From Saprospiraceae bacterium (GTDB lineage: Bacteria; Bacteroidota; Bacteroidia; Chitinophagales; Saprospiraceae), in the NCBI GenBank assembly GCA_019187225.1, contig JABAQQ010000014.1, forward strand, positions 1 to 64,000: a DNA stretch of 64,000 nt, written 5' to 3'. Each line of letters begins with the position of its first letter. Position 1 is the first letter of the stretch. The position numbers were made by a program, and so were the translations under genes. A model generated the notes under the pieces. That model worked only from the letters and a program-made list of their open reading frames with translations, searched no databases and had not been told where the DNA came from. Shown piece by piece: positions 1-64,000 of the stretch.

Positions 1-73
1 AGACGCGCTTGTCCTTGTGCTTGCGTTGCAGCACCCGAAGACGTTTAATCGTGTCAGCATCAAGGTGAATCAT
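1..73 (-). CDS. 5' end of an unidentified gene, cut by the window edge
   Basis: An ATG at 73-71 on the minus strand opens a frame that stays open to the window edge (24 codons). It begins MIHLDADTIKRLRVLQRKHK, basic and helical in character. The first residues could be a DNA-binding or transposase-like N-terminus, but there is too little to name a family. It points away from a broken gene on the plus strand whose 5' end is missing, so it may belong to the insert or rearrangement that removed that end. The existence of a gene is inferred only from the open frame and plausible composition. Confidence 0.4.
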   Translation of the reverse strand, partial: MIHLDADTIKRLRVLQRKHKDKRV

Positions 74-1041
74 CCTACAAAGTTAAATTATGCTGGCTTT
101 TCGCAAACCACTTTCCGCCGGGTATAAGTAATCAGCGGCAATTTCATCATCCACTCGGCCTTATAGGCGGTATATCAATTTCACCAAACTCAAGATTTTT
201 ATACGAAAATTATCAGGATACGGTTTTTCAATATGACTTATATTCAACAAACATATTCACCTCACAAAAAGTAATTGCAATCTTAAATTATGAACCATTC
301 CCGTTCTTTTTTTATCTTTCTCAACTTGCTCCTGATGGGAAAATTTATACCTCTGCAACCAATGGCATGAAAGCCCTTCATGTTATTCACCGCCCTAACG
401 AAGAAGGTATAGCCTGTCAACATCAACAACGAGGACTTGCGCTTGCTACCATAAATTCATTTTCCGTTACCAATTTCCCGAATTATCGCCTGGGCCCCTT
501 GGATGGCTCGTCTTGCGATACCCTGGGATTAGATAACCTGCCGGTGGCGTGGTTTCGCTATGAGCAAGATACGCTGAATCCAAACATTTTCGAGTTCATA
601 GACTTGTCATATTACGAACCCACCACATGGTCTTGGGATTTTGGCGACGCTACAGGCAGCACAGAACGCCATCCAGTTCACACCTACGCAAACTCCGGTT
701 CATATCAGGTGTGTCTCACCGTCAGTAATGACAATGGCTCGAACACACATTGCAAAATGGTTCAACTTACTGTGTCAGCGGCACAACCCGCTTGGGTGGA
801 AAGCATTAAAATATGGCCTTCACCTTTCAGGGAGCGATTGGTTGTCTCATTCGGGGTGAGTCTTCGCGGTCCCGTTTTCCGACTTCTTGATGCAATGGGA
901 CGTATTGTAATAACACAACCTGTTGCTACAGGACTGAACGAGGTAGATACCGCTACACTTCCGCCGGGGTTTTATGTATGGGAAGTGACTGTAGCGGGAG
1001 AATGCATAAAAACTGGAAAGGCAGTAAAAATGAAAAGATGA
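49..1041 (+). pseudogene. 5'-truncated PKD-domain protein with T9SS type A sorting domain
   Basis: The frame is open from just after a TAA at 46-48 to the TGA at 1041 but has no ATG before 367. Homology-like sequence clearly extends upstream of that ATG: from about position 160 it reads as the conserved Saprospiraceae surface-protein block (ISPNSRFLYENYQDTVFQYD, then LSQLAPDGKIYTSATNGM). The ATG at 367 therefore lies inside a conserved domain and the real start is lost. Downstream come the LGPLDGS and CDTLGLDN motifs, a PKD domain with SWDFGDATGS, and a C-terminal type A sorting domain (IWPSPF...GFYVWEV) used for type IX secretion. The lost 5' part should carry the signal peptide, so the product could not be exported. 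By eye it is more A/T-rich than the following genes. It is probably a dead fragment left by an insertion or deletion whose junction lies between about 73 and 160. Confidence 0.7.
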
Positions 1042-1089
1042 GATGGTCTAGTTTTTCCGGACACAAAACATTCTTAAATTTGTGTTCTG

Positions 1090-1236
1090 ATGAAAAGAAA
1101 AGACAGATCAACCAAGTCCCTCCAAAGACGGCGCTACGATGCTGACTTCAAGGTATCTGCGGTGCAAATGCTTCAAAATGGCCAAAGCGTTGCCGGAAAG
1201 CCACTGAACGAGTATTTCAGAAAGGTGATCTTTTAA
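1090..1236 (+). mobile_element. IS3-family orfA remnant
   Basis: A 48-codon frame starts MKRKDRSTKSLQRRRYDADF and continues KVSAVQMLQNGQSVAG, the typical helix-turn-helix start of IS3/IS911-type OrfA. It then runs out of similarity and stops at 1234-1236. Full OrfA is about 90-100 residues and should be followed by an overlapping orfB integrase, which is absent. The bases before it (about 1045-1070, including TTTTTCCGGACAC) resemble an IS3-type terminal inverted repeat. This is a decayed left end, lying directly behind the truncated PKD gene and just ahead of the next gene. Confidence 0.65.
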
Positions 1237-1240
1237 TAAT

Positions 1241-2005
1241 ATGCACTTTTGGATTCTGATATCGCTGTTGTGCATTCTCCTTGCAAATCGGTTGACCGCG
1301 CAGATCGTCAACATCGAGGAACAGCGCATCACGGGGACGAATGATTCGACGCGATGGTACGGGCACCTGAAAGCGGCGTTCAACTTTACTAAGGTAAAGC
1401 AGACAGCGATACAATGGTCGGCAGATTCAAAAGTGCAGTATAAAAACCAACGACATCTCAGTCTGTTGCTCCTGAATTACAGTTTGTTGAAAGCGGGCGA
1501 CAACGATTTTGTCAACACTGCTTTCGCGCACTTGCGGTACAATTACAAACTGACCGATCCGCTTGTATGGGAAGGATTTGGGCAATTGCAAACCAACAAA
1601 CTCCTGTTCATTCACACCCGGCTGCTTTTTGGGACCGGATTGCGCCAACGTGTTTTATTGACATCCGACGGGCGCAATCGCTTATACGCCGGGGCTTCCT
1701 GGATGTGGGAGCAGAATGATTTTATCGGAGAAGAGGTTTTTCGTTCGTGGCACAGGTTCAGCAGTTATGTCTCCGCGACCTTTCGGTTTGGTAAAAATTA
1801 TTCGCTTATCGGTACCAATTACTGGCAGCCGGTGATTGGCATGATCAAAAACTATCGCATCCTCTCTGACTGGACGCTGAAACTGCCTGTTTCAAAAAAA
1901 CTGAGTTTTACACTCGATTTTACCTATACGAAAGAAATAGGCCTGCCTGTCGAAGCGCCGTCCGAGACCATTACCTGGAGGAACGGATTGACCTGGATGT
2001 TGTAA
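1241..2005 (+). CDS. DUF481-like outer-membrane beta-barrel protein
   Basis: The 254-residue protein has a signal peptide (about residues 1-20, MHFWILISLLCILLANRLTA). The rest is a series of amphipathic beta strands with alternating aromatic residues (GHLKAAFNFTKVKQTAIQWS, LSLLLLNYSLLKAGDNDFVN, AHLRYNYKLTDPLVWEGFGQ, FGTGLRQRVLL). This pattern fits the DUF481/YdiY family of small outer-membrane barrels. The last residues (TWRNGLTWML) end on a strand, as barrels do. The start lies 4 bases after the stop of the IS3-like remnant, so the original promoter may have been replaced or may lie inside that remnant. Substrate and role are unknown. Confidence 0.65.
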   Translation: MHFWILISLLCILLANRLTAQIVNIEEQRITGTNDSTRWYGHLKAAFNFTKVKQTAIQWSADSKVQYKNQRHLSLLLLNYSLLKAGDNDFVNTAFAHLRYNYKLTDPLVWEGFGQLQTNKLLFIHTRLLFGTGLRQRVLLTSDGRNRLYAGASWMWEQNDFIGEEVFRSWHRFSSYVSATFRFGKNYSLIGTNYWQPVIGMIKNYRILSDWTLKLPVSKKLSFTLDFTYTKEIGLPVEAPSETITWRNGLTWML

Positions 2006-2008
2006 TTT

Positions 2009-3559
2009 TTAAAACCACCCTGTTTTCCGCCGGGTTTTGCTGCTGCCGCCCAGCCCCAGTACGCCGAGTAATCCCCGCGTCAGTTCCCGCGCCACGGTGC
2101 GCCCGATCTGCCGGGCGGTAGTGCTGGTCAGCACTTCTTCCACCACGCTTTTTTCTTCCTTTCCACGGGCAGCGGGCGTTTTGGGGGCTGGTTGCGATTG
2201 CTGGAATTCGGCAATTTTTTCGCTTAATATCTCGTGGGCGCTTTCCCGGTCAATCACCTGGTTGTATTTCCGCGCCAATGCAGAGCGTCCGATGATATTG
2301 TCAATTTCAGTTGGTGTCAGCACGTCCATGCGGCTTTGCGGTGCGCGTATCAGCGTGTGTGCCAGGGGCGTAGGAATGCCTTTTTCGTTCAGCACACTTA
2401 CAATAGCTTCGCCGGTACCGAGGTTGGTGAGCAAGTCCTCTGTCTGGTAATATTTGGTAATGGGGTAGTTTTCGGCAGCCAGTTTGATCGCTTTACGGTC
2501 TTTGGCAGTGAAAGCGCGAAGCGAGTGCTGGATTTTCAGACCCAATTGCGCCAACACGCTTTCCGGCACATCGGCGGGGTTTTGGGTGATAAAGTACACC
2601 CCGACGCCTTTGGAGCGGATGAGTTTGACGATGGTTTCGATCTGTTGCAACAATACGGAAGAAGCTTCCTGAAAAACCAGGTGCGCTTCGTCAATAAAAA
2701 TGCACAATTTGGGTTGCTCCATATCGCCCTCCTCGGGGAAGGAAGCGTAAATCTCCGCCATCATTTGCAACATAAACGTACTGAACAACTTGGGGCGATC
2801 CTGAATATCGGTCAGGCGAACGATGCTGACGACGCCGCGCCCGTTTTCGTCCATGCGCACGAGGTCCTGCATATCGAAGGAGAGTTCGCCGAAGAACACT
2901 TCAGCGCCTTGTTGTTCGAGCTCGACCACTTTGCGGAGAATGGTGCCGGCGGTCGCGCTGCTGAACTGGCCATATTCGGCTTCGATTTCCGCTTTGCCCT
3001 CGTTACCGAGGTATTGCAATACTTTCTTAAAATCTTTCAGGTCGAGCAGGGGAAGTCCGTTGTCGTCGGCGTATTTAAAAACTACAGCCACTACCCCACC
3101 CTGTGTGTCGTTGAGCCCCAGGATGCGACTGAACAGCACCGGACCGAATTCGCTCACCGTTGCCCGCAAACGAGCGCCTTTTTCGCCGGAAAGTGTCAGA
3201 AATTCCACTGTACAGCCGCCGGGATGCCAGGTGACGCCGATTTTGCCGGAGCGTTCGGTGATTTTTGGGTTGTCGGTACCTGGCATGGCGATGCCAGAGA
3301 GGTCGCCTTTGATATCCATTAAAAGACTGGGCACGCCGTTGGCGGCGAGTTGTTCGGCCACCACCTGAAGCGTTTTGGTTTTGCCGGTACCGGTAGCGCC
3401 TGCGATGAGTCCGTGCCGGTTCATGGTGCGCAACGGGACTTTGATCTGGAGGCCGGAAATGGCTTCGCCGTCGAGCATGGCGCCGCCCAACACAATGGTA
3501 GGGCCGGAAAAGTTGTAACCGGATTGGATTTCAGAGACAAATGCTTCTTTGTTAGCCAT
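2009..3559 (-). CDS. HerA-like/DUF853 ATPase
   Basis: The 516-residue cytoplasmic P-loop ATPase belongs to the DUF853 (YjgR, HerA-FtsK superfamily) group. Walker A is GATGTGKT at residues 54-61, directly after the family motif RHGLIAG. Walker B is CIFIDEAHLVF at about residue 290. A KGVGVYFITQNPADVP segment follows, matching the sensor region of these ATPases. The C-terminus has a Pro/Lys-rich linker and a basic tail (SSKTRRKTGWF). HerA relatives pump DNA, but the substrate of DUF853 proteins is not established. It converges on the DUF481 gene with only 3 bases between the stops. No NurA-like nuclease gene is adjacent, so this is not the classical HerA-NurA pair. Confidence 0.85.
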   Translation of the reverse strand: MANKEAFVSEIQSGYNFSGPTIVLGGAMLDGEAISGLQIKVPLRTMNRHGLIAGATGTGKTKTLQVVAEQLAANGVPSLLMDIKGDLSGIAMPGTDNPKITERSGKIGVTWHPGGCTVEFLTLSGEKGARLRATVSEFGPVLFSRILGLNDTQGGVVAVVFKYADDNGLPLLDLKDFKKVLQYLGNEGKAEIEAEYGQFSSATAGTILRKVVELEQQGAEVFFGELSFDMQDLVRMDENGRGVVSIVRLTDIQDRPKLFSTFMLQMMAEIYASFPEEGDMEQPKLCIFIDEAHLVFQEASSVLLQQIETIVKLIRSKGVGVYFITQNPADVPESVLAQLGLKIQHSLRAFTAKDRKAIKLAAENYPITKYYQTEDLLTNLGTGEAIVSVLNEKGIPTPLAHTLIRAPQSRMDVLTPTEIDNIIGRSALARKYNQVIDRESAHEILSEKIAEFQQSQPAPKTPAARGKEEKSVVEEVLTSTTARQIGRTVARELTRGLLGVLGLGGSSKTRRKTGWF

Positions 3560-3613
3560 TTATAAAAACAGGTGGACGGTTTAAGGTAGATGATGGACGA
3601 TTCTCGGGTGGGT

Positions 3614-3621
3614 CAAAAGTA
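3614..3621 (-). promoter_or_regulatory. Candidate -7 box for the HerA-like gene
   Basis: On the minus strand the bases read TACTTTTG, matching the Bacteroidota -7 consensus TAnnTTTG. The box lies 55 bases before the ATG at 3559. No clear -33 TTG is seen at the usual distance. Confidence 0.4.
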
Positions 3622-3672
3622 GGTCAACTGCTAATTTTTTTCAGAAATCGGCATTTGAAAAACGAAGAAAAG

Positions 3673-3680
3673 TAACTTTG
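3673..3680 (+). promoter_or_regulatory. TAnnTTTG box abutting an ATG
   Basis: TAACTTTG matches the Bacteroidota -7 box and is immediately followed by the ATG at 3681. A TTTG lies at 3654-3657, spacing 15, which is short. If the box is active, transcription would begin after the ATG at 3681 and the membrane protein would have to start at the in-frame ATG at 3717. Confidence 0.4.
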
Positions 3681-4181
3681 ATGCCTGAACAGCGCTTATA
3701 TCCCGCTCCGCTCATCATGCTCGCACGTATTTTCATCGTTCTGCTCGTGATCATTGCCTGGTTGGCTGTATTTTGTCTGGGTGCATTTATTGATACCAAT
3801 CCGCTCCGGCAAGGTCTTCAGGATAACTTCAACCTTGCAGATTTTTTATTCATCATTCTGGCGTGGATACCTACCAACATTGCTTTTTTATCCATTCTGG
3901 CAGGACTCATGGGAGCATTGAGTCGTGGTCTTCTGCGCCAGGTGGAAGAGGCAGGCGAGGCAGAAGCGAAGAAAAACCGCGCGCTTGGAGGTTCCATTGC
4001 AGGTTTTATGTTCTACATGGCATTCATGGCGGGAGCATTCGTGATGATGGATCAGCCATTTACGAATACGACCGAAGCACAGTACTACCGCATTGCCGGG
4101 AGCATCTCTTTTGTTTCCTTCATCGCGGGCTTCAGGCCGGATACCTTGAGAAGGATCTTGGAAAAGATACCCGGCTTTTGA
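3681..4181 (+). CDS. Small integral membrane protein of unknown function
   Basis: Counted from the ATG at 3681 the protein has 166 residues and about four hydrophobic segments: IFIVLLVIIAWLAVFCLGAF near the N-terminus, FLFIILAWIPTNIAFLSIL, a segment in GFMFYMAFMAGAFVMM, and a weaker AGSISFVSFIAGF. A charged loop (EEAGEAEAKKNR) lies between segments two and three. I do not recognise a family. An in-frame ATG at 3717 (MLARIFIVLL) would give 154 residues and a cleaner membrane N-terminus, and it fits better with the promoter-like box at 3673-3680. It stands alone, divergent from the HerA-like gene. Confidence 0.7.
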   Translation: MPEQRLYPAPLIMLARIFIVLLVIIAWLAVFCLGAFIDTNPLRQGLQDNFNLADFLFIILAWIPTNIAFLSILAGLMGALSRGLLRQVEEAGEAEAKKNRALGGSIAGFMFYMAFMAGAFVMMDQPFTNTTEAQYYRIAGSISFVSFIAGFRPDTLRRILEKIPGF

Positions 4182-4342
4182 AGCCGATATTCATCAATTT
4201 ATGCGAAACCGAAATTTGCGCGGCAAATAAAACCTGCACGTTTTGTTTTGAAATGCCGCGATAATCAGTATTTATCTCCTTAAAAAATAAAAATGTTAAA
4301 AATTATCACTCGTGCGGGGTGCAAAATCCAATTCTTATTTTT

Positions 4343-4745
4343 TACATTTGCATTCAATACATGACTTCACAATAATCTGTTCACCAAATATCTGCCGCCC
4401 GATGAAGACACGCGCTGCTCTCGCTTTTTTGCCTTTCAGGCAACCTATGGTTCCCCCTAGGACGTTTTTCGGCAATAATGACAGCGTCCCCACGATGCTA
4501 TTCCGTACAAAGGTTAAAGTTCCGGGGCGGATACAGTAATGCCCGGGCTAAAGAACCGGCACCCTCTCCCTCACTGTAATCGTTGGGTTTGAGCCCAATT
4601 CGGCTTCTTTCTTTTTCTAATCCATGTTCCATGCGTGCGCGCATGGGGGGCACAGTACCTATGCGCATACAGCTTGCGAAGCGATGGCTGGCCGCACGGC
4701 CAACTCAAAAACTTTATCTTTATAACGCAAAACTCCTCCCGCTTC
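4343..4745 (+). other. 400-base untranslated stretch behind a promoter-like box
   Basis: An A/T-rich stretch ends in TACATTTG at 4343-4350, a good Bacteroidota -7 box. It is followed by about 390 bases with no convincing coding sequence before the small helix-turn-helix gene at 4746. The segment is more G/C-rich than its upstream flank and has several short stem possibilities, including one reading TTGGG-TTTGAG-CCCAA near 4585-4600. I could not match it to tmRNA, RNase P RNA, 6S, SRP RNA or a known riboswitch. It could be a structured leader, a separate small RNA or decayed sequence. Confidence 0.3.
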
Positions 4746-4952
4746 ATGAAAAACGGATACTTATCTGCCGAACGACATCCTGAAACCAAGGCCAGGTATA
4801 AAAAAGAGATCGCTGAAGTAATGGGACTCAGTCTCCGTACTTTTCAACGGCGCCTGGATGAAGCGAATATTGCAGTGCCACGCGGATTGATTTGCCCGGA
4901 GAAACAGAAGGAGATTTTTCACCAATTGGGTTGGCAGGAAAAGACGCATTGA
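4746..4952 (+). CDS. Small helix-turn-helix protein
   Basis: This 68-residue protein starts MKNGYLSAERHPETKARYKK. It contains a probable helix-turn-helix (KEIAEVMGLSLRTFQRRLDE, about residues 21-40), then a linker (ANIAVPRGLICPEKQKEIF) and a short basic tail. A longer frame from 4635 exists, but the MKNGYL start gives the natural domain boundary. DNA binding is inferred from the motif; the target is unknown. The following 267 bases (4953-5219) contain only weak inverted repeats before the large surface-protein gene. Confidence 0.6.
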   Translation: MKNGYLSAERHPETKARYKKEIAEVMGLSLRTFQRRLDEANIAVPRGLICPEKQKEIFHQLGWQEKTH

Positions 4953-5219
4953 AATAAAGAGGAGGAAATATTTTTTGCCGAGTCCATATTTGTCGCATTC
5001 AGGCGGGTTTTCGGCATAATTCCTGCCGGAGTGAGCAACCTTCCTTCCCCCGCGGCAGCGACTGCATCACCAGGCGGATGCCTGAATCCGTCGCGGTTAA
5101 GCAATTTTCTTACTTATTTTGCTAAATATCCGACCGATACCTGAATTTCGGGCGGGAAAAACTTCCTGCATTTTCAAATTTCCCAAATACATTTAGGCCG
5201 ATTAAACACATACGCACTG

Positions 5220-8200
5220 ATGAAGGCTTTCTCTACCCTTATTTCCATCCTCCTTTTCCCATTCGCATCAATTGCCCAGACACCGGTCAATGACGACTGT
5301 GCCGGAATCATTGACCTCGGCGTGGTGCCTTACTGTTCCAGTCCGGCGCAATACACCAATGTGAACGCGACTACAAGCGTCATTGACGTACCGAGCGCCA
5401 ACATCCCCGCCTGTTTCAACAATGGTGTGGAACGCGACGTTTGGTTTCAATTCACTATTCCGGCCGACGGCAGCATCGTAGACGTCGAAATTTCGGTATG
5501 GGGCGACATCGGCGGCAACGGCACCATGAAGATGCCGCAGGTAGCCATTTACAGGGGCGACTGTGCATTTGGCGAACTGGCAGAACTGGACTGCGCCGCT
5601 GCCCCCCTCAACGTGAACGAAGTACACTTGCAGCAATTTGGTCTTACGCCAGGTTTGCCCTATTTCCTGCGCATCAACGATTACTCGGCCACTGCGGCGC
5701 CCAATGCAGGCACCTTCAAATTGTGCGTGGAAAAATACGTCCCGGAGATCAACATGGGCGACGCCGCCAGTACGGGAAGTTGTACCGGCACCCTTTGGGA
5801 CAGTGGCGGGCCAAGCGGCGATTATGCAGCCGGCGAGGACCTTTCCTTCACCATTTGTCCTCAGGAATTTCATCAATGCATCATTATCAACGTCGAGCAA
5901 TATGACATAGAACAAGGGTTCGATTATCTTTCCTTTTACCAGGGTGATGATGCGAACGACTTGCAACTGACCCAGATATCGGGCTTTGGCAACAATTTCG
6001 AGGTGCAAATCCCTGCCCCTTGTGCAACGATCGGCTTCGCTTCCGATTTTTTTGCGGAATTCGAAGGATTTAAAATCACGTGGTCGTGTTCGCCCAACGC
6101 TTGCACCACACCTCCCCCAACGACATGTTCCGACCCGGAGATCATTGCCGGATTGCCATATTCCCAAAATAACCTGAGCAACTGTCTGTCTGGTAATACG
6201 GTTGATGGAGGCCCCTGTGGCGAAGACCTGGAGTTTTTAGAAGGAAATGATTATATTTTCACTTATACCTCAGCTGGCGACGAATGCATCAACATCAGCA
6301 CAACCGGAACCAATGACGGCGCAGGTATCGGGGTATACGACCAATGCCCATCCCTGCCCGGCGCCAATTGCGTAGCCTCAGCTGGCGGCGGCTTTTTCAG
6401 CGTGGATCCGGCGATCAATGCAGCATTTCTTGAAAATCCCGGCACCTATTATATCGTATTCGGCGCAGGCCTGGATTGCTCGCCGTTCAACATTTCAATA
6501 GATACGATTACCTGCCCTGTCGTGCTGCCATCTGCGTCCACTTGCGACAAGGCGCTGAATATCGGAGGTTGCAGCAACATCTTACCGGAGATCATCGCCC
6601 TGAATCCCGGCGCCGGCGACCCGAATTTTATTGTGGACGGAGTAAACCAGGGTTGCTTCGTTCTACCACAATTTAATTATGCGTTCTTTTACTTTGTGGC
6701 CGGTGCCGATGGAAAGTTCGGTTTTACGGTGAAGGCTGCAGACCCTAATTTGCCAGATGCAGATATTGATTTCAACGTATGGGGCCCCATTGACGAAGTA
6801 GAAGACATCTGCGATTTCGTCAGCAACAACCAGCCGGTGCGCTCCTCGTGGGCGCCTCCGCTTTCCGAGTTTACAGGCCTGACTGATATTAATCCCGATT
6901 TCCTGACGGCTGTGGAGGACGAGTTCGACTGCGGAGACCCGTCTACACCCAGTGCCGGCGGAGATTGTTATGTGAAGCGCTTAGATGTGGAAGAAGGCAA
7001 AATTTATGTTGTGATGCTCGACGATTACAGCAATGTGATCACACAGGGCGGTATTGCCATTGACTTCACCGGAACAACCGACGGCGTGCTCGACGCCCCC
7101 GATACCGAGATCACTGTCAGCGCTGACACATCGGTTTGCAAAGGACAACCAGTACAGTTGAATGCCACCGGGGGTGTTGCTTATTTCTGGTCGCCGGCCA
7201 CTGAGCTTTCCTGTGCGCAATGCCCCAACCCCGTGGCAACACCCACGGAAACAACCAGTTATCAGGTGCAGATCGCCACGGCCTGCAACACGGTTTCACG
7301 GGTTGTGGACGTCAAAACAATAGAGATACAACTCGGCCCGGATGTAACGGTTTGTAACAACGCCAGTTTCACCCTGAACGAAAACGGCTATCAGGGTGGC
7401 CAGTATACCTGGACAGGACCTGCCGGTTTGAGTTGTTACAATTGTCCCTCGCCGGTCGTTTCGGGCCTGGCTACCGGCGTTTACAACTTTATTGCAACAG
7501 TGGTGACGCCGCAGTGCACCGTAACGGACACTATCAAAATTACTGTGGTGCCCGGCCAGCAACCGCAATACAATATTTCACCCGATAAAGTGCTGTGTGC
7601 GGGTCAGACGGTCAACCTCGGCGGGCCGGGCTTCCCCAATACTTTTTACCAATGGAGTTCGGTGCCTTCCGGCTTTATTGCATCCGGCTCCAATCCTATG
7701 GCAACTCCGCTTGAAACAACGACCTATTACCTGGTGGCAGTCAACACATCCTGTCCTTACCCTTCCACCGACAGCGTGCTGATGACGGTATACCAACCGC
7801 CGGTGTTGGCAGTACAGGGCGATACGGCCATATGCAACGGAGAATCCGTATTGCTCGGTACAACTATTCCGGAAGCGGGTATCACTTATACCTGGACGCC
7901 TGACAATGGAACCCTCGACAGCACCAAGATCGCCAATCCGCTGGCGACGCCATTGGCAACGACCACCTATCAACTTACCGCCTCCAACCCCGGTTGCGTG
8001 GTCAACGAATCGGTGCAGGTAACGATCATCAATTTCAATCTGACGCTCGACGTATCCGATTCCCTCCGCATTTGCAGAGGCAATTCCGTACCCATTCAGG
8101 CGACGCTTACCCCTCCTGGCGGGGTTGTCTCGTGGTCGCCCCTTGCGGGACTGCAACTCACGCCCAATGGGCTGAACGCCGTCGCAACTCCCGAAGAGCC

Positions 8201-10220
8201 AACGCTTTACACGGCAACTGCTTCCGTTCCGGGTTGCATTCGCAAGGAGACGGTTTTCATTTGGGTAGACAGCCTTCCCCACGATCTGAGCATACAACCG
8301 TCCGACACGACGATCTGCCAGGGCGCGAAGGTGCTGCTCACTTCCGCTGTATACGAACCCGCAGAATTCCCAATCATTTATTTCGAATGGACACCTTCTG
8401 CTGGCCAGCTTACTCCGGACAGTCTTTTCAATATGGTTGTGCAACCGGATACGACCACTACGTACCGAAGAATTACCACCAGTGGCGTCTGTGTGGATAC
8501 CAGTGAAGCGACCGTTACCGTCATAAAACCCGCAGAAATGCGCGTGGAGCCTTCGGATACCACGATTTGTGAAGGCAAGAGCGTCGCACTCCAGGTCATT
8601 TACTCGCCGGGGGTGACAGACATTATGTGGTCGCCGCCAGCGGGCTTGAGTTGTACGGATTGTGATAATCCCACCGCAACCCCCTCCGGCACCACCACGT
8701 ACACAGTGATGGGTGAATTCATGGGTTGCCCGGTCAGCGCATCGGGGACGGTGACAGTTCGCAATCTCCCGGCCATCGAATTCCCCGATGACACACAGCT
8801 CTGCGGCGGAGAATCGGTGGTGCTCAACCAGGCATTCGACCCAACGGCCACGTACAACTGGACCTCTACCGACCCGAATTTCCAGCCGACCAATAACCCG
8901 CAACCGGTCGTGACGCAAACGGCACCAACTGCCACTTACTTTGTCACGGCCGACAATGGCTGCCCCAATTCCGGTCAGGTGACCATCACCGTGACCAGCG
9001 CCACCCTTACCGTAGATGGCGATACCACTGTTTGCCAAAATTTCCCGACTCAACTCATCGCAGCAGGGTCGTTGCCCGGCAACTATACCTGGAATACCGG
9101 TCAAACAGGGCAAAATATCGAGGTAAAACCGACTACGACCACAACTTACACCGTGGTGTATACTTTTGGAGACGGCTGCCAACTCACCGGCCAGGTGACA
9201 GTGAACGTGCAGGGGGTAGGTCCGGATGTCGTTTTCCCCAACGATACGCAACTCTGTCCGGGCGACAGTGTGACGCTCAACACAGCCGCTACACCCGGTG
9301 CCACGTACAACTGGACTTCAACACCGCCCGGATTTACGTTCAACGGCCCGGTTCCGCCGCCTCAAACGCCCAGTCAAAGTACCCAATACAACGTGACGGC
9401 CACTTTGGACAACTGTACGCTGACGACTTCCGTCAATATCATTGTTTACAACGCCACGCTCACGGTGTCGGAGGATGTCGAATTATGCTACGGCGAATCG
9501 GCCACCCTCGTTGCAGATGGCTCGCTTACCGGAAGTTATCTCTGGTCAAATGGCGCAACCACCGCTTCGATCAATGTAGCGCCACCGGTAAACACCACCT
9601 ATGAGGTTTTGTACACTTATGGCGACGGCTGTACCCTGGAAGGATCTGTGATGGTGACGGCACTGGATAGTTTCAATGTGCGCATCGTTTCAGAACCTGA
9701 TACGAACAGCATTAACGTAGGGGACCCGATAACACTGACGAGTATCGTATCGCCTTCACAAAACCTGTCGGGTTTTCAATTCCAATGGTTTGAAAATGAA
9801 ACGACCAACATTGGCAATGCCGAAACCATCGAAACAATGCCTTCCACCAGCGATACTACAATTACGTATAAAGTCATCGTCACTTCGCCGGAAGGTTGCA
9901 CAAGGGAAGCCACCATTACCTTCCGAATTGTACAACCCAATGTCATTGTTCCCAATGCCTTCACACCCAATGGGGATGGCGTGAACGACCTGTTCCGGTT
10001 GAAAGTCCTCGAAGGCTCAGCCACGGTACTGGAATTGAACATCTACAATCGCTGGGGTACCAAAGTGTACAGCAGCACTGACCCCAATGCGGCATGGGAT
10101 GGAAAAATGGACAACGGCAAAGAAGCGCCGAGCGACGTGTATGCTTATTACATCCGTTGGCAAAGGGGGGACGGCGCCCTGCAGCCACCGAAGAAGGGAG
10201 ATGTCGCGTTGCTTAGGTAA
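5220..10220 (+). CDS. Giant secreted gliding-type protein with CUB-like and Ig-like repeats
   Basis: The 1666-residue surface protein has a signal peptide (residues 1-19, ending SIAQ). Residues about 23-170 form a VNDDC-type beta-sandwich module. Residues about 185-292 look like a CUB domain (CTGTLWDSGG, FDYLSFYQGDDAN, FEGFKITWSC). From about residue 625 to 1560 there are twelve tandem Ig-like/PKD-like units. Eleven contain a D-x-x-[LVI]-C-x-[GN] signature such as ADTSVCKGQPV, PSDTTICEGKSV and PNDTQLCPGDSV; the twelfth lacks the Cys. The C-terminus is the CHU_C/gliding-motility-associated domain, a type B T9SS signal: VPNAFTPNGDGVNDLF, IYNRWGTKVY, WDGKMDNG. It is probably exported by the type IX system and surface-attached or released as an adhesin. 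No enzymatic domain is seen. A heptamer array starts 3 bases past the stop codon. Confidence 0.9.
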   Translation: MKAFSTLISILLFPFASIAQTPVNDDCAGIIDLGVVPYCSSPAQYTNVNATTSVIDVPSANIPACFNNGVERDVWFQFTIPADGSIVDVEISVWGDIGGNGTMKMPQVAIYRGDCAFGELAELDCAAAPLNVNEVHLQQFGLTPGLPYFLRINDYSATAAPNAGTFKLCVEKYVPEINMGDAASTGSCTGTLWDSGGPSGDYAAGEDLSFTICPQEFHQCIIINVEQYDIEQGFDYLSFYQGDDANDLQLTQISGFGNNFEVQIPAPCATIGFASDFFAEFEGFKITWSCSPNACTTPPPTTCSDPEIIAGLPYSQNNLSNCLSGNTVDGGPCGEDLEFLEGNDYIFTYTSAGDECINISTTGTNDGAGIGVYDQCPSLPGANCVASAGGGFFSVDPAINAAFLENPGTYYIVFGAGLDCSPFNISIDTITCPVVLPSASTCDKALNIGGCSNILPEIIALNPGAGDPNFIVDGVNQGCFVLPQFNYAFFYFVAGADGKFGFTVKAADPNLPDADIDFNVWGPIDEVEDICDFVSNNQPVRSSWAPPLSEFTGLTDINPDFLTAVEDEFDCGDPSTPSAGGDCYVKRLDVEEGKIYVVMLDDYSNVITQGGIAIDFTGTTDGVLDAPDTEITVSADTSVCKGQPVQLNATGGVAYFWSPATELSCAQCPNPVATPTETTSYQVQIATACNTVSRVVDVKTIEIQLGPDVTVCNNASFTLNENGYQGGQYTWTGPAGLSCYNCPSPVVSGLATGVYNFIATVVTPQCTVTDTIKITVVPGQQPQYNISPDKVLCAGQTVNLGGPGFPNTFYQWSSVPSGFIASGSNPMATPLETTTYYLVAVNTSCPYPSTDSVLMTVYQPPVLAVQGDTAICNGESVLLGTTIPEAGITYTWTPDNGTLDSTKIANPLATPLATTTYQLTASNPGCVVNESVQVTIINFNLTLDVSDSLRICRGNSVPIQATLTPPGGVVSWSPLAGLQLTPNGLNAVATPEEPTLYTATASVPGCIRKETVFIWVDSLPHDLSIQPSDTTICQGAKVLLTSAVYEPAEFPIIYFEWTPSAGQLTPDSLFNMVVQPDTTTTYRRITTSGVCVDTSEATVTVIKPAEMRVEPSDTTICEGKSVALQVIYSPGVTDIMWSPPAGLSCTDCDNPTATPSGTTTYTVMGEFMGCPVSASGTVTVRNLPAIEFPDDTQLCGGESVVLNQAFDPTATYNWTSTDPNFQPTNNPQPVVTQTAPTATYFVTADNGCPNSGQVTITVTSATLTVDGDTTVCQNFPTQLIAAGSLPGNYTWNTGQTGQNIEVKPTTTTTYTVVYTFGDGCQLTGQVTVNVQGVGPDVVFPNDTQLCPGDSVTLNTAATPGATYNWTSTPPGFTFNGPVPPPQTPSQSTQYNVTATLDNCTLTTSVNIIVYNATLTVSEDVELCYGESATLVADGSLTGSYLWSNGATTASINVAPPVNTTYEVLYTYGDGCTLEGSVMVTALDSFNVRIVSEPDTNSINVGDPITLTSIVSPSQNLSGFQFQWFENETTNIGNAETIETMPSTSDTTITYKVIVTSPEGCTREATITFRIVQPNVIVPNAFTPNGDGVNDLFRLKVLEGSATVLELNIYNRWGTKVYSSTDPNAAWDGKMDNGKEAPSDVYAYYIRWQRGDGALQPPKKGDVALLR

Positions 10221-10223
10221 TAG

Positions 10224-10331
10224 TTCTTGGTTCTTGGTTCTTGGTTCTTAGTTATTGGTTATTGGTGTCCCCTGCCTGATAACCAATAACTAATAACTAA
10301 GAACCAAGAACCAAGAACTAATAACCAACAA
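10224..10331. repeat. Inverted pair of heptamer arrays
   Basis: Six 7-base units (TTCTTGG x3, TTCTTAG, TTATTGG x2) occupy 10224-10265. Seven units of the complementary type (CCAATAA, CTAATAA, CTAAGAA, CCAAGAA x2, CTAATAA, CCAACAA) occupy 10283-10331. The two halves can pair into a long hairpin with a loop of about 17 bases. It begins 3 bases after the stop of the gliding-type gene and ends 7 bases before the promoter box of the next gene. Confidence 0.9.
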
Positions 10332-10337
10332 CATCCT

Positions 10338-10345
10338 TACCTTTG
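10338..10345 (+). promoter_or_regulatory. -7 promoter box for the dus gene
   Basis: TACCTTTG, followed by CGG, is an exact TAnnTTTG match. It ends 4 bases before the ATG at 10350, implying a very short leader or a nearly leaderless mRNA. The -33 region falls inside the heptamer array. Confidence 0.45.
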
Positions 10346-10349
10346 CGGT

Positions 10350-11348
10350 ATGGTTAGAATTGGCAACGTCGAGCTCGGTGATTTCCCATTGCTGCTTGCT
10401 CCCATGGAGGATGTAAGCGATCCGCCTTTTCGTAAGCTATGCAAGGAACAGGGTGCAGATATGGTGTATACTGAGTTCATCAGTGCCGACGGTCTGGTAC
10501 ACGAAGCAAAAAACACCTTCCAAAAACTGGAGATATTCGATTACGAGCGCCCCATCGGCATTCAGTACTTCGGCGGGCAATTAGAAAATATGATTGAAGC
10601 CGCCGAGATCATCGAGGCTAAAAATCCCGATGTCATTGACATCAACTTCGGATGCCCGGTGGCCAAAGTGGCCTGCCGGATGGCCGGGGCCGGCCTGCTG
10701 CGCGACATACCGCAAATGGTACGGCTCACGGAAGCCGTCGTAAAAAGCACAAAACGGCCAGTTACCATAAAAACGCGCCTGGGCTGGGACGACTCCACCA
10801 TCAACATTTTAGAGGTCGCCGAACGGCTGCAGGACGTTGGCATCCAGGCATTGAGCATTCACGCCCGCACCCGTTCGCAGATGTATAAAGGCGAAGCCAA
10901 CTGGTCGTGGATCGCCAAAGTCAAGGAAAATCCGCGCATGCACATTCCAGTCTTTGGCAATGGCGACGTGGACAGCCCTCAAAAAGCGCTGGAGTATAAA
11001 AACCGGTATGGCGTGGACGGCATCATGATCGGTCGGGCCAGCATCGGTTATCCCTGGATATTCCGGGAGATCAAACATTTTTTCGCCACCGGTGAGATTC
11101 TGCCGCCACCGGACATAGAAGAACGCGTGCGTGCTGCCCGCCAGCATTTGCGTGACAGTCTGGCCTGGAAAGGCCCGAAACTCGGCGTCCTTGAAATGCG
11201 CCGCCATTATGCTCCCTACTTCCGCGATTTACCGAACATCAAACCCTTCCGCGCCCGCCTGGTGACGGAAATGGATCCGGACGTACTCTTCCGTATTTTG
11301 GACGAAATAGAAGAACAATATGCCGGCGAATTCATGGAATTGCGGTAG
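10350..11348 (+). CDS. dusB: tRNA-dihydrouridine synthase (DusB/NifR3 type)
   Basis: This 332-residue FMN enzyme reduces specific uridines in the tRNA D-loop to dihydrouridine. The (beta/alpha)8 barrel starts with the FMN-binding LLLAPMEDVSDPPFRKLC. The active-site cysteine lies in DINFGCPVAKV, followed by AGAGLLRD. HARTRSQMYKG and the phosphate-binding FGNGDVDSP and GIMIGRASIGYPWIF match the Dus family. The length is usual for DusB. It is a single gene with its own promoter box, between the repeat array and the lipoxygenase-like gene. The Dus subfamily is chosen on overall similarity to NifR3/DusB, so the position modified is inferred. Confidence 0.9.
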   Translation: MVRIGNVELGDFPLLLAPMEDVSDPPFRKLCKEQGADMVYTEFISADGLVHEAKNTFQKLEIFDYERPIGIQYFGGQLENMIEAAEIIEAKNPDVIDINFGCPVAKVACRMAGAGLLRDIPQMVRLTEAVVKSTKRPVTIKTRLGWDDSTINILEVAERLQDVGIQALSIHARTRSQMYKGEANWSWIAKVKENPRMHIPVFGNGDVDSPQKALEYKNRYGVDGIMIGRASIGYPWIFREIKHFFATGEILPPPDIEERVRAARQHLRDSLAWKGPKLGVLEMRRHYAPYFRDLPNIKPFRARLVTEMDPDVLFRILDEIEEQYAGEFMELR

Positions 11349-11406
11349 TGCGTTACCTTATTTCCAATTTAATACTGCTTTCATTTTTCAGATGTAAAAC
11401 TAAAAC

Positions 11407-11414
11407 TACATTTG
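11407..11414 (+). promoter_or_regulatory. -7 promoter box for the lipoxygenase-kinase-cyclase unit
   Basis: TACATTTG matches TAnnTTTG. It lies 121 bases before the ATG at 11536, in the gap after dusB. No clear -33 element is seen. Confidence 0.4.
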
Positions 11415-11535
11415 AGCGCCCAAGTATTGCTCCCGATGGCGGTGATCTCAATTGAGATTTTTACACCGCTCACGTCTAACACGCTGCACGACAATTTTTT
11501 TCCAATACATCAAAAAACGAGAAAAGCAGCATTTC

Positions 11536-13107
11536 ATGAAAGCAGCCCAACCGCTCCCTAAAGTCAGGCCCCAGTCCGACTACCTCTACGAACGCCGCGG
11601 CCCCTGGCCCCAACCCCAACCCGCCCACCCCTTCGGCTTTGCCCCCGGCGTCGTGCACGTGCCGAAAAACGAAATTAAAAAATGGAACCGGACCGTCGGT
11701 TTGCGCTATTTCCGTACCATCCTGTTTTATTGGCCTGCCGCCGCCTGGTATGCGTGGAAGCACCGCTCGCTGGAACCGCTCAGCGACGAACAATTCGAGG
11801 AGTACCTGACGCATTCTTCATTGAGCAAATTTATTTCGAATGAATTGAACGAACCGAAGCGGACGAAATATGCCTACAATGAAAAACTGCGGTATTTCGC
11901 CGAATTCCTGGAAAAAGAGCCCCGGCAAACGTGGTGGGTTTCCGACTTTACGCTGGTGAAAGATTTGAAAAAACTGACCTATCCGGGCATTTACGTCGAG
12001 CCGACCATCGCGTTGTTCAAAGGCCCCCTGGTGAACGGCAAGAGGAAGGCAGTAGCCATATATTTTCCCGACAGCAAACTCATGCTCACTCCGGAAGACG
12101 GGAACGCCTGGGAACTCGCCAAGTATTTTGTGATGCAGGGCGCGAGTCTGCGTATTTCTCTGTCGGCGCATGCCAATCTGCATTTCCCCTACGACAGCAT
12201 CAATGCTATATCCAAATCGGCCCTGCCCAAAGACAGTGTGTTGCTGCGCCTGCTGTTGCCGCACCTCGAATTGTCTTTGGAATTGAATTACAGCGTATTG
12301 AACTCGCGCACCTCGCCGGTGCAAAACCCCAAACCGCTTCCTTATGCGGCTCTGCCCTCCGACGCCAAAGGCTTAATGACACTGTTTCTCTACGGTTACC
12401 ACGGTATGCTCAACGACCCGCCTACCGATCCCGATGGAAAGCTGCTCGAAAACCCCTCCTACCCTACCTTTCATCTGCACCTGGAACCCAATACCTTTCA
12501 CTCGGACTACGGTGATTTCCTGATGGCTTATTTTGAAACCATCCGGAAATTCGTGCACGCTGTTATAGATCTGATCCCTCAGGACGAGTTCGAAGATATC
12601 AAAATCTGGGCGAATTACGTGCATCAATATGTGCCGGGATTCCCTTCCGGCGATGAAATATTCAGGGAAGACGAAATGGGGAATCTGCAATACCATACCA
12701 CCATGGTGGATGAAAACCTGCTTGCCAAGGCCATCGCCAATATTGTGTGGGATCTGTCCATCGGTCATGCGGTGGATCACTACGATTACAGCACGATCAA
12801 CATCAACCACATGCCTTTCTGTATCCGGGTCCCGCCTCCCGCGGGTAAAAATATTCCGCCCGTTGACCGCAAAAAAATGGTCAAATGGATTGATATTTTC
12901 CGGCATAAATACGAACGGCAAATGTTCTTCGTCGCCCGCAACGTGAGTTTGCTGAAAGACGTGCGTTATGATTTCAACAAACCCGGCGAAGAAAAATTGC
13001 GCGGACTCAATGAGCGCTTTCTGAAAGAACTGCATGAAACGGAAAGGAATCTGAAAGTTTACAACTATATCCCGCTCGATCAGATCGCTCGCAGCATACA
13101 GTATTGA
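11536..13107 (+). CDS. Lipoxygenase-family protein with variant metal site
   Basis: Counted from the ATG at 11536 the protein has 523 residues; the frame is open further upstream but only with a TTG. It resembles the catalytic domain of lipoxygenases, non-heme Fe or Mn dioxygenases of polyunsaturated fatty acids. The first metal motif is AHANLH with His212 and His216, followed by LLLPHLELSLELN, which aligns with the conserved LLxPHxxxTxxIN. The H-x3-H spacing is that of fungal manganese lipoxygenases rather than H-x4-H. The second motif is GHAVDH, His411 and His415, where the family usually has H-x3-N. The C-terminus is SIQY, not the usual Ile or Val ligand. Metal binding or activity may therefore be altered. 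There is no signal peptide, so it is probably cytoplasmic. The kinase gene starts 19 bases downstream, so the two are probably co-transcribed. Confidence 0.75.
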   Translation: MKAAQPLPKVRPQSDYLYERRGPWPQPQPAHPFGFAPGVVHVPKNEIKKWNRTVGLRYFRTILFYWPAAAWYAWKHRSLEPLSDEQFEEYLTHSSLSKFISNELNEPKRTKYAYNEKLRYFAEFLEKEPRQTWWVSDFTLVKDLKKLTYPGIYVEPTIALFKGPLVNGKRKAVAIYFPDSKLMLTPEDGNAWELAKYFVMQGASLRISLSAHANLHFPYDSINAISKSALPKDSVLLRLLLPHLELSLELNYSVLNSRTSPVQNPKPLPYAALPSDAKGLMTLFLYGYHGMLNDPPTDPDGKLLENPSYPTFHLHLEPNTFHSDYGDFLMAYFETIRKFVHAVIDLIPQDEFEDIKIWANYVHQYVPGFPSGDEIFREDEMGNLQYHTTMVDENLLAKAIANIVWDLSIGHAVDHYDYSTININHMPFCIRVPPPAGKNIPPVDRKKMVKWIDIFRHKYERQMFFVARNVSLLKDVRYDFNKPGEEKLRGLNERFLKELHETERNLKVYNYIPLDQIARSIQY

Positions 13108-13126
13108 GGTCGAATATACTTTATCG

Positions 13127-16100
13127 ATGGTAACGATTCCAGACTTTGAAATAAAGGAGATCATTCTTTCCGATGGGATAAAAACCGTTTGTCGCGCCGT
13201 AAGGAGGCAAGATGGACAGGGTGTCGTACTGAAGATCATTTCGGGCGAATTCCCCGGAATGACCGAATCCATAAAATTGCGCCGCGAATACGAACTCGCT
13301 CGAAAACTCGATTTTCCCGGCGTGCCCATGATATTGGATATCAGTGAGTTCTATGGAGGCCTGGCTATTGTCATGGAAGATTTTGGTGGGGAAGCACTGA
13401 GTGTGCGTTTGAAAAAATCAGCCGTTCCGGTAGATGAGTTTCTTCCGATCGCGCACCGTCTGGCAACCATTTTGTCTGAATTGCACCGCCGCGACATCAT
13501 ACATAAAGACATCAAACCCGACAACATTCTGGTGCATTCCGGCACCGGCGAAGTACAGTTGATAGATTTTGGCATCGCTGTAATGATAGCCCAGGAAACA
13601 GTCGGCGTCGTTGACCACCGCCAACTGGAAGGCTCACTCCCTTATATTTCTCCGGAGCAAACCGGGCGTATGAACCTGCCGGTGGACTATCGCACTGATT
13701 TTTATTCGCTCGGCATCACCTTTTACCAGATGCTCACCGGGCGGCTTCCTTTCTTTTCAGATGATCCGGTCGAACTTCTGCACGCCCACCTGGCTCGCCA
13801 AGCTCAACCGCTTGTCGAAATCGTCCCTGCGATTCCGCCCGTATTGGAGGCATTAATTTTTAAACTGCTTGACAAATCGCCTGACCGGCGTTATCAGAGT
13901 GCGAACGGTTTGAAAACAGACCTGGAACAGTGCATCCGGATGTATGAGAAGAAGGGAAATATTGAAGATTTCACACTGGCCTCAATGGACCGTTCCGACC
14001 GTTTCCGCATCCCGCAAAAATTGTATGGCCGGGAACAGGAGGTTCATTTTTTACTTGAAACGTACGAAGAAGCAGCGCGGGGCAAAGCGAAGTACTTGCT
14101 CGTATCGGGCTACTCCGGCATAGGAAAATCGTCGTTGATCCGCGAAATTCACAAGCCCATCGTGGCGAGCCGGGGACATTTTGCCAGTGGGAAATTCGAC
14201 CAGTTCAACCGCAACACCCCTTACAGCGCGGTCATTACAGCGTTTCAAAACCTGATGCGCCAATTGCTTTCTGAAAGCGATGAAAAAATAGCGATGTGGC
14301 GAAACCGCTTGCATACAGCGCTGGGCGCCAACGGGCGTGTTATAGCGGACGTCATTCCGGAAGTGCAATTGATCATCGGCGAGCAAGCCGAAGTCGCCAC
14401 ATTACCGCCTTCCGAATCTCAAAACCGTTTTAACCTCGTTTTTCTTGAATTCGTCCAGGCACTCGCTATGCCGGAACATCCGCTGGTATTGTTTCTCGAT
14501 GACCTGCAATGGGCGGACACTCCTTCCCTGAAACTGATAGAGGTCTTACTGTCCGACAAGGAGACTGCCTGGCTTCTGCTCATCGGCGCGTACCGCAACA
14601 ATGAGGTGGATGCAACCCATCCATTGGCCAGAACACTGCAAGAGTTGAAAAAATCGGAGGACACTGTTGTTGAACTTTTGCTCAAGCCACTGCAGATCAA
14701 TGAGTTAAATCAACTTGTTGCCGATACGGTGCATTGTTCATCCGCTGAAGCACTGCCATTAAGCGAGTTGCTTCTTGAAAAAACCGGCGGCAATCCTTTT
14801 TTCGCCAATGAGTTTTTGAAATCGCTCCATACAGATCAATTGATCGTTTTCGATCATCTGAACAACCGGTGGGACTGGGACATCGAAAAAATCCGGGAGC
14901 GCAACATCACAGACAATGTGGTGGAACTCATGCGCAACAAAATTCAACTGTTGGATGAACATACCCAACACTTGTGCCGCTATGCTGCCTGTATCGGCAA
15001 TAAATTTGACTTGTTTACCCTTGCCACCGTCGGTGAAAAATCCCCGCAGGCGACTGCCAGGAAACTATGGCCCGCCATTCGCGAAGGGCTGATCGTACCC
15101 ATAGGCAGCGAATACAGGCTGGCTGAAATATCAGCCGGAATGGGTCAGTTGCTCAACAGCGAATACCGGTTTCTGCACGATCAGGTACAGCATGCAGCGT
15201 ATGCCCTGCTCGACAATGAATCCAAAAGAAGCCTGCACCTTAAAATCGGGCGCTTAATGCTTCAGAATTTCACGGTACGGGATAAAAACGATCGGATTTT
15301 CGAGTTGGCGACCCAATTCAACCACGGCGCCACCCTCATTGAAGAAGACAATGAAAAAATTACTGTTGCGGAATTGAATTTGACGGCAGGTAAAAAAGCC
15401 AAAAACGCCGCTGCATACGAGCCCGCTTTCAGATACCTGATGACAGGCATTCAGCTTTTACCGCAGGATGCGTGGCAAAGGTATTACGACCTGACCCTCG
15501 ATATGTACAATGAATGCGCCGAAGCGGCCTACCTAAGCGGCAATACCGATGAGATGGAGCGGCTTACCGATGTCGTATTTGGAAGAGCGGCGCAATTGCT
15601 TCACAAGGTCAAGGCGTATACGGTCAAAATCCAGGGGTACCTTTCCCTCACCCGCAACGAGGAAGCGTTGAACACCTGTCTTGAAATAATGCGGATGCTG
15701 GGGGTGCGTTTCCCGGTCAAACCCAATAAACTGGACATTGTCAAAAGTTTGATCGCCACCAAATTGCGTCTGCGCGGCAAAACGGCAGACCAATTGGTGT
15801 CGTTGCCGGAAATGACCGACCCCAAAGCAGCCGCCCTCATGGAAATACTTCCCTACGCCGCCTCATCGTCTTATTTTGCCAAACCCAATCTTTTCCCGCT
15901 GATCGTTTTCAAACAACTCAGTTTATCCGTCCGGTACGGCAACCACGAACAATCCGCTTTCGCTTACGCCACCTATGGTTTGGTGATGTGCGGCAGCACA
16001 CTTGAATACGATGAAGGGCTGAAATTCGGCGAAATCGCCATACGATTGCTGGATAAATTCAGGGCTGTCGTTGTTTTTACGAGAACGCATTTTGTCAATG

Positions 16101-18463
16101 CCGGTTTTATCCAGCATTGGCGTCACCATTTCCGCGAAACGCTGGATGAATTGCTGGAGGCTTACCAAAAGGGCCTGGAAACGGGAGATTTTACATACGG
16201 ATCCTATAGCGTTTTTAATTATTGCTCCGCAAAATTCTACATGGGCGCACCGCTTCCGGCATTGAAAAATGAAATGGACGCCTATATCCCGGCCCTGCAA
16301 AAGATCCAACAAAATACCGCGATCGGCTGGCTCAACATCCCCCGGCAAACCATAAGCAACCTGCTCGATGAAAAGCAGGCCGAAACGCGCCTGCTGGGAC
16401 CTGAATACGACGAGAACATCGAAACAGCACAGCATCTTGCAGGGAAAGACTTCAGCGGCCTGTGCGTTTACTATATGGCCCGCACCATGCTCAGTTATTT
16501 GTTCGACAGCATGGAAGAAGCCCTGGAAAACGGAGAGGCTGCGGTGCGCTTGCTCGAAAATGTATTGGCCACTCCTCACGTATCCACCACGCATTATTTT
16601 TATGCACTTGCATTGTTGCGTTCGGCAGAAAAAGCCACAGCCGGTAAAAAGCGGCGTCACTTAAAAAAAGCCGGCCAATCCATTCATTTGGTAAAAAAGT
16701 TTGCCGCCAGCGCGCCTTCCAACCACCTCGCCAAAAAACAATTGCTGGAGGCTGAAACGAGGCGCTTACAAGGCAGATCCAAAGAAGCCGCCTTATTGTA
16801 TCAGGAGGCCATTTCCGCGGCCCGTCAAAACGGATTTCTCCATGAAGAAGCCATTGCACATGAACTCGCAGCGCGGTTTTGGCAGGAACAACACGATACG
16901 GAAAAAAGCCGGCAACACTTGCTGCAAGCACGCCATTTGTTTCAAAATTGGGGGGCGGTGGCAAAAGTGAACCACCTCGATCAGCAATATAGCATTCTAA
17001 CTCCCCTGCTCACCCGAGCAGCAAACACAACAACCCGGTCGGGCGTCCACAGTAGCGATGAACTCGATATGCTTTCGCTGACGAAGGCAGCATTAGCCAT
17101 TTCCGGTGAGATACAGTTGGACAAACTGATGACCAAACTAATGCACGTCGTGGTAGAAAATGCCGGCGCACAATTTGGATATCTTGTGATAGAACGTGAA
17201 GGTCAGTGGCTTATTGAAACGAGCGGTTCGGTGGAAAATATAACGCAGATCGAAAAAGCGCCTCTTTTTAACGCGGTTCCCCTGAATGGCAGTTCACTTG
17301 TGCCGGAGTCCGTCATCCAATATGTGGCCCGCACACGGGAAGACCTCGTTATCAACGACATGCAACAGGACAATCGCTTTGCGGGCGACCCGGTGGTGCT
17401 GCAAAAAAAGACGCGTTCGGCATTGTGCCTCCCCGTCATCAACCAGGGAAAAATCATCGGGATCCTTTACGCCGAAAACAACCTCAACGCGGGTGTTTTC
17501 ACCGGTCTGCGGGTGCAGTTTATGAAGCTGCTTTCCGGCCAGGTGGCCGTTTCTCTTGAAAACGCCTTGCAATACGAGCGTTTGGAACAAAAAGTAAAGG
17601 AGCGAACCGCCGAAGTGGTGCAACAGAAAGAAGCATTGGAAAAATCGCTCACGGACCTCAAAATGGCGCAGGCGAAACTCGTGGAAAGTGAAAAAATGGC
17701 CTCGCTGGGCCAACTGACCGCAGGCATCGCACACGAGATCAACAATCCCATTAACTTCGTATCGGTCGGGGTTAAAAATCTCGTGCGCAACTTCGAAGAA
17801 GCTCGGGAAGTCATGGACGCTTATCTCAACCCGGCGGCCGAACCTGATGTTATCGCACAGCAACTTGCGGAAAAACAACGCCGCCAGCAAATATTAGAAA
17901 TATTTGAAGACAGCGAAACCTTGTTCAAAAGCATTCAGAACGGCGTGGAGCGCACCATCAGCATCGTTAAAAGTTTGCGCAATTTCAGCCGGCTCGACGA
18001 AGGCGATTTCAAACGCGTCGACATCCACGAAGGGCTCGATTCAACGTTGGAAATACTCCAGGGGCAAATCAGAAAAAAAGCGGAAATCGTAAAAAAGTAT
18101 GGTCAACTTCCCCTCATCGAATGCGCTGCCGGCAAGATCAACCAGGTATTTCTGAACATCATCAACAACGCCCTGCAAGCCATCCCGCACCACGGCGTGA
18201 TAACCCTGGAAACAAATTTCCTGGAGGATTCCAACGAAATTGAGATCAATATCTCCGACACTGGCCAGGGTATGACTGAAGAAGTAAAGCGGCGGCTGTT
18301 CGAGCCTTTTTTCACTACCAAACCCGTCGGCGAAGGAACCGGCCTGGGATTATCCATCAGTTACAACATCATTGAAGAACACAAAGGTCGCATCGAAGTG
18401 GAAAGCGAAAAAGGGGAAGGCACGACCTTCAGGATATTTTTGCCGGTAGTGCCGCCGGTGTAA
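13127..18463 (+). CDS. Trifunctional Ser/Thr kinase, AAA-type ATPase, GAF and histidine kinase
   Basis: A 1778-residue signalling protein like those of cyanobacteria and myxobacteria. Residues about 10-275 are a Hanks-type kinase: putative ATP lysine in VVLKII, catalytic loop IIHKDIKPDN, IDFGIA and SPEQTGR. The glycine loop is weak. Residues about 300-640 are an AAA_16-type ATPase with Walker A SGYSGIGKSS and VLFLDDLQWAD. A long helical, TPR-like region (about 680-1290) follows, then a GAF domain (about 1310-1480), a coiled coil (VKERTAEVVQQKEALEKS) and a histidine kinase. The H-box is LTAGIAHEINNP with His1536; the N-box is NIINNALQAIP, G1 is DTGQGM and G2 is GTGLGLSIS. It has no transmembrane segment and is therefore cytoplasmic. 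A receiver-cyclase gene starts 24 bases downstream and is the natural phosphorelay partner. The ligand of the GAF domain is unknown. Confidence 0.93.
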   Translation: MVTIPDFEIKEIILSDGIKTVCRAVRRQDGQGVVLKIISGEFPGMTESIKLRREYELARKLDFPGVPMILDISEFYGGLAIVMEDFGGEALSVRLKKSAVPVDEFLPIAHRLATILSELHRRDIIHKDIKPDNILVHSGTGEVQLIDFGIAVMIAQETVGVVDHRQLEGSLPYISPEQTGRMNLPVDYRTDFYSLGITFYQMLTGRLPFFSDDPVELLHAHLARQAQPLVEIVPAIPPVLEALIFKLLDKSPDRRYQSANGLKTDLEQCIRMYEKKGNIEDFTLASMDRSDRFRIPQKLYGREQEVHFLLETYEEAARGKAKYLLVSGYSGIGKSSLIREIHKPIVASRGHFASGKFDQFNRNTPYSAVITAFQNLMRQLLSESDEKIAMWRNRLHTALGANGRVIADVIPEVQLIIGEQAEVATLPPSESQNRFNLVFLEFVQALAMPEHPLVLFLDDLQWADTPSLKLIEVLLSDKETAWLLLIGAYRNNEVDATHPLARTLQELKKSEDTVVELLLKPLQINELNQLVADTVHCSSAEALPLSELLLEKTGGNPFFANEFLKSLHTDQLIVFDHLNNRWDWDIEKIRERNITDNVVELMRNKIQLLDEHTQHLCRYAACIGNKFDLFTLATVGEKSPQATARKLWPAIREGLIVPIGSEYRLAEISAGMGQLLNSEYRFLHDQVQHAAYALLDNESKRSLHLKIGRLMLQNFTVRDKNDRIFELATQFNHGATLIEEDNEKITVAELNLTAGKKAKNAAAYEPAFRYLMTGIQLLPQDAWQRYYDLTLDMYNECAEAAYLSGNTDEMERLTDVVFGRAAQLLHKVKAYTVKIQGYLSLTRNEEALNTCLEIMRMLGVRFPVKPNKLDIVKSLIATKLRLRGKTADQLVSLPEMTDPKAAALMEILPYAASSSYFAKPNLFPLIVFKQLSLSVRYGNHEQSAFAYATYGLVMCGSTLEYDEGLKFGEIAIRLLDKFRAVVVFTRTHFVNAGFIQHWRHHFRETLDELLEAYQKGLETGDFTYGSYSVFNYCSAKFYMGAPLPALKNEMDAYIPALQKIQQNTAIGWLNIPRQTISNLLDEKQAETRLLGPEYDENIETAQHLAGKDFSGLCVYYMARTMLSYLFDSMEEALENGEAAVRLLENVLATPHVSTTHYFYALALLRSAEKATAGKKRRHLKKAGQSIHLVKKFAASAPSNHLAKKQLLEAETRRLQGRSKEAALLYQEAISAARQNGFLHEEAIAHELAARFWQEQHDTEKSRQHLLQARHLFQNWGAVAKVNHLDQQYSILTPLLTRAANTTTRSGVHSSDELDMLSLTKAALAISGEIQLDKLMTKLMHVVVENAGAQFGYLVIEREGQWLIETSGSVENITQIEKAPLFNAVPLNGSSLVPESVIQYVARTREDLVINDMQQDNRFAGDPVVLQKKTRSALCLPVINQGKIIGILYAENNLNAGVFTGLRVQFMKLLSGQVAVSLENALQYERLEQKVKERTAEVVQQKEALEKSLTDLKMAQAKLVESEKMASLGQLTAGIAHEINNPINFVSVGVKNLVRNFEEAREVMDAYLNPAAEPDVIAQQLAEKQRRQQILEIFEDSETLFKSIQNGVERTISIVKSLRNFSRLDEGDFKRVDIHEGLDSTLEILQGQIRKKAEIVKKYGQLPLIECAAGKINQVFLNIINNALQAIPHHGVITLETNFLEDSNEIEINISDTGQGMTEEVKRRLFEPFFTTKPVGEGTGLGLSISYNIIEEHKGRIEVESEKGEGTTFRIFLPVVPPV

Positions 18464-18487
18464 TGGATCGGATCAAACTGACATATT

Positions 18488-19597
18488 ATGAACATACCAG
18501 AAAAACCCACCGTGCTTTATGTGGACGATGAAGAAGACAACCTCATCGTGTTCAGATCGGCGTTCAGAAGAGATTTCACCGTACTGACCACTACCTCCAC
18601 GGAAGAAGCGCTCGACATCATTTCCCGGGAAGAGGTGCCCGTTGTCATTTCCGACCAGCGGATGCCACACTGCACCGGCGTGCAATTCCTGGAAAAAATT
18701 CCGGGCGACATTGAGAATGTGCGCATTATACTTACCGGCTTCAGCGATGTGGAGGACATCGTCCGGGCGATCAACTGTTGTTCCATTTACCGCTACCTGA
18801 CCAAGCCCTGGGATCAAATGGAATTGAAACACACCATTGATATGGCGGTAGAAAAATACTTCATGCAGAAGCACAACACCCAGTTGCTGCGCGACCTGCA
18901 GGCCGCCAACGAACAACTGGAAGAAAAAGTCCAGTTGCGGACCCGGGAGTTGAAAGAGGAAAAAGAAATATCTGAACGCCTTCTGCTCAATATTCTGCCC
19001 GGTGAAATTGCCGAAGAACTCAAACAGCGCGGCAAAGTACGGCCACGCCGTTACGACAATGTGAGCATGATCTTTCTCGACATCGTTGAGTTTACCAGGA
19101 TTGCCGAACGAATGTCGCCCGAACAACTCATCGAAGAACTGGACTACTATTTCCAGGCGATTGATACCATTTTTATCCGGCACGGCGTGGAAAAGATCAA
19201 AACCATCGGCGATGCCTATTTTGCCGTGACCGGCCTTCCGGTACCGGATGAACACCACGCGCTCCATGCCCTGGAAGCCGCCATCGAAATACTCGATTTT
19301 ATTAAAAGAGAAAAGGAAAAACGCGTTGCCGAGGGCCGAACGGCTTTCGACGTGCGCATCGGCATACACAGCGGATCGGCCATTGCGGGTGTAGTGGGCA
19401 ACACCAAGTTCGCATTCGACATCTGGGGCGACGACGTCAATATCGCCGCCCGGCTCGAAAGCAGCGGTGAAAAAGGCCGGATCAACGTCTCGGAATCCAC
19501 CTGGCAATTGGTAAAAGACCACTATTCATTCGAGCAGCGCGGCAGGGTGAATGCGAAATACAAGGGGGAGATAGAGATGTATTTTTTGAAAATGTAA
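18488..19597 (+). CDS. Response regulator fused to class III adenylate cyclase
   Basis: The 369-residue protein starts with a receiver domain (about 1-120): acidic pocket YVDDEEDN, phosphoacceptor Asp56 in VISDQRMP, ILTGFSD and the lysine in YLTKPW. A coiled-coil signalling helix follows (LQAANEQLEEKVQLRTRELK), then ERLLLNILPGEIAEEL, the usual entry to the cyclase. The class III cyclase domain (about 175-369) has metal Asp in IFLDIVEFT and Asp242 in TIGDAYF. Lys238 in KIKTIGD and the Asp in FDIWGDDVN are the adenine-selecting pair, so ATP is the predicted substrate. It makes cAMP when phosphorylated, probably by the histidine kinase encoded just upstream. It lacks a membrane anchor. Confidence 0.92.
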   Translation: MNIPEKPTVLYVDDEEDNLIVFRSAFRRDFTVLTTTSTEEALDIISREEVPVVISDQRMPHCTGVQFLEKIPGDIENVRIILTGFSDVEDIVRAINCCSIYRYLTKPWDQMELKHTIDMAVEKYFMQKHNTQLLRDLQAANEQLEEKVQLRTRELKEEKEISERLLLNILPGEIAEELKQRGKVRPRRYDNVSMIFLDIVEFTRIAERMSPEQLIEELDYYFQAIDTIFIRHGVEKIKTIGDAYFAVTGLPVPDEHHALHALEAAIEILDFIKREKEKRVAEGRTAFDVRIGIHSGSAIAGVVGNTKFAFDIWGDDVNIAARLESSGEKGRINVSESTWQLVKDHYSFEQRGRVNAKYKGEIEMYFLKM

Positions 19598-19686
19598 AAA
19601 AATTTCCAGCCCATACAACGTCGCCGCCCGGTATCTCCCTCTTTAAGACAACCATCTTCGGAAAGATCAAAACCGGAACACAACGA

Positions 19687-20202
19687 ATGACCGAGCGCGA
19701 CCTCATCCAACAATGCCTTGTCAACGACCGCAACGCCCAGCGGCTGCTCTATGAGCGGTACAAAAAAGGGATGTACACCCTTGCCTATCGCTTCACCGGC
19801 GACTTCGACACGGCGGCAGAAGTATTGCAGGATGCATTTTTGCAGGTGTTCCGGCATCTTGCTGATTTTCAGGGGAAAAGCACACTCGGCGCCTGGATAA
19901 AAACCATCGTGGTGCGCGCGGCGCTCAGCGAACTGCGCCGTCGCCGCATTCATTTCGAATCACTCGAATCGCAACACGGGACCGATACCGTGGATTGGGG
20001 CACGACAGTATTGGACACCGAATATCTGGAACGCGCCATTCAGGCGCTGCCCGAAGGTTACCGCACCGTATTCGTATTGGCAGAAATCGAAGGTTTTTCC
20101 CATAAAGAAATCGGCGAGATGCTCGGCATTTCCGAGGGCACCTCCAAATCCCAACTTTTTTACGCGAAAAAACGCTTGCGCGAAACCCTCACGCTGATAT
20201 GA
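19687..20202 (+). CDS. ECF-type RNA polymerase sigma factor
   Basis: A 171-residue sigma-70 family factor of the extracytoplasmic-function type. Region 2 spans about residues 10-85 (LLYERYKKGMYTLAYRFTGD, AEVLQDAFLQVFRHL, GAWIKTIVVRAALSELRRRR). Region 4 spans about residues 115-168 (LPEGYRTVFVLAEIEGFSHK, EIGEMLGISEGTSKSQ), including the helix-turn-helix. Its last codons overlap the next gene in an ATGA arrangement, so the two are translationally coupled. That partner is membrane-anchored, which suggests release of the factor by an envelope signal. The probable targets are the downstream envelope genes; no target promoter could be identified. Confidence 0.93.
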   Translation: MTERDLIQQCLVNDRNAQRLLYERYKKGMYTLAYRFTGDFDTAAEVLQDAFLQVFRHLADFQGKSTLGAWIKTIVVRAALSELRRRRIHFESLESQHGTDTVDWGTTVLDTEYLERAIQALPEGYRTVFVLAEIEGFSHKEIGEMLGISEGTSKSQLFYAKKRLRETLTLI

Positions 20203-20807
20203 AAGAATTGAATCACAACACCTTGCAACACGCGCTCCAGCGTCTGCCGGAATACGAGCCGCCTGCCGGACTGTGGGGCGTTTTGGAGGAAGCGCTCGAC
20301 GCGGAAGAAATGCTCGGCGAATCCGTCCGCGCCTTGTCAACCTACGAACCGCCCGCACAGGTTTGGGAAAATCTGGAAGCGGCGTTGGAACAAAAAACCG
20401 CTGCGAAGCCTGCTTTGCGGGTCGCAATCTTCCGCCGCGTGATAGCTGCTGCCGCTGTCGGTCTGGTTTTGCTGAGCGCGTGGTGGTTTTTTAAAACCGA
20501 AAATTCAAGCGGGGAACAAATTGTCGTTTCGCAGGAAAAATTGGACGAGCAAATCCGTGCCTCCGTGCAGGAGAAAGAAGATGCGGCTTTCGAGCTTGTA
20601 CAGACGCTTTGCCAGTCCCGTGCCCCTGTATGCGAACAACCCGAATTTAAGACCCTGAAATCCGAACTGGACGAGCTCACAGAGGCAAAGGAATCCCTGC
20701 GGCAGGCCCTCGGCGAGTATGGCGACGACCCCACTCTTGCGACTCAACTCGTGCGTATCGAGCGCGAGCGTTCGGGGGTGTTGCGACAAATGATGTCCAT
20801 GATCTAA
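20199..20807 (+). CDS. Single-pass membrane protein, probable anti-sigma factor
   Basis: The 202-residue protein overlaps the sigma gene by 4 bases. The N-terminal half (about 1-75) carries two similar helical segments, each with a YEPPA motif (LPEYEPPAGLWGVLEEALDA and YEPPAQVWENLEAALEQ). One transmembrane helix follows (about residues 79-98, VIAAAAVGLVLLSAWWFF). A periplasmic coiled-coil-like part (EFKTLKSELDELTEAKESLR) ends in a Met-rich tail. The order sigma gene, then small single-pass protein, is typical of sigma/anti-sigma pairs, but there is no recognisable zinc anti-sigma motif. The role is inferred from context. Confidence 0.65.
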   Translation: MKELNHNTLQHALQRLPEYEPPAGLWGVLEEALDAEEMLGESVRALSTYEPPAQVWENLEAALEQKTAAKPALRVAIFRRVIAAAAVGLVLLSAWWFFKTENSSGEQIVVSQEKLDEQIRASVQEKEDAAFELVQTLCQSRAPVCEQPEFKTLKSELDELTEAKESLRQALGEYGDDPTLATQLVRIERERSGVLRQMMSMI

Positions 20808-20832
20808 AAACTGATTTTCAATCATTCAAGAC

Positions 20833-21714
20833 ATGAAAACACGAATATTGATGCTGCTCCTCCTGGCGGCAGGTGGTACGGCAGCCCAAACCACGCTCCA
20901 GGTTGTGACCAAAACAGTGCAAAAAACTGTGTCGTGGAAACCCGGCTATTCGGTGGAGATCAACTGTGAAAAAGCCGAGATAGACGTGGAAACCGCCCCC
21001 GCAGGTCAAAATGCCGTGAGCGTGAAAGCCGAACTTTCCGCCCGTCATCCCAAACTCGACAGCGCCCGTCACGACCTGGATGCATGGAAATTTGTGACTT
21101 CTACCATCGGCAAAAAAATCTATATCCGCGCCTATATCGGCCTGCCCAGCGGTACAGCGCTTCCTGCATCCAACCTGAAAGCCAAATTGAAGGTGATCGT
21201 CCCGGCGGATTGCCCGACGACATTATCGAACAAATTCGGCAGCGCCCGGCTGGAAAAAATTGCTGCACCTGTGTCACTCTCCGGCGATTTCTGCGCCTTT
21301 ACCCTACTACAACTCGGCGGGAAAGTGCAGGTAGACAGCCGCTACGGCAATGTGGACGGCAAACAACTTTCAGGCCCGGTGGAAGTACAGACCAAACGCG
21401 CCGATGTGTCGCTCGCCGGGCTTGGCAGTGACTGTACCGTGCGCAGCGAATACGGGTCGGTACAAGTGGAAGCGGCTGCCCAAACTGGCAACGTAACCGT
21501 GCAATCTTCCAAAGGCGACGTGACCGTAGCCATGCCGCAACCCTACCGCCACAACCTCGATCTCAAAGCCGATCACGGCGAAGTGACCATGCCACTCAGT
21601 CTTCGCCTCGGCTCGGGTACGAGCGGCGATCAACACCATGCCTCCCTTCATCAGGGAGACAACCTGCCTCGTATCCTGGTGGAAACAACGCTTGGCAACA
21701 TCATTGTGAAATAG
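20833..21714 (+). CDS. DUF4097-type secreted beta-helix protein
   Basis: A 293-residue protein with a signal peptide (MKTRILMLLLLAAGGTAA, cleavage near 19). The remainder is short repeated beta-strand turns with the pattern of DUF4097 'putative adhesin' proteins: LEKIAAPVSLSGDFCAFTLL, GKVQVDSRYGNVDGKQLSGP, VSLAGLGSDCTVRSEYGSVQ, GNVTVQSSKGDVTVAMP. It follows the probable anti-sigma gene by 25 bases and probably shares its transcript. DUF4097 proteins often sit in sigma/anti-sigma loci of Bacteroidota. The molecular role is unknown. Confidence 0.7.
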   Translation: MKTRILMLLLLAAGGTAAQTTLQVVTKTVQKTVSWKPGYSVEINCEKAEIDVETAPAGQNAVSVKAELSARHPKLDSARHDLDAWKFVTSTIGKKIYIRAYIGLPSGTALPASNLKAKLKVIVPADCPTTLSNKFGSARLEKIAAPVSLSGDFCAFTLLQLGGKVQVDSRYGNVDGKQLSGPVEVQTKRADVSLAGLGSDCTVRSEYGSVQVEAAAQTGNVTVQSSKGDVTVAMPQPYRHNLDLKADHGEVTMPLSLRLGSGTSGDQHHASLHQGDNLPRILVETTLGNIIVK

Positions 21715-21752
21715 GCGCTTATTCGATATTTAAAGTTCAAAATCAGTTGTTT

Positions 21753-23096
21753 ATGAAAAATATCGCTTCGCTTATCCCTATTTTGTCCTTCTGTATTTCC
21801 ATGTTCGGACAAACGAAAGACAGCTCATTTGTGACCGTTCAGCAAGCATCAGGCGCATTGGAAAAACAGCATTTTACAGACGAATTCGACCAGGTCTTCG
21901 GAACGATGATGCCTGCGCGTTGGGCGTATAAATGGTACCTCCTGGGAGAATCAGACAATGGCGATCTGACCAGTGCCGCGAGCGTCGAACATAAAGTTTC
22001 CCCTGCATTTTCAATACAATTGGGGCTTGGTTTGGGTTATGTCAATCGCTACGACACTTTTCCTCCCGTTCTGCCCATCCCTTTGCCTGACGAATTTCCG
22101 GCAATTCCGCAGGATTTCAGGCTGTTCGTGTATCAACTAAATCTGCAACCTCGCTGGTATTACAATATGGGGCAGGGCGTCAGGGAAGGGCGCAGTGCCA
22201 ATAACTTTAGTGGCAACTACCTCGGGTTACAGCTTGCCTACACCTGGTACGGCTCGAATCTCAACGGCGAAGAGGCGCGTCTCGCTTCCGATCAACTGGC
22301 GATGGCGCTGCGGTGGGGTTGGCAACGCCGATTGTTTCGGGATGGTTTTGCGGAATTTAGTTTCGGCTTGGGCGCGCGCTATTCGGACGGGTTCGACCAA
22401 GCCACATTGAGCCAGCGATCCGGTTGGGATTTGTTTGCCAACACCCAGTTTTCGCTCGGATTGGCTACATTTTCACCCGCAACCGGTAAAAAGGTCCCTG
22501 CTTATTGCGAAGTGTTGCGTTGCTTTCGCGAGGAATCGGGTATGATGAAAATTGACCTGTTCAATCTTCTGAGAATAGCGGACCGGGAAAACCTGAAAGG
22601 CCAGGTTTCCCTGGGGTGGGAGCAAAAACTGGGGCAGTCCGCTTTTTCCATCGAGTTGCTGGGTTATGCGAGAGGGCGACAAGAAGTTGCAACGGAATAT
22701 GCATCTAAATACGAATTCTCCGGTTGGGGCTTTGGCGGACACATTCAGCCCCGGTTTTATCTGAATTTGAAAAAACGCATCGCTACCGGAAAGTCTGGCA
22801 ACAATCTTTCCGGTCCATACCTGGCCTTGCAAAGTGCGTTCGGGAGGGATTTTGAAAAATATACGGAGATCGCAGGAAATGAAATCAGGTATTTCGACGG
22901 CACGGTAGATTATTGGAATATCGGCCCCCTTTGCGGGGTTCAATACCGCTTTTTTAAAAGCGGGTTTATTGACCTGAATATGGGTTTTGCCGCCGGCCCG
23001 GAGCGCACAGACATCATCAGGGACAGCAATGATCCTCCCGTTGAAGAAACATCCGCCAGATTCGTCAGCAGCCTGCGCATCGGTCTCGCTTTTTAA
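21753..23096 (+). CDS. Outer-membrane-type protein, paralog A
   Basis: A 447-residue protein starting at the ATG at 21753; an upstream TTG in frame is not needed. It has a signal peptide (MKNIASLIPILSFCISMFGQ) and then strand-rich sequence. Two related internal blocks are visible: PRWYYNMGQGVREGRSANNF at about residue 132 and PRFYLNLKKRIATGKSGNNL near residue 335, both followed by SG-x-Y. Between them is a cysteine pair in CEVLRCFREES and IDLFNLLRI. The same blocks recur in the next gene. I do not recognise a named family. The strand pattern and aromatic ends suggest an outer-membrane barrel. It lies 38 bases after the DUF4097 gene. Confidence 0.7.
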   Translation: MKNIASLIPILSFCISMFGQTKDSSFVTVQQASGALEKQHFTDEFDQVFGTMMPARWAYKWYLLGESDNGDLTSAASVEHKVSPAFSIQLGLGLGYVNRYDTFPPVLPIPLPDEFPAIPQDFRLFVYQLNLQPRWYYNMGQGVREGRSANNFSGNYLGLQLAYTWYGSNLNGEEARLASDQLAMALRWGWQRRLFRDGFAEFSFGLGARYSDGFDQATLSQRSGWDLFANTQFSLGLATFSPATGKKVPAYCEVLRCFREESGMMKIDLFNLLRIADRENLKGQVSLGWEQKLGQSAFSIELLGYARGRQEVATEYASKYEFSGWGFGGHIQPRFYLNLKKRIATGKSGNNLSGPYLALQSAFGRDFEKYTEIAGNEIRYFDGTVDYWNIGPLCGVQYRFFKSGFIDLNMGFAAGPERTDIIRDSNDPPVEETSARFVSSLRIGLAF

Positions 23097-23120
23097 AAAA
23101 TCACTTAAAATCAACTTTTT

Positions 23121-24413
23121 ATGAAAAAAATCACCACATTTCTCACAGCGACGCTGACTTGCACATCTGCTTTTTGCCAAAAAGCCGACAGTGTTTTTGT
23201 TTCCATCGGCCAGGATACCGGTAGTCTTGAAACGCAACGTTTTGCCGACCGCTATGCCGAGGTGTTCGGCACCTACGAACCTTCACGCTGGCTGTTCAAG
23301 CTGGATGCGACCAGTTTGGTGCCTGCTTTCATACTGGTGCCGAATGAAAGCAATACAAATTTTGAAGAAACCGGACTGCGACTCGACGCGGAGTATAAAA
23401 TCAGCCGGGACCTATCCCTGAATGTTTCCTATGGGTTGGGATTCAGCGGGGATGGCAATGTTATCCGGTTCCGTGATTTTTCGTTGGATGCCCACCATTT
23501 TCGGGTAGAGCCTCGCTGGTATTACAACATGTCCCGGCGCATACGCGAAGGGCGAAGCGCCAACAATTTCAGCGGCAATTACTTTGGAATCGAGTTTGCA
23601 CAAACAACCCGCATTGGCGCATCCGCGGACTTTGAATACCGTACTGCCACGGTTCGGTACGGGATACAAAGACGCTTGTTTCGCTACGGCTACTTTGACA
23701 TGTCGTATGGCCTCGGTATGCGGGCTACCCCCCAAACGGCTTATCATCAGGGATCGACACAACTTTTTGGTGATGCGCGTTTGGGCATTGGTCTGGCGTT
23801 GGCGGCTCCTAAATCCACCAGGACTAAAAAATTCGATCAATGCGACGTGCTTCAATGTTTCAGAGAAGAAAGCAGGATGTGGAAAATTGACTTGTTCAAT
23901 CTTTTCCGCATCGTCAGAACCGGTTTTGTGGAGGGCTCCCTGCGCACAGCAGTAGAACAAAAAATCGGAGGGTCACCATTCTCTGTGGAGGCACAATTGC
24001 AAATGGATGGCTCTTATTTGGATCAGCCCGCTTTGATAACGCATTCCTTGGGTACAGGCGGACATCTGCAAAGCCGCTACTACTACAACCTGAAACGCCG
24101 CATCGCCCGCGGAAAATCGGGCAATAACCTCTCAGGTGGGTATGTTGCCTGGCAAGCCGACTGGCATCAATCCCACACCACCTACAAAGGCCTAAATGTG
24201 GACGGTGTCAAAACGAAACAAACGGAGACATATACCCAAATGCATACCGGCCCTCTATTGGGGATTCAGTACCGGATATTTGAAAAGGGGTTTATTGACT
24301 TCAACCTCGGAGCTGCCATGGGCACAGAAAAAACATCATTTAAAGGAACCATTCATCCGTTCGGAGATCTGATCTATCTGACGAGCGCACTCCGCATCGG
24401 CGTAGCTTTTTGA
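23121..24413 (+). CDS. Outer-membrane-type protein, paralog B
   Basis: A 430-residue protein, 24 bases after paralog A and clearly related to it. It has a signal peptide ending SAFCQ, a shared N-terminus (DSVFVSIGQDTGSLETQRFA against DSSFVTVQQASGALEKQHFT), the block PRWYYNMSRRIREGRSANNF, the cysteine pair CDVLQCFREES with KIDLFNLFRI, and the second block YYYNLKRRIARGKSGNNLSG. The pair arose by tandem duplication and each copy contains an older internal duplication. A G/C-rich hairpin follows the stop after 7 bases. No function is known. Confidence 0.7.
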   Translation: MKKITTFLTATLTCTSAFCQKADSVFVSIGQDTGSLETQRFADRYAEVFGTYEPSRWLFKLDATSLVPAFILVPNESNTNFEETGLRLDAEYKISRDLSLNVSYGLGFSGDGNVIRFRDFSLDAHHFRVEPRWYYNMSRRIREGRSANNFSGNYFGIEFAQTTRIGASADFEYRTATVRYGIQRRLFRYGYFDMSYGLGMRATPQTAYHQGSTQLFGDARLGIGLALAAPKSTRTKKFDQCDVLQCFREESRMWKIDLFNLFRIVRTGFVEGSLRTAVEQKIGGSPFSVEAQLQMDGSYLDQPALITHSLGTGGHLQSRYYYNLKRRIARGKSGNNLSGGYVAWQADWHQSHTTYKGLNVDGVKTKQTETYTQMHTGPLLGIQYRIFEKGFIDFNLGAAMGTEKTSFKGTIHPFGDLIYLTSALRIGVAF

Positions 24414-24420
24414 AAAAAAA

Positions 24421-24465
24421 ACGGCCCGTCGCGCAAGCTCCATACCTGCCTGCCGGACGGGCCGT
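24421..24465. terminator. Hairpin between convergent genes
   Basis: Ten-base arms ACGGCCCGTC (24421-24430) and GACGGGCCGT (24456-24465) can pair around a 25-base loop. An A-run precedes and AAAA follows. The hairpin sits between the stop of paralog B and the 3' end of prfB, so it could terminate transcription from both sides. Confidence 0.6.
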
Positions 24466-24467
24466 AA

Positions 24468-24502
24468 AATCCGCAATCCGCAATCCGCAATCCGAAATCC
24501 TA
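24468..24502. repeat. Heptamer array AATCCGC reaching into the prfB stop codon
   Basis: Five 7-base units (AATCCGC x3, AATCCGA, AATCCTA). The last supplies the TAG stop codon of the minus-strand prfB gene (24502-24500). Confidence 0.85.
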
Positions 24503-25607
24503 ATCTTCCACCTCCACCGCCGTCGGGTTCCGTTCCCACATCAGGTAAGCCTTGAGGAAGCCGTCGAGGTCGCCATCGAGCACGGCGTCCGGGTTGTGGA
24601 CTTTGTGCCCGGAGCGCAGGTCTTTCACCCAGCGGTCGTCGAGTACGTAAGAGCGTATCTGGCTACCCCATTCGATTTTACTTTTACCCGCCTCGATTTT
24701 GTCTTTCTCAGCCTGGCGCTTGCGCAATTCGAGTTCGTAGAGGCGGCTTTTGAGCAAAGTCATAGCGATCTCGCGGTTGCGGTGCTGGCTTCGATCTTGC
24801 TGGCATTCGGCCACAATGCCCGTAGGGATGTGCGTAACGCGTACGGCAGATTCCGTCCGGTTGACGTGCTGGCCACCTGCACCGGATGCGCGGAAAACGT
24901 CCCATCGCAGGTCATCCGGACTGACTTTCACTTCGATCTCGTCGTCTTCGATGAGCGGATACACAAATACGGAGGAAAACGAAGTCTGGCGTTTGCCCTG
25001 CGCGTTGAAAGGACTGATGCGTACAAGGCGGTGCACGCCGTTTTCGCCCTTGAGCCAACCATAAGCGTAGTCGCCACGGATCTCGATGCTTGCAGATTTA
25101 ATGCCGGCTTCATCGCCGTCCTGCTCGAAGATATCCACGACCTTGAAGCCCGATTTTTCGGCCCACATCCGGTACATCCGCAGGAGCATGGCCGACCAGT
25201 CGCAAGCTTCAGTGCCGCCGGCGCCTGCATTGATGTTGAGCACAGCATTCATGGAGTCTTCTTTCTGGTTCAATGTGCTCCGGAATTCGGCATCGTCCAG
25301 AATTTCAGCGGTTTTTGCATACTGTGCATCCACTTCGGCATCCGTAGCCAGGCCTTCTTTCTGAAATTCATACAACCCTTCCAGGTCGTCTACTTCGCGG
25401 GCGAGACTGGCGTACTCGTCGAGCCACTTTTTATTGATGCCGATTTTGCGCTGGATGGATTCGGCGCGTTTGGGGTCGTTCCAAAAATTGGGGTCAAGGG
25501 TTTGACTGGTAAGGTCTTCGACTTCTCTGGCGCGGTTGCCCACGTCAAAGATACCTCCTTAAGACCGCCAGTTTATCCTTCAACTCCTTGAGTTGTTCGA
25601 TAGTCAT
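24500..25607 (-). CDS. prfB: Peptide chain release factor 2, +1 programmed frameshift
   Basis: RF2 recognises UGA and UAA and triggers peptide release. Translation starts at the ATG at 25607 (MTIEQLKELKDKLAVLRRYL) and meets an in-frame TGA at 25547-25545. A +1 shift at CTT-T-GAC, skipping T25547, joins this to DVGNRAREVED and the long frame, giving 368 residues. The catalytic GGQ lies in ASGAGGQHVNRTESA. The anticodon-recognition region and the usual RF2 C-terminus are present (SYVLDDRWVKDLRSGHKVHN). It is not a broken gene: the shift site is the classical autoregulatory one. The stop codon lies in a heptamer array. Confidence 0.97.
25545..25559 (-). promoter_or_regulatory. Programmed +1 frameshift site of prfB
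   Basis: Read on the minus strand the site is AGGAGG-TAT-CTT-TGA-C: an internal Shine-Dalgarno-like AGGAGG (25559-25554), three bases, then the slippery CTT and the TGA stop followed by C. Low RF2 slows termination at this TGA and favours the +1 shift, an established feedback loop. It is notable because strong Shine-Dalgarno sequences are otherwise rare in this window. Confidence 0.95.
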
Positions 25608-25670
25608 AGCTGGAAAAATTTTTTGATTATCTGATGAAATTAGTGGTTAGCAACGGTCTCATTTTCTTAA

Positions 25671-25765
25671 CCACTGTGTCATTCCGAGGCACGAGGAATC
25701 TGGTTAAAAGCAACTGCTGCTCAATATCTTAGCCAGATTCCTCGTGCCTCGGAATGACACAGTGG
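25671..25765. repeat. Perfect 33-bp palindrome with a 29-base loop
   Basis: The arms 25671-25703 and 25733-25765 are exact reverse complements over 33 bases; each contains the CATTCCGAGGCACGAGGAAT core. It lies between the FKBP stop and the prfB start, in the leader or promoter zone of prfB. It resembles the dispersed intergenic palindromes common in Bacteroidota genomes. It carries no gene. Confidence 0.95.
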
Positions 25766-25803
25766 ACAGGGAAAGTCAGGTACTTGTTTCTGAGCCGTTA
25801 CTT

Positions 25804-25884
25804 AATTGTTGATTCGGTTGTTGGTTGATTGAATATTTTTCGTGTTTCAAATAACCAAATCAACAAACAACCGAATCAACAATT
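25804..25884. repeat. 27-bp inverted repeat of heptamer type
   Basis: Arms 25804-25830 and 25858-25884 pair with one mismatch (TTGTTGATTCGGTTGTTGG type). The right arm ends 2 bases before the stop codon of the FKBP gene (25887), so this is a candidate terminator for that gene. Confidence 0.9.
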
Positions 25885-25886
25885 AT

Positions 25887-26780
25887 TTACAACAGTTCAA
25901 TGTAAAAGATCAGTTCCGAATTCGGCGGGATCGTGCCCTGCCCCTGCGCGCCGTAACCCAAAGCGGGTGGAATGAACAAGTATGCTTTGCCGCCATGGTT
26001 GAGCATTTGGGCGCCTTCGTCGAAACCTTTGATCATCTGGCCTACGCCGGCGGCAAAAGGCAATGCTTGTCCGCGTGAAAAGGAATCGTCGAAGTGGGTG
26101 CCATCGGTCAAAACACCGTAGTAATGGGTTTTGATCTGCTCACCCTGTTTTACTTTTTCTCCGCTGCCTTGTTCGACGATCATGATTTTGAGACCGGAAG
26201 GAGTAGTGGTGAGTTTGCTTTTCAGTTTGCCGGATTTATAATCGGCAGCGGTGGCTTTAACCATAGTGGCCACGCCGGCAGCACGGGTAATGGCTTCTTC
26301 ACCCAGTTTTTGTTCTTCCATCATTTTCCGCTGTTCTTCCGCCTGTTTTTGCTGGATTTCTTCCTGGGAAACGATCTTCTCCAGTACAATTTCGTACCGT
26401 ACCTCTTTGGCATCTTTCAATGCCGGTGGGATGAATTTTTGCAGGAAAGAGTCAATCGTCTCGTAGATCGTCACGCTGTCGCCCACACCGGAAAGCAGGA
26501 GTGCGTCGTATACGGCAGGTACACGTTTGGGCAGTTTATCGGCAGTAGGGAGTTCGAATTCACGCGGGCTTTCGAAGTTTTTCCGGGTGCTACCCATCAG
26601 GGAATCGCCGATGAACGCTTCGAAGTGGAACAGCACTGTTTCCCCGGGCTGGGGTTTCTGGCCTCCTTTATCGGTATGGTTGATAAAACGGTAGCCGTGC
26701 TCCGTCTGGATGCCCTCCTGTTTGCAGGCGGTCTGAGCAATAAAAATGGCTGCGATAGCCACTACAAAAAATGTACGCAT
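25887..26780 (-). CDS. FKBP-type peptidyl-prolyl isomerase lipoprotein, two domains
   Basis: Counted from the ATG at 26780 (MRTFFVVAIAAIFIAQTACK) the protein has 297 residues. The signal ends in a lipobox-like QTAC, so it is a predicted lipoprotein facing the periplasm. The N-terminal half (about 25-150) is a divergent FKBP-like domain (PGETVLFHFEAFIGDSLMGS). A Gln/Glu-rich helix (QEEIQQKQAEEQRKMMEEQK) links it to a canonical FKBP domain (about 190-297): GLKIMIVEQGSGEKVKQG, HYYGVLTDGTHFDDSF, PPALGYG and NSELIFYIELL. It catalyses prolyl cis-trans isomerisation or acts as a chaperone. An upstream in-frame Met at 26891 exists but would bury the signal. It lies 118 bases after the DHH gene and may be co-transcribed with it. 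Confidence 0.9.
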   Translation of the reverse strand: MRTFFVVAIAAIFIAQTACKQEGIQTEHGYRFINHTDKGGQKPQPGETVLFHFEAFIGDSLMGSTRKNFESPREFELPTADKLPKRVPAVYDALLLSGVGDSVTIYETIDSFLQKFIPPALKDAKEVRYEIVLEKIVSQEEIQQKQAEEQRKMMEEQKLGEEAITRAAGVATMVKATAADYKSGKLKSKLTTTPSGLKIMIVEQGSGEKVKQGEQIKTHYYGVLTDGTHFDDSFSRGQALPFAAGVGQMIKGFDEGAQMLNHGGKAYLFIPPALGYGAQGQGTIPPNSELIFYIELL

Positions 26781-26824
26781 TTTCTTAAAAGTGAATGAGC
26801 AATGAGCAAATGAGTGATTTTTCG

Positions 26825-26894
26825 ACGTTAGACTATTGGACTTTTGACATTGGACCTGATCCAGCCCGGCGTCAAGAGTCCAATTTTCCAACGT
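26825..26894. repeat. Degenerate inverted repeat of the GTTAGAC/TTGGAC family
   Basis: The left arm from 26825 (CGTTAGACTATTGGACTT, then TTGAC) and the right arm ending at 26894 (GTCAAGAGTCCAATTTTCC, then AACG) pair imperfectly. The sequence is of the same type as the long 15-mer arrays near 49.2-49.5 kb. It lies between the DHH stop (26899) and the FKBP start. Confidence 0.65.
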
Positions 26895-26898
26895 TCGT

Positions 26899-27909
26899 TC
26901 AGTTGTTTTTTAACAAGGCCTCTTTGTATTGAGGCAGCAGGTCTTTGAATTTCTGGATCGTGGCTTTTAGGCTATCGTGCGAATAGGCCCCGGCGGCATT
27001 CTTATGGCCACCGCCGTTAAAATGTTTTTTGCAAATGTCCTGTACGTCGAAATCGCCTTTTGAACGCAGACTGAGTTTCACCACCGTTGGCTGGTTGTGA
27101 ATAAAAGCGCCCAAGCGAACGTCTTTCATGGTCAGCAGGTAATTGACAATTCCTTCCGCATCTCCACGCTGGATATTGAATTCTTCGTAATCCTTTTTCG
27201 ACAGCCAGATAAGCGCCGTGCGGTATTCCGGGTAATATTCAAAGCGATTGGACAGGCAATGACCGAGCAGGCGCAGGTTCTTCTCCTTTTGAGAATTGAA
27301 GATCATGTCCTGCACTGCCGAATCGTCCACTCCGCGTTCCACCAGGTCGGCAGCAATGCGGTACACGCGTGGGTTGGTGGCGTGCCGGAACGAGCCGGTG
27401 TCCGTCACTAAGCCGGTAAAAATGCACTTTCCGACGGTCGGATTTATTTTCTGCCCGTCGCCGATGCCGGTGATGAAGCGATACACGAGTTCACAGGTGC
27501 TGCTGGATTCCGGTTCGCTGTAGGTGTAATCGGCGATGGGGTCTGGATACAAATGATGATCGAGGAGAATACGCACACCGGGCAGGTCCCTGATATAATC
27601 GCCCATTTTGTCTATCCGGTTCAAGGCATTGAAATCCAGGTAGAAGAACACATTTTTCCTGGCCAAAACGTGTTTACATTCTTCCGTATGAATGTCCCAG
27701 ATCAGGATGTCTTCCGCACCCGGCATCACTTCAAATTCTTCCGGATATTCCGAAGGGAACAGCACGTGTACGGTGTGACCATGCTGCTCCAGGTAGTGCC
27801 GCATGGCAAGGCTGCTGCCGATCGCATCGCCATCAGGGTTGCGGTGCGAAAGGATAGCCACGTTTTGCGGGTGATGAACCAGTTGTTTGAGTTTTGCCGG
27901 AAATTCCAT
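26899..27909 (-). CDS. DHH/DHHA1 phosphoesterase, NrnA-like
   Basis: Starting at the ATG at 27909 (MEFPAKLKQLVHHPQNVAIL) the protein has 336 residues; an earlier in-frame Met at 28032 adds sequence lacking family character. DHH motifs: ILSHRNPDGDAIGSSLAM (motif I), YLDFNALNRID, ILLDHHLYPDP (the DHH motif) and VTDTGSFRHATNPR. The C-terminal DHHA1 part has KLSLRSKGDFDVQDI and the substrate-binding FNGGGHKNAAG. The family cleaves very short RNAs and 3'-phosphoadenosine phosphate or linear dinucleotides. Which of these is the main substrate cannot be told from sequence. It is cytoplasmic and divergent from ndk. Confidence 0.9.
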   Translation of the reverse strand: MEFPAKLKQLVHHPQNVAILSHRNPDGDAIGSSLAMRHYLEQHGHTVHVLFPSEYPEEFEVMPGAEDILIWDIHTEECKHVLARKNVFFYLDFNALNRIDKMGDYIRDLPGVRILLDHHLYPDPIADYTYSEPESSSTCELVYRFITGIGDGQKINPTVGKCIFTGLVTDTGSFRHATNPRVYRIAADLVERGVDDSAVQDMIFNSQKEKNLRLLGHCLSNRFEYYPEYRTALIWLSKKDYEEFNIQRGDAEGIVNYLLTMKDVRLGAFIHNQPTVVKLSLRSKGDFDVQDICKKHFNGGGHKNAAGAYSHDSLKATIQKFKDLLPQYKEALLKNN

Positions 27910-28090
27910 GAATGCAAAAATTTGGAATCTGGAGTCGAATGGAGTTTGAAACACGAAAGTGCCGTGCTTTAAACTCAAAACTATATTTCGCCCTGCTGTT
28001 TCAAAAAAGGCGGGCAAAGGTAGGTTATTCATACCTGATTTGAAGGAGCGCCGGAGATTATTTTTTAGAAAACCTTTTTTACTCCTTTAT

Positions 28091-28117
28091 TTGGAATAAA
28101 ATCTTGCTCTACCTTTG
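28091..28117 (+). promoter_or_regulatory. Promoter of ndk
   Basis: TTG at 28091-28093 (within TTTG) and TACCTTTG at 28110-28117 are separated by 16 bases and resemble the Bacteroidota -33/-7 pair. The predicted start near 28124 gives a leader of about 55 bases that contains the octamer array. Confidence 0.6.
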
Positions 28118-28131
28118 CGCCGCTTTGCATT

Positions 28132-28173
28132 AACACTCAAACACTCAAACACTCTATCACTTAAACACTCAAT
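28132..28173 (+). repeat. Octamer array in the ndk leader
   Basis: Repeats of AAACACTC fill the leader and end 5 bases before the ATG. The last 36 bases up to and including the ATG closely match the leader of the unrelated DUF1501 gene (34138-34188, minus strand). Confidence 0.8.
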
Positions 28174-28178
28174 AAATA

Positions 28179-28598
28179 ATGGCAGGCAACCGCACATTTA
28201 CCATGATCAAGCCCGACGCCGTGCGCGCCGGCAACATTGGCAATATCCTCCAGATGATAAACGCCGCAGGCTTCCGCATCGTGGCGATGAAACTCACCCA
28301 ACTCAGCCTCGAAAAAGCAGGCGAATTTTATGCCGTGCACCGCGAACGTCCGTTCTATGGCGAACTCTGTGCATTTATGAGCAGTGGCCCCATTGTAGCG
28401 GCTATTTTGGAAAAAGACAACGCCGTGGAAGATTTCCGCACGCTCATCGGCGCCACGAACCCGGCTAATGCTGCGCCCGGTACCATCCGGGCCAAGTACG
28501 CCACCAGCGTCGGTGAAAACGCCGTGCATGGCTCCGACAGCGACGAAAATGCGGCCATCGAAGGCGCCTTCCACTTTGCAGGCGTCGAGATGTATTGA
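28179..28598 (+). CDS. ndk: Nucleoside diphosphate kinase
   Basis: The 139-residue enzyme transfers the gamma-phosphate of ATP to other (d)NDPs. N-terminal [16 protein letters not shown] carries the conserved [21 protein letters not shown] is the Kpn-loop region. [17 protein letters not shown] and the phospho-histidine motif [12 protein letters not shown] complete the family set. The length is normal. It is a cytoplasmic housekeeping gene with its own promoter. Confidence 0.98.
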
Positions 28599-28718
28599 TT
28601 GAAAGCAACACACATTACTTTTGCGGGGGGCTTGTCAGGCGGCATGCCCCCCGTACTATTTTATATCGGACAAAGCAATCCCAAATCCGCCAACCCAATA
28701 CCGGCAAACCGTGTTTAT

Positions 28719-29018
28719 ATGCTCAACCAAAACAAAATTCTCACCGGCGTGATCGTCGGTCTCGTATTGCCCGCACTCGGCGCTGTGTTGATCTTCCATA
28801 TCTTCAAGGTGCTCGCCATGCTGGGCGGGGCAAGCGGCGAAGGTTTTACCCCAAATTTCCGCGAACGCACGAGTATCGTCATCGCACTGGCGCTCAACCT
28901 GATCCCAATGAACATGTTTCGCAACCGGCGATGGGACAAAGCCATGCGCGGCGTGGTCATTGTCACCACGATCCTGGCATTTGCCTGGGTAGGACATTAT
29001 TCGTTGAAACTGTTTTGA
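28719..29018 (+). CDS. Small membrane protein of unknown function
   Basis: The 99-residue protein is counted from the ATG at 28719 (MLNQNKILTGVIVGLVLPAL). Open frame continues upstream to 28599 but only from a TTG and without domain character. There are about three hydrophobic segments: ILTGVIVGLVLPALGAVLIF, IVIALALNLIPMNMF and GVVIVTTILAFAWVG. Similar small proteins are common in Saprospiraceae; no function is known. The TGA stop codon (29016-29018) is formed by the first bases of a heptamer array. Confidence 0.65.
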   Translation: MLNQNKILTGVIVGLVLPALGAVLIFHIFKVLAMLGGASGEGFTPNFRERTSIVIALALNLIPMNMFRNRRWDKAMRGVVIVTTILAFAWVGHYSLKLF

Positions 29019-29107
29019 TTGCGGATTTTTGATTGCGGATTACCAGCGAATCGCACAATAATCCGCAATCCGCAATCCCCAATCCGCAATCTAAAATCCA
29101 TAATCCC
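29016..29107. repeat. Heptamer arrays between two convergent genes
   Basis: Two GATTGCG-type units lie on the left (about 29016-29042). Seven AATCCGC-type units in the opposite sense lie on the right (29060-29107). The stops of both flanking genes (29018 plus, 29091 minus) lie inside the repeat, and the halves can pair. Confidence 0.85.
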
Positions 29108-29402
29108 TTTCCACCAGACAAACCCGCGTCTTGTAGGCGCTGTACCATTTTTCGCGTCCAAGCCTCTGAGCGACCAAATGTTCGGCGTTGGCTTTCCAGT
29201 GGCGGATGGCTTCCAAACTTTCCCAATAGGAAACTGTTATGCCGACGCCTTCGCGCGCGGACTCTACGCCGAGAAAACCCGGCTGCCGGGACGCAAGTTC
29301 GACCATGTGTTCGGCCATTTTACCGTACCCGTAGTCGCCCTCCGTGCGCAGGGAAGTAAAAATTACCGCGTAATAAGGCGGTTCTGGCGTTTTTGCAATC
29401 AT
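29091..29402 (-). CDS. Antibiotic-biosynthesis-monooxygenase (ABM) fold protein
   Basis: A 103-residue dimeric alpha/beta-barrel protein. YYAVIFTSLRTEGDYGYGKM, HMVELASRQPGFLGVESARE, VGITVSYWESLEAIRHWKAN and HLVAQRLGREKWYSAYKTRV match the ABM/DUF family of small heme-degrading or quinol-monooxygenase-like proteins. The YWESLEAIRHWK stretch is especially typical. Substrate is unknown. The last few codons (about YGF-stop) fall in the heptamer array. Confidence 0.85.
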   Translation of the reverse strand: MIAKTPEPPYYAVIFTSLRTEGDYGYGKMAEHMVELASRQPGFLGVESAREGVGITVSYWESLEAIRHWKANAEHLVAQRLGREKWYSAYKTRVCLVERDYGF

Positions 29403-29460
29403 TCTTTGAATATTTTAGATCGTCAATTTTATATCTCACGTCTCTCACACCTCTCACACC

Positions 29461-30444
29461 ATGGAATACCGCCGTCTTGGAAAAACCGGCCTCCAGGTGA
29501 GCGCGTTGTCGCTCGGCTCCTGGATCACGTTTGGCAAACAGATCGAAGATAATATTGCAGAGCGTCTTATGGCCATCGCCTACGAGCGCGGCGTCAATTT
29601 TTTCGACAACGCCGAAATATACGCCCGCGGTCAAAGCGAAATTGTGATGGGCAAAATTTTAAAAAAAATGAATTGGGAACGCAGTTCCTGGCTGGTTTCT
29701 TCCAAAGTTTTTTGGGGCGACGGCGGCAAAAAGCCCAATCAAACGGGATTGAACCGCAAACACGTATTCGAAGCGTGTCACGCGGCATTGCGCCGGCTGC
29801 AGGTGGATTATCTCGATTTGTACTTTTGCCACCGGCCCGATAAAAAAACGCCTGTCGAAGAGACGGTATGGGTGATGAATCACCTCATTGCACAGGGTAA
29901 GATCCTCTATTGGGGCACTTCCGAATGGAGCGTGCAGGAGATCATGGAAGCCCACATGGTGGCCCGCGAAAACCGGCTCATCGGCCCGGTCATGGAACAA
30001 CCGCAGTACAACATGTTCCACCGTGAGAAAGTGGAAGTAGAATTTTCGCAGATATACAAAACGGTTGGGTTGGGTACGACCATCTGGTCGCCACTGTATT
30101 CGGGATTGCTGACGGACAAATACTTAGATCAATTCCCGAAGGATTCGCGGATGAGCCTTGCCGGTTTCGAGTGGTTGCGAGAAAGGAACCTGACCCCTGC
30201 CCACGTCGAAAAAGTGCGCGCATTGCACGGGCTGGCAAAGGACATGGGCACATCGCTGCCAAAATTAGCCGTCGCCTGGTGCGTTCAGAATCCCAACGTC
30301 AGTACAGCTATTCTCGGCGCATCGAAGCCTGAGCAGTTGGAAGAGACGCTGGAAAGTCTGGATGTGTTGCCGCTGCTGACGCCTGAAGTGAACGAGCGCA
30401 TCGAAGGTATCCTGGACAACAAGCCGGTGCCACCGGAGTATTAA
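29461..30444 (+). CDS. Aldo/keto reductase, Kv-beta/YghZ type
   Basis: A 327-residue (beta/alpha)8 NADPH-dependent oxidoreductase. The catalytic tetrad is visible: Asp and Tyr in NFFDNAEIYARG, Lys in LVSSKVFWG and His in LYFCHRPDK. YRRLGKTGLQVSALSLGSW is the usual start, and the C-terminal ILGASKPEQLEETLESL is the cofactor-phosphate site. The closest type is the voltage-gated potassium channel beta-subunit group. It lies 10 bases ahead of the futalosine hydrolase gene, so the two are probably in one operon. The substrate is unknown. Confidence 0.92.
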   Translation: MEYRRLGKTGLQVSALSLGSWITFGKQIEDNIAERLMAIAYERGVNFFDNAEIYARGQSEIVMGKILKKMNWERSSWLVSSKVFWGDGGKKPNQTGLNRKHVFEACHAALRRLQVDYLDLYFCHRPDKKTPVEETVWVMNHLIAQGKILYWGTSEWSVQEIMEAHMVARENRLIGPVMEQPQYNMFHREKVEVEFSQIYKTVGLGTTIWSPLYSGLLTDKYLDQFPKDSRMSLAGFEWLRERNLTPAHVEKVRALHGLAKDMGTSLPKLAVAWCVQNPNVSTAILGASKPEQLEETLESLDVLPLLTPEVNERIEGILDNKPVPPEY

Positions 30445-30454
30445 GTCAGAGGGC

Positions 30455-31141
30455 ATGCAAGTACTCCTCGTTTCCGCTACCATCTTTGAGGTCGCGCCGA
30501 CCCTGAACTGGCTCGAAGAACATTTCGAGATCAATGAAAAAGGCGTTTTTGAAAAAGGCGGCCTCAGCGTTTTTCCGCTTGTCACTGGCGTGGGAACAAC
30601 GGCTACGGCATTTTCATTGGGGCAGTTTCTATCCCAAAATCAAGCCGATTTGGCCATCAACGCGGGAATTGCGGGGGCATTTGATCGAAACTTCCGGTTG
30701 GGCGACGTGCTGAACATCGCCACCGAACGATTCGGCGACCTCGGTGTAGAGGAGGCCGACGGGCGTTTTACGGATCTGTTCGAGCTGGGCTTATTGGAAA
30801 AAAATGACCCGCCTTTTATCAATGGCCTCCTGCGCAATCCGGTAGCCGAAAAAGCCGCATTCCTACCCCTTGCGCACGGATTGACCGTTCATAAGGTTCA
30901 TGGTTCCATATCTTCCGTCACCGCCATTCAGGCAAAATACCCGGATGCCCAGGTGGAAAGCATGGAAGGTGCGGCGTTTTTTCATGCCTGCCTGAGGTCG
31001 CAAATCCAGTTCCTCGAGATCCGCAGCATCTCCAATTACGTGGAAGCCCGCAACCGCGAAAAATGGAATTTACCGTTGGCCATCAACAACCTGAACCAAA
31101 CCCTCATTGCCATGCTGGAAACTTTCTGTCCCAAACCGTAA
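30455..31141 (+). CDS. mqnB: Futalosine hydrolase
   Basis: A 228-residue nucleosidase-fold enzyme. MQVLLVSATIFEVAPTLNWL, PLVTGVGTTATAFSLGQFL, LAINAGIAGAFDRNFRLGDV and the purine-nucleosidase signature QVESMEGAAFFHAC with IRSISNYVEARNREKW identify MqnB. It removes the nucleobase of futalosine (or the aminodeoxy form) in the alternative menaquinone route. This implies that the organism makes menaquinone by the futalosine pathway, as many Bacteroidota do. The other mqn genes are not in the window. Confidence 0.9.
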   Translation: MQVLLVSATIFEVAPTLNWLEEHFEINEKGVFEKGGLSVFPLVTGVGTTATAFSLGQFLSQNQADLAINAGIAGAFDRNFRLGDVLNIATERFGDLGVEEADGRFTDLFELGLLEKNDPPFINGLLRNPVAEKAAFLPLAHGLTVHKVHGSISSVTAIQAKYPDAQVESMEGAAFFHACLRSQIQFLEIRSISNYVEARNREKWNLPLAINNLNQTLIAMLETFCPKP

Positions 31142-31149
31142 GTCGTATG

Positions 31150-32481
31150 TCACTCTTCCTGCTCGATGAACTTCACGCCGTATTCTTCCAATTCCTGCAT
31201 CACCGGTTCGTAGACTTCCGGCATGGTTGGAATATTGACCCCCGTGGTTGAGATTTTGTCCAGCATCAGTAATTTCACAAAAATACCCAGCGGCAAACCG
31301 ACGAGGCGCGACATGGCGGTCTCGTAGCCGTTTTCACCTTTCATGACGAGCGTGGAAGTCAGCTTGCGCTTTTTACGCTGTACCTCATATTCGAATACGT
31401 GTTGCATGATGACCATGTCTTTTTCATCCGGTTCGAGCGCCCACTTTTCCAGCAGCAGGTTTTCAAGGATCAGAGCCGGTGTAGCGTTTTTGACCTGGAT
31501 GCGGCGTTTGCTGAACAACCCGAGCCATTCGAGTTTCTGCATCACTTCTCCGTCCGGTTCCGCTTCGATCATTTTGGCGACGCGGTCTTTCACCGAACCG
31601 GTGTGTTGGCTGATGCCGAGAAAAGCCTCCATCAGGTCGTGATAGGTCAATTGGTCACTGTCTACGATAGGGAAAGTGGCATCCGTCAGGCCTATGCGCA
31701 CCAGCGCATTCCAGGCATCGCAAAAACCCCGGTGCCTTATGGTACCGCGAAAGAGTGTTTTGATGTCTTTCAGGCCGTAGGCATCTTTGTACAAAAGCGA
31801 GTCGCGGTTGGCATATACCTCCCATTGCCCCATGTTGGGGATATCCACCAGGCGGTATTGGCGAAAAAGGCGGCGGTACGGGATGTATTTGAGTTTGCCG
31901 TCCTCCAGGAATTGGGCTGTGCCCTGACCGGCCAGCACCACGTTGCGGGGATTCCAACTGAATTTATAGTGCCAGGGATTGTTGTCGCTTTCAGGCGCCA
32001 CAAGGCCGCCGGTGTAGGAGTAAAATGCGTTGATCTTGCCTCCCTGCCCCTTGATCTTGTGGATGCGTTGCATCGCGCTCATATGATCTATGCCCGGGTC
32101 GAGGCCCAGTTCATTCATGAACACCAGCGCTCTCTGGCGGGCTTCGTCGCCGAGGCGAAACACTTGTTTGCTGACGTAACTCGCCGTTACCATGTGTTTT
32201 CCGAGCGAGATACAATCCTGCGCCACTTCGAGGTGCATTTGCGGCGGCAGCAGCGACACCACCACGTCGTGCCGGCCGATGACGTCGCGGCGGTCGTTTG
32301 TTTTGGAAGCGTCGAGCCAAATGGCGCGACCTTTGGGGTGGTCGTTGATCTTTTTTCGCGCCAGTTCGAGATCGGCGTCGGCCAAAGTGATAAAAAAGTC
32401 ATGCTGCCGCGCCTGCTCCAGGATATAGTTGATCAGTGCAGTAGCGGAGCGCCCGGCCCCGATGATGAGCAGATTTTTCAT
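31150..32481 (-). CDS. Saccharopine dehydrogenase family protein
   Basis: A 443-residue NAD(P)-dependent oxidoreductase. It starts with a Rossmann fold (LLIIGAGRSATALINYILEQ; acidic end LADADLELA). DVVVSLLPPQMHLEVAQDCI and LGLDPGIDHMSAMQRIHKIK are family signatures, and YTGGLVAPESDNNPWHYKFS matches the saccharopine dehydrogenase C-terminal domain. It acts in lysine metabolism or on a related amino acid; direction and substrate cannot be fixed. It converges on mqnB with 8 bases between the stops. Confidence 0.9.
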   Translation of the reverse strand: MKNLLIIGAGRSATALINYILEQARQHDFFITLADADLELARKKINDHPKGRAIWLDASKTNDRRDVIGRHDVVVSLLPPQMHLEVAQDCISLGKHMVTASYVSKQVFRLGDEARQRALVFMNELGLDPGIDHMSAMQRIHKIKGQGGKINAFYSYTGGLVAPESDNNPWHYKFSWNPRNVVLAGQGTAQFLEDGKLKYIPYRRLFRQYRLVDIPNMGQWEVYANRDSLLYKDAYGLKDIKTLFRGTIRHRGFCDAWNALVRIGLTDATFPIVDSDQLTYHDLMEAFLGISQHTGSVKDRVAKMIEAEPDGEVMQKLEWLGLFSKRRIQVKNATPALILENLLLEKWALEPDEKDMVIMQHVFEYEVQRKKRKLTSTLVMKGENGYETAMSRLVGLPLGIFVKLLMLDKISTTGVNIPTMPEVYEPVMQELEEYGVKFIEQEE

Positions 32482-32565
32482 TAAAAATCAGTTTTTTGCC
32501 TGACAGAAAGTGTGGTGTTTGGAAAATAAGGCCAGGGACTTGGAAACGGCAAACTTAAGGGAAAA

Positions 32566-34140
32566 TCAAATCACCAGCAATTTCTTCGTCACGGTCGCGC
32601 CGTTTACTTTTATCGAATAGAAGTAATGACCCGGCCGAAGATCGCTGCGGCTGAACGTGACCCGGTGCGTGCCTGCCGGGTAAGTGCCTTCGACGATCGT
32701 CTGCAGCACCCGTCCGCTCATGTCGAGGAGGTCAATTGAGACCCTCCCGCCATCGGTCGTGAAGGTGAATGTTGTGGCATGATGGAACGGATTGGGGAAG
32801 TTGGAAACATGGACGCGTGCAGTGTCGAGCACTGTGCTGCCGGAAGATGCCGCCTTGAAGATCGGGAGAATGGGGAACTGGTAGTTCAATATGCTCTCCG
32901 GGTTGGCAATGCCGAACCAATCCTGCAGGGCGCTGGCGTATACCGAGCGAAAGTCGTGCTGCATTGGCAGGTCAGCGGACGCGAATGGATTGTCCGGGAT
33001 TTGCGGGTTGTCGCCGATGATGCCCGGAATGACGTTTTTGCCAAACGCGAACAAAGGCGCCGCCGCGCCGTGGTCGGTGCCCAGACTGGCGTTGGAAGCG
33101 ATGGTACGGCCAAATTCGGAAAAGGTGAAGCCGGCTACCCGCTCGTCCACGCCGAGCAACTTAAGGTCATCCTGAAATGCGCCAATGGCTTCGGAGACTT
33201 TGCGCAACAATTCCGCGTGAATGCCCTCCGTGGTGCTGAAGTTGCCGTCCACCTGATCGCTGTGGGTATCGAAGCCGTCAAGCGAGACGATGTAGATCGG
33301 CGTCTTCAGTCCTCCGCTGATCAACTGCGCCACAATGCGCAACTGATCGGCAAGGTAGTTCTCCCCCGATGCGGGATAAAGCGCAGACAAATTTTGCCCT
33401 ACGTCGGCGGCGCCTTTGATAGACTGGTAATACACCTGTGCCTGTTGTGCCACTAAGCGGATAAATTCGAGTTCGTCGCCGTAGGGTGTATCCGGCGCCG
33501 GTTCTACAATATCATTGACAAACTCATAATAGGCGGTCGGGTCTGAAATAGCCATCCCCATCGGGACGGTATTCCCCATCAATGCCAGCGAAACGAACGA
33601 GCCGATCTGAATGGCCAGCGGGTCGGGATTGTCGGGATTCGGGTAACCGTCGGGGAATGCCGGATGCTGGCTCTGCAGGTATCGTCCTGCCCAACCCGTT
33701 TCGAGCAGTTGGTCGCTGTCCGACGCCGACATCCAGATATCCGTAGAGCGGAAATGCGAGTAGTCCTGGTTGGGATACCCCACGTTCTGGACGACCGACA
33801 CGAGGCCATTGTTGTACATGTCGCGCAGGTGGGTCATGGCGGGATGCAAGCCATTGACGATTGTGCCTGTCAAACTCAGAACGCTGTTTTCCGGAATGAG
33901 CACATTGCTGCGCAGGTTGGCGAGTTTGTCGTACTGATCGAGCGGAATGAATGTGTTGAGTCCGTCGTTGCCTCCGTTGAGCTGGATAAGCACCAAAATG
34001 CGGTCGTTGGGATTGCCCCCGGCTGCCAGGGCCTGAAGGAAAGGCAATTGCGGGGCGGGATTGATGGAAAAACCTTTGAACTGAAAACCCGCCCAGGCTG
34101 CGGCGGCGCCGCTATATTTGAGAAAACTTCTTCTTTTCAT
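32566..34140 (-). CDS. DUF1501 protein with T9SS sorting domain
   Basis: A 524-residue protein from the ATG at 34140 (MKRRSFLKYSGAAAAWAGFQ), a twin-arginine-like leader with RRSFLK. The DUF1501 core includes LVLIQLNGGNDGLNTFIPL, YSHFRSTDIWMSAS, GFDTHSDQVDGNFSTTEGIH, VAGFTFSEFGRTIASN and TDHGAAAPLFAFGK; it has the alkaline-phosphatase/sulfatase-like fold. C-terminal residues about 440-524 are a type A T9SS domain (NFPNPFHHATTFTFT, LLDMSGRVLQTI, GHYFYSIKVNG). The partner gene, encoding a DUF1800 protein, lies 90 bases upstream on the same strand. Such pairs are widespread but their function is not established. A Tat-like leader together with a T9SS tail is noteworthy. Confidence 0.9.
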   Translation of the reverse strand: MKRRSFLKYSGAAAAWAGFQFKGFSINPAPQLPFLQALAAGGNPNDRILVLIQLNGGNDGLNTFIPLDQYDKLANLRSNVLIPENSVLSLTGTIVNGLHPAMTHLRDMYNNGLVSVVQNVGYPNQDYSHFRSTDIWMSASDSDQLLETGWAGRYLQSQHPAFPDGYPNPDNPDPLAIQIGSFVSLALMGNTVPMGMAISDPTAYYEFVNDIVEPAPDTPYGDELEFIRLVAQQAQVYYQSIKGAADVGQNLSALYPASGENYLADQLRIVAQLISGGLKTPIYIVSLDGFDTHSDQVDGNFSTTEGIHAELLRKVSEAIGAFQDDLKLLGVDERVAGFTFSEFGRTIASNASLGTDHGAAAPLFAFGKNVIPGIIGDNPQIPDNPFASADLPMQHDFRSVYASALQDWFGIANPESILNYQFPILPIFKAASSGSTVLDTARVHVSNFPNPFHHATTFTFTTDGGRVSIDLLDMSGRVLQTIVEGTYPAGTHRVTFSRSDLRPGHYFYSIKVNGATVTKKLLVI

Positions 34141-34188
34141 TGTATATTGAGTGTTTGAGTGGTGGAGTATTTGAGTGTTTGGGTGAAA
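34141..34188 (-). repeat. Octamer array in the DUF1501 leader
   Basis: On the minus strand the leader reads CACCCAAACACTC, then AAATACTC, CACCACTC, AAACACTC and AATATACA directly before ATG. It is the same element, in the same sense and position, as in the ndk leader. Confidence 0.8.
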
Positions 34189-34230
34189 AAACAACTCAAA
34201 TCAACAAATAACCGGTTGTGCAGATTCACA

Positions 34231-35946
34231 TCAGGCCAGTTGATATTCCGCCAGGTTCATGATGTACTTGTGCATGCTGGCTAAGCGGAACCACACGGTT
34301 TGGTAAGCCATTTGGTTGCCCGGATTGGCGACGTAGGCAAGCCAGGCAGCCGTCCAGTAGAAGTCGTTGGACTGGTTAGAAAGCAGGATGCTTTTGAGGA
34401 ATTGTTTTTTTGCCGCCGAAACTTCCATCGGCAGTAAAATGCGCAACGTGTCGTCAATCAACAGGTTGGGATCGCCGGGATTGGGGAATTGTGCCGCGAA
34501 AGCCACATGATCCAGTTGCAGATCGGCATTGCCTGCAAGCACGGCGAAGGAAAGCAGATCAGTCAACAGGTTGCGGTTGCGCATGGTGTCGGCGTTGATC
34601 CAATCCCTGTAATAAGTGGGCGACTGCCGGAAGGCTTGCCAGCCTGCCACGTTGGGCGGGTCGCCGGGCAATAACTGCATGCCACCGCAGAAATAATTGA
34701 TCTGCAGGCGCAAGGTGTATTCGTCGAGCGGCGTCGGGGTCGGGATTTCTTTGTTGAAATTGCGCAGCACACCCAGCACCAGGTCGAGCGGGGTTTTGAT
34801 AAAACATCCTTTGTTGTAAGCGTCGAAAAAGTGCTCGCTGTTGAGCAAGGCCGCCATCACCGGGCGGATCTCGTAGTTGTTGTCGCGGAAGATCTGCGCC
34901 AGCGGCTCTATGATGTCGGTTTCGATTGTCGCGTCAATTTTGTAATACAGGAAAAAGCGGTAGATCTTCCGGCAAATAAATTTCGCTACATCTTCTTTCT
35001 GGAAGATCATCGCCAGCAGAGCGTCCAGTTCCTGTTCGCCGTTGCTGCTGCCCTGGATTACCGTGTTGTTGTAGTAGCCTGAAAAAACTTTAAAACCGGT
35101 ATCGTGGGCGTTGGGATCGAAATAAGTGGTGGCATTGGCAAAATTGATGCGCCAGCCGGTGAGCACCCGCGCCGCTGCCACCACATCGTCCTCCGAATAA
35201 GTCACGGGCGAGTCTTTGCCAACGGTGAACAATTCCTGCAATTCGCGGGCGTAATTTTCGTCGGGCGCTGCCACCGAATTCAAAAAGCCGTTGAGAAACA
35301 CCAGCATACACGGGTCCAGGGTCACGGCTTTGACAAATTCCCTGAAATTGCCGAGCGCGTGTTGCCGCAGGGTGGCGTTGTACAGATAGGAAAACCGGCC
35401 AAAGAAGGCAGCATCGGTGCGGGTCGCAAAGTGGTTGTGCCAGAACAAGGTCATTTTCTCCTGGATATTGGCCTCCGAATGAAGCATGCGGTCGAGCCAC
35501 CAGCCGCGCCACGATTCGATGCGCACGCCTTCAAAATCCAGGTTATAGGGCGCATTGACCCAGGCTTGCCCCAAGGGGACTGCCGGATCTATGTAAGGAG
35601 GATTGGCCTGCGGGTTGTTGTAATTGTTCACCGGCGGCGCGGGCGGCGTTTGCGGCACATCGAGCACAAAATCCACGGCGGCTTCGGCGCTGCCCAATGC
35701 CACTAACTGATCGAGTTGAGATTTTTTTACGCCGAATGTCACCCGCCGGAGCAGGTGCGCCGCTTGTTCGGGTCCCCAGGGCCCTGAGTAGGGCGTCAGG
35801 TCGCCGGAAAGGGTGAATTCGGATTCGGGAAAATGTGCCGCTGTCAGGTCAGCGGGTTCAGGAGCGATTCGTTCCACGCGCACTCCTTCTTCGGCGGGCA
35901 AAAACTGGTGGAAAAAATCTCTTCTGGAAATGGAAAGATCGGCCAT
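34231..35946 (-). CDS. DUF1800 protein
   Basis: A 571-residue protein. DUF1800 signatures: AAHLLRRVTFGVKKSQLDQL, SWRGWWLDRMLHSEANIQEK, MTLFWHNHFAT, CMLVFLNGFLNSVAAPDENY, ARELQELFTVGKD and VAAARVLTGW. A C-terminal segment reads PNVAGWQAFRQSPTYY. The N-terminus (MADLSISRRDFFHQFLPAEE) has RRDFF, reminiscent of a Tat motif but without a clear hydrophobic stretch. It forms an operon with the DUF1501 gene downstream. The function is unknown and probably extracytoplasmic. A heptamer array lies in its leader, between the promoter and the start codon. Confidence 0.88.
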   Translation of the reverse strand: MADLSISRRDFFHQFLPAEEGVRVERIAPEPADLTAAHFPESEFTLSGDLTPYSGPWGPEQAAHLLRRVTFGVKKSQLDQLVALGSAEAAVDFVLDVPQTPPAPPVNNYNNPQANPPYIDPAVPLGQAWVNAPYNLDFEGVRIESWRGWWLDRMLHSEANIQEKMTLFWHNHFATRTDAAFFGRFSYLYNATLRQHALGNFREFVKAVTLDPCMLVFLNGFLNSVAAPDENYARELQELFTVGKDSPVTYSEDDVVAAARVLTGWRINFANATTYFDPNAHDTGFKVFSGYYNNTVIQGSSNGEQELDALLAMIFQKEDVAKFICRKIYRFFLYYKIDATIETDIIEPLAQIFRDNNYEIRPVMAALLNSEHFFDAYNKGCFIKTPLDLVLGVLRNFNKEIPTPTPLDEYTLRLQINYFCGGMQLLPGDPPNVAGWQAFRQSPTYYRDWINADTMRNRNLLTDLLSFAVLAGNADLQLDHVAFAAQFPNPGDPNLLIDDTLRILLPMEVSAAKKQFLKSILLSNQSNDFYWTAAWLAYVANPGNQMAYQTVWFRLASMHKYIMNLAEYQLA

Positions 35947-35949
35947 AAT

Positions 35950-35990
35950 GATTGCGGATTGCGGATTGTTGATTGCGGATTGCGGATTGC
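35950..35990. repeat. Heptamer array GATTGCG in the DUF1800 leader
   Basis: Six tandem units (GATTGCG x2, GATTGTT, GATTGCG x2, partial GATTGC) begin 3 bases upstream of the DUF1800 start codon and lie between it and the promoter at 36022-36050. Confidence 0.85.
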
Positions 35991-36021
35991 AACGAAGACA
36001 CGCGGGGAGGCATATCTGTTA

Positions 36022-36050
36022 CAAAACTACGGCGGGAAAATATTGCGCAA
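36022..36050 (-). promoter_or_regulatory. Promoter of the DUF1800-DUF1501 operon
   Basis: On the minus strand, TTG (36050-36048), an 18-base spacer and TAGTTTTG (36029-36022) fit the Bacteroidota -33/-7 consensus TTG-N17..19-TAnnTTTG. This is the best-formed promoter in the window. The predicted leader is about 65 bases and includes the heptamer array. Confidence 0.7.
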
Positions 36051-36168
36051 TAAAAAAATGTGATATGGGTGTGTTAAAGTGGCAAAATCATCTTTTCAAT
36101 TCCGAATCGGGAAACACAATCTTTTGCTCTTTACATTTGCCAAACAGAACGAATGTCAACCCTTCCCC

Positions 36169-36354
36169 ATGTTCGAGAACATCATTGAAGACATCCGAAA
36201 CCAGCAAGCCGTCCTCCTGCTCGGCCACGACTTCCTGCCCGGCGCACACGAGCAACTGCACAAATATTTGCAACAAAATAGTGAAAGATCTACCCCCCTT
36301 GTCATGTCGAACGCACCTTGTCATATCAGGGGTCCCTTGTCTTGTCGAGTGTAA
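36169..36354 (+). pseudogene. Truncated N-terminus resembling a SIR2-like/NTPase gene
   Basis: A TACATTTG box at 36132-36139 precedes an ATG at 36169. The frame begins MFENIIEDIRNQQAVLLLGH, then DFLPGAHEQLHKYLQQN. This resembles the first strand and glycine loop of SIR2-like domains found in Bacteroidota STAND or defence-type proteins (IxxxRxxxxVLLLGxxxL). After about 40 codons the frame runs into palindromic repeat sequence (from about 36296) and stops at 36354. No continuation is found downstream. I read it as a gene cut off by the repeat/GIY-YIG patch. The family assignment rests on about 35 residues and is weak. Confidence 0.4.
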
Positions 36355-36461
36355 GCGAGACATCTACACAACATCCTTTACCACAGTACCCCATTGATGC
36401 TCAAGACGCCATCGCAAGACCGGTTTGTGTATATGTCTCATTTCATTCGACATGACAGGGC
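36337..36461. repeat. GIY-YIG-associated palindrome, copy 1
   Basis: The left arm (about 36337-36372: CTTGTCTTGTCGAGTG, then AGCGAGACATCTACACAA) pairs with the right arm (about 36425-36461: TTGTGTATATGTCTCATTTC, then TTCGACATGACAGG). The centre is about 50 bases. A stray half-copy (TTGTCATGTCGAACGCA) lies at about 36299-36315. It is upstream of the GIY-YIG gene. Confidence 0.85.
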
Positions 36462-36496
36462 TATTCATAATAAAATTAACCATCATCGTCAAAACC

Positions 36497-36910
36497 ATGA
36501 AACAACATGAATACTACGTCTATATCACCACCAATCCAAACCGAACCGTGCTGTACATCGGCATGACCAACGACATTGCCCGGCGGTTAGTGGAACATTA
36601 TGCCCATCGGGGAAAAGAAGAGACATTTGCTGGCAGAACCTATTGCTATTGCTTGATTTACTTAGAGTTGTTCCAGTACGTCAACAACGCGATTGATAGG
36701 GAAACGGAGTTGAAAGCGTGGCGAAGAGAAAAAAAGGATGCCTTGATTGCCGAAGAGCGATTGATTAGATCAAAAGACCCCGAATTGCCTACAACATTCT
36801 TTGGCATGTCGAACGCAGCGAGACACCTACACAAGCCGGGCACCCGACGAAATCTCAGAGGCACCGTGCTGGACGGATGTTGTGTAGATGTCTCTCTGCG
36901 TTCGACATGA
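36497..36910 (+). CDS. GIY-YIG endonuclease-superfamily protein lying among palindromes
   Basis: The 137-residue frame starts at the ATG at 36497 (MKQHEYYVYITTNPNRTVLY). The nuclease core covers about residues 5-95: YVYI then YIGMTND (GIY-YIG), the basic IARRLVEHYAH, and ETELKAWRREKKDALI with the expected Glu. This matches the small YhbQ/UvrC-like single-domain group common in Bacteroidota. Residues from about 103 (MSNAARHLHKPGTRRNLRGT) to the stop are translated from palindrome copy 2 and are not part of the domain. Palindromes lie on both sides. Its activity, if any, would be DNA nicking; a role in moving the palindromes is only a hypothesis. Confidence 0.85.
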   Translation: MKQHEYYVYITTNPNRTVLYIGMTNDIARRLVEHYAHRGKEETFAGRTYCYCLIYLELFQYVNNAIDRETELKAWRREKKDALIAEERLIRSKDPELPTTFFGMSNAARHLHKPGTRRNLRGTVLDGCCVDVSLRST

Positions 36911-36916
36911 CAAGGG
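36803..36916. repeat. GIY-YIG-associated palindrome, copy 2, overlapping the gene's 3' end
   Basis: The left arm 36803-36835 (GGCATGTCGAACGCAGCGAG, then ACACCTACACAAG) pairs with the right arm 36880-36916 (TTGTGTAGATGTCTC, then TGCGTTCGACATGACAAGGG), loop about 45 bases. The GIY-YIG stop codon (36908-36910) lies in the right arm. Confidence 0.9.
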
Positions 36917-36956
36917 ACGCTCGATATGGCAAAGCACGTTTCTGTTTTTCACTCTT

Positions 36957-37073
36957 TTGTCATGTCGAGCGTGAGCGAGACACCTACACAAGCCGGGCAT
37001 ATCACGGAACCCCGGTGAGGCATCCTGCTGAACAAATGTTGTGTAGATGTCTCATTTCATTCGACATGACAAG
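36957..37073. repeat. GIY-YIG-associated palindrome, copy 3
   Basis: The left arm begins TTTGTCATGTCGAGCGTGAG at 36957; the right arm ends TTCATTCGACATGACAAG at 37073. The left arm is nearly identical to copy 2 (through ACACCTACACAAGCCGGGCA) and the right arm to copy 1, consistent with copying or recombination among them. It ends 22 bases before the acetylesterase stop codon. Confidence 0.9.
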
Positions 37074-37094
37074 TGGGGAAGGCGCAACAAAGCA

Positions 37095-39050
37095 CTACTC
37101 AAACCTCCCCTTCACCGTCACCCCCTCCCAATCATCCGTCCGGAACGGGCAAGCAGGAAATCCTTCCGCGTTGAACAGGTTGGCGTCCTCCGGCGCGTCG
37201 GACCAGGCGTAGCGCACGGAGGTGGCTATCAATCCTCCCGGATGCTGCACCACGACTTTGGCGCCTTCTATCTCAGCTTTGGCGTAGTGAAAAACGCGAT
37301 CGGGGCCGGCGACTTCAAAACCTTTGAGATAGCCGTATTTGTCATCCACCATAAGGCCGCCGCCAACGTATTTGAAAGCCAGAATTGCCTTGTCGTTTTC
37401 AAATTGAACCGACTCGTACATCGGGCCGCTGTGCAACACATCCTGTTGGTACACGAATTTCAACGCATTGGCCGCTAAGCGTTTGCCCACGTCCTGTTTG
37501 TTGCGGGGGTGAATGTCGTGCGGGTCGCCGATGTCGGTGGTGACGGCCATGCCCGTGTTGGGGAGGCGGAGGGTCATGGTTTGCGCTTCGCGGAGTTCGG
37601 CCCAGTTGCTGCCCTGGTTGCTGTTTTGCGAAGCGCCGTAAGAGGAAAGTTGCACGAAATAGAAAGGAAATTCCTCGTTCCAGCGTTTGCGCCAGTCCCC
37701 GATCATGAGCGGAAAGGAGTGGCGGTACTCGTAGGCGCGGCCAGCGTTGGTTTCGCCCTGGTACCAGAGCGCGCCGCGAATGACATAAGGGATGAGCGGT
37801 GCGATCATGGCGTTGTAAATCGCCGTGCCGACGTTGTTGCTCGAATGAGCGAACGAGTGCGGTTCGGCAAACGAAGGCATGAGCCGCCAGTCGTCGCCCG
37901 CGAGACTGATCTTTTGGGCCGGGGTGCTGACGTACAAGTCGTTTTCAGAACCTACCAGACCAAGGCCGTACCACTCCGGTTCGATGGCTTTGTTCGTTTT
38001 TACCACGAGACTGTTCGGGCCGGGTTTCCAGGTGTCGGCGGGTATTAAAATCTGGCGGGTGCCTTTCAGCAGCCCGGCGGCGGCGAGTTTTCCGTTGATA
38101 TATACTTCGTTATAACTGAACTGCTCGGCCAGACCCAAGGTGGTGATCTGGCCCGTCATTTCAGCGGGGATTTCGACGGTCTTCGCCATAAAACCGTTGC
38201 CGCGCCAGGCCCAGATGCCTTTCCAGTCCCACTGCCACATCGGGCTGGCTTTGAGCCAGTTGGAAAAATCGTAGCCGGGTTGCAGGTATTTTTTCTCGTC
38301 GTCGGGTGAGAGGCTTGCGTCGGGGTTGCCCAGCAATTTTTTTTTGATGCTGCGTTCGAGCCGCAGGTCGGCTTCTTCCCAGTTTTTCGGCAGTTTTTCG
38401 CCGTAAGATTTCAGCACATCCGAGCCGCACATGGCTTCTTTGCTGATCCAGCTTTCCACCTGCGAACCGCCCCAGGAGGAGTTCAGCAAACCGATCGGTA
38501 CGCCCGTTTTTTGAAACACTTCCCTGGCGAAATAAAAGCCGACGGCAGTGAAGTCGCCTACTGTTTGAGCCTCGCAAACGACCCAATCGCCCGATTTTAA
38601 GTCTTCTTCCGGTGTGAGCGACACTTCATGCTGCACTTTGAAATGGCGGATATTCGGAAAACCGGCGTTTTTCTTTTCCTCCGGATAATTGGCTGATTGG
38701 GCCACTGTCCATTCCATGTTCGATTGACCGGAGCAAAGCCACACGTCGCCGATGAGAATGTCCGAGATTTCCAATCGGCCGGAGGGTGTCGAGGCGGCGA
38801 GCGTGTACGGCCCGCCGGCTTCCATCGGTGAAAATTTCACCTGCCACTTGCCGTTTTTGTCCGTTTTTGCCTGGCGTGTCTGGCCGGCGAGTGCGACGCT
38901 TACCTCTTCGCCCGGATTGGCCCATCCCCACACGGGTATCGGTTTTTGACGCTGCAACACCGCGTGATCGGTGAAAAGGCGGGCGAGGTGGAGTTGGGCG
39001 GTTGATTCGAGAGAAAAGAGGACAAAAACGAAAATTATTGATTTTTTCAT
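37095..39050 (-). CDS. Sialate O-acetylesterase family protein
   Basis: A 651-residue secreted esterase from the ATG at 39050 (MKKSIIFVFVLFSLESTAQ, signal peptide); an in-frame Met at 39170 would bury the signal. The SGNH-type core has the nucleophile Ser in WLCSGQSNMEW, then VGFYFAREVFQKTGVPIGLL with NSSWGGSQVESW. An inserted beta-sandwich (about 295-420) precedes RGALWYQGETNAGRAYEYRH and the catalytic His region DPHDIHPRNKQDVG. The family removes O-acetyl groups from sialic acids, but in loci like this also from plant polysaccharides such as xylan or pectin. With GH51 and uronate genes nearby, the polysaccharide role is more likely. Confidence 0.9.
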   Translation of the reverse strand: MKKSIIFVFVLFSLESTAQLHLARLFTDHAVLQRQKPIPVWGWANPGEEVSVALAGQTRQAKTDKNGKWQVKFSPMEAGGPYTLAASTPSGRLEISDILIGDVWLCSGQSNMEWTVAQSANYPEEKKNAGFPNIRHFKVQHEVSLTPEEDLKSGDWVVCEAQTVGDFTAVGFYFAREVFQKTGVPIGLLNSSWGGSQVESWISKEAMCGSDVLKSYGEKLPKNWEEADLRLERSIKKKLLGNPDASLSPDDEKKYLQPGYDFSNWLKASPMWQWDWKGIWAWRGNGFMAKTVEIPAEMTGQITTLGLAEQFSYNEVYINGKLAAAGLLKGTRQILIPADTWKPGPNSLVVKTNKAIEPEWYGLGLVGSENDLYVSTPAQKISLAGDDWRLMPSFAEPHSFAHSSNNVGTAIYNAMIAPLIPYVIRGALWYQGETNAGRAYEYRHSFPLMIGDWRKRWNEEFPFYFVQLSSYGASQNSNQGSNWAELREAQTMTLRLPNTGMAVTTDIGDPHDIHPRNKQDVGKRLAANALKFVYQQDVLHSGPMYESVQFENDKAILAFKYVGGGLMVDDKYGYLKGFEVAGPDRVFHYAKAEIEGAKVVVQHPGGLIATSVRYAWSDAPEDANLFNAEGFPACPFRTDDWEGVTVKGRFE

Positions 39051-39194
39051 GATGAAATTGTTAGTACACCAACCCACCCGAGGCCCTTGAAGGGAGAAAA
39101 TCGCTTCGCTCCCGGCTTTCGGCAAAACAGTAAGCCAGGCGAAATTGGTTAGCTCTTTGTCTCTCTCCATTCGGGGGAGGGGCCGGTGGCAGGA

Positions 39195-40736
39195 TTACCT
39201 TAACGTAAGCACCACCACGGAAAACGGCGGGATTTTAACGGCCAGGGTGTTTTCTTTTAATGTTGCCTTATTAAAGACAGCAGGTTTTACTTTGCCGGGA
39301 CTATCGAAGGTATTATGATCCTGAAGGCGCTCGCTGCTTAGTATCCGACCCGTTACGTCGGAATACTTTCCGCCGCGCAGTTCTACCGATATTTCCTGCG
39401 TTTTTTGCGCGTCTATATTGACGAGTGAGATATGCGTCGCACCGTTTTTGTCGCGGGAGGCGGAAGCGGAAACCGACGGTAGGTGCTCATTGCCGAAGAT
39501 GTAGTCGGACGTTCGAACGTGCAAAGGCAGCATCAACGCATCCTGGTGCACGTTGTACATTTCCATGACATGGTAGGTAGGCGTCAGCAACATTTTTTCG
39601 CCTTCGGTCAGGATGACCGCTTGCAACACATTAACCGTTTGGGCGAGATTGGCCATGCGGACGCGGTCGCAGTGGTTGTTGAAAATATTGAGTGTGAGGC
39701 CGGCGATCATGGCATCGCGCATGGTGTTTTGCTGGTATAAAAAGCTTGGATTCGTACCGGGTTCGGTATCGTACCAGCCGCCCCACTCGTCTACCACCAG
39801 GGCGACCTTTTTTGCCGGGTCATATTTATCCATGATGGTGCTGTGTTTTCTAACCAACTCTTCCATGCGGAAAGCGCGCTGCATAGTGGTAAAATACTCC
39901 TGCTCACTGAAAGCGGCCGCCGAACCTTTTTTCGACCAATTGATGACCGAGTAGTGATGCAACGCCACTCCTTCGAGCATGTGGTGCGGGATGTCGCGCA
40001 TCAGCACTTCCGTCCAGTGGTAATCGTCCGAATTGGCGCCCGAAGCGATACGATACATACCACCGGCAGTCCAGCCGGTCATAAACGTGGCGTATTGCCG
40101 GTAAATATTGGCGTACCATTCCGGTTTCATATTGCCGCCGCAACCCCAGGCTTCGTTGCCGACACCCCAGAATCTGACTTTCCAGGGTTTGTCGCGGCCG
40201 TTTTCCTTGCGCCATTTCGACATTGTGCTTTCGCCACCGAAGTTGACATACTGCACCCATTCAGTGAGTTCCTGCACGGTGCCGCTGCCGACGTTGCCGG
40301 CGAGATAAGGTTCTGCGCCGAGCAATTCGCACATATCGAGGAAGTCGTGGGTGCCGAAACTGTTGTCTTCCGTGACGCCGCCCCACCAGGTATTGACGAG
40401 GGTCGGGCGGCGCGCTTTCGGTCCCACACCGTCTTTCCAATGGTAAGTATCGGCAAAGCAACCGCCAGGCCAGCGCAGGTTCGGGATTTTCAGATCTTTT
40501 AATGCTGTCACCACATCATTGCGAATGCCACGCCGGTTGGGGATTCTGGATGTGTCCCCCACGTAGAAACCGCCGTAGATACAACGTCCGAGGTGTTCGG
40601 AAAAATGCCCGTAAATGTGCCGGCTTATGGTGTCCCTGCCGAGGTCGGCGTCAATGACGATGTGCGGTTGACCCGACATAAGGCCATACCCAAAAAGGGA
40701 TAGGATTAATGCGCAAAATGCTTTTGGTGAATTCAT
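39195..40736 (-). CDS. GH51 alpha-L-arabinofuranosidase
   Basis: A 513-residue protein from the ATG at 40736 (MNSPKAFCALILSLFGYGLM, signal peptide ending near GQP). GH51 motifs: ISRHIYGHFSEHLGRCIYGG, IPNLRWPGGCFADTYHWKDG and GPKARRPTLVNTWWGGVTE. The acid/base Glu is in WGVGNEAWGCGGNM and the nucleophile Glu in LVVDEWGGWYD. A C-terminal beta-sandwich ends LAVKIPPFSVVVLTLR. It releases arabinose from arabinan or arabinoxylan side chains, here probably in the periplasm. It lies 144 bases upstream of the acetylesterase on the same strand. Confidence 0.95.
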   Translation of the reverse strand: MNSPKAFCALILSLFGYGLMSGQPHIVIDADLGRDTISRHIYGHFSEHLGRCIYGGFYVGDTSRIPNRRGIRNDVVTALKDLKIPNLRWPGGCFADTYHWKDGVGPKARRPTLVNTWWGGVTEDNSFGTHDFLDMCELLGAEPYLAGNVGSGTVQELTEWVQYVNFGGESTMSKWRKENGRDKPWKVRFWGVGNEAWGCGGNMKPEWYANIYRQYATFMTGWTAGGMYRIASGANSDDYHWTEVLMRDIPHHMLEGVALHHYSVINWSKKGSAAAFSEQEYFTTMQRAFRMEELVRKHSTIMDKYDPAKKVALVVDEWGGWYDTEPGTNPSFLYQQNTMRDAMIAGLTLNIFNNHCDRVRMANLAQTVNVLQAVILTEGEKMLLTPTYHVMEMYNVHQDALMLPLHVRTSDYIFGNEHLPSVSASASRDKNGATHISLVNIDAQKTQEISVELRGGKYSDVTGRILSSERLQDHNTFDSPGKVKPAVFNKATLKENTLAVKIPPFSVVVLTLR

Positions 40737-40876
40737 AATGATCAGTTTTTTATTACCTGCTTCCATACGCCACACTGATCGAGGCGAATGAAGGGCGAAC
40801 CGGAATTTTAGGCAGGCAGGGTGATGGGGAGGAAGATTGTTTAATTCATGGATTTTTTAATATATTCCATTGTTTC

Positions 40877-41179
40877 TCAAACCATTTTCCCTTCGATCAA
40901 AACCACCTTTTCGACGGATTCTTCTTTCAAATGCAGGTAGGACTGACGGTCAGGATTGTTGGCAAAATTTCTAAAATCTTCCGGCGACTCGAACGAGACG
41001 AGGTGAATTTCATACGGTTGGCCGTAACTCGTTTCGATAAAACTGCCTTCACCGGGGCGGCATCGCAACAGCAATTTCCCGTTGTGTTTTTCGATCAACG
41101 GGATGGCAATGTCTTCAAATTGGTGAAAAACTGCCTCACGTCCCGGCTTGATGTAAATGAGCTGGGTAAAGTAAATCAT
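40877..41179 (-). CDS. DUF1330-like dimeric alpha/beta-barrel protein
   Basis: The 100-residue protein is a ferredoxin-like alpha/beta barrel. The start is MIYFTQLIYIKPGREAVFHQ, the middle is KLLLRCRPGEGSFIET, and EIHLVSFESPEDFRNFANNP has the typical F-x-S-x-E-x-F pattern of DUF1330/EthD-like small proteins. There is no signal peptide. Function is unknown. It is in line with the uronate genes on the minus strand. Confidence 0.7.
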   Translation of the reverse strand: MIYFTQLIYIKPGREAVFHQFEDIAIPLIEKHNGKLLLRCRPGEGSFIETSYGQPYEIHLVSFESPEDFRNFANNPDRQSYLHLKEESVEKVVLIEGKMV

Positions 41180-41208
41180 TGATAGGTAAAAAATTGTAAG
41201 TTACAAAG

Positions 41209-41661
41209 TCATTTCGGTGTATAAAACTTATCCGCCAGCCAGGCAATCGGCAGACCGATGCACATCACCAGGATTGCCATATTTTCCAACGCCGAATCCC
41301 ACGCAAACGGCCTTTGCGGCGCATTGCTCAGCGGAACGACCAGCAGATTCATCACAGCCCACACGAACACGCCGTAGAGTATGCCGCTGACCCATTTGTT
41401 TTTCTGCAAAAACGGCAGGCGCGGATACGCCAGAAAATATGCGCCAGCAAAACTCGTAGCGATGAAGAAATGAAAAACTGCTCCTGATGCAACCATGCCG
41501 GCGCCGCCTGAAAAAGCCGCCTTGCCAAATACACCGCTGGCGATGAATTTTAGCGTGCCGACGGCGTTGCCTTTTGCCAGAATGAGGATGGCTGCAAGGA
41601 TGTCGAGCGTGCCGGCGAGCAAACCGGCGCGGAGGATGATATTGAAGTTGGGTCGCGTCAT
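41209..41661 (-). CDS. Four-helix membrane protein of unknown function
   Basis: The 150-residue protein has four hydrophobic segments: ILRAGLLAGTLDILAAILIL, GMVASGAVFHFFIATSFAGA, KWVSGILYGVFVWAVMNLLV and MAILVMCIGLPIAWLADKFY. The arrangement resembles DUF1440/YagU-type inner-membrane proteins, but I cannot confirm the family. It lies 43 bases after the hexuronate transporter gene and probably belongs to the same transcript. Confidence 0.7.
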   Translation of the reverse strand: MTRPNFNIILRAGLLAGTLDILAAILILAKGNAVGTLKFIASGVFGKAAFSGGAGMVASGAVFHFFIATSFAGAYFLAYPRLPFLQKNKWVSGILYGVFVWAVMNLLVVPLSNAPQRPFAWDSALENMAILVMCIGLPIAWLADKFYTPK

Positions 41662-41704
41662 CGTTATGGTACCATTTGTCCAGACTACTGGGGAAGTTAA
41701 TCAT

Positions 41705-42988
41705 TCAAATCCTGACCTGTTCCATTCGCGGTGCAAACAAATGCATCAATCCCCACGCTACTAAGTAAGCGCAACCGCAAATGACAAAGAGCAGGTTGTA
41801 GCCGGCGGTGATATCCCCGGCAGCTTTATAAAAATCCAGCAGTCGCCCCACCAGCAAGGGGAATAAAATACCGCCCACCGAACCGGCCATGCCGCCAATG
41901 CCGACCACCGAACTGACCGCTTTTTTCGGGAACATGTCCGATGCGGTGGTAAACATATTGGCACTCCAGGCCTGATGCGCTGCCATCGCAAGGCTGATCA
42001 ACCCGACTGCAACCCATACATTTTCAGCGTATTTGGCCAAAATAACGGGCACGACACACAATGCGAACAAGAACATCGCGGTCTTGCGGGCGCGAAAAAC
42101 CGGCCATCCTTTCCGGATAAAATAACCCGACAACCACCCTCCCCCGATGCCGCCAAGGGCTGTAGCCGTGTAAACGATGACCAGTTCGAGACTCGGTTTT
42201 TTCAGATCAATCTGGAAGGTGGAAGCGAAATAAGATGGCAGCCAAAACAAAAAGAACCACCAGACCGGGTCGGTGAACATTTTGCCAAAAATGAAGGCCC
42301 AGGTCTGTCGCACACCGAGCAGTTGCCGCCAGCCGGCGGTTTTTTCACCGGGTACGGCAGGTTCCGGTGCGTCTGAATGGATGTAATCGAATTCTTCTTT
42401 CGACAGCCGTTCCTGCCGTGTAGGGGATTCGTAATATCTCCACCAAAAAAACACGCAGACGAATCCGATCGCCCCCGTAATTATAAACGCCGCCTGCCAG
42501 CCGTAAACACCCAAAAGCCAGGGCACCAAAACGGGCGAAATCACCGGCCCGACACTCGTCCCAGCGTTGAAAAGGCCCGTTGCCAGGGCGCGTTCGCGCT
42601 TGGGAAACCACTCCGCTACCGCCTTTACGGCTGCCGGAAAATTGCCGCCCTCGCCTAATCCCAACAGCGCCCGCATCACCATAAATCCCATCGTGCTACC
42701 CGCCATCGCGTGGAACATGGCCGCAATACTCCACACTACGATAGCAATGGTATAGCCCATTCTGACGCCGATGGAGTCAATAACCCGTCCGAAGATCAGC
42801 CAGCCCAGCGCATACGCCGCTGAAAAAGCCATCACAATACTGGCGTAATCCGTTTCCGACCAGGAAAACGTCGTTTCCAGTGTCGGTTTCAGCAAGCCGA
42901 TGACCTGCCGGTCTATGTAGTTGACCGTCGTTGCGAAAAAAAGCAGTGCGACGATGGTCCAGCGGTAATTGACGATTGTCTGTTGCAT
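41705..42988 (-). CDS. MFS hexuronate transporter (ExuT-like)
   Basis: A 427-residue 12-helix major facilitator protein. The ExuT/anion:cation symporter signatures are YRWTIVALLFFATTVNYIDR at the N-terminus, GLGEGGNFPAAVKAVAEWFP between helices 4 and 5, RALATGLFNAGTSVGPVISP, and WWFFLFWLPSYFAS in the second half. The family imports D-glucuronate and D-galacturonate with protons across the inner membrane. It sits directly downstream of eda, kdgK and uxaC on the same strand, which fits hexuronate uptake. Confidence 0.92.
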   Translation of the reverse strand: MQQTIVNYRWTIVALLFFATTVNYIDRQVIGLLKPTLETTFSWSETDYASIVMAFSAAYALGWLIFGRVIDSIGVRMGYTIAIVVWSIAAMFHAMAGSTMGFMVMRALLGLGEGGNFPAAVKAVAEWFPKRERALATGLFNAGTSVGPVISPVLVPWLLGVYGWQAAFIITGAIGFVCVFFWWRYYESPTRQERLSKEEFDYIHSDAPEPAVPGEKTAGWRQLLGVRQTWAFIFGKMFTDPVWWFFLFWLPSYFASTFQIDLKKPSLELVIVYTATALGGIGGGWLSGYFIRKGWPVFRARKTAMFLFALCVVPVILAKYAENVWVAVGLISLAMAAHQAWSANMFTTASDMFPKKAVSSVVGIGGMAGSVGGILFPLLVGRLLDFYKAAGDITAGYNLLFVICGCAYLVAWGLMHLFAPRMEQVRI

Positions 42989-43080
42989 GCGGCAAAGTGA
43001 ACTAAGCGTCAGTAGGAAACTAAGTGATATTGGGATATTATGCCATAATCATCTGAAAAAGAATACAATATCCCAATATC

Positions 43081-43704
43081 TTATACATCCGACATCAATT
43101 GCGCCACCCGTTCGGTCAGTGCAATAAAATCATTGGAAAAATCACCTTTGAATAACTGCGATCCCAGGCCGACAGCCTGCACCCCGGCTTTCAGCCATTC
43201 GCGGATGCTTGCCTCCGTCGGCTCCACGCCACCCGTGACCATAAGCGGCACATCGGGCATCGGGCCGCGCAGGGCACGAATGTAAGCGGGGCCGACTAAG
43301 TTGCCCGGAAAAACCTTGACGGCGGTAGCGCCCATTTGCCAGGCCGACCATATCTCATTGAGTGTCATAGCGCCTGGTATCCAGGGTATGTTGTATTTTT
43401 TACAAACTGCCGCGACTTCGGCAGTGGTCACCGGTTGCACTACAAAATCGGCGCCTGCCCGGATAAAACGTTCGGCATCTTCGGGCGTGTAAATCGTACC
43501 GATACCCAGCGACATATCCGGGCAATTGCTTCGGACAAAATTCTCCAGTTGATGAAATACGTCAAACGCTTCCGGCCCCCGGTTGGTAAATTCGAAAAAA
43601 CGGATACCGCCGGCGTAACAGGCCTTCGCGATATTTCGCACATATACTGCGTCAGGGTGAAAAAAAACGGGGACTATGGGAGATTTTTTTAGTTCGGAAA
43701 GCAT
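43081..43704 (-). CDS. eda: KDPG/KHG aldolase
   Basis: A 207-residue class I aldolase that splits 2-keto-3-deoxy-6-phosphogluconate into pyruvate and glyceraldehyde 3-phosphate. FFEFTNRGPEAFDVFHQL replaces the usual E-x-T-x-R region. GIGTIYTPEDAERFIRAGAD, PWIPGAMTLNEIWSAWQMGA and the Schiff-base lysine in AVKVFPGNLVGPAYIRALRG follow, then LMVTGGVEPTEASIREWLKA. It is the last step of the uronate route encoded here, 33 bases downstream of kdgK. Confidence 0.94.
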   Translation of the reverse strand: MLSELKKSPIVPVFFHPDAVYVRNIAKACYAGGIRFFEFTNRGPEAFDVFHQLENFVRSNCPDMSLGIGTIYTPEDAERFIRAGADFVVQPVTTAEVAAVCKKYNIPWIPGAMTLNEIWSAWQMGATAVKVFPGNLVGPAYIRALRGPMPDVPLMVTGGVEPTEASIREWLKAGVQAVGLGSQLFKGDFSNDFIALTERVAQLMSDV

Positions 43705-43737
43705 AGAAATATGATTGAAGGTTACAACCTTTTTTCT

Positions 43738-44733
43738 TTACCGTAATAACCGCCCAGATACGTCCCCCTGCATCACTTGCGTCACTTCCGCGACGGTCGC
43801 GAGGTTGAAATCACCCTCGACGGTATGTTTGAGCGCCGAAGCCGCAGTGGCAAATGCCAGGGCATCGTTTAAGCCGGTAAAATGCAAAGCGCCGTAAATA
43901 TAACCCGCCATAAACGCATCGCCGCCACCGATCCGGTCCACGATGGGATGAATGTCGAAGATAGGCGATTCGGTGATCCGTTCGCCGTCGAAACACAGCC
44001 CGGTGAGGCGATTGTGCGACGCGCTGATGGTATCGCGGCGCGTGGCCAATATCCTTTTCAGATTGGGAAAACGCCGCATCATTTGTCGCGCCATGTCCGG
44101 GAAGTCGGTCGTCTGAATGCCGAAAATATCCGCTGCGTCGCCTTCTGTGCAAACGACAATATCGCAACCTGCCACCAGGGCGGGCATGACTTCGGCGGCG
44201 GTTTTTCCATATTGCCAAAGCACGCGGCGGTAATTGACATCTGCGCTGACGGGGATACCCAGACGCCGGGCTGTGCGGATCGCCTCGCTGCAGGCGATGG
44301 CCGCAGCTTCGGAAATGGCCGGCGTAATCCCCGTCCAATGAAACCACCGGGCATCCGCCAATATTTTGTCCCAGTCGAACCAATCCGGATCGAGGCACGC
44401 AAAAGCCGAATCGTAGCGGTCGTAAACGATGCGGCTGGGACGCAGGGCTGCTCCAACTTCCATAAAGTACAAACCCAAACGCCCGTTCCTGAAATAAAAA
44501 TGCTCCGTACCGACACCTGTTTTTCGGAAAAATGCCGCCGCCGCCCGTCCCAGATCGTTGTCGGGAAACACCGTGACATGCGCCGCCGGTACTCCCATTT
44601 GAGCAAGTGCCGCCGCTACATTGGCCTCGCCGCCGCCATAGGTGATGCCGAGGCTCGCCGCCTGTGAAAAGCGCCGGTTTCCCGGCGCGGTAAGGCGCAT
44701 CATTATTTCGCCGAAGGTTATTACGGACGACAT
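43738..44733 (-). CDS. kdgK: 2-Keto-3-deoxygluconate kinase (PfkB family)
   Basis: A 331-residue sugar kinase that phosphorylates KDG to KDPG. PfkB signatures: VITFGEIMMRLTAPGNRRF, the glycine motif SLGITYGGGEANVAAALAQM, and the C-terminal catalytic PIVDRIGGGDAFMAGYIYG, where Asp of GGGDAF is the base. DVNYRRVLW is typical of KdgK. The ATG at 44733 directly abuts a heptamer array, so the array forms its upstream ribosome-entry region. It is probably co-transcribed with uxaC (stop at 44743, 9 bases upstream). Confidence 0.93.
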   Translation of the reverse strand: MSSVITFGEIMMRLTAPGNRRFSQAASLGITYGGGEANVAAALAQMGVPAAHVTVFPDNDLGRAAAAFFRKTGVGTEHFYFRNGRLGLYFMEVGAALRPSRIVYDRYDSAFACLDPDWFDWDKILADARWFHWTGITPAISEAAAIACSEAIRTARRLGIPVSADVNYRRVLWQYGKTAAEVMPALVAGCDIVVCTEGDAADIFGIQTTDFPDMARQMMRRFPNLKRILATRRDTISASHNRLTGLCFDGERITESPIFDIHPIVDRIGGGDAFMAGYIYGALHFTGLNDALAFATAASALKHTVEGDFNLATVAEVTQVMQGDVSGRLLR

Positions 44734-44787
44734 GGTTATTGGTTATTGGTTGTTGGTTATTGGTTGTTGGTTATTGGTTGTTGGTTG
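44734..44787. repeat. Heptamer array between uxaC and kdgK
   Basis: Seven complete units (GGTTATT or GGTTGTT alternating) plus a partial one run from the base next to the kdgK start codon into the 3' end of uxaC. The array encodes the last 14 residues of UxaC (QPTTNNQQPITNNQ) and its stop codon. Confidence 0.92.
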
Positions 44788-46191
44788 AAGCAATCCAAAA
44801 TAATTTTCCGCATTATAATAACAAATATCCTGAATCAACTTGCCAGTCCACTCGATGTCGCCCGGCAATTCGCCGTTTTCGATGTCGTCGCCGAACAGAT
44901 TGCAGAGAATACGGCGAAAGTACTCATGTCGCGGATACGACAGGAATGAGCGGGAGTCGGTCAACATTCCTACGAAACGACTGAGCAGACCCATGTTCGA
45001 GAGCGCGTTCAACTGTTTTTCCATGCCGTCTTTTTGATCCAGAAACCACCACGCTGAGCCGAACTGTATTTTCCCCGCTACAGAGCCGTCGTTGAAATTG
45101 CCGGTCATGGTCGCCATCAATTCATTATCGCGGGGATTGAGATTGTACAAGATAGTCTTTGCCAGTCGGTTTTCCGCATCAAGCCGGTCGAGGAATTTTG
45201 CCAGTACCCTACCCTGCTCAAAGTCGCCGATGCCATCCCAGCCCGTATCGGGGCCGAGGGTGCGCATAGCCCGGGAATTGTTGTTGCGCAGTGCGCCGAG
45301 GTGGTATTGCTGCACCCAACCCTTTTCCCAATCCCACAAAGCGAATTCGACGAGCAAGGCGCTTTTGATTTTCACAATCTCCTGTAAATCAATCGTCTTG
45401 CCACTTCTGATTTTTTCAAAAATGGTATTGATCTCCCGCTCCGTAAAATCTTCAGCGTACATCTGTTCCAAGCCGTGATCGCTCAACCGGCAGCCGTTTT
45501 CCTCAAAAAAGTCGTGGCGTTTTTTCAGCGCTGCCAGAAAATCAGCGTAGTTGGAAACAGCTGTATCGCTCACAGATTCTAATTTGTCAACATATTGGTT
45601 GAACGGTTCCGGATTTTCCACTGCCATCGCCTTATCGGGCCGGAAAGTGGGTAAAACAACCACGTCCATATCCCGGTCGCGATGCATTTGCCGGTGCCAT
45701 TCGAGCGAATCGGTGGGATCGTCGGTGGTACAGAGGGCGCGGACGTTCCTTTTTCGCAGCAAATTCCGGACAGAAAAGGCCGGGGTGCGCAGCATTTCAC
45801 CGCATTGGTCGTATATCTGCCGGGCCGTCTTTGGATGGAGCAAGTCTTTGATGTCGAAATACCGCTGCAACTCCAGGTGCGTCCAATGATACAGCGGATT
45901 GCGCAGGGTATACGGTACCGTTTCCGCCCATTTTTCAAACTTTTCCCAGTCGCTGGCACCGCCTGTGCAATAGCGTTCGGGCACGCCGTTGGCGCGCATG
46001 GCCCGCCATTTGTAGTGGTCGCCGGAGAGCCAGATTTGGGTGAGGTTTTCAAATTGGCGGTCTTCAGCGATCTCCTGCGGAGGCAGGTGGTTGTGGTAAT
46101 CAATAATGGGTATCGCCGCAGCGAATTCGTGGTAAAGTCGCTGCGCAGTGGGTGTATGCAGCAGGAAGTTGTCGTCGAGGAAGGGTTTCAT
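44743..46191 (-). CDS. uxaC: Glucuronate isomerase
   Basis: A 482-residue enzyme that interconverts D-glucuronate/D-fructuronate and D-galacturonate/D-tagaturonate. Signatures: LYHEFAAAIPIIDYHNHLPP (metal His pair), FENLTQIWLSGDHYKWRAMR, RALCTTDDPTDSLEWH, VLPTFRPDKA, QYHLGALRNNNSRAM, FGSAWWFLDQKDGMEKQL, VGMLTDSRSFLSYPRHEYFR. The usual C-terminus is near YFGL; a low-complexity tail is added from the heptamer array. The tail is probably neutral. It is the first gene of the uxaC-kdgK-eda-transporter group. Confidence 0.97.
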   Translation of the reverse strand: MKPFLDDNFLLHTPTAQRLYHEFAAAIPIIDYHNHLPPQEIAEDRQFENLTQIWLSGDHYKWRAMRANGVPERYCTGGASDWEKFEKWAETVPYTLRNPLYHWTHLELQRYFDIKDLLHPKTARQIYDQCGEMLRTPAFSVRNLLRKRNVRALCTTDDPTDSLEWHRQMHRDRDMDVVVLPTFRPDKAMAVENPEPFNQYVDKLESVSDTAVSNYADFLAALKKRHDFFEENGCRLSDHGLEQMYAEDFTEREINTIFEKIRSGKTIDLQEIVKIKSALLVEFALWDWEKGWVQQYHLGALRNNNSRAMRTLGPDTGWDGIGDFEQGRVLAKFLDRLDAENRLAKTILYNLNPRDNELMATMTGNFNDGSVAGKIQFGSAWWFLDQKDGMEKQLNALSNMGLLSRFVGMLTDSRSFLSYPRHEYFRRILCNLFGDDIENGELPGDIEWTGKLIQDICYYNAENYFGLLQPTTNNQQPITNNQ

Positions 46192-46257
46192 CGTTTGGAT
46201 GATAGGACGGCAAACGTAGCGAAAACCTCTAATGCCATGTCTCCATCGTAAGTTTTT

Positions 46258-46479
46258 TTGTCAAGGCTCGATCTAAGGGTCAATGATACTCATCTGACGA
46301 AGAAAAGCCTGACTTTGTGCCCGGGAACGAGTATCGTCTTCAACATACAGGTTAGTCAGCCGGATGGAAAGTTTAAAGGAGAAGACTGTGATCCGGGCGT
46401 TTATGTCTGTTTTATAACAATTGAGATGGGTTTTTGCAAAAAAACCGTCCTCAAAGGTGATGTAAGCATCGTAAAATGA
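46258..46479 (+). pseudogene. Remnant of a gliding-type (T9SS type B) C-terminal domain
   Basis: A 73-codon plus-strand frame lies between the minus-strand genes uxaC and uxuA. Its second half, DGKFKGEDCDPGVYVCFITI, then KKTVLKGDVSIVK, matches the end of the gliding-motility-associated C-terminal domain (WDGxxxGxxxxPGVYVYxxxV...KGDVTLVR). The first half has lost the FTPNGDG and YNRWG motifs. No signal peptide or other domain is present. It looks like the surviving tail of a once larger surface-protein gene. Confidence 0.5.
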
Positions 46480-46480
46480 A

Positions 46481-47668
46481 TCACGCGTTCAGACTCCGGG
46501 CGATACCCATTTCCAATCCCCTCAATTCCGCCAGCCCTTTGAGCCTGCCGATAGCTGAATAGCCCGGATTCGTTTTTTTCTTCAGATCGTCCAGCATCTG
46601 GTGCCCGTGATCGGGGCGCATCGGCAAACTGACGCCGCGCTGTCGCATCACTTCGAGCAGCGCTTTCACCACCTCGTACATGTCGGCGGCGCCTTCGAGG
46701 TGATTGCTTTCCATAAAATCGCCGCCGGACAGCCGTTCCACATTGCGCAGATGGACGAAATGGATGCGGTCGCCAAAACGGCGCACCATTCCGGGCAGGT
46801 CGTTGTCGGGCCGTACGGCGAAAGAACCCGTGCAAAAACACAAACCGTTGGCGGAGGAAGATACCGCACTGAACATCCGATCCAGGTCGCCCGCCGTGCT
46901 GACCACCCGCGGCAAACCCAGGATGGGGAACGGCGGATCGTCGGGGTGAATGACCATTTTTACGCCCGCTTCTTCTGCCGCGGGAAGGACGTTTTCAAGA
47001 AAAAAGATCAGGTTGTCGCGCAGTGCGTCGGCATTGGTATCGCGGTAGTTGTTCAGTTTTTCCCGAAAATCTTCGAGGCCGAAACCTTCTTCGCTGCCCG
47101 GCAAACCGGCGAGAATGTTTCGCTCCAGCTGTGCCTTTTCTGCCTCCGGCATATTTGAAAAACGCTGTGCAGCGGCAGTAATATCGGATGCGGTGTATTC
47201 ATTTTCAGCATTTTCTCTTTTCAACATAAAAAGATCGAACGCCGCGAGCGCGGTTTGTTCAAAATACAAAGCCTTGCTGCCGTTGGGCAAGGTGTGGTCG
47301 AGCCGGGTGCGCGTCCAGTCGAGCAGCGGCATGAAATTGTAGGTGACGGTCGTCACACCGCATTGGCCGAGGTTGCGCAGTGTTTGCCGGTAGTTTTCGA
47401 TGTAACGCCGGTAGTTGCCGCGGCGGATTTTGATGTCGTCGTGCACCGGCACACTTTCCACCACATCCCATGCCATGTCCGCTGCCTGTACTTCGTTTTT
47501 CCTCTTTAAAATCTCTTCCAAAGGCCAAACTTCGCCATTGGGAATGTGGTGTAAAGCCGTTACGACGCCGGAGCAGCCTGCCTGAGCAATGTCTGCAAGG
47601 CTCACCGGGTCGGCAGGGCCGAACCAGCGCATGGTTTGAGTAAAGCGGGGATGGATTGTTTGCGTCAT
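46481..47668 (-). CDS. uxuA: Mannonate dehydratase
   Basis: A 395-residue TIM-barrel enzyme that dehydrates D-mannonate to 2-keto-3-deoxygluconate. [52 protein letters not shown] and [15 protein letters not shown] are typical of UxuA, as are [45 protein letters not shown] and [20 protein letters not shown] (metal ligands). The length is usual. A -7 box lies 48 bases upstream. It belongs to the glucuronate branch. The genes uxaC-kdgK-eda follow after a 289-base gap. Confidence 0.96.
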
Positions 47669-47715
47669 TTTTCGTTGTAGCAGGCCGACCTGAAATGTTA
47701 GTTCTGTTGCGCTTG

Positions 47716-47723
47716 CAAAGCTA
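47716..47723 (-). promoter_or_regulatory. -7 promoter box for uxuA
   Basis: On the minus strand TAGCTTTG matches TAnnTTTG, 48 bases before the uxuA ATG at 47668. No convincing -33 TTG is present. Confidence 0.4.
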
Positions 47724-47799
47724 CTCCATAAGCCGGTTTTTAATTCTAAAAATCTACCGTAACGTTTCCGATATTTGCCAGACAGACCAGTTTTTCAAA

Positions 47800-49221
47800 A
47801 TGAGACATTTCATTTTATCCCTCTTCTTGCTCCCCAATGCATTACTCGCACAAAAACCTGTCGGACAGCCCCTCTTCGACGGCAAAACCCTCGCCGGTTG
47901 GAAACAACTCGGCGGCCAGGCGCACTACGAAGTGAAAGATGGCGCCATCGTCGGCACAGCCGTAGCCGGGACACCCAATTCGTTTCTGACGACCGAAAAA
48001 ACCTATGGCGACTTTATCTTCGAATGCGAAGTCAACGTGGACGAAGGGTTGAATTCCGGCATCCAGTTCCGCAGCCTGTCCAAACCGGAATTTGAGAATG
48101 GGCGCGTACACGGCTATCAAATGGAAGTGGATGCCACCGACCGGGCTTATTCCGGCGGGATTTACGACGAAGCGCGGCGCGGCTGGCTCTATGTGCCGGA
48201 ACTGAATGCCCCGGCCCAAACGGCTTTTCGCCGCAACAATGCCTGGAACCACTACCGCATCGAAGCCATCGGTCCCTCGCTGCGCACGTTTATCAACGGC
48301 ACGGAAGTCGCGCATGTGATAGACGACATGACCGCCGAGGGTTTTATTTGCCTGCAAGTCCACAGCATCACGGACAAGCCGCAGGATGCCGGAAAACAGG
48401 TGCGCTGGCGCAACATCCGCATTCAAACCTCCAACCTCAAACCATCGGCGCCGGGCATTATCCGCGTCGTGAACCTCATTCCGAACAACCTATCCGATGT
48501 CGAAAAGTCATTGGGATTCAGACTGTTGTGGGACGGAAAAACTACTTCCGGCTGGCGCGGCGCCTACAAGACGGCTTTCCCTGAAAAAGGCTGGGGCATC
48601 CGCGACGGCGAATTGTGCGTGGTGAAAAGCGCAGGCGCCGAATCGGCCTTCGGCGGCGACATTCTGACGCTGGAACAGTTCGGCGCATTCGAACTGGTGT
48701 TCGATTTCAACCTTTCGGAAGGCGCCAATTCGGGGGTCAAATACTTCGTCCGCGAATGGCTCCAATACACCCACGAATACCAGCCCGGTCAGCCGATGAC
48801 GGTCCCGGTCGAACACGTCCAAAAAGGCTCTGCCATCGGCCTCGAATACCAGATCCTCGACGATGCCCGCCACCCCGACGCCCAACTCGGCGCCGGCGGC
48901 AACCGCACCCTTGCTTCGCTCTACGACCTCATTCCTGCCGACAAAACCGGCCATCGCAGGAGCGCCGTCCGAAAGCCCGGCGAGTGGAACCAGGGGCGCA
49001 TTGTCGTGTATCCAGATAACCGGGTGGAGCATTACCTCAACGGTTTCAAAGTGCTGGAATACCGGCGTTTATCCCCTTTGTTCAACGCCCTCGTGGAGCG
49101 CAGCAAATACGCCGTATGGGGAAAACAATTCGGGGCGGCAGAGAAAGGGCCTATTTTGTTGCAGGATCATGGCGATGCTGTTAGGTTTAGAAGTATTAAA
49201 ATCCGGGAATTGGGACGTTAG
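47800..49221 (+). CDS. Secreted protein with two DUF1080 (3-keto-disaccharide hydrolase) domains
   Basis: A 473-residue protein from the ATG at 47800 (MRHFILSLFLLPNALLAQ, signal peptide). The first DUF1080 domain (about 22-205) has QPLFDGKTLAGWKQLGGQAH, FIFECEVNVDEGLNSGIQFR and NHYRIEAIGPSLRTFINGTE. The second (about 235-473) has FRLLWDGKTTSGWRGAYKTA, FELVFDFNLSEGANSGVKYF, IGLEYQILDDARHPDAQLGA and NQGRIVVYPDNRVEHYLNGF. Members act as concanavalin-like glycoside hydrolases or lyases on 3-keto-sugars. A Gfo/Idh/MocA oxidoreductase downstream could provide or use 3-keto-sugars. The stop codon TAG lies within the first unit of the 15-mer array. Confidence 0.88.
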   Translation: MRHFILSLFLLPNALLAQKPVGQPLFDGKTLAGWKQLGGQAHYEVKDGAIVGTAVAGTPNSFLTTEKTYGDFIFECEVNVDEGLNSGIQFRSLSKPEFENGRVHGYQMEVDATDRAYSGGIYDEARRGWLYVPELNAPAQTAFRRNNAWNHYRIEAIGPSLRTFINGTEVAHVIDDMTAEGFICLQVHSITDKPQDAGKQVRWRNIRIQTSNLKPSAPGIIRVVNLIPNNLSDVEKSLGFRLLWDGKTTSGWRGAYKTAFPEKGWGIRDGELCVVKSAGAESAFGGDILTLEQFGAFELVFDFNLSEGANSGVKYFVREWLQYTHEYQPGQPMTVPVEHVQKGSAIGLEYQILDDARHPDAQLGAGGNRTLASLYDLIPADKTGHRRSAVRKPGEWNQGRIVVYPDNRVEHYLNGFKVLEYRRLSPLFNALVERSKYAVWGKQFGAAEKGPILLQDHGDAVRFRSIKIRELGR

Positions 49222-49476
49222 ACGTTGGACTTCTTGACGTCGGACTGTTAGACGTTAGACTGTTGGACGTTAGACTGTTAGACGTTAGACTGTTGGACGT
49301 TAGACTGTTGGACGTTAGACTGTTGGACGTTAGACTGTTGGACGTTAGACTGTTGGACAAGATGCGAACTATTGCCTTATGTCAAATCCAAAGTCCAACG
49401 TCAAGAAGTCCAACGTCAAGAAGTCCAACGTCAAGAAGCCCAACGTCAAGAAGCCCAACGTCCAAAGTCCAACGTC
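49210..49476. repeat. Opposed 15-mer arrays upstream of the four-helix-bundle gene
   Basis: The left array (about 49213-49358) is built from GTTAGACTGTTGGAC units, roughly eight copies with small changes. The right array (about 49388-49476) has GTCCAACGTCAAGAA-type units, about four or five copies, in the opposite sense. A 30-base unique spacer separates them. The two can pair into a very long hairpin. Units abut without unique spacers, so this is not a CRISPR array. Confidence 0.92.
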
Positions 49477-49513
49477 ATACAAATCTTTTTTTCATCAATA
49501 CATCGCTTTTCCA

Positions 49514-49879
49514 ATGAAACACAATTTTCGCGAATTACAAATCTGGAAAGAAGGGATTGACAATGCCGTCAATACCTATGCCTATTGTAAGGCTTTTCCT
49601 AAAGAAGAACTTTTTGGGCTGACTTTGCAAATGAAAAAGTCTGCTGTTTCCATCCCCGCAAATATCGCTGAAGGGTGTGGCAGAGGCACGACTCCCCAGT
49701 TGGTTCATTTTCTCGACATATCACTCGGCTCGGCATGCGAGTTAGAAACACATGTAGTTATTGCGCAAAATCTTCAATTTTTAGAAAACAATCTGGCCCA
49801 TCAATGGATATCTGCACTTCATCTTGAACAAAAGCGAATCCGATCGTTCTGCGACAAGATTGAATCCGGTTTATTGTGA
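49514..49879 (+). CDS. Four-helix-bundle protein (23S rRNA intervening-sequence type)
   Basis: A 121-residue all-helical protein from the ATG at 49514 (MKHNFRELQIWKEGIDNAVN). FRELQIWKEGIDNAVNTYAY, LTLQMKKSAVSIPANIAEGC, GRGT, FLDISLGSACELETHVVIAQ and QKRIRSFCDKIESGLL are the family signature (S23/TIGR02436). These proteins were first described in insertions of 23S rRNA genes but in Bacteroidota are scattered through the genome; their function is unknown. An upstream in-frame ATG at 49379 would add repeat-encoded residues (SNPKSNVKKSNVKK), probably spurious. Arrays of the same repeat family lie on both sides. Confidence 0.9.
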   Translation: MKHNFRELQIWKEGIDNAVNTYAYCKAFPKEELFGLTLQMKKSAVSIPANIAEGCGRGTTPQLVHFLDISLGSACELETHVVIAQNLQFLENNLAHQWISALHLEQKRIRSFCDKIESGLL

Positions 49880-49883
49880 TATT

Positions 49884-49913
49884 AGTCCAACAGTCCAACG
49901 TCCAACAGTCCAT
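49884..49913. repeat. Short TCCAAC array downstream of the four-helix-bundle gene
   Basis: AGTCCAAC-AGTCCAAC-GTCCAAC-AGTCC starts 4 bases after the stop of the four-helix-bundle gene and ends 4 bases before the next start codon. The unit is of the same type as in the arrays upstream of that gene. Confidence 0.8.
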
Positions 49914-49917
49914 TCAC

Positions 49918-51249
49918 ATGCAACGCCGCACATTCATCAAAACCACCGCAGCAGCGGGTCTCGCCATGAGTTTTTCTGCCAAAAGTTACGCCCGCATCAT
50001 CGGCGCCAACGACCGGGTGCGCGTGGGCGTCGTCGGTTTTTCCGACCGTTTTAAGAACGATTTGTTCCCCGCTTTCAGCCGCCACAAAGGGGAGTTGAAC
50101 TTTGAAATCGTCGCCATTTCAGACATCTGGAAACTGCGCCGCGAGCAGGGACTGGCGTTTTTGAAAGAAAAAACGAACCCCGATGCGGTCGCTTTCCGCA
50201 ACAACGACGAAATGTACGCGGCCCGCGCCACCGACGCGGTCATCCTCTCGACGGCTGATTTTCAACACGCCCTGCATACTGTCGAGGCCGTGAAAGCCGG
50301 ACAGGACTGCTACACAGAAAAGCCGCTGGCCGAAACGATGGCCGACAACCGGGCAGTGTTGAAAGCCGTGCGCGGTTCGGAACGGATCGTGCAGATCGGT
50401 TCGCAACGCCGCAGCGGGCCCAACTACCACGCCGCCGCTGATTTCATCCAACAAGGCAAATTCGGCCCCATCGTCATGGTCGAACTGATGTGGAACGTAA
50501 ACCAGCCCGGTCGCTGGCGCCGCCCTGCTCTTGTGGCGCAGTGCAAAGAAAAAGACCTCGACTGGAAACGCTACCTGCTCAATCGCCCACACGAGCCTTT
50601 CGATCCGCGCAAGTATCTGGAATACAGGTTGTTTTGGCCGTATTCCTCCGGCATACCGGGGCAGTGGATGAGCCACCAGATTGACACGGTGCATTGGTTC
50701 AGCGGCTTGCCGCACCCCCGCTCTGCGGTGGCGAACGGCGGCATCTATCAATGGAAAGACGGTCGCCGCAACCCCGACACGCTTACGATTGTGTTCGACT
50801 ATGGCCCGCTGAATGACCCCACTTCGGGTTTTCAGGTGGTGTTCACGAGCCGCTTCTCCAATTCGGCGGGCGATGTGAAGGAACTCTACTACTCCAACGG
50901 CGGCATGATCAACCTCGACACCAACGAGATCACACCCAACGGCGGCCTGACGGAAGATTTTGCCAAAGCGATGGGCTTGAAAGCCAACCAGTTGACTCCG
51001 CAAAAACTCGAAGGCTTCAAGGTGGAGACTTCGGCCAGCACGGGCGGCGACCCGCTCACTTCGGCGCATGTGCGCAACTGGATGGAGTGTGTGCGCAGTC
51101 GCCAGCAACCCAACGCGCCCATAGAAGCGGGCTACCAGCACTCTATTGCCAATATCATGGCGCTGGCCGCTTACCGCACGGGGCTGCGGGTGACCTTCGA
51201 TGAGAAAAAGCAGGAGGTGAAGGCGGGGGGGAAGGTGTTTAGGTATTAG
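49918..51249 (+). CDS. Gfo/Idh/MocA-family oxidoreductase with Tat signal
   Basis: A 443-residue protein from the ATG at 49918 (MQRRTFIKTTAAAGLAMSFS), a twin-arginine leader with RRTFIK. A Rossmann fold follows (RVRVGVVGFSDRFKNDLFPA), then the family lysine in CYTEKPLAETMADNRAVLKA and the MSHQIDTVHWFSG region. The C-terminal alpha/beta domain ends in AGGKVFRY. The family oxidises or reduces sugars and cyclitols with tightly bound NAD(P). Export with bound cofactor fits the Tat route. With the DUF1080 protein upstream it may take part in 3-keto-sugar metabolism. An in-frame ATG at 49876 would add repeat-encoded residues and is rejected. Confidence 0.9.
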   Translation: MQRRTFIKTTAAAGLAMSFSAKSYARIIGANDRVRVGVVGFSDRFKNDLFPAFSRHKGELNFEIVAISDIWKLRREQGLAFLKEKTNPDAVAFRNNDEMYAARATDAVILSTADFQHALHTVEAVKAGQDCYTEKPLAETMADNRAVLKAVRGSERIVQIGSQRRSGPNYHAAADFIQQGKFGPIVMVELMWNVNQPGRWRRPALVAQCKEKDLDWKRYLLNRPHEPFDPRKYLEYRLFWPYSSGIPGQWMSHQIDTVHWFSGLPHPRSAVANGGIYQWKDGRRNPDTLTIVFDYGPLNDPTSGFQVVFTSRFSNSAGDVKELYYSNGGMINLDTNEITPNGGLTEDFAKAMGLKANQLTPQKLEGFKVETSASTGGDPLTSAHVRNWMECVRSRQQPNAPIEAGYQHSIANIMALAAYRTGLRVTFDEKKQEVKAGGKVFRY

Positions 51250-51274
51250 TGATAAATGATGAGTTATGAATGAT

Positions 51275-51448
51275 GGTAAAAACTTAGGCAGGGGTAGCGC
51301 CCCGAAAGATTTGTAGTGATTTATGCACAAAATCACCGTGGAGGGGCAGCGCCCCGTAACATATTCCGGGGCGCTGCCCCTCCACGAAATAATATCGGTC
51401 TTTCTGCTACAAATTTTTCGGGGCGCTACCCCTGCCTAAGTTTTTACC
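51275..51448. repeat. Nested perfect palindromes
   Basis: The outer arms 51275-51307 and 51416-51448 are exact reverse complements over 33 bases (core GGGGTAGCGCCCCG). Inside, arms 51337-51356 and 51367-51386 are exact over 20 bases (core GGGGCAGCGCCCCG) with a 10-base loop. The outer and inner cores are variants of one sequence. This occupies most of the 340-base gap between the oxidoreductase and the next gene; the rest (51250-51274, 51449-51589) shows nothing further. Confidence 0.95.
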
Positions 51449-51589
51449 CGCATTCATTTTATCATGCGTGTCTCCAAGCAGAAAACTTATCTTTCCGCCT
51501 GCTTTCATCACAAAACTGATTCCGATATGAACACGCTTGCGCTTAGCCTTTTTCCGTTGCCCCTTGTTGCCCGCTTGAACCATTCAACG

Positions 51590-52720
51590 ATGAAACAACG
51601 GCTGCTTTGCAGCCTGCTCGCATGGGGTTTTCTCTGTCCGGTCATGGCGCAGATTACCATCACCAATTCGGTTTTTCCTGCTGTGGGCGACACGTTTCAC
51701 TACGCTTTTGGCAATCAGCCCGGGGCGATCAATCAGATTTTCACCCCGCCCGGCGGCGGTCAGCAGTGGGACCTGAGCAACCTGCAGGCAACCCAATACT
51801 GGAACCAGATCATGAAAAATCCGCTAACGGGCACGGCTTCCGGCTCCTTCCCGACAGCATCTATCCTGTACAATCCTCTGAACTCCGGTTCGGAAGTTTA
51901 TTTGCAAGTCACGGGTACTCAAGTCCTCGATATGGGCTATTATGGCCTGGACGAACTGGGTTTGGGCCTGAATTTATTGTTTGACAAGGTGCCCAACCTG
52001 GAAGAATCCTGGGCACCGGTCAACTTCTTTGACATCCACCAAAGCACTTCCAATGTTTTAACTGCTTTCGATGCGCCGATTGCACCACCCATTTTACTGA
52101 ACCTGGTACCGACTGCCGATTCTTTCCGTATCCGGGTTACGTATCAGCGGATTAGCACGATCGATGCATTTGGCACGCTGGCCATCCCCGGCGGCAGCTT
52201 TGATGTGCTGCGAAAAAAACAAACCGAATACAAGTCAATCGCGGTGGACGTGAAGGTAGCGCCGCTCGGGTGGATAGATATTTCGACCATCGGCGGTCAA
52301 CAGATACTCCCCTTAGGGACGGATACGATAACGACCTTTCATTTTCTGAACGATGTGTCCAAAGAAGCCATTGCTATATGCAGGCTCAATACTGCACAAA
52401 ACATGGTGACCGGTGTTCAATATAAAGCCTTGAGCCCCCCCGTCGCCACTTTTACACCGTCATTTAATGAGTCGCTTTTTGCCTGGCCCAATCCGGTTCA
52501 AAACACACTTTATGCGCATTTCACAAAAGATGCGGGGGCAACTTATGAATTACGGCTAATAAACGCGCAAGGGCGTCTGATACTTGAGCAAACAGTGGAG
52601 ACAAGTGCAGCCGAAAATGACGTTTCTATTCCAGTCGCTAACCTGGCGGCGGGTATCTATGCGCTGATCCTTCAGCGCAATGGGGTGCCCCTTGGCCGGG
52701 CCAGAGTGGTTAAGAACTGA
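51590..52720 (+). CDS. Secreted protein of unknown function with T9SS type A sorting domain
   Basis: A 376-residue protein from the ATG at 51590 (MKQRLLCSLLAWGFLCPVMA, then Q; signal peptide). Upstream in-frame starts at 51464 and 51527 would bury the signal. The central part (about 22-290) begins VFPAVGDTFHYAFGNQPGAI and reads as a beta-rich domain often seen in Bacteroidota exported proteins, without a named function. The C-terminus is a type A sorting domain: FAWPNPVQNTLYAHFT, LRLINAQGRLILEQT, LAAGIYALILQRNG. It converges on uxaB. Confidence 0.8.
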   Translation: MKQRLLCSLLAWGFLCPVMAQITITNSVFPAVGDTFHYAFGNQPGAINQIFTPPGGGQQWDLSNLQATQYWNQIMKNPLTGTASGSFPTASILYNPLNSGSEVYLQVTGTQVLDMGYYGLDELGLGLNLLFDKVPNLEESWAPVNFFDIHQSTSNVLTAFDAPIAPPILLNLVPTADSFRIRVTYQRISTIDAFGTLAIPGGSFDVLRKKQTEYKSIAVDVKVAPLGWIDISTIGGQQILPLGTDTITTFHFLNDVSKEAIAICRLNTAQNMVTGVQYKALSPPVATFTPSFNESLFAWPNPVQNTLYAHFTKDAGATYELRLINAQGRLILEQTVETSAAENDVSIPVANLAAGIYALILQRNGVPLGRARVVKN

Positions 52721-52816
52721 AGTTTGCCGCCCTGCCTGGTCTTCCCCGCCGCGCTTGTGTTTGACCAATCGCAAGGCGGAGTGAGGGGCTATGCCCAATC
52801 ACCCATTCCCTTGTCC

Positions 52817-54331
52817 CTAAGCCGGGGACGCCAACAATGACCGGAAAGCAGTGTCCGCACGGTGTTTCATTCCCTCTGCCAGAAACCCCGTCACCCGCTC
52901 CGCAAAACCCGGCAACGCAGCCAGGTCTTCGCCCCAGAAGTCTTTGTCCGACAATACGTTGCGGGGAGGTTCTTCGGGGGTCAGCGTCTCCCATTTTTCA
53001 AAAAAATACGCAATGTTGTCGTCCTGGATTTCGTGCTGCGCCGGCTTCAAAAACGCCAGCATCGCCGCAAACCCCAGTGCGATGCGTTCCGGCACTCCCC
53101 TGCCCCGCCGGTAGTGTTCGATCAACACCGGCACGACGCGCATTTTCATTTTGGAGGAATACTGCACGGTGATGCTCAGCCATTTGTGTTCCGCGAACGG
53201 ATTGCGGAAGCGGTCGAGCACCTGCCGGCCGAAGCGCTCCGCCGCTCCTTCCGGCAAGGGATAAGGAATGGCCGGGGCGATCTCCTCGAGCATCAGGCGT
53301 TCAATAAAATTTGCCATCGCGGGATCGCGCATGGCCTCGCCGACGGTGGCCAAACCCGCCAGGTGCGCCAGCCCGCAGGAAAGGGTATGCGTGCCGTTGA
53401 GCAGGCGGAGTTTGAGTTCGCGGAACAGTCCGATGTCGGGCGCGATGATGGTCACTTTCGGGTCGGCGCGGTAAAAGGACAACACTTCGCGCACCCGGTC
53501 ATCGCCCTCGATAGCCCAGAGCGCGTAAGGCTCTGCCATGGCGAGTAGTTCGTCGGTATAGCCGAGTTCGGTTTGCAAGCGGGAGAGGGTTTCGGGATTG
53601 GGTTTGCCGGGTACGATCCTGTCTACCAGAGAATTGCAAAAAGTGCAGGAACGTTCGAGCCAATCGAAGAAGCCGGGATCGAGCCGGTTGAAATGCGCCA
53701 GTTCGAGCACGATGCTTTTGAGCCGGGCGCCGTTGTCCGGAAGTAGTTCGGTCGGCACGATGACCACACCGGTAGCACGGCGTTCACGCCGTCCTGACAG
53801 CGGCCATTCATGGCCGTTTGTATGAAAAGCGCAATACCGCGCATACAGCACCGCCAGCAATTTTCCGGGAAATGACGCGGGCGGCGACTGCTGCACCTCT
53901 TCTTTCACCAATTGGATGCCCACCTCAGTGGTATTGGATAAAATGATCTCAAGATCGGGGCTCGCAGCAAACTCCAGCACCTCGTCCCAATCGTCTTTGG
54001 CCGACAATACCCGGCTGACAGCGGAACAAACGACATTTTCTTTTATCTCCCGCCCTTCACTGACGCCCCTGATACAAAGGGTGTACAACCCATTCTGCCG
54101 TCCGAATGCCGCCGGGTCGCCCGCACCGGTGGACTTGACGGCAACGATGCGTCCGTTGAAAATGCCTTTCCGGTTGGCCTGGTCAATCAAATAATCGGGC
54201 AAACCGCGCAGAAGTACGCCTGTGCCGAATTGCAGCACTTTTTCGGGGAGGGAGAACAAGCGTTTGTCCGGTAGAGACAGTTGAGCGTTCCCGGCAAGTG
54301 CCGGCAGTGATGATCTGGATAAATTTTTCAT
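52817..54331 (-). CDS. uxaB: Tagaturonate reductase (altronate oxidoreductase)
   Basis: A 504-residue NAD-dependent polyol dehydrogenase from the ATG at 54331 (MKNLSRSSLPALAGNAQ). LPEKVLQFGTGVLLRGLPDY is the nucleotide-binding start; IILSNTTEVGIQ, CNSLVDRIVPGKPNP, ELGYTDELLAMAEPYALWAI, LRLLNGTHTLSCGLAHLAGL, ATVGEAMRD and RFRNPFAEHKWLSI match UxaB more closely than UxuB or mannitol dehydrogenase. It reduces tagaturonate to altronate in galacturonate catabolism. UxaA, the next enzyme, is not in the window. It is divergent from the GH5-like gene with 38 bases between the starts. Confidence 0.9.
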   Translation of the reverse strand: MKNLSRSSLPALAGNAQLSLPDKRLFSLPEKVLQFGTGVLLRGLPDYLIDQANRKGIFNGRIVAVKSTGAGDPAAFGRQNGLYTLCIRGVSEGREIKENVVCSAVSRVLSAKDDWDEVLEFAASPDLEIILSNTTEVGIQLVKEEVQQSPPASFPGKLLAVLYARYCAFHTNGHEWPLSGRRERRATGVVIVPTELLPDNGARLKSIVLELAHFNRLDPGFFDWLERSCTFCNSLVDRIVPGKPNPETLSRLQTELGYTDELLAMAEPYALWAIEGDDRVREVLSFYRADPKVTIIAPDIGLFRELKLRLLNGTHTLSCGLAHLAGLATVGEAMRDPAMANFIERLMLEEIAPAIPYPLPEGAAERFGRQVLDRFRNPFAEHKWLSITVQYSSKMKMRVVPVLIEHYRRGRGVPERIALGFAAMLAFLKPAQHEIQDDNIAYFFEKWETLTPEEPPRNVLSDKDFWGEDLAALPGFAERVTGFLAEGMKHRADTAFRSLLASPA

Positions 54332-54369
54332 ATACTTGCATCCATTTTCCTTATTTAAAGCCAATATAC

Positions 54370-56811
54370 ATGAAACAGATCCGCACCTTTGTTTTTCCCT
54401 CATTTATCCTGCTCGCTTCCATGCAGATCGCGCAAGCGCAAGCTCCCGTCATTACCGCTGCTACTCCCGTCGCCACCACCATAGAGCAATGGGGCAAATT
54501 CGAAGTGCAACTCGATATCGCGGCCACCTGGTCGAATCCATACAATTACGACGAGATACGCGTCGAATGTGCGTTCATTGCCCCGGATGGCGCCACGCAA
54601 ACAGTGGACGGTTTTTTTATGCAGGATTTTCAACCCGACACCCAGAACGGCGAACTCACACCCGTCGGCAGCGGAACCTTCAAAGTGCGTTTTTCACCCG
54701 GAAAGCCCGGCGTCTGGAAATACAACCTCTCCTGCGCGAATGCTTCGGGCACGGGGATTTTCCCGGAACAAACCTTTACGGCAACCGCAGTTGCCAGTCC
54801 GAAAAATAAAGGTTTTGTGCGCGGCAACCAGTCAAATTACCTGCAATTCGACGACGGCGCTCAGTTTATCCCGGTTGGCGAAAATATCTGCTGGCAAAAT
54901 ACCAACGCTTACCTGGATTACAATAACTGGCTGACAAAACTCCGCGACAACGGCGGCAATTTTTTCCGGCTCTGGCATTGCGCCTGGGGCTTAGGCATCG
55001 AATGGGAAAATGGCAACAACGGATTCCAGGGACTGCGCAAATACAAACAAAGCACGTCCTTTTACCAGGATTGGCTGTACGATTTTTGCGCCGAAAACGG
55101 CATTTATGTCATGCTCTGCCTGCACCACCACGGCCAGGTTTCCAGCCAGGTGAACCCGAACTGGAGCGACAGTCCGTACAACGCGGTCAACGGCGGCCCT
55201 TGCCAGAACACCTGGGATTTTTTCACCAACACGTCAGCCAAAAACCACGTAAAAAACCGCCTGCGCTACGTCCTTGCCCGCTGGGGACACGCCCGCAGCA
55301 TCCTCGCCTGGGAGCTTTTCAACGAAGTGGACTGGACGGATCAGTTTGCCCAGAAAAAAGCCGACGTGTCGGCCTGGCACCTGGAGATGGCGGCATTTCT
55401 GAAAGACAAAGACCCGTATCAACACTTAGTGACCACCAGTTATGCACAGGAATCCTCCGATCCCCTTACCTGGAACCAACCGGATATTGATTTTACCCAA
55501 ACACACCACTACGTGAATACGCCGAACATCGAGCGGGTGCTGGTCAGCAGCAACCGCAAATACCTCGACGACTTCGGCAAACCCTCGCTCACCGGTGAAT
55601 TCGGCCTCACCACCACCGGCGCCGACCTCGGAACGGCCGATCCCGATGGCGTGCACGTGCACAATTCGATGTGGGGGACTCTCTTCGGCGGCGGTATGGG
55701 AGCGGGCATGAGTTGGTGGTGGGACAATTACATCGAACCGAAAGATCTGTATTATCATTTCGGGCCGTTGGCCGCTGTAGCGCAGAACGTCCCCTTTCAA
55801 GCCGGCAATCTCTCCCCTGTCCCAGCGACGGTTGCAGGCGCACCTGCCGACCTTTCCCTGACGCCGACGTTGGGCGGTTGGGGCGCATTGGCCGACACAT
55901 CGTTCACCATCGAAAACGGACAGGTATCGCCACCGGGTGCTGCACTGGCTTCATTTCTGTATGGCGCTCAATGGAATACACAGTATCGCCGGCCTCCTGT
56001 TTTTTATGTCAATTACCCGGCAAACGGTCAGTTCAGGGTAAAAACGGGAAGTGAAACGGGGCAGGCGCCTAAAATTGCCATCTGGCTCGACGGGATAAAA
56101 GTGCTGGAACAAAACGCCGCCGTGAACCAAACCTATTCCGTCAACGTGCCCGCCGGTCAGCATATGATCAAAGTGGACAATACGGGAACGGACTGGATAT
56201 CCATAACCAATTACACCTTCTCCGGCATCGGTTCGGCAGTGGATGCTTACCTGTTAAAATCGGACAACCAGAACATCATCGCAGGTTGGGCAATGAACAA
56301 CAGCTACAACCACGATTACGTAAAAATCAACGGCCTGCCCTCCCCTGTCGCCGGGGCGACCCTCAGCGTGCCGGCGATGCAAAACGGTTCCTACTTCGCG
56401 AAATACTACAATTGTATGACCGGCGCGTTGCAATCGTCCGAAGCAGTGACCGTGACGAACGGCGCTCTGACGCTTGCCTTGCCGGAAATACTTTGGGACC
56501 TTTCTTTTGTGGTGGACAACCAGCCGGTAAGCGTTGCCGAAACAAACCGGAACATGGAATTCCGGCTTTATCCCAATCCCGCGACACCTGGCCCAATCGT
56601 CGTTTCGTTCGATCTGGAAAAAACTGAAAATGTGACAGTTACCTTGCTGGATATGGCTGGCCGTGTCCTGGAATATCTGTTTTCCGGAGAATTTTCAGGC
56701 GGAGAAAAACAGATGCAAATTGCCGCGCATTATCCTGCGGGATTGTACTGGGTAAAAATAGAAGCAGATGGAAAAACAGGAGCGAAGCCGGTGGTTTTAA
56801 TGAAACAATGA
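54370..56811 (+). CDS. Secreted GH5-like glycoside hydrolase with DUF5060 and T9SS domain
   Basis: An 813-residue protein from the ATG at 54370 (MKQIRTFVFPSFILLASMQI, signal to about residue 23). Residues about 30-125 are DUF5060 (TIEQWGKFEVQLDIAATWSN, GTFKVRFSPGKPGVWKYNLS). A cellulase-superfamily TIM barrel follows (about 140-480): FFRLWHCAWGLGIEWENGNN, acid/base Glu in LAWELFNEVDWTD, QTHHYVNTPNIERV, and nucleophile Glu in PSLTGEFGL. A beta-sandwich (about 540-620) may bind carbohydrate. The C-terminus is a type A sorting domain (FRLYPNPATPGPIVV, LLDMAGRVLEYL, PAGLYWVKIEADG). It is predicted to act on a plant polysaccharide at the cell surface, supplying the nearby uronate and arabinose genes. 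The exact substrate is unknown. Confidence 0.88.
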   Translation: MKQIRTFVFPSFILLASMQIAQAQAPVITAATPVATTIEQWGKFEVQLDIAATWSNPYNYDEIRVECAFIAPDGATQTVDGFFMQDFQPDTQNGELTPVGSGTFKVRFSPGKPGVWKYNLSCANASGTGIFPEQTFTATAVASPKNKGFVRGNQSNYLQFDDGAQFIPVGENICWQNTNAYLDYNNWLTKLRDNGGNFFRLWHCAWGLGIEWENGNNGFQGLRKYKQSTSFYQDWLYDFCAENGIYVMLCLHHHGQVSSQVNPNWSDSPYNAVNGGPCQNTWDFFTNTSAKNHVKNRLRYVLARWGHARSILAWELFNEVDWTDQFAQKKADVSAWHLEMAAFLKDKDPYQHLVTTSYAQESSDPLTWNQPDIDFTQTHHYVNTPNIERVLVSSNRKYLDDFGKPSLTGEFGLTTTGADLGTADPDGVHVHNSMWGTLFGGGMGAGMSWWWDNYIEPKDLYYHFGPLAAVAQNVPFQAGNLSPVPATVAGAPADLSLTPTLGGWGALADTSFTIENGQVSPPGAALASFLYGAQWNTQYRRPPVFYVNYPANGQFRVKTGSETGQAPKIAIWLDGIKVLEQNAAVNQTYSVNVPAGQHMIKVDNTGTDWISITNYTFSGIGSAVDAYLLKSDNQNIIAGWAMNNSYNHDYVKINGLPSPVAGATLSVPAMQNGSYFAKYYNCMTGALQSSEAVTVTNGALTLALPEILWDLSFVVDNQPVSVAETNRNMEFRLYPNPATPGPIVVSFDLEKTENVTVTLLDMAGRVLEYLFSGEFSGGEKQMQIAAHYPAGLYWVKIEADGKTGAKPVVLMKQ

Positions 56812-56836
56812 TTTCCTATCACACGCACACGCACGC

Positions 56837-56941
56837 TCAAATCCCCAACACCTCCCCCATCTTCACCTCCAACCCCGGCATCACATCCCCATCGGAAAGC
56901 GTGCCATCGAAAGAAACCGTCTGAATGTCGCCGTTGGCGGA
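56837..56941 (-). pseudogene. Short 3' gene remnant, possibly Uma2-like
   Basis: A minus-strand frame reads ANGDIQTVSFDGTLSDGDVM, then PGLEVKMGEVLGI and a stop at 56839-56837. It is closed upstream by a stop at 56944-56942. The VMPGLEVKMGEVLGI ending resembles the C-terminus of Uma2-family (DUF820) PD-(D/E)XK nucleases (LPGFEVxLxxIF). It has no start and only 35 codons. If real, it is the tail of a deleted gene between the GH5-like gene and surE. Confidence 0.3.
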
Positions 56942-56949
56942 TTAACCGG

Positions 56950-57753
56950 TCACGCAATCGCCGGCATATCCGTAGCCACTGCGTATTTTTCCAACGCCTT
57001 AAACCCCTGCATGGCTTTGTAGTTGGTCAGGTCGTGCATGGACGGAACGACGGAGATATAACCATTTTGAAGCGCCCACACATCCGTATCTTCGGCGGTA
57101 TCGTTGTTCACGAATTCGCCGGTGAGCCAATAATAAGGCTGTCCGCCGGGATCGCGCCCTTCCACAAATTTTTCCACCCAGCGGGCATCGGCCTGGCGGC
57201 AGATACGTAGGCCACGTAACTTTTCTGCCGGTAGTTTCGGAATATTGACATTCAGCAAATTGCCGCTCTCGAAAGGATGTTCCAGCGCGTACTTCATCAC
57301 TTCCAGCACCCAGGGTTTGCAGGGGTTGAAGTCGGCGTCGAAACTAAAGTCATCGAGCGAGAATCCGATGCTTTTGATGTTTTCGAGCGAAGCCTCCATC
57401 GCCGCGGAAAGAGTGCCGGAATAAATAATATTGATGGATGCGTTGGTGCCGTGGTTGATCCCTGAAACGCAGAGGTCTATCGGGCGGTCTTTCAGTACGA
57501 CGTGTTTGGCGAGTTTCACGCAATCAACCGGAGTTCCCGAACACTCCCATGCTTCGACGCCGGGGGCGAACAGGTTGACTTTTTTGAGCCGGAGCGGGTC
57601 GTGAATCGTAATGGCGTGGCCCTGCCCGCTTTGCGGCGAATCGGGGGCCACCACCACGACATCGCCCAGTTCGGAGGCAAGTTCCACCAAAACCCGGATG
57701 CCAGGCGCGACGATGCCGTCGTCGTTGGTAACTAAAATCAGAGGTCTTGTCAT
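56950..57753 (-). CDS. surE: 5'/3'-nucleotidase SurE
   Basis: A 267-residue metal-dependent phosphatase that removes phosphate from nucleoside monophosphates and is linked to stationary-phase survival. LILVTNDDGIVAPGIRVLVE holds the metal-binding DD, and VVVVAPDSPQSGQGHAITIH is the SurE signature. ECSGTPVDCVKLAKHVV and DLCVSGINHGTNASINIIYS complete the active site. C-terminal strands follow the family pattern. Length is normal. The 286 bases upstream (57754-58039) are A/T-rich and hold no other gene. Confidence 0.96.
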   Translation of the reverse strand: MTRPLILVTNDDGIVAPGIRVLVELASELGDVVVVAPDSPQSGQGHAITIHDPLRLKKVNLFAPGVEAWECSGTPVDCVKLAKHVVLKDRPIDLCVSGINHGTNASINIIYSGTLSAAMEASLENIKSIGFSLDDFSFDADFNPCKPWVLEVMKYALEHPFESGNLLNVNIPKLPAEKLRGLRICRQADARWVEKFVEGRDPGGQPYYWLTGEFVNNDTAEDTDVWALQNGYISVVPSMHDLTNYKAMQGFKALEKYAVATDMPAIA

Positions 57754-58039
57754 GCGGCAAAAATAATAAATCGTTGTGCGTCATAGACGCTGTTTCGCCG
57801 TTTGGGGCCGCATTTTTGTTCCACCAAATTGTGTTAAATTTTTCAGGAAATCGAACGCAAAAGCGGCTTTTTTCGGAAATTTTAAATATTCTACTGATTT
57901 TCAAATTATTGTTTGAAAATTTTGACCTAATCTTGCACAATGTTTTATTCCTTTCCAATAATTTTTTTTTCGATAAAACATGGTTTTTCAAAAAAATCAA
58001 AATCGCCGCAAACCGTTTTAATCCCGAAAACAATTTAAT

Positions 58040-59830
58040 ATGAAGCATTTCATTCTTACAATCCTGCCCTTCTTCGCTGTGCTGACGGTGGCGACCGCCC
58101 AAACGCCGTTTTATCTCCAGTTCGAACCCGGTTGCATCAATCAGTTGGAATATCAATTTACTTATTCCGGCCAGAATCTACTGATGTATTCCGTCCCCAA
58201 AGGCGAAAACGAACTATACTTTTTCGTCATCGGCAAACAAGAGCCGGCGACAAGCTCCAAACTGCCCAACGGTGCCGTTTCATGCCAGAGCAATGAGGTC
58301 AACGCTACGCTGATTGACAACATCAATGCCGGAGGGCGCCTCGCTTATATCGTATTCAAAGCGCAAAACGGGTATCTGTCCTTTCCGGTCGAATCGGCCG
58401 GTTATATCGCCCGTTCGGGCACTTATTTCGCATTCCGCTCGCCCAACTACGATTTTGTGATGGACACGGCGAGTATCAATTATGCCCGCAACCTTTCGCG
58501 GCCCGGTGTCACTTCTCCGGTTTATCTGACCGGAAGACGCAGCCAGGACTGCCTGCAACTATATGCCTTCCGGCTCGAACCGGCGCATCCGGAATCGCCG
58601 CGAGCCGACGTAGAGGTGATTCCCGGCATTGGTATTATCAGCGACCGCACGGGACACAATGGCAGCGAGATGGAGCAAAATATTTACAGGTTGCTGAAAG
58701 TCAACGGTATTAGCCTGGATGATTATATCTATGCGGCATGTCACAACGCAGCGGAACCGGCAGGTAATACGGGCTCTTTCATCACCAACCTCCCTCCCGG
58801 GGCCAATCCCAATGACGCCTTCCAGGTGGACAATCCTTTCACGGAACCCGACAAAGAGACCTACCATACCCAATTGCCAGTTCAGGGAGGCAACATACCA
58901 TTGGTGAAATGTCCCACACCGCCCGGCTACGGGTACCATATTGTGCAGCCCGGCGACTCGCTCGGCGCCATCGCCCGCCTGTATAATGTGAATGTCCAAT
59001 CGCTGGTACAATGGAACAAACTCCAAAATGCACAACAAATAAAAGTATGCGATAAAATCTGGGTAACGCCACGAACTGACTCCGGAACGACTCCAGGCGG
59101 TTCAGCAAGCGGCTACCACACCGTTCAGAAAGGCGAAACGCTTTTCGGAATCGCCCGCAAATACAATACGACGGTTGCCAATATCCGCCATTGGAACAAC
59201 CTGAAAAACGATGAAATCCAGGCTGGACAACAGATCCAGGTTTCCGGAAAACCCGGTGGCAAACCGGCCGGTATGGGCAATCCGGGGGCGAATTATACAC
59301 CGGGAACGCCCAATACGGGGCCGGCAACCACCGCTCCCGGCCCCGCACTCACCACCTCAGGCAGGCTGGCGTATGAATCACGGACCGGTGAAACGCTGAA
59401 CAGTGTGGCCTGGAAATTCGGTTACTCGACACCTTACTTACGCCACATCAACCGCAATAATAAAAATCTGCCCGCCAGCGACGACGACATCCTGCCAGCG
59501 GGCCTTATTTTGCTGGTCTCCGACGGGAAAGGCAACCGGGATGATTTGCCATCCTTCGTGCCGCCATCAAGCGTTCAGAATGATACGTACAACGCCGCCG
59601 GCGCAGCGAATAAAAACTCCCAACCAGGCATTGCCAACCCTCCCTTCAATCCTCCCGGCATTCACCATGCGACATTCGAATTTGTGGGAGAATACATTGT
59701 TCAAAGCGACGACACGCTGGCTTCCATTGCCCGGCGATACGGACTCAGCCCCGAAAAGTTAGCCGCCGCCAACAAACTTCAACCGGGACAACAACCGGCC
59801 CCCCGCAGTATTCTGAAAATTCCTAAATAG
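58040..59830 (+). CDS. Secreted LysM protein, paralog 1 (four LysM)
   Basis: A 596-residue protein with a signal peptide (MKHFILTILPFFAVLTVATA). A novel N-terminal domain (about 20-240) starts FYLQFEPGCINQLEYQFTYS and ends VEVIPGIGIISDRTGHNGSE. LysM 1 is at about 300-345 (YHIVQPGDSLGAIARLYNVN), LysM 2 at 360-405 (YHTVQKGETLFGIARKYNTT), a divergent LysM 3 at 443-493 (RTGETLNSVAWKFGYSTPYL) and LysM 4 at 551-595 (YIVQSDDTLASIARRYGLSP). Gly/Pro/Thr-rich linkers separate them. LysM binds peptidoglycan or other GlcNAc polymers, so it is a predicted envelope protein. The N-terminal domain also occurs in the next gene, 77 bases downstream. Confidence 0.88.
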   Translation: MKHFILTILPFFAVLTVATAQTPFYLQFEPGCINQLEYQFTYSGQNLLMYSVPKGENELYFFVIGKQEPATSSKLPNGAVSCQSNEVNATLIDNINAGGRLAYIVFKAQNGYLSFPVESAGYIARSGTYFAFRSPNYDFVMDTASINYARNLSRPGVTSPVYLTGRRSQDCLQLYAFRLEPAHPESPRADVEVIPGIGIISDRTGHNGSEMEQNIYRLLKVNGISLDDYIYAACHNAAEPAGNTGSFITNLPPGANPNDAFQVDNPFTEPDKETYHTQLPVQGGNIPLVKCPTPPGYGYHIVQPGDSLGAIARLYNVNVQSLVQWNKLQNAQQIKVCDKIWVTPRTDSGTTPGGSASGYHTVQKGETLFGIARKYNTTVANIRHWNNLKNDEIQAGQQIQVSGKPGGKPAGMGNPGANYTPGTPNTGPATTAPGPALTTSGRLAYESRTGETLNSVAWKFGYSTPYLRHINRNNKNLPASDDDILPAGLILLVSDGKGNRDDLPSFVPPSSVQNDTYNAAGAANKNSQPGIANPPFNPPGIHHATFEFVGEYIVQSDDTLASIARRYGLSPEKLAAANKLQPGQQPAPRSILKIPK

Positions 59831-59907
59831 ACAAATCCCAATACCAGGTCAAACTGATTTCAAACGACCTCAAACGCTCACAACCTCATTTCAAAAAAGC
59901 ATTTGTC

Positions 59908-61617
59908 ATGAAACATCTACTTTTCACAGCTCTTGCCCTATGGCCGATCTCCAGTTCGCTGGCACAAACAACACCCGCTTACGTGTTGTTCAGTACCAAT
60001 TGCATGCAGCAATTAGAATACAAATACACCCGAACAGGCGCGTCGCTCTATGCCTATTCCGTGCAGGCGAATGCCGATGAACAATACCTGTTTTTTTCGG
60101 GCGGCAGCGGCATGCCCACTGCCGAGTTGCCTGTTGGCACCTTCGATTGCAGCAACCTCCGGCTGAACGATGAAGTGGTAAAGATCATCAACGAGCAAGC
60201 TTCCACCCGGCAGTTGTACATCATCCTGCAGCAGCCCACCAGCGGATATCTGATGATGCCAATTTATTCAGCTACCCAGATAAAACGCTACGGCCCCTGG
60301 TATTTGCTGGTGGGACAGAAGTATACTTTCGCGATTGATACCACCAAGCTCAGCTATCAGGATAATCTCCAGGGAGAAACCTCTCCAACTGTCGTGCGAT
60401 TTACCGGGTCGCAATTGGCCAATTGCCGCTATCAATGGCGCTTCCACGGCGAACCGGCGCGTGGGTTCACAGAAAAAATGGACTTCGACTTCATTTACGG
60501 CGTGGGTATCATCAGTAACCGGGTCGGCGCCACCAACGCCGAACTTGAACAAAGCGAGTTCCGGCTGCAAAGTGTAAATGGTATCCCCCTGAATACTTAT
60601 CTCAATTCCATTTGCCCCTATTCGGATGTCGTCAACAACAATACCACTCCTTCGTGGACAACCACACCGGGTTATGGCACGGGCAAGGAACCAGATAAAG
60701 AAACCTCTTCCATCGGTTATCCTGGCCAAACCGGCTACCAGGGAGGCGCCGTAACCAATCCATACGACTGCCCCACGCCACCTGGTAAGGGTTACCACAT
60801 CGTGCAACGCGGCGAATCGCTGAAAGCCATTTCCCGCACTTATAATGTTGATTTGAAGTCATTGATCAATTGGAATAACATCAAAAATCCTGACCACATC
60901 GAGGTATGCCAACAGATATGGGTGCAAAAACCACCCAGCGGCGCCAGAACAGCTGCAGCCGCTACGAAAGGCAATGTTGCTTATACCGCCGCCCCCACAG
61001 GCCCTACCGTACAAAACCAATCCGCATATTGGGACGGCACCACAAATGCCGTTACACCTTCCCAATACGGGCCGGCGACGACAACGACTACAACCATCAA
61101 CCGGCATATTGTGCAAAAAGGAGAGTCTTTGTATGCTATTTCCAAACGTTATGTGTGTGCGGAAGAATGTATCCGCCGGGCAAACGATTTCCCGCTCACA
61201 GGGAATGTGACGCTCCAGATCGGTCAAACGTTGATCATCCCCGACTGCACCTGCCAGGTGCCGGGCTACGTCGCGCCACGCACACCAACGACCACGGGGC
61301 CGCCACCTCAGGTGTACAATATTCTGAATCCGCAAACCAATACCCAGCAGCCGTATCAACCCGATGCGCCGGTCGAATACAATTACCAGAATCCTGCTGT
61401 CAACCGGAATGCCGCAGCAAACAATGCCGCGACAATTCCGGCAGAGAATCCGCAGGACCTGCCACCTACGCAGGAATACATTGTGCGTCAGGGCGAAACG
61501 ATGAATTCGATCGCCATCAAATTCAAAATGAATGTGGCCGAATTGTCCGCCCTCAACAACATCGCCCAGGATGAAAAACTAACGCCGGGCAGGCGTTTGG
61601 TAGTGCGGAAATATTGA
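59908..61617 (+). CDS. Secreted LysM protein, paralog 2 (three LysM)
   Basis: A 569-residue protein with a signal peptide (MKHLLFTALALWPISSSLAQ). Its N-terminal domain (about 22-235) is related to that of paralog 1: YVLFSTNCMQQLEYKYTRTG matches FYLQFEPGCINQLEYQFTYS, and FDFIYGVGIISNRVGATNAE matches the VIPGIGIISDRTG segment. LysM domains lie at about 297-342 (YHIVQRGESLKAISRTYNVD), 399-450 (HIVQKGESLYAISKRYVCAE, with a Cys-containing insertion) and 524-568 (YIVRQGETMNSIAIKFKMNV). Linkers are rich in Thr, Pro, Asn and Gln. It is probably in one transcription unit with paralog 1. The role is unknown beyond likely peptidoglycan binding. Confidence 0.88.
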   Translation: MKHLLFTALALWPISSSLAQTTPAYVLFSTNCMQQLEYKYTRTGASLYAYSVQANADEQYLFFSGGSGMPTAELPVGTFDCSNLRLNDEVVKIINEQASTRQLYIILQQPTSGYLMMPIYSATQIKRYGPWYLLVGQKYTFAIDTTKLSYQDNLQGETSPTVVRFTGSQLANCRYQWRFHGEPARGFTEKMDFDFIYGVGIISNRVGATNAELEQSEFRLQSVNGIPLNTYLNSICPYSDVVNNNTTPSWTTTPGYGTGKEPDKETSSIGYPGQTGYQGGAVTNPYDCPTPPGKGYHIVQRGESLKAISRTYNVDLKSLINWNNIKNPDHIEVCQQIWVQKPPSGARTAAAATKGNVAYTAAPTGPTVQNQSAYWDGTTNAVTPSQYGPATTTTTTINRHIVQKGESLYAISKRYVCAEECIRRANDFPLTGNVTLQIGQTLIIPDCTCQVPGYVAPRTPTTTGPPPQVYNILNPQTNTQQPYQPDAPVEYNYQNPAVNRNAAANNAATIPAENPQDLPPTQEYIVRQGETMNSIAIKFKMNVAELSALNNIAQDEKLTPGRRLVVRKY

Positions 61618-61622
61618 CATCT

Positions 61623-63944
61623 TTAAAACCGTATCCGCACCGACGCCATCCAATGGCGCCCTGCTTGCGGAAAATAGCCTGTCAGGTTGTACACACCGGC
61701 TCCTTCCGACCGACTGTATGGATCATCAGGCCGGGGGTCGTACGTTTCGGAGACAAAACGATAGGCCCAACCGTTCGACGCGTAGCGGGCATCGAACAGG
61801 TTATTTATCGAAAAAACAAGGCTGATTTTTTCGCCCACGATGTCATTCAGGTCATAATTCAGCCGGGCATCCGAAAAGAAAAAATCAGACAGCACCGTAT
61901 TTCCACTGGAAGTATTGTCTAAGTATTGCTGCCCAACGTACTTGCCGGAAAGAGACAGCGCGAGGACATGCCTGCTTTTTTGCAAGACATAATATGTAGC
62001 CTCACCGCGGGCAGTAGCATTTGGCGAAAAAGCCAGGTCGGTATTGCGATGCACGATAACTTCCTGTTCGCCGGTGTCCCAGTTGTCGCGATACTCCGCG
62101 AATTGCCTGATCTTGTTTCGGCTCAGGGAGGCATTGCCGCTGAGCATCCAGCGGGCGCCGACGCGACCGCTTACTTCCAGTTCCATACCGGCCCGGTAAC
62201 TATCGGGCACATTTGTCCGGATATATGCCCCTACATCGTTCAGACGCCCGTCCGGCGCCAGTTGGTCGCGGTATTGCATATGGAAAAAATTGAGCATCGC
62301 ATTCCACGCAGTACCGCCGGTTTTCAGTCCGCCTTCGAAATCGAAAAGCCGTTCGGGGCGCGGGCGGCTCGAAGGGCTGGATTGTGTGTAATCGTCGCGG
62401 TTGGGCTCTCGGTTACCGACACCGAAAAAGCCGTAGGTCTTCCAATTCCTTGATATTGAATACGTTGCTCCTATTTTTGGATTGAAAAATGTCAGGCTTG
62501 CCGTTTGGGTTACGTTATTCAGATCGTTGTCGTACCCCAAAAAGGAATAACGAACCCTGCGCACCTGCAAGTCGAGGAAAGTGGAAAAACCCTTTGCAAA
62601 ACCCATTTCTAATTTGAAAAAAGCATTGGCGTCGCGCTTGTCCGCATCGTTGTCATAATAGCGAAAATCCTTCGGAACAGCAGCCCATTGTGCCCAGATC
62701 ACTTCGCCGAAATGCCCGCCCTCGTAGCGGCTCGCCGCTCCTCCCAGGGTAAATACCGGAGCGCCCGACATCCAGGGCAAATTCACCGGCGGCTGCCAGC
62801 GCAATGCGAAGGTGCCGCCATAAAAATCATTGTCGAGCCAGCGCCGGCGCACCAGGTCCGTTTCGGCCACGACTGTGTCGCCCACAGCCAAATCGGGCAT
62901 TCCGTAATCGGAAAAGGCCTCTCCGGCTTTGTATTGTTCATAAAAACCGAAACCGCGCGTGTAGTGGCCGTTGAGTTGAAGGCTCAGCCCATGCGGCAGC
63001 AGCCGTTTATAATGCAACAGCAGATGGCGTTGCGTATAATCATCCACTTCATCTTCATAGGGACTTCCGGCCCGTTCCGTTCCCGCGGTATTGAATGTCC
63101 TCCATTTGTCGTCGTCTATGTATTGCGCCGGCACACCATTCCAGGCCTGATAGGTGAGGGTGTGGCCGTCGAGCCAGTGCATTTGCAGCGATTGACGCTC
63201 GTCTATGTACGCACCGCTGAAGTGCAGCGAACGCAGGTCTGCACTGGCGCGATCAATGTAACCGTTCGAATTGATCTTCGAAAAACGCCCGCCGAAGGCC
63301 AATTTTCCGCGGATCAGCCCCGTGCCAAACCGCGCCGACAGTTTGCGCGTGTCGAAAGAGCCCATGGAGCCCGTCCATTCGGCAAACGGATCCGGTTCCA
63401 CTTTCGACAGATCGAGGTTGACCGTAGCGCCGAAAGCGCCCGCTCCATTGGTACTGGTGCCAACGCCCCGTTGCACCTGTATTTCCGCTGCCGAAGCCGC
63501 CAGGTCGGGCAAATCCACCCAAAATACACCCTGGCTTTCCGCATCATTGAGCGGCACGCCATTGATCGTGACGTTGACCCGTGTGGGATCGCTTCCACGG
63601 ATGCGCAATCCGGTATAGCCCACACCCGTGCCTGCATCCGAAGTTTCCACCAAGGAAGGCACTCCCGTCAGCAGGAAGGGAACGTCCTGCGCATGATACA
63701 TTTGGGCGATTTTCGCATCGGAAATATTGGTATGGGGAATGGGGTTTTTAGCATCGGCCCGGGTTGCCTGGATCACTACCGTTTGTAAGGCGACGGAATC
63801 CGGTAGTGTTTTTTGAGAAAAAAGATATGCCGGAAAAAAGCTCAGCGTAAGCAGAAAAAGGAAAAATCGGGAAACTGCGCAATGCGGAAGTTCTACTTGC
63901 CGGCCGCAAGTACTGCAACACCGGCCAAATGGCATAAAAGTCAT
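61623..63944 (-). CDS. TonB-dependent outer-membrane receptor
   Basis: A 773-residue 22-strand receptor. The N-terminus is Cys-rich before a hydrophobic signal (RFFLFLLTLSFFPAYLFSQ, about 26-44). The TonB box region is near SVALQTVVIQATRAD. The plug spans about 55-165 (VPSLVETSDAGTGVGYTGLR, IRGSDPTRVNVTINGVPLND, EIQVQRGVGTSTNGAGAFGA). The barrel ends in GRHWMASVRIRF with the usual terminal Phe. LVFSINNLFDARYASNGWAY is the conserved late strand. There is no SusD partner and no carboxypeptidase-like N-terminal domain, so it is more like a siderophore, vitamin or metal receptor than a SusC. Substrate is unknown. A second ATG at 63935 is an alternative start. Confidence 0.93.
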   Translation of the reverse strand: MTFMPFGRCCSTCGRQVELPHCAVSRFFLFLLTLSFFPAYLFSQKTLPDSVALQTVVIQATRADAKNPIPHTNISDAKIAQMYHAQDVPFLLTGVPSLVETSDAGTGVGYTGLRIRGSDPTRVNVTINGVPLNDAESQGVFWVDLPDLAASAAEIQVQRGVGTSTNGAGAFGATVNLDLSKVEPDPFAEWTGSMGSFDTRKLSARFGTGLIRGKLAFGGRFSKINSNGYIDRASADLRSLHFSGAYIDERQSLQMHWLDGHTLTYQAWNGVPAQYIDDDKWRTFNTAGTERAGSPYEDEVDDYTQRHLLLHYKRLLPHGLSLQLNGHYTRGFGFYEQYKAGEAFSDYGMPDLAVGDTVVAETDLVRRRWLDNDFYGGTFALRWQPPVNLPWMSGAPVFTLGGAASRYEGGHFGEVIWAQWAAVPKDFRYYDNDADKRDANAFFKLEMGFAKGFSTFLDLQVRRVRYSFLGYDNDLNNVTQTASLTFFNPKIGATYSISRNWKTYGFFGVGNREPNRDDYTQSSPSSRPRPERLFDFEGGLKTGGTAWNAMLNFFHMQYRDQLAPDGRLNDVGAYIRTNVPDSYRAGMELEVSGRVGARWMLSGNASLSRNKIRQFAEYRDNWDTGEQEVIVHRNTDLAFSPNATARGEATYYVLQKSRHVLALSLSGKYVGQQYLDNTSSGNTVLSDFFFSDARLNYDLNDIVGEKISLVFSINNLFDARYASNGWAYRFVSETYDPRPDDPYSRSEGAGVYNLTGYFPQAGRHWMASVRIRF

Positions 63945-64000
63945 TTAATATGAACAATTTGAGTGAAACATCCGGCGACGAAGGGGTTTCGCTGCCGTAG

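Follow-up and report, generated by a model that had tools for sequence, protein, structure and literature searches.

The window, a stretch of 64,000 nucleotides comprising bases 1-64000 of contig C3 in a 7.18 Mb Saprospiraceae genome, contains a small GIY-YIG nuclease gene set among three palindromes, with a DUF1800 gene on one side and a gene with a sialic-acid-esterase domain on the other (Table 1). Between the DUF1800 gene and the palindromes lies the beginning of a further gene, which a sequence-only reading of this DNA had described as cut off where the repeats begin. Comparison with relatives bears this out: the codons from 36169 match the N-termini of open frames of 360 and 381 aa in two of 42 genomes of the genus, with 57-58% identity over 33-35 aa, and the match stops ~17 nt short of the repeats. 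One of the two full-length relatives, the L269 protein, matched SIR2_2 and EAD11 when scanned; the remnant by itself has no Pfam match. Upstream of the DUF1800 gene, at 35949-35989, TGATTGCGGATTGCGGATTG occurs twice in exact form, 21 nt from start to start.

Table 1. Features at and around the GIY-YIG gene of the window.
Feature	Position	Strand	Remarks
DUF1800 gene	34231-35946	minus	Left neighbour of the remnant, the palindromes and the GIY-YIG gene
N-terminal remnant of a SIR2_2-EAD11-like gene	36169..36295	+	Cut off at the repeats; assigned by sequence match
Extra half-unit CCCTTGTCATGTCGAACGCA	36296..36315	+	Perfect inverse of 36897-36916
Palindrome copy 1	36337..36461		Two inverted tagged units, tags outward: left TTGTCTTGTCGA, right TGTCATGTCGA
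GIY-YIG nuclease gene	36497..36910	+	137 aa from ATG; PF01541 E 2.4e-13
Palindrome copy 2	36801..36916		Two inverted tagged units; arms 36801-36834/36880-36913
Palindrome copy 3	36957..37073		Left arm resembles that of copy 2, right arm that of copy 1
Gene with sialic-acid-esterase domain	37095-39170	minus	Right neighbour of the GIY-YIG cassette

Each of the three palindromes is a pair of inverted units with a tag, TTGTC/TGTCA, at the outer ends. Five of the six units have TGTC, the exception being the left unit of copy 2 with TGGC, and the tails of the units read CCTACACAA or TCTACACAA. The arms said to be common to the three copies were recovered. Those of copy 2 are 34 nt long and match at 91%, and repeat families join the left arms of copies 1 and 3 (36337-36371 and 36957-36991, 89%) as well as the right arms of these two copies, which end at 36459 and 37073. 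Individual units lie at 36434-36456 (right unit of copy 1, GTCATGTCGA..GAGACA), at 36889-36911 (right unit of copy 2) and, in copy 3, at 36959-36982 (+) and 37048-37070 (-). The mosaic make-up attributed to copy 3 is likewise evident, its inner left arm being identical to that of copy 2 over 26 nt and its right unit identical to that of copy 1, GTCATGTCGAATGAAATGAGACA. Folded as single-stranded DNA, whole palindromes 1, 2 and 3 give z values of -3.1, -7.0 and -5.1, and none of 200 dinucleotide shuffles of each does as well. Four single arms folded alone give z values of -0.1 to 0.8 with outer stems of 3-5 bp, and form no strong hairpin. The strong structure in the window is the two-arm unit, not the single arm.

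The palindromes enclose the nuclease gene, as had been proposed, and the gene runs into the second of them. A longer frame with a TTG start spans 36425-36910, and the stop codon occupies 36908-36910; because copy 2 begins at 36801-36803, about 35 codons are read from the palindrome, the first ~105 nt of which double as the last 35 codons of the gene. The sole Pfam family matched by the protein is PF01541 (50.6 bits, cut-off 22.6), and the gene linked to these palindromes is thus not a HUH/Y1 transposase. An AlphaFold model is confident over residues ~1-90, with pLDDT below 50 at 98-112 and 114-137; this low-confidence part is the palindrome-encoded tail, the usual C-terminus of the family having been swapped for palindrome-read codons in this copy. 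In Foldseek comparisons with solved structures GIY-YIG proteins rank best, although all E-values are weak: UPF0213 at E 1.1e-3 (the best match), Slx1 at E 0.02-0.08, UvrC at E 0.4 and I-TevI at E 1.7. The protein keeps Y9, Y20, R30, H34 and E69, which, together with N at position 94, we take to be the catalytic residues of the GIY-YIG family. It deviates at three nearly invariant positions, T48, T70 and D94, where Y, K and N are found in 53, 54 and 54 of 55 aligned proteins, respectively. Judged by these substitutions, the window copy may therefore be decaying or weakened; the claim made for the family is independent of the state of this copy.

In the genome as a whole, the pattern GTCATGTCGA-N(3-14)-GAGACA has four exact matches in 7.18 Mb, all four around the window GIY-YIG gene, and its reversed control has none. 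One degenerate pair of the same family lies on contig C22, on which no GIY-YIG gene was found; the family is otherwise confined to the window locus. A second GIY-YIG gene, on contig C36, sits inside arrays of another palindrome, TGTCATGYTGTAARCACCCGTCCG, and comparable units adjoin its nearest relatives in two congeneric genomes, GTCATTTTGTAAAAAACCGTCCG (locus L008) and GTCATGTTGTAAACATCTGTCCG (L007/L024). The palindrome class used for the Bacteroidota count below has 19 pattern matches in this genome, and 15 of the 16 listed lie away from the GIY-YIG genes found. A second palindrome family, GTCATTCTGAGCGCAGCGAA, is scattered over contigs C4-C36, away from the GIY-YIG genes found, and includes two inverted pairs 65 bp apart (C15, C16). 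The genome has a third small GIY-YIG ORF (L266, G000:C11:20820-21008), with KSGSGRA near its C-terminus.

The sequence-only reading had suggested a search for enrichment of the repeats beside GIY-YIG genes, and such enrichment is found in relatives of the nuclease as well as at the window locus. Eighty loci were kept, from at least 565 relatives among 581 stretches of named genomes; their record titles name Bacteroidota, Clostridia, Proteobacteria, Fibrobacter, Leptospiraceae, Verrucomicrobia, Chloroflexi, Bifidobacterium, Elusimicrobiota, Acidobacteria, Patescibacteria and others. A repeat common to both 400-nt flanks (score at least 40; five of the 80 loci were dropped for short flanks) is present at 47 of 75 loci compared with 2 of 267 shifted control windows from the same loci, the remaining 28 having no common repeat at this threshold. 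In a Bacteroidota set of the 30 best-scoring loci, which includes the C36 gene, 24 are positive, in a comparison with a single control window. Sharing between flanks is by itself unspecific, because a score of at least 40 is also reached at 7 of 8 loci belonging to another small GIY-YIG group, mostly through tRNA-gene pieces in the six checked.

GTCAT is the most enriched of 536 5-mers (68 of 71 loci vs 144 of 261 controls), and four 8-mers within GTCATTGCGAG occur at 29-32 of 71 loci vs 2-8 of 261 controls. GTC followed by a stem of at least 5 accounts for 407 of 1830 occurrences near the gene and 640 of 7308 far from it; the control words CAG, GAC and CTG are followed by a stem in 8-11% of cases near the gene and 8% far from it. 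Tagged hairpins reach 7.07 per kb in gene-adjacent segments and 1.42 in other intergenic segments (80 vs 104 segments of at least 80 nt). A cruder test, the tag beside any hairpin of at least 6 bp, was dropped because it admits too many random hairpins: CGTC was enriched 2.9x and TGTC 2.4x, but CGAG 4.8x.

These counts bear on one alternative, that intergenic repeats pile up beside a small dispensable gene. The nuclease genes are indeed small and frequently occupy long intergenic regions, and a second small GIY-YIG group has repeated flanks of tRNA origin. When intergenic segments of at least 150 nt are compared with one another, however, a tagged hairpin is present in 53 of 60 gene-adjacent segments and in 18 of 74 others; the class of palindrome also co-varies with the nuclease (see below), and at loci of the other GIY-YIG group GTCAT occurs 0-3 times in 800 nt. 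Mere accumulation is thus a most improbable explanation. The other group (L020-L023, L029, L030, L032, L034) was considered as part of the same system and rejected on account of its tRNA-piece repeats and its scarcity of GTCAT. Transfer RNA genes were found in six of its eight loci: at L020, L021, L022, L029, L032 and L034 the small GIY-YIG gene (MFYVYILQS..GKLYIGQTNNL and similar) adjoins tRNA genes (Ser, Pro, others), and most of the tRNA-adjacent loci have direct repeats of tRNA pieces on both sides. This group occupies a different niche, perhaps by insertion at tRNA sites.

Palindromes that look like a described kind adjoin the gene in the proteobacterial loci read. A plasmid collection contained 32 records with a match, and eight proteobacterial loci were read. 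CGTC- or CCTC-tagged palindromes adjoin the gene in all eight, on both sides in seven; in Rhizobium tumorigenes the stretch read shows them downstream only. A strict pattern finds units at the gene in three of the eight (Azospirillum lipoferum, Rhizobium CIAT894 and Neisseria), those of the other five being assigned by eye, and the stems in Novosphingobium aromaticivorans and Sphingobium do not start with AT. The A. lipoferum unit, CGTCATCCCCGCGAAGGCGGGGATCCA, is paired and lies on both sides of the gene. Going by the core, the Neisseria units at the GIY-YIG locus are presumably dRS3. One record, NZ_CP119140.1, is labelled a Neisseria gonorrhoeae plasmid; at 2.17 Mb it is chromosome-sized, has 12 annotated features and is probably mislabelled.

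CGTC-tagged REPs were reported without a dedicated transposase in a 2013 survey (Di Nocera et al. 2013, PMC3733652), the available text of which mentions transposase genes only, equates the neisserial CGTC-1 class with dRS3 and gives A. lipoferum, Sinorhizobium meliloti, N. aromaticivorans and Neisseria among the hosts, all four of which are represented in the eight loci. Caulobacter is also among its CGTC-positive species, and PMC10688885 names CCNA_00744 and CCNA_01405 of Caulobacter crescentus NA1000 as GIY-YIG nucleases. The proteobacterial units found here have the features of such REPs, namely the tag, the AT-started stem, the CC(A) tail and the head-to-head pair (by the strict pattern at 3 of 8 loci). 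The window units have the tag (CGTC, TGTC or CCTC), the left unit of copy 2 excepted, and do not have the 8-9 bp AT-started stem, the loop of 4-5 and the CCA tail. Among the literature matches listed, no title or abstract opening links GIY-YIG to these repeats, in a search that took in few subscription papers and no bioRxiv preprints, so that the link may be published elsewhere; a word search found no "GIY" in PMC3733652, PMC12306157, PMC8266576 or PMC6006769.

The subfamily of the nuclease and the class of its palindromes co-vary, a second expectation of the sequence-only reading. Profile comparison relates a second subfamily of the nuclease, type C (alignment A2), to type A. Type A genes adjoin units with the core GAGC-N-GCGA and type C genes units with the core GAGC-N-GTCGA. 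At loci with one core only, first and second cores stand at 37:2 for type A and 0:17 for type C (Fisher 1.7e-12), and within Bacteroidota at 20:0 and 0:17. The full counts are, for 105 type A loci, 42 with the first core, 7 with the second, 5 with both and 61 with neither, and for 27 type C loci, 2, 19, 2 and 8; the controls, which cover type A only, comprise 138 windows, 16 with the first core and 5 with the second. In the canonical GA-type unit (18 loci, 45 units) the strand of the tag is constant relative to the core, with none reversed, and the stems carry mismatches. Loops on the tagged strand at the same 18 loci are GNA in 8 of 17 triloops, GNNA in 7 of 8 tetraloops and TNC in none. GNA and GNNA loops are stable in single-stranded DNA, and the bias fits a stable single-strand loop. 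Stability as single-stranded DNA was rejected as a trait of every unit: the dRS3-type gives z -4.4, but two GA-type units (z -0.3 and -0.4) fold no better than shuffles.

Copy number was also compared across genomes. Of 247 Bacteroidota genomes at least 90% complete, at least 152 have a small GIY-YIG gene, with up to 18 candidates scored per genome and none detected in the other 95, and five or more palindromes of one class occur in 48 of 152 gene-positive and 12 of 95 gene-negative genomes (a hand count uncorrected for kinship, for which the reversed-pattern control gave 0 to 5 per genome on both strands); the other 104 gene-positive genomes have fewer than five of that class. In the 12 gene-negative exceptions, one of which has 78 copies, PF01541 matches only frames of 517-759 aa, which are UvrC-sized. 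Palindromes abundant in genomes lacking the gene had been named at the outset as evidence against a partnership, and these 12 genomes are in part such a case. The association of gene and repeats stands, but the repeats can persist where the gene has been lost, or can stem from something else.

Dispersal of whole pairs is seen in Hymenobacter aerophilus, in which 18 of 25 units form nine inverted pairs 125-132 bp apart, three of the units lie at the gene, and the reversed unit pattern has no match. This dispersal of paired units is REPIN-like, and the same palindrome class is carried by 17 of 24 chosen named genomes. In another genome, six GTCATTCCGAGCAYCAGCGAG units lie within 33 kb (G046:C2:1200406-1232701) and are all six matches in that genome. 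An alternative is a domesticated pair, in which the palindromes would serve as binding sites or RNA hairpins for gene control, or in chromosome upkeep, and would not be spread by the nuclease. Their place directly up- and downstream of the gene, their co-variation with the nuclease and the confinement of the window family to one locus, save one degenerate pair, would all suit such a role; the many copies elsewhere in some genomes, the tandem amplification of palindromes beside the gene at locus L026 and the presence or absence of the cassette between relatives would not, and we consider domestication very unlikely.

Sites with and without the cassette can be compared between relatives. In genome G031 a type C cassette is read in frame within hsdR (a 966-aa frame), with ACTTCGACAAGCTCAGT and GCTGAGCCTGTCGAAGC, inverted, at its borders; hsdR of G287, of the same genus (DNA identity 87% and 79% on either side), has no insert, nor has hsdR of three further genomes, and at the G031 junction ~35 nt of host sequence differ or are lost. 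Azospirillum lipoferum 4B has a cassette between sufB and sufC that four other aligned Azospirillum plasmids do not, with flanks 90-97% identical. A Shinella plasmid site measures 679 nt with the cassette and 114 nt of unrelated sequence in its place. Sphingobium plasmids TomMM7A and TomMM15 carry a cassette beside fnrL, where TomTYG64 has a single palindrome in which the left half of the left REP is joined to the right half of the right one. TomTYG74 has a mutated version of this palindrome there, and TomTYG72 has neither cassette nor palindrome. Target-site duplications were not readable at these four empty sites (hsdR, Azospirillum, Sphingobium, Shinella), the flanks being too diverged. Empty sites are therefore seen for these four cassettes and not for the window copy: with DUF1800 as anchor, many congeners retain both this gene and the one to its left, and no match to the right neighbour was found within the stretches fetched.

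In-frame GIY-YIG domains were also noticed in other settings. Inside hsdR-like ORFs of more than 1100 aa (named by eye), one occurs at the identical place in two genomes of different families (L261, G349:C65; L262, G469:C29); no palindrome (REP) core was seen there, and these insertions, which also have the look of another subgroup, are for both reasons not counted as support. A GIY-YIG ORF at L263 (G068:C1:322553-322810) is read in phase with a PLP-deaminase-like ORF (by eye), at its beginning, and is bordered by the repeated peptide GLDSARPDI, presumably read from a palindrome.

The empty sites bear on the main rival explanation, in which the gene is a hitchhiker that homes into existing REPs as landing sites and the REPs spread by other means. 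Homing endonucleases of the GIY-YIG type are already described (PMC1564403, in the part available), and REPs occur in other genomes without a detected gene. The joined outer REP halves in TomTYG64 are what a homing target would look like, although an excision scar would look the same and the palindrome can be either; the mutated palindrome at the cassette site of the related plasmid TomTYG74 points the same way. Against homing, a scan for tagged hairpins found none in the empty hsdR site, the two Shinella sites and three of the four Azospirillum sites, the inverted repeat at the empty site of Azospirillum sp. B510 being of other sequence. Gene and REPs therefore probably arrived together at the sites lacking a tagged hairpin. 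The paired units of Hymenobacter, dispersed away from the gene locus, likewise argue against homing, though other GIY-YIG genes may lie beside them. We judge homing unlikely, though less so than the other two alternatives.

With the linkage of gene and palindromes, the co-variation of subfamilies, the presence or absence at sites and the dispersal of paired units all observed directly, a second partnership of REPs and a nuclease, like REP-RAYT and with an unrelated enzyme, is well supported. The window locus is probably one copy of a widespread bacterial cassette whose GIY-YIG nuclease, bracketed by tagged REPs, would cut and spread the palindromes. The cassette would consist of a small stand-alone GIY-YIG gene and its own (C/T)GTC-tagged palindromes (REPs), often head-to-head as REPINs. 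Its nuclease would recognise the tagged hairpin, single-stranded or extruded, and cut in or next to the GTC tag; the fold family (UPF0213, Slx1, UvrC, I-TevI) suggests a cut in hairpin or branched DNA at this tag. We propose that repair or copying of the cut ends would then carry the palindromes elsewhere, in part with the gene enclosed and in part alone, so that the enzyme would be responsible for both the cutting and the spread. GIY-YIG enzymes hydrolyse DNA, and we know of none that carries out strand transfer, so insertion would need host steps. The hydrolytic nuclease would be an unrelated counterpart of the HUH transposase in REP-RAYT.

A broader reading, for which the case is nearly balanced and to which we lean slightly less than halfway, is that small GIY-YIG nucleases are the missing enzymes of the whole (C/T)GTC REP superfamily, spanning CGTC REPs, dRS3 and possibly Rickettsia RPE-4/6, with each subfamily reading its own class. 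The route of hydrolytic hairpin cutting and copying that this entails might, equally tentatively, be unlike any known transposition. A candidate enzyme can now be named for the CGTC REPs, whose spread the 2013 survey (PMC3733652) left unexplained in its available text: it adjoins them, co-varies with the class of palindrome and has a size that suits purification and assay. If true, the proposal would establish a second, independently evolved REP system in many phyla and give a role to many GIY-YIG genes now annotated as generic nuclease or "excinuclease". Prediction of the palindrome class from the nuclease sequence becomes testable.

The closest solved relatives of the protein by sequence are UPF0213 proteins (PDB 1zg2, E 2.8e-9; 1ywl, E 1.8e-7), 1zg2 also ranking first by fold; these are hypothetical proteins. 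With GIY-YIG homing endonucleases of the I-TevI type the system has in common the catalytic fold and a gene that behaves as a movable unit. It differs from them in being a single small domain bracketed by palindromes, and in that most of the empty sites read are without palindromes.

CGTC-tagged REPs, among them neisserial dRS3 and rickettsial RPE-4/RPE-6, have in common with the palindromes described here the tag (CGTC, TGTC or CCTC) and the head-to-head pairs, and the Azospirillum lipoferum, Rhizobium and Neisseria units agree with them in tag, AT-started stem and tail, as compared with the published text rather than the consensus figure. The differences are that a GIY-YIG gene is linked to the repeats here, whereas the available text of PMC3733652 has no dedicated transposase, and that in the window units the stem is short and mismatched and the CCA tail is missing.

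The parallel with REP sequences and their RAYT transposases, first drawn from the layout of the window, holds and generalises (47 of 75 loci vs 2 of 267 control windows). As in REP/REPIN-RAYT (TnpA-REP) systems, tagged palindromes, mostly head-to-head, bracket a small gene for a DNA enzyme, and further copies are dispersed. Conserved stem mismatches are needed for activity in E. coli REPs, according to the available part of PMC8266576, and the GA-type units are mismatched too. The tag, by contrast, is GTC(A) (TTGTC/TGTC in the window) and not GTAG, and the enzyme is a GIY-YIG nuclease and not a HUH/Y1 transposase. GIY-YIG chemistry is expected to proceed with no covalent intermediate, unlike that of RAYT.
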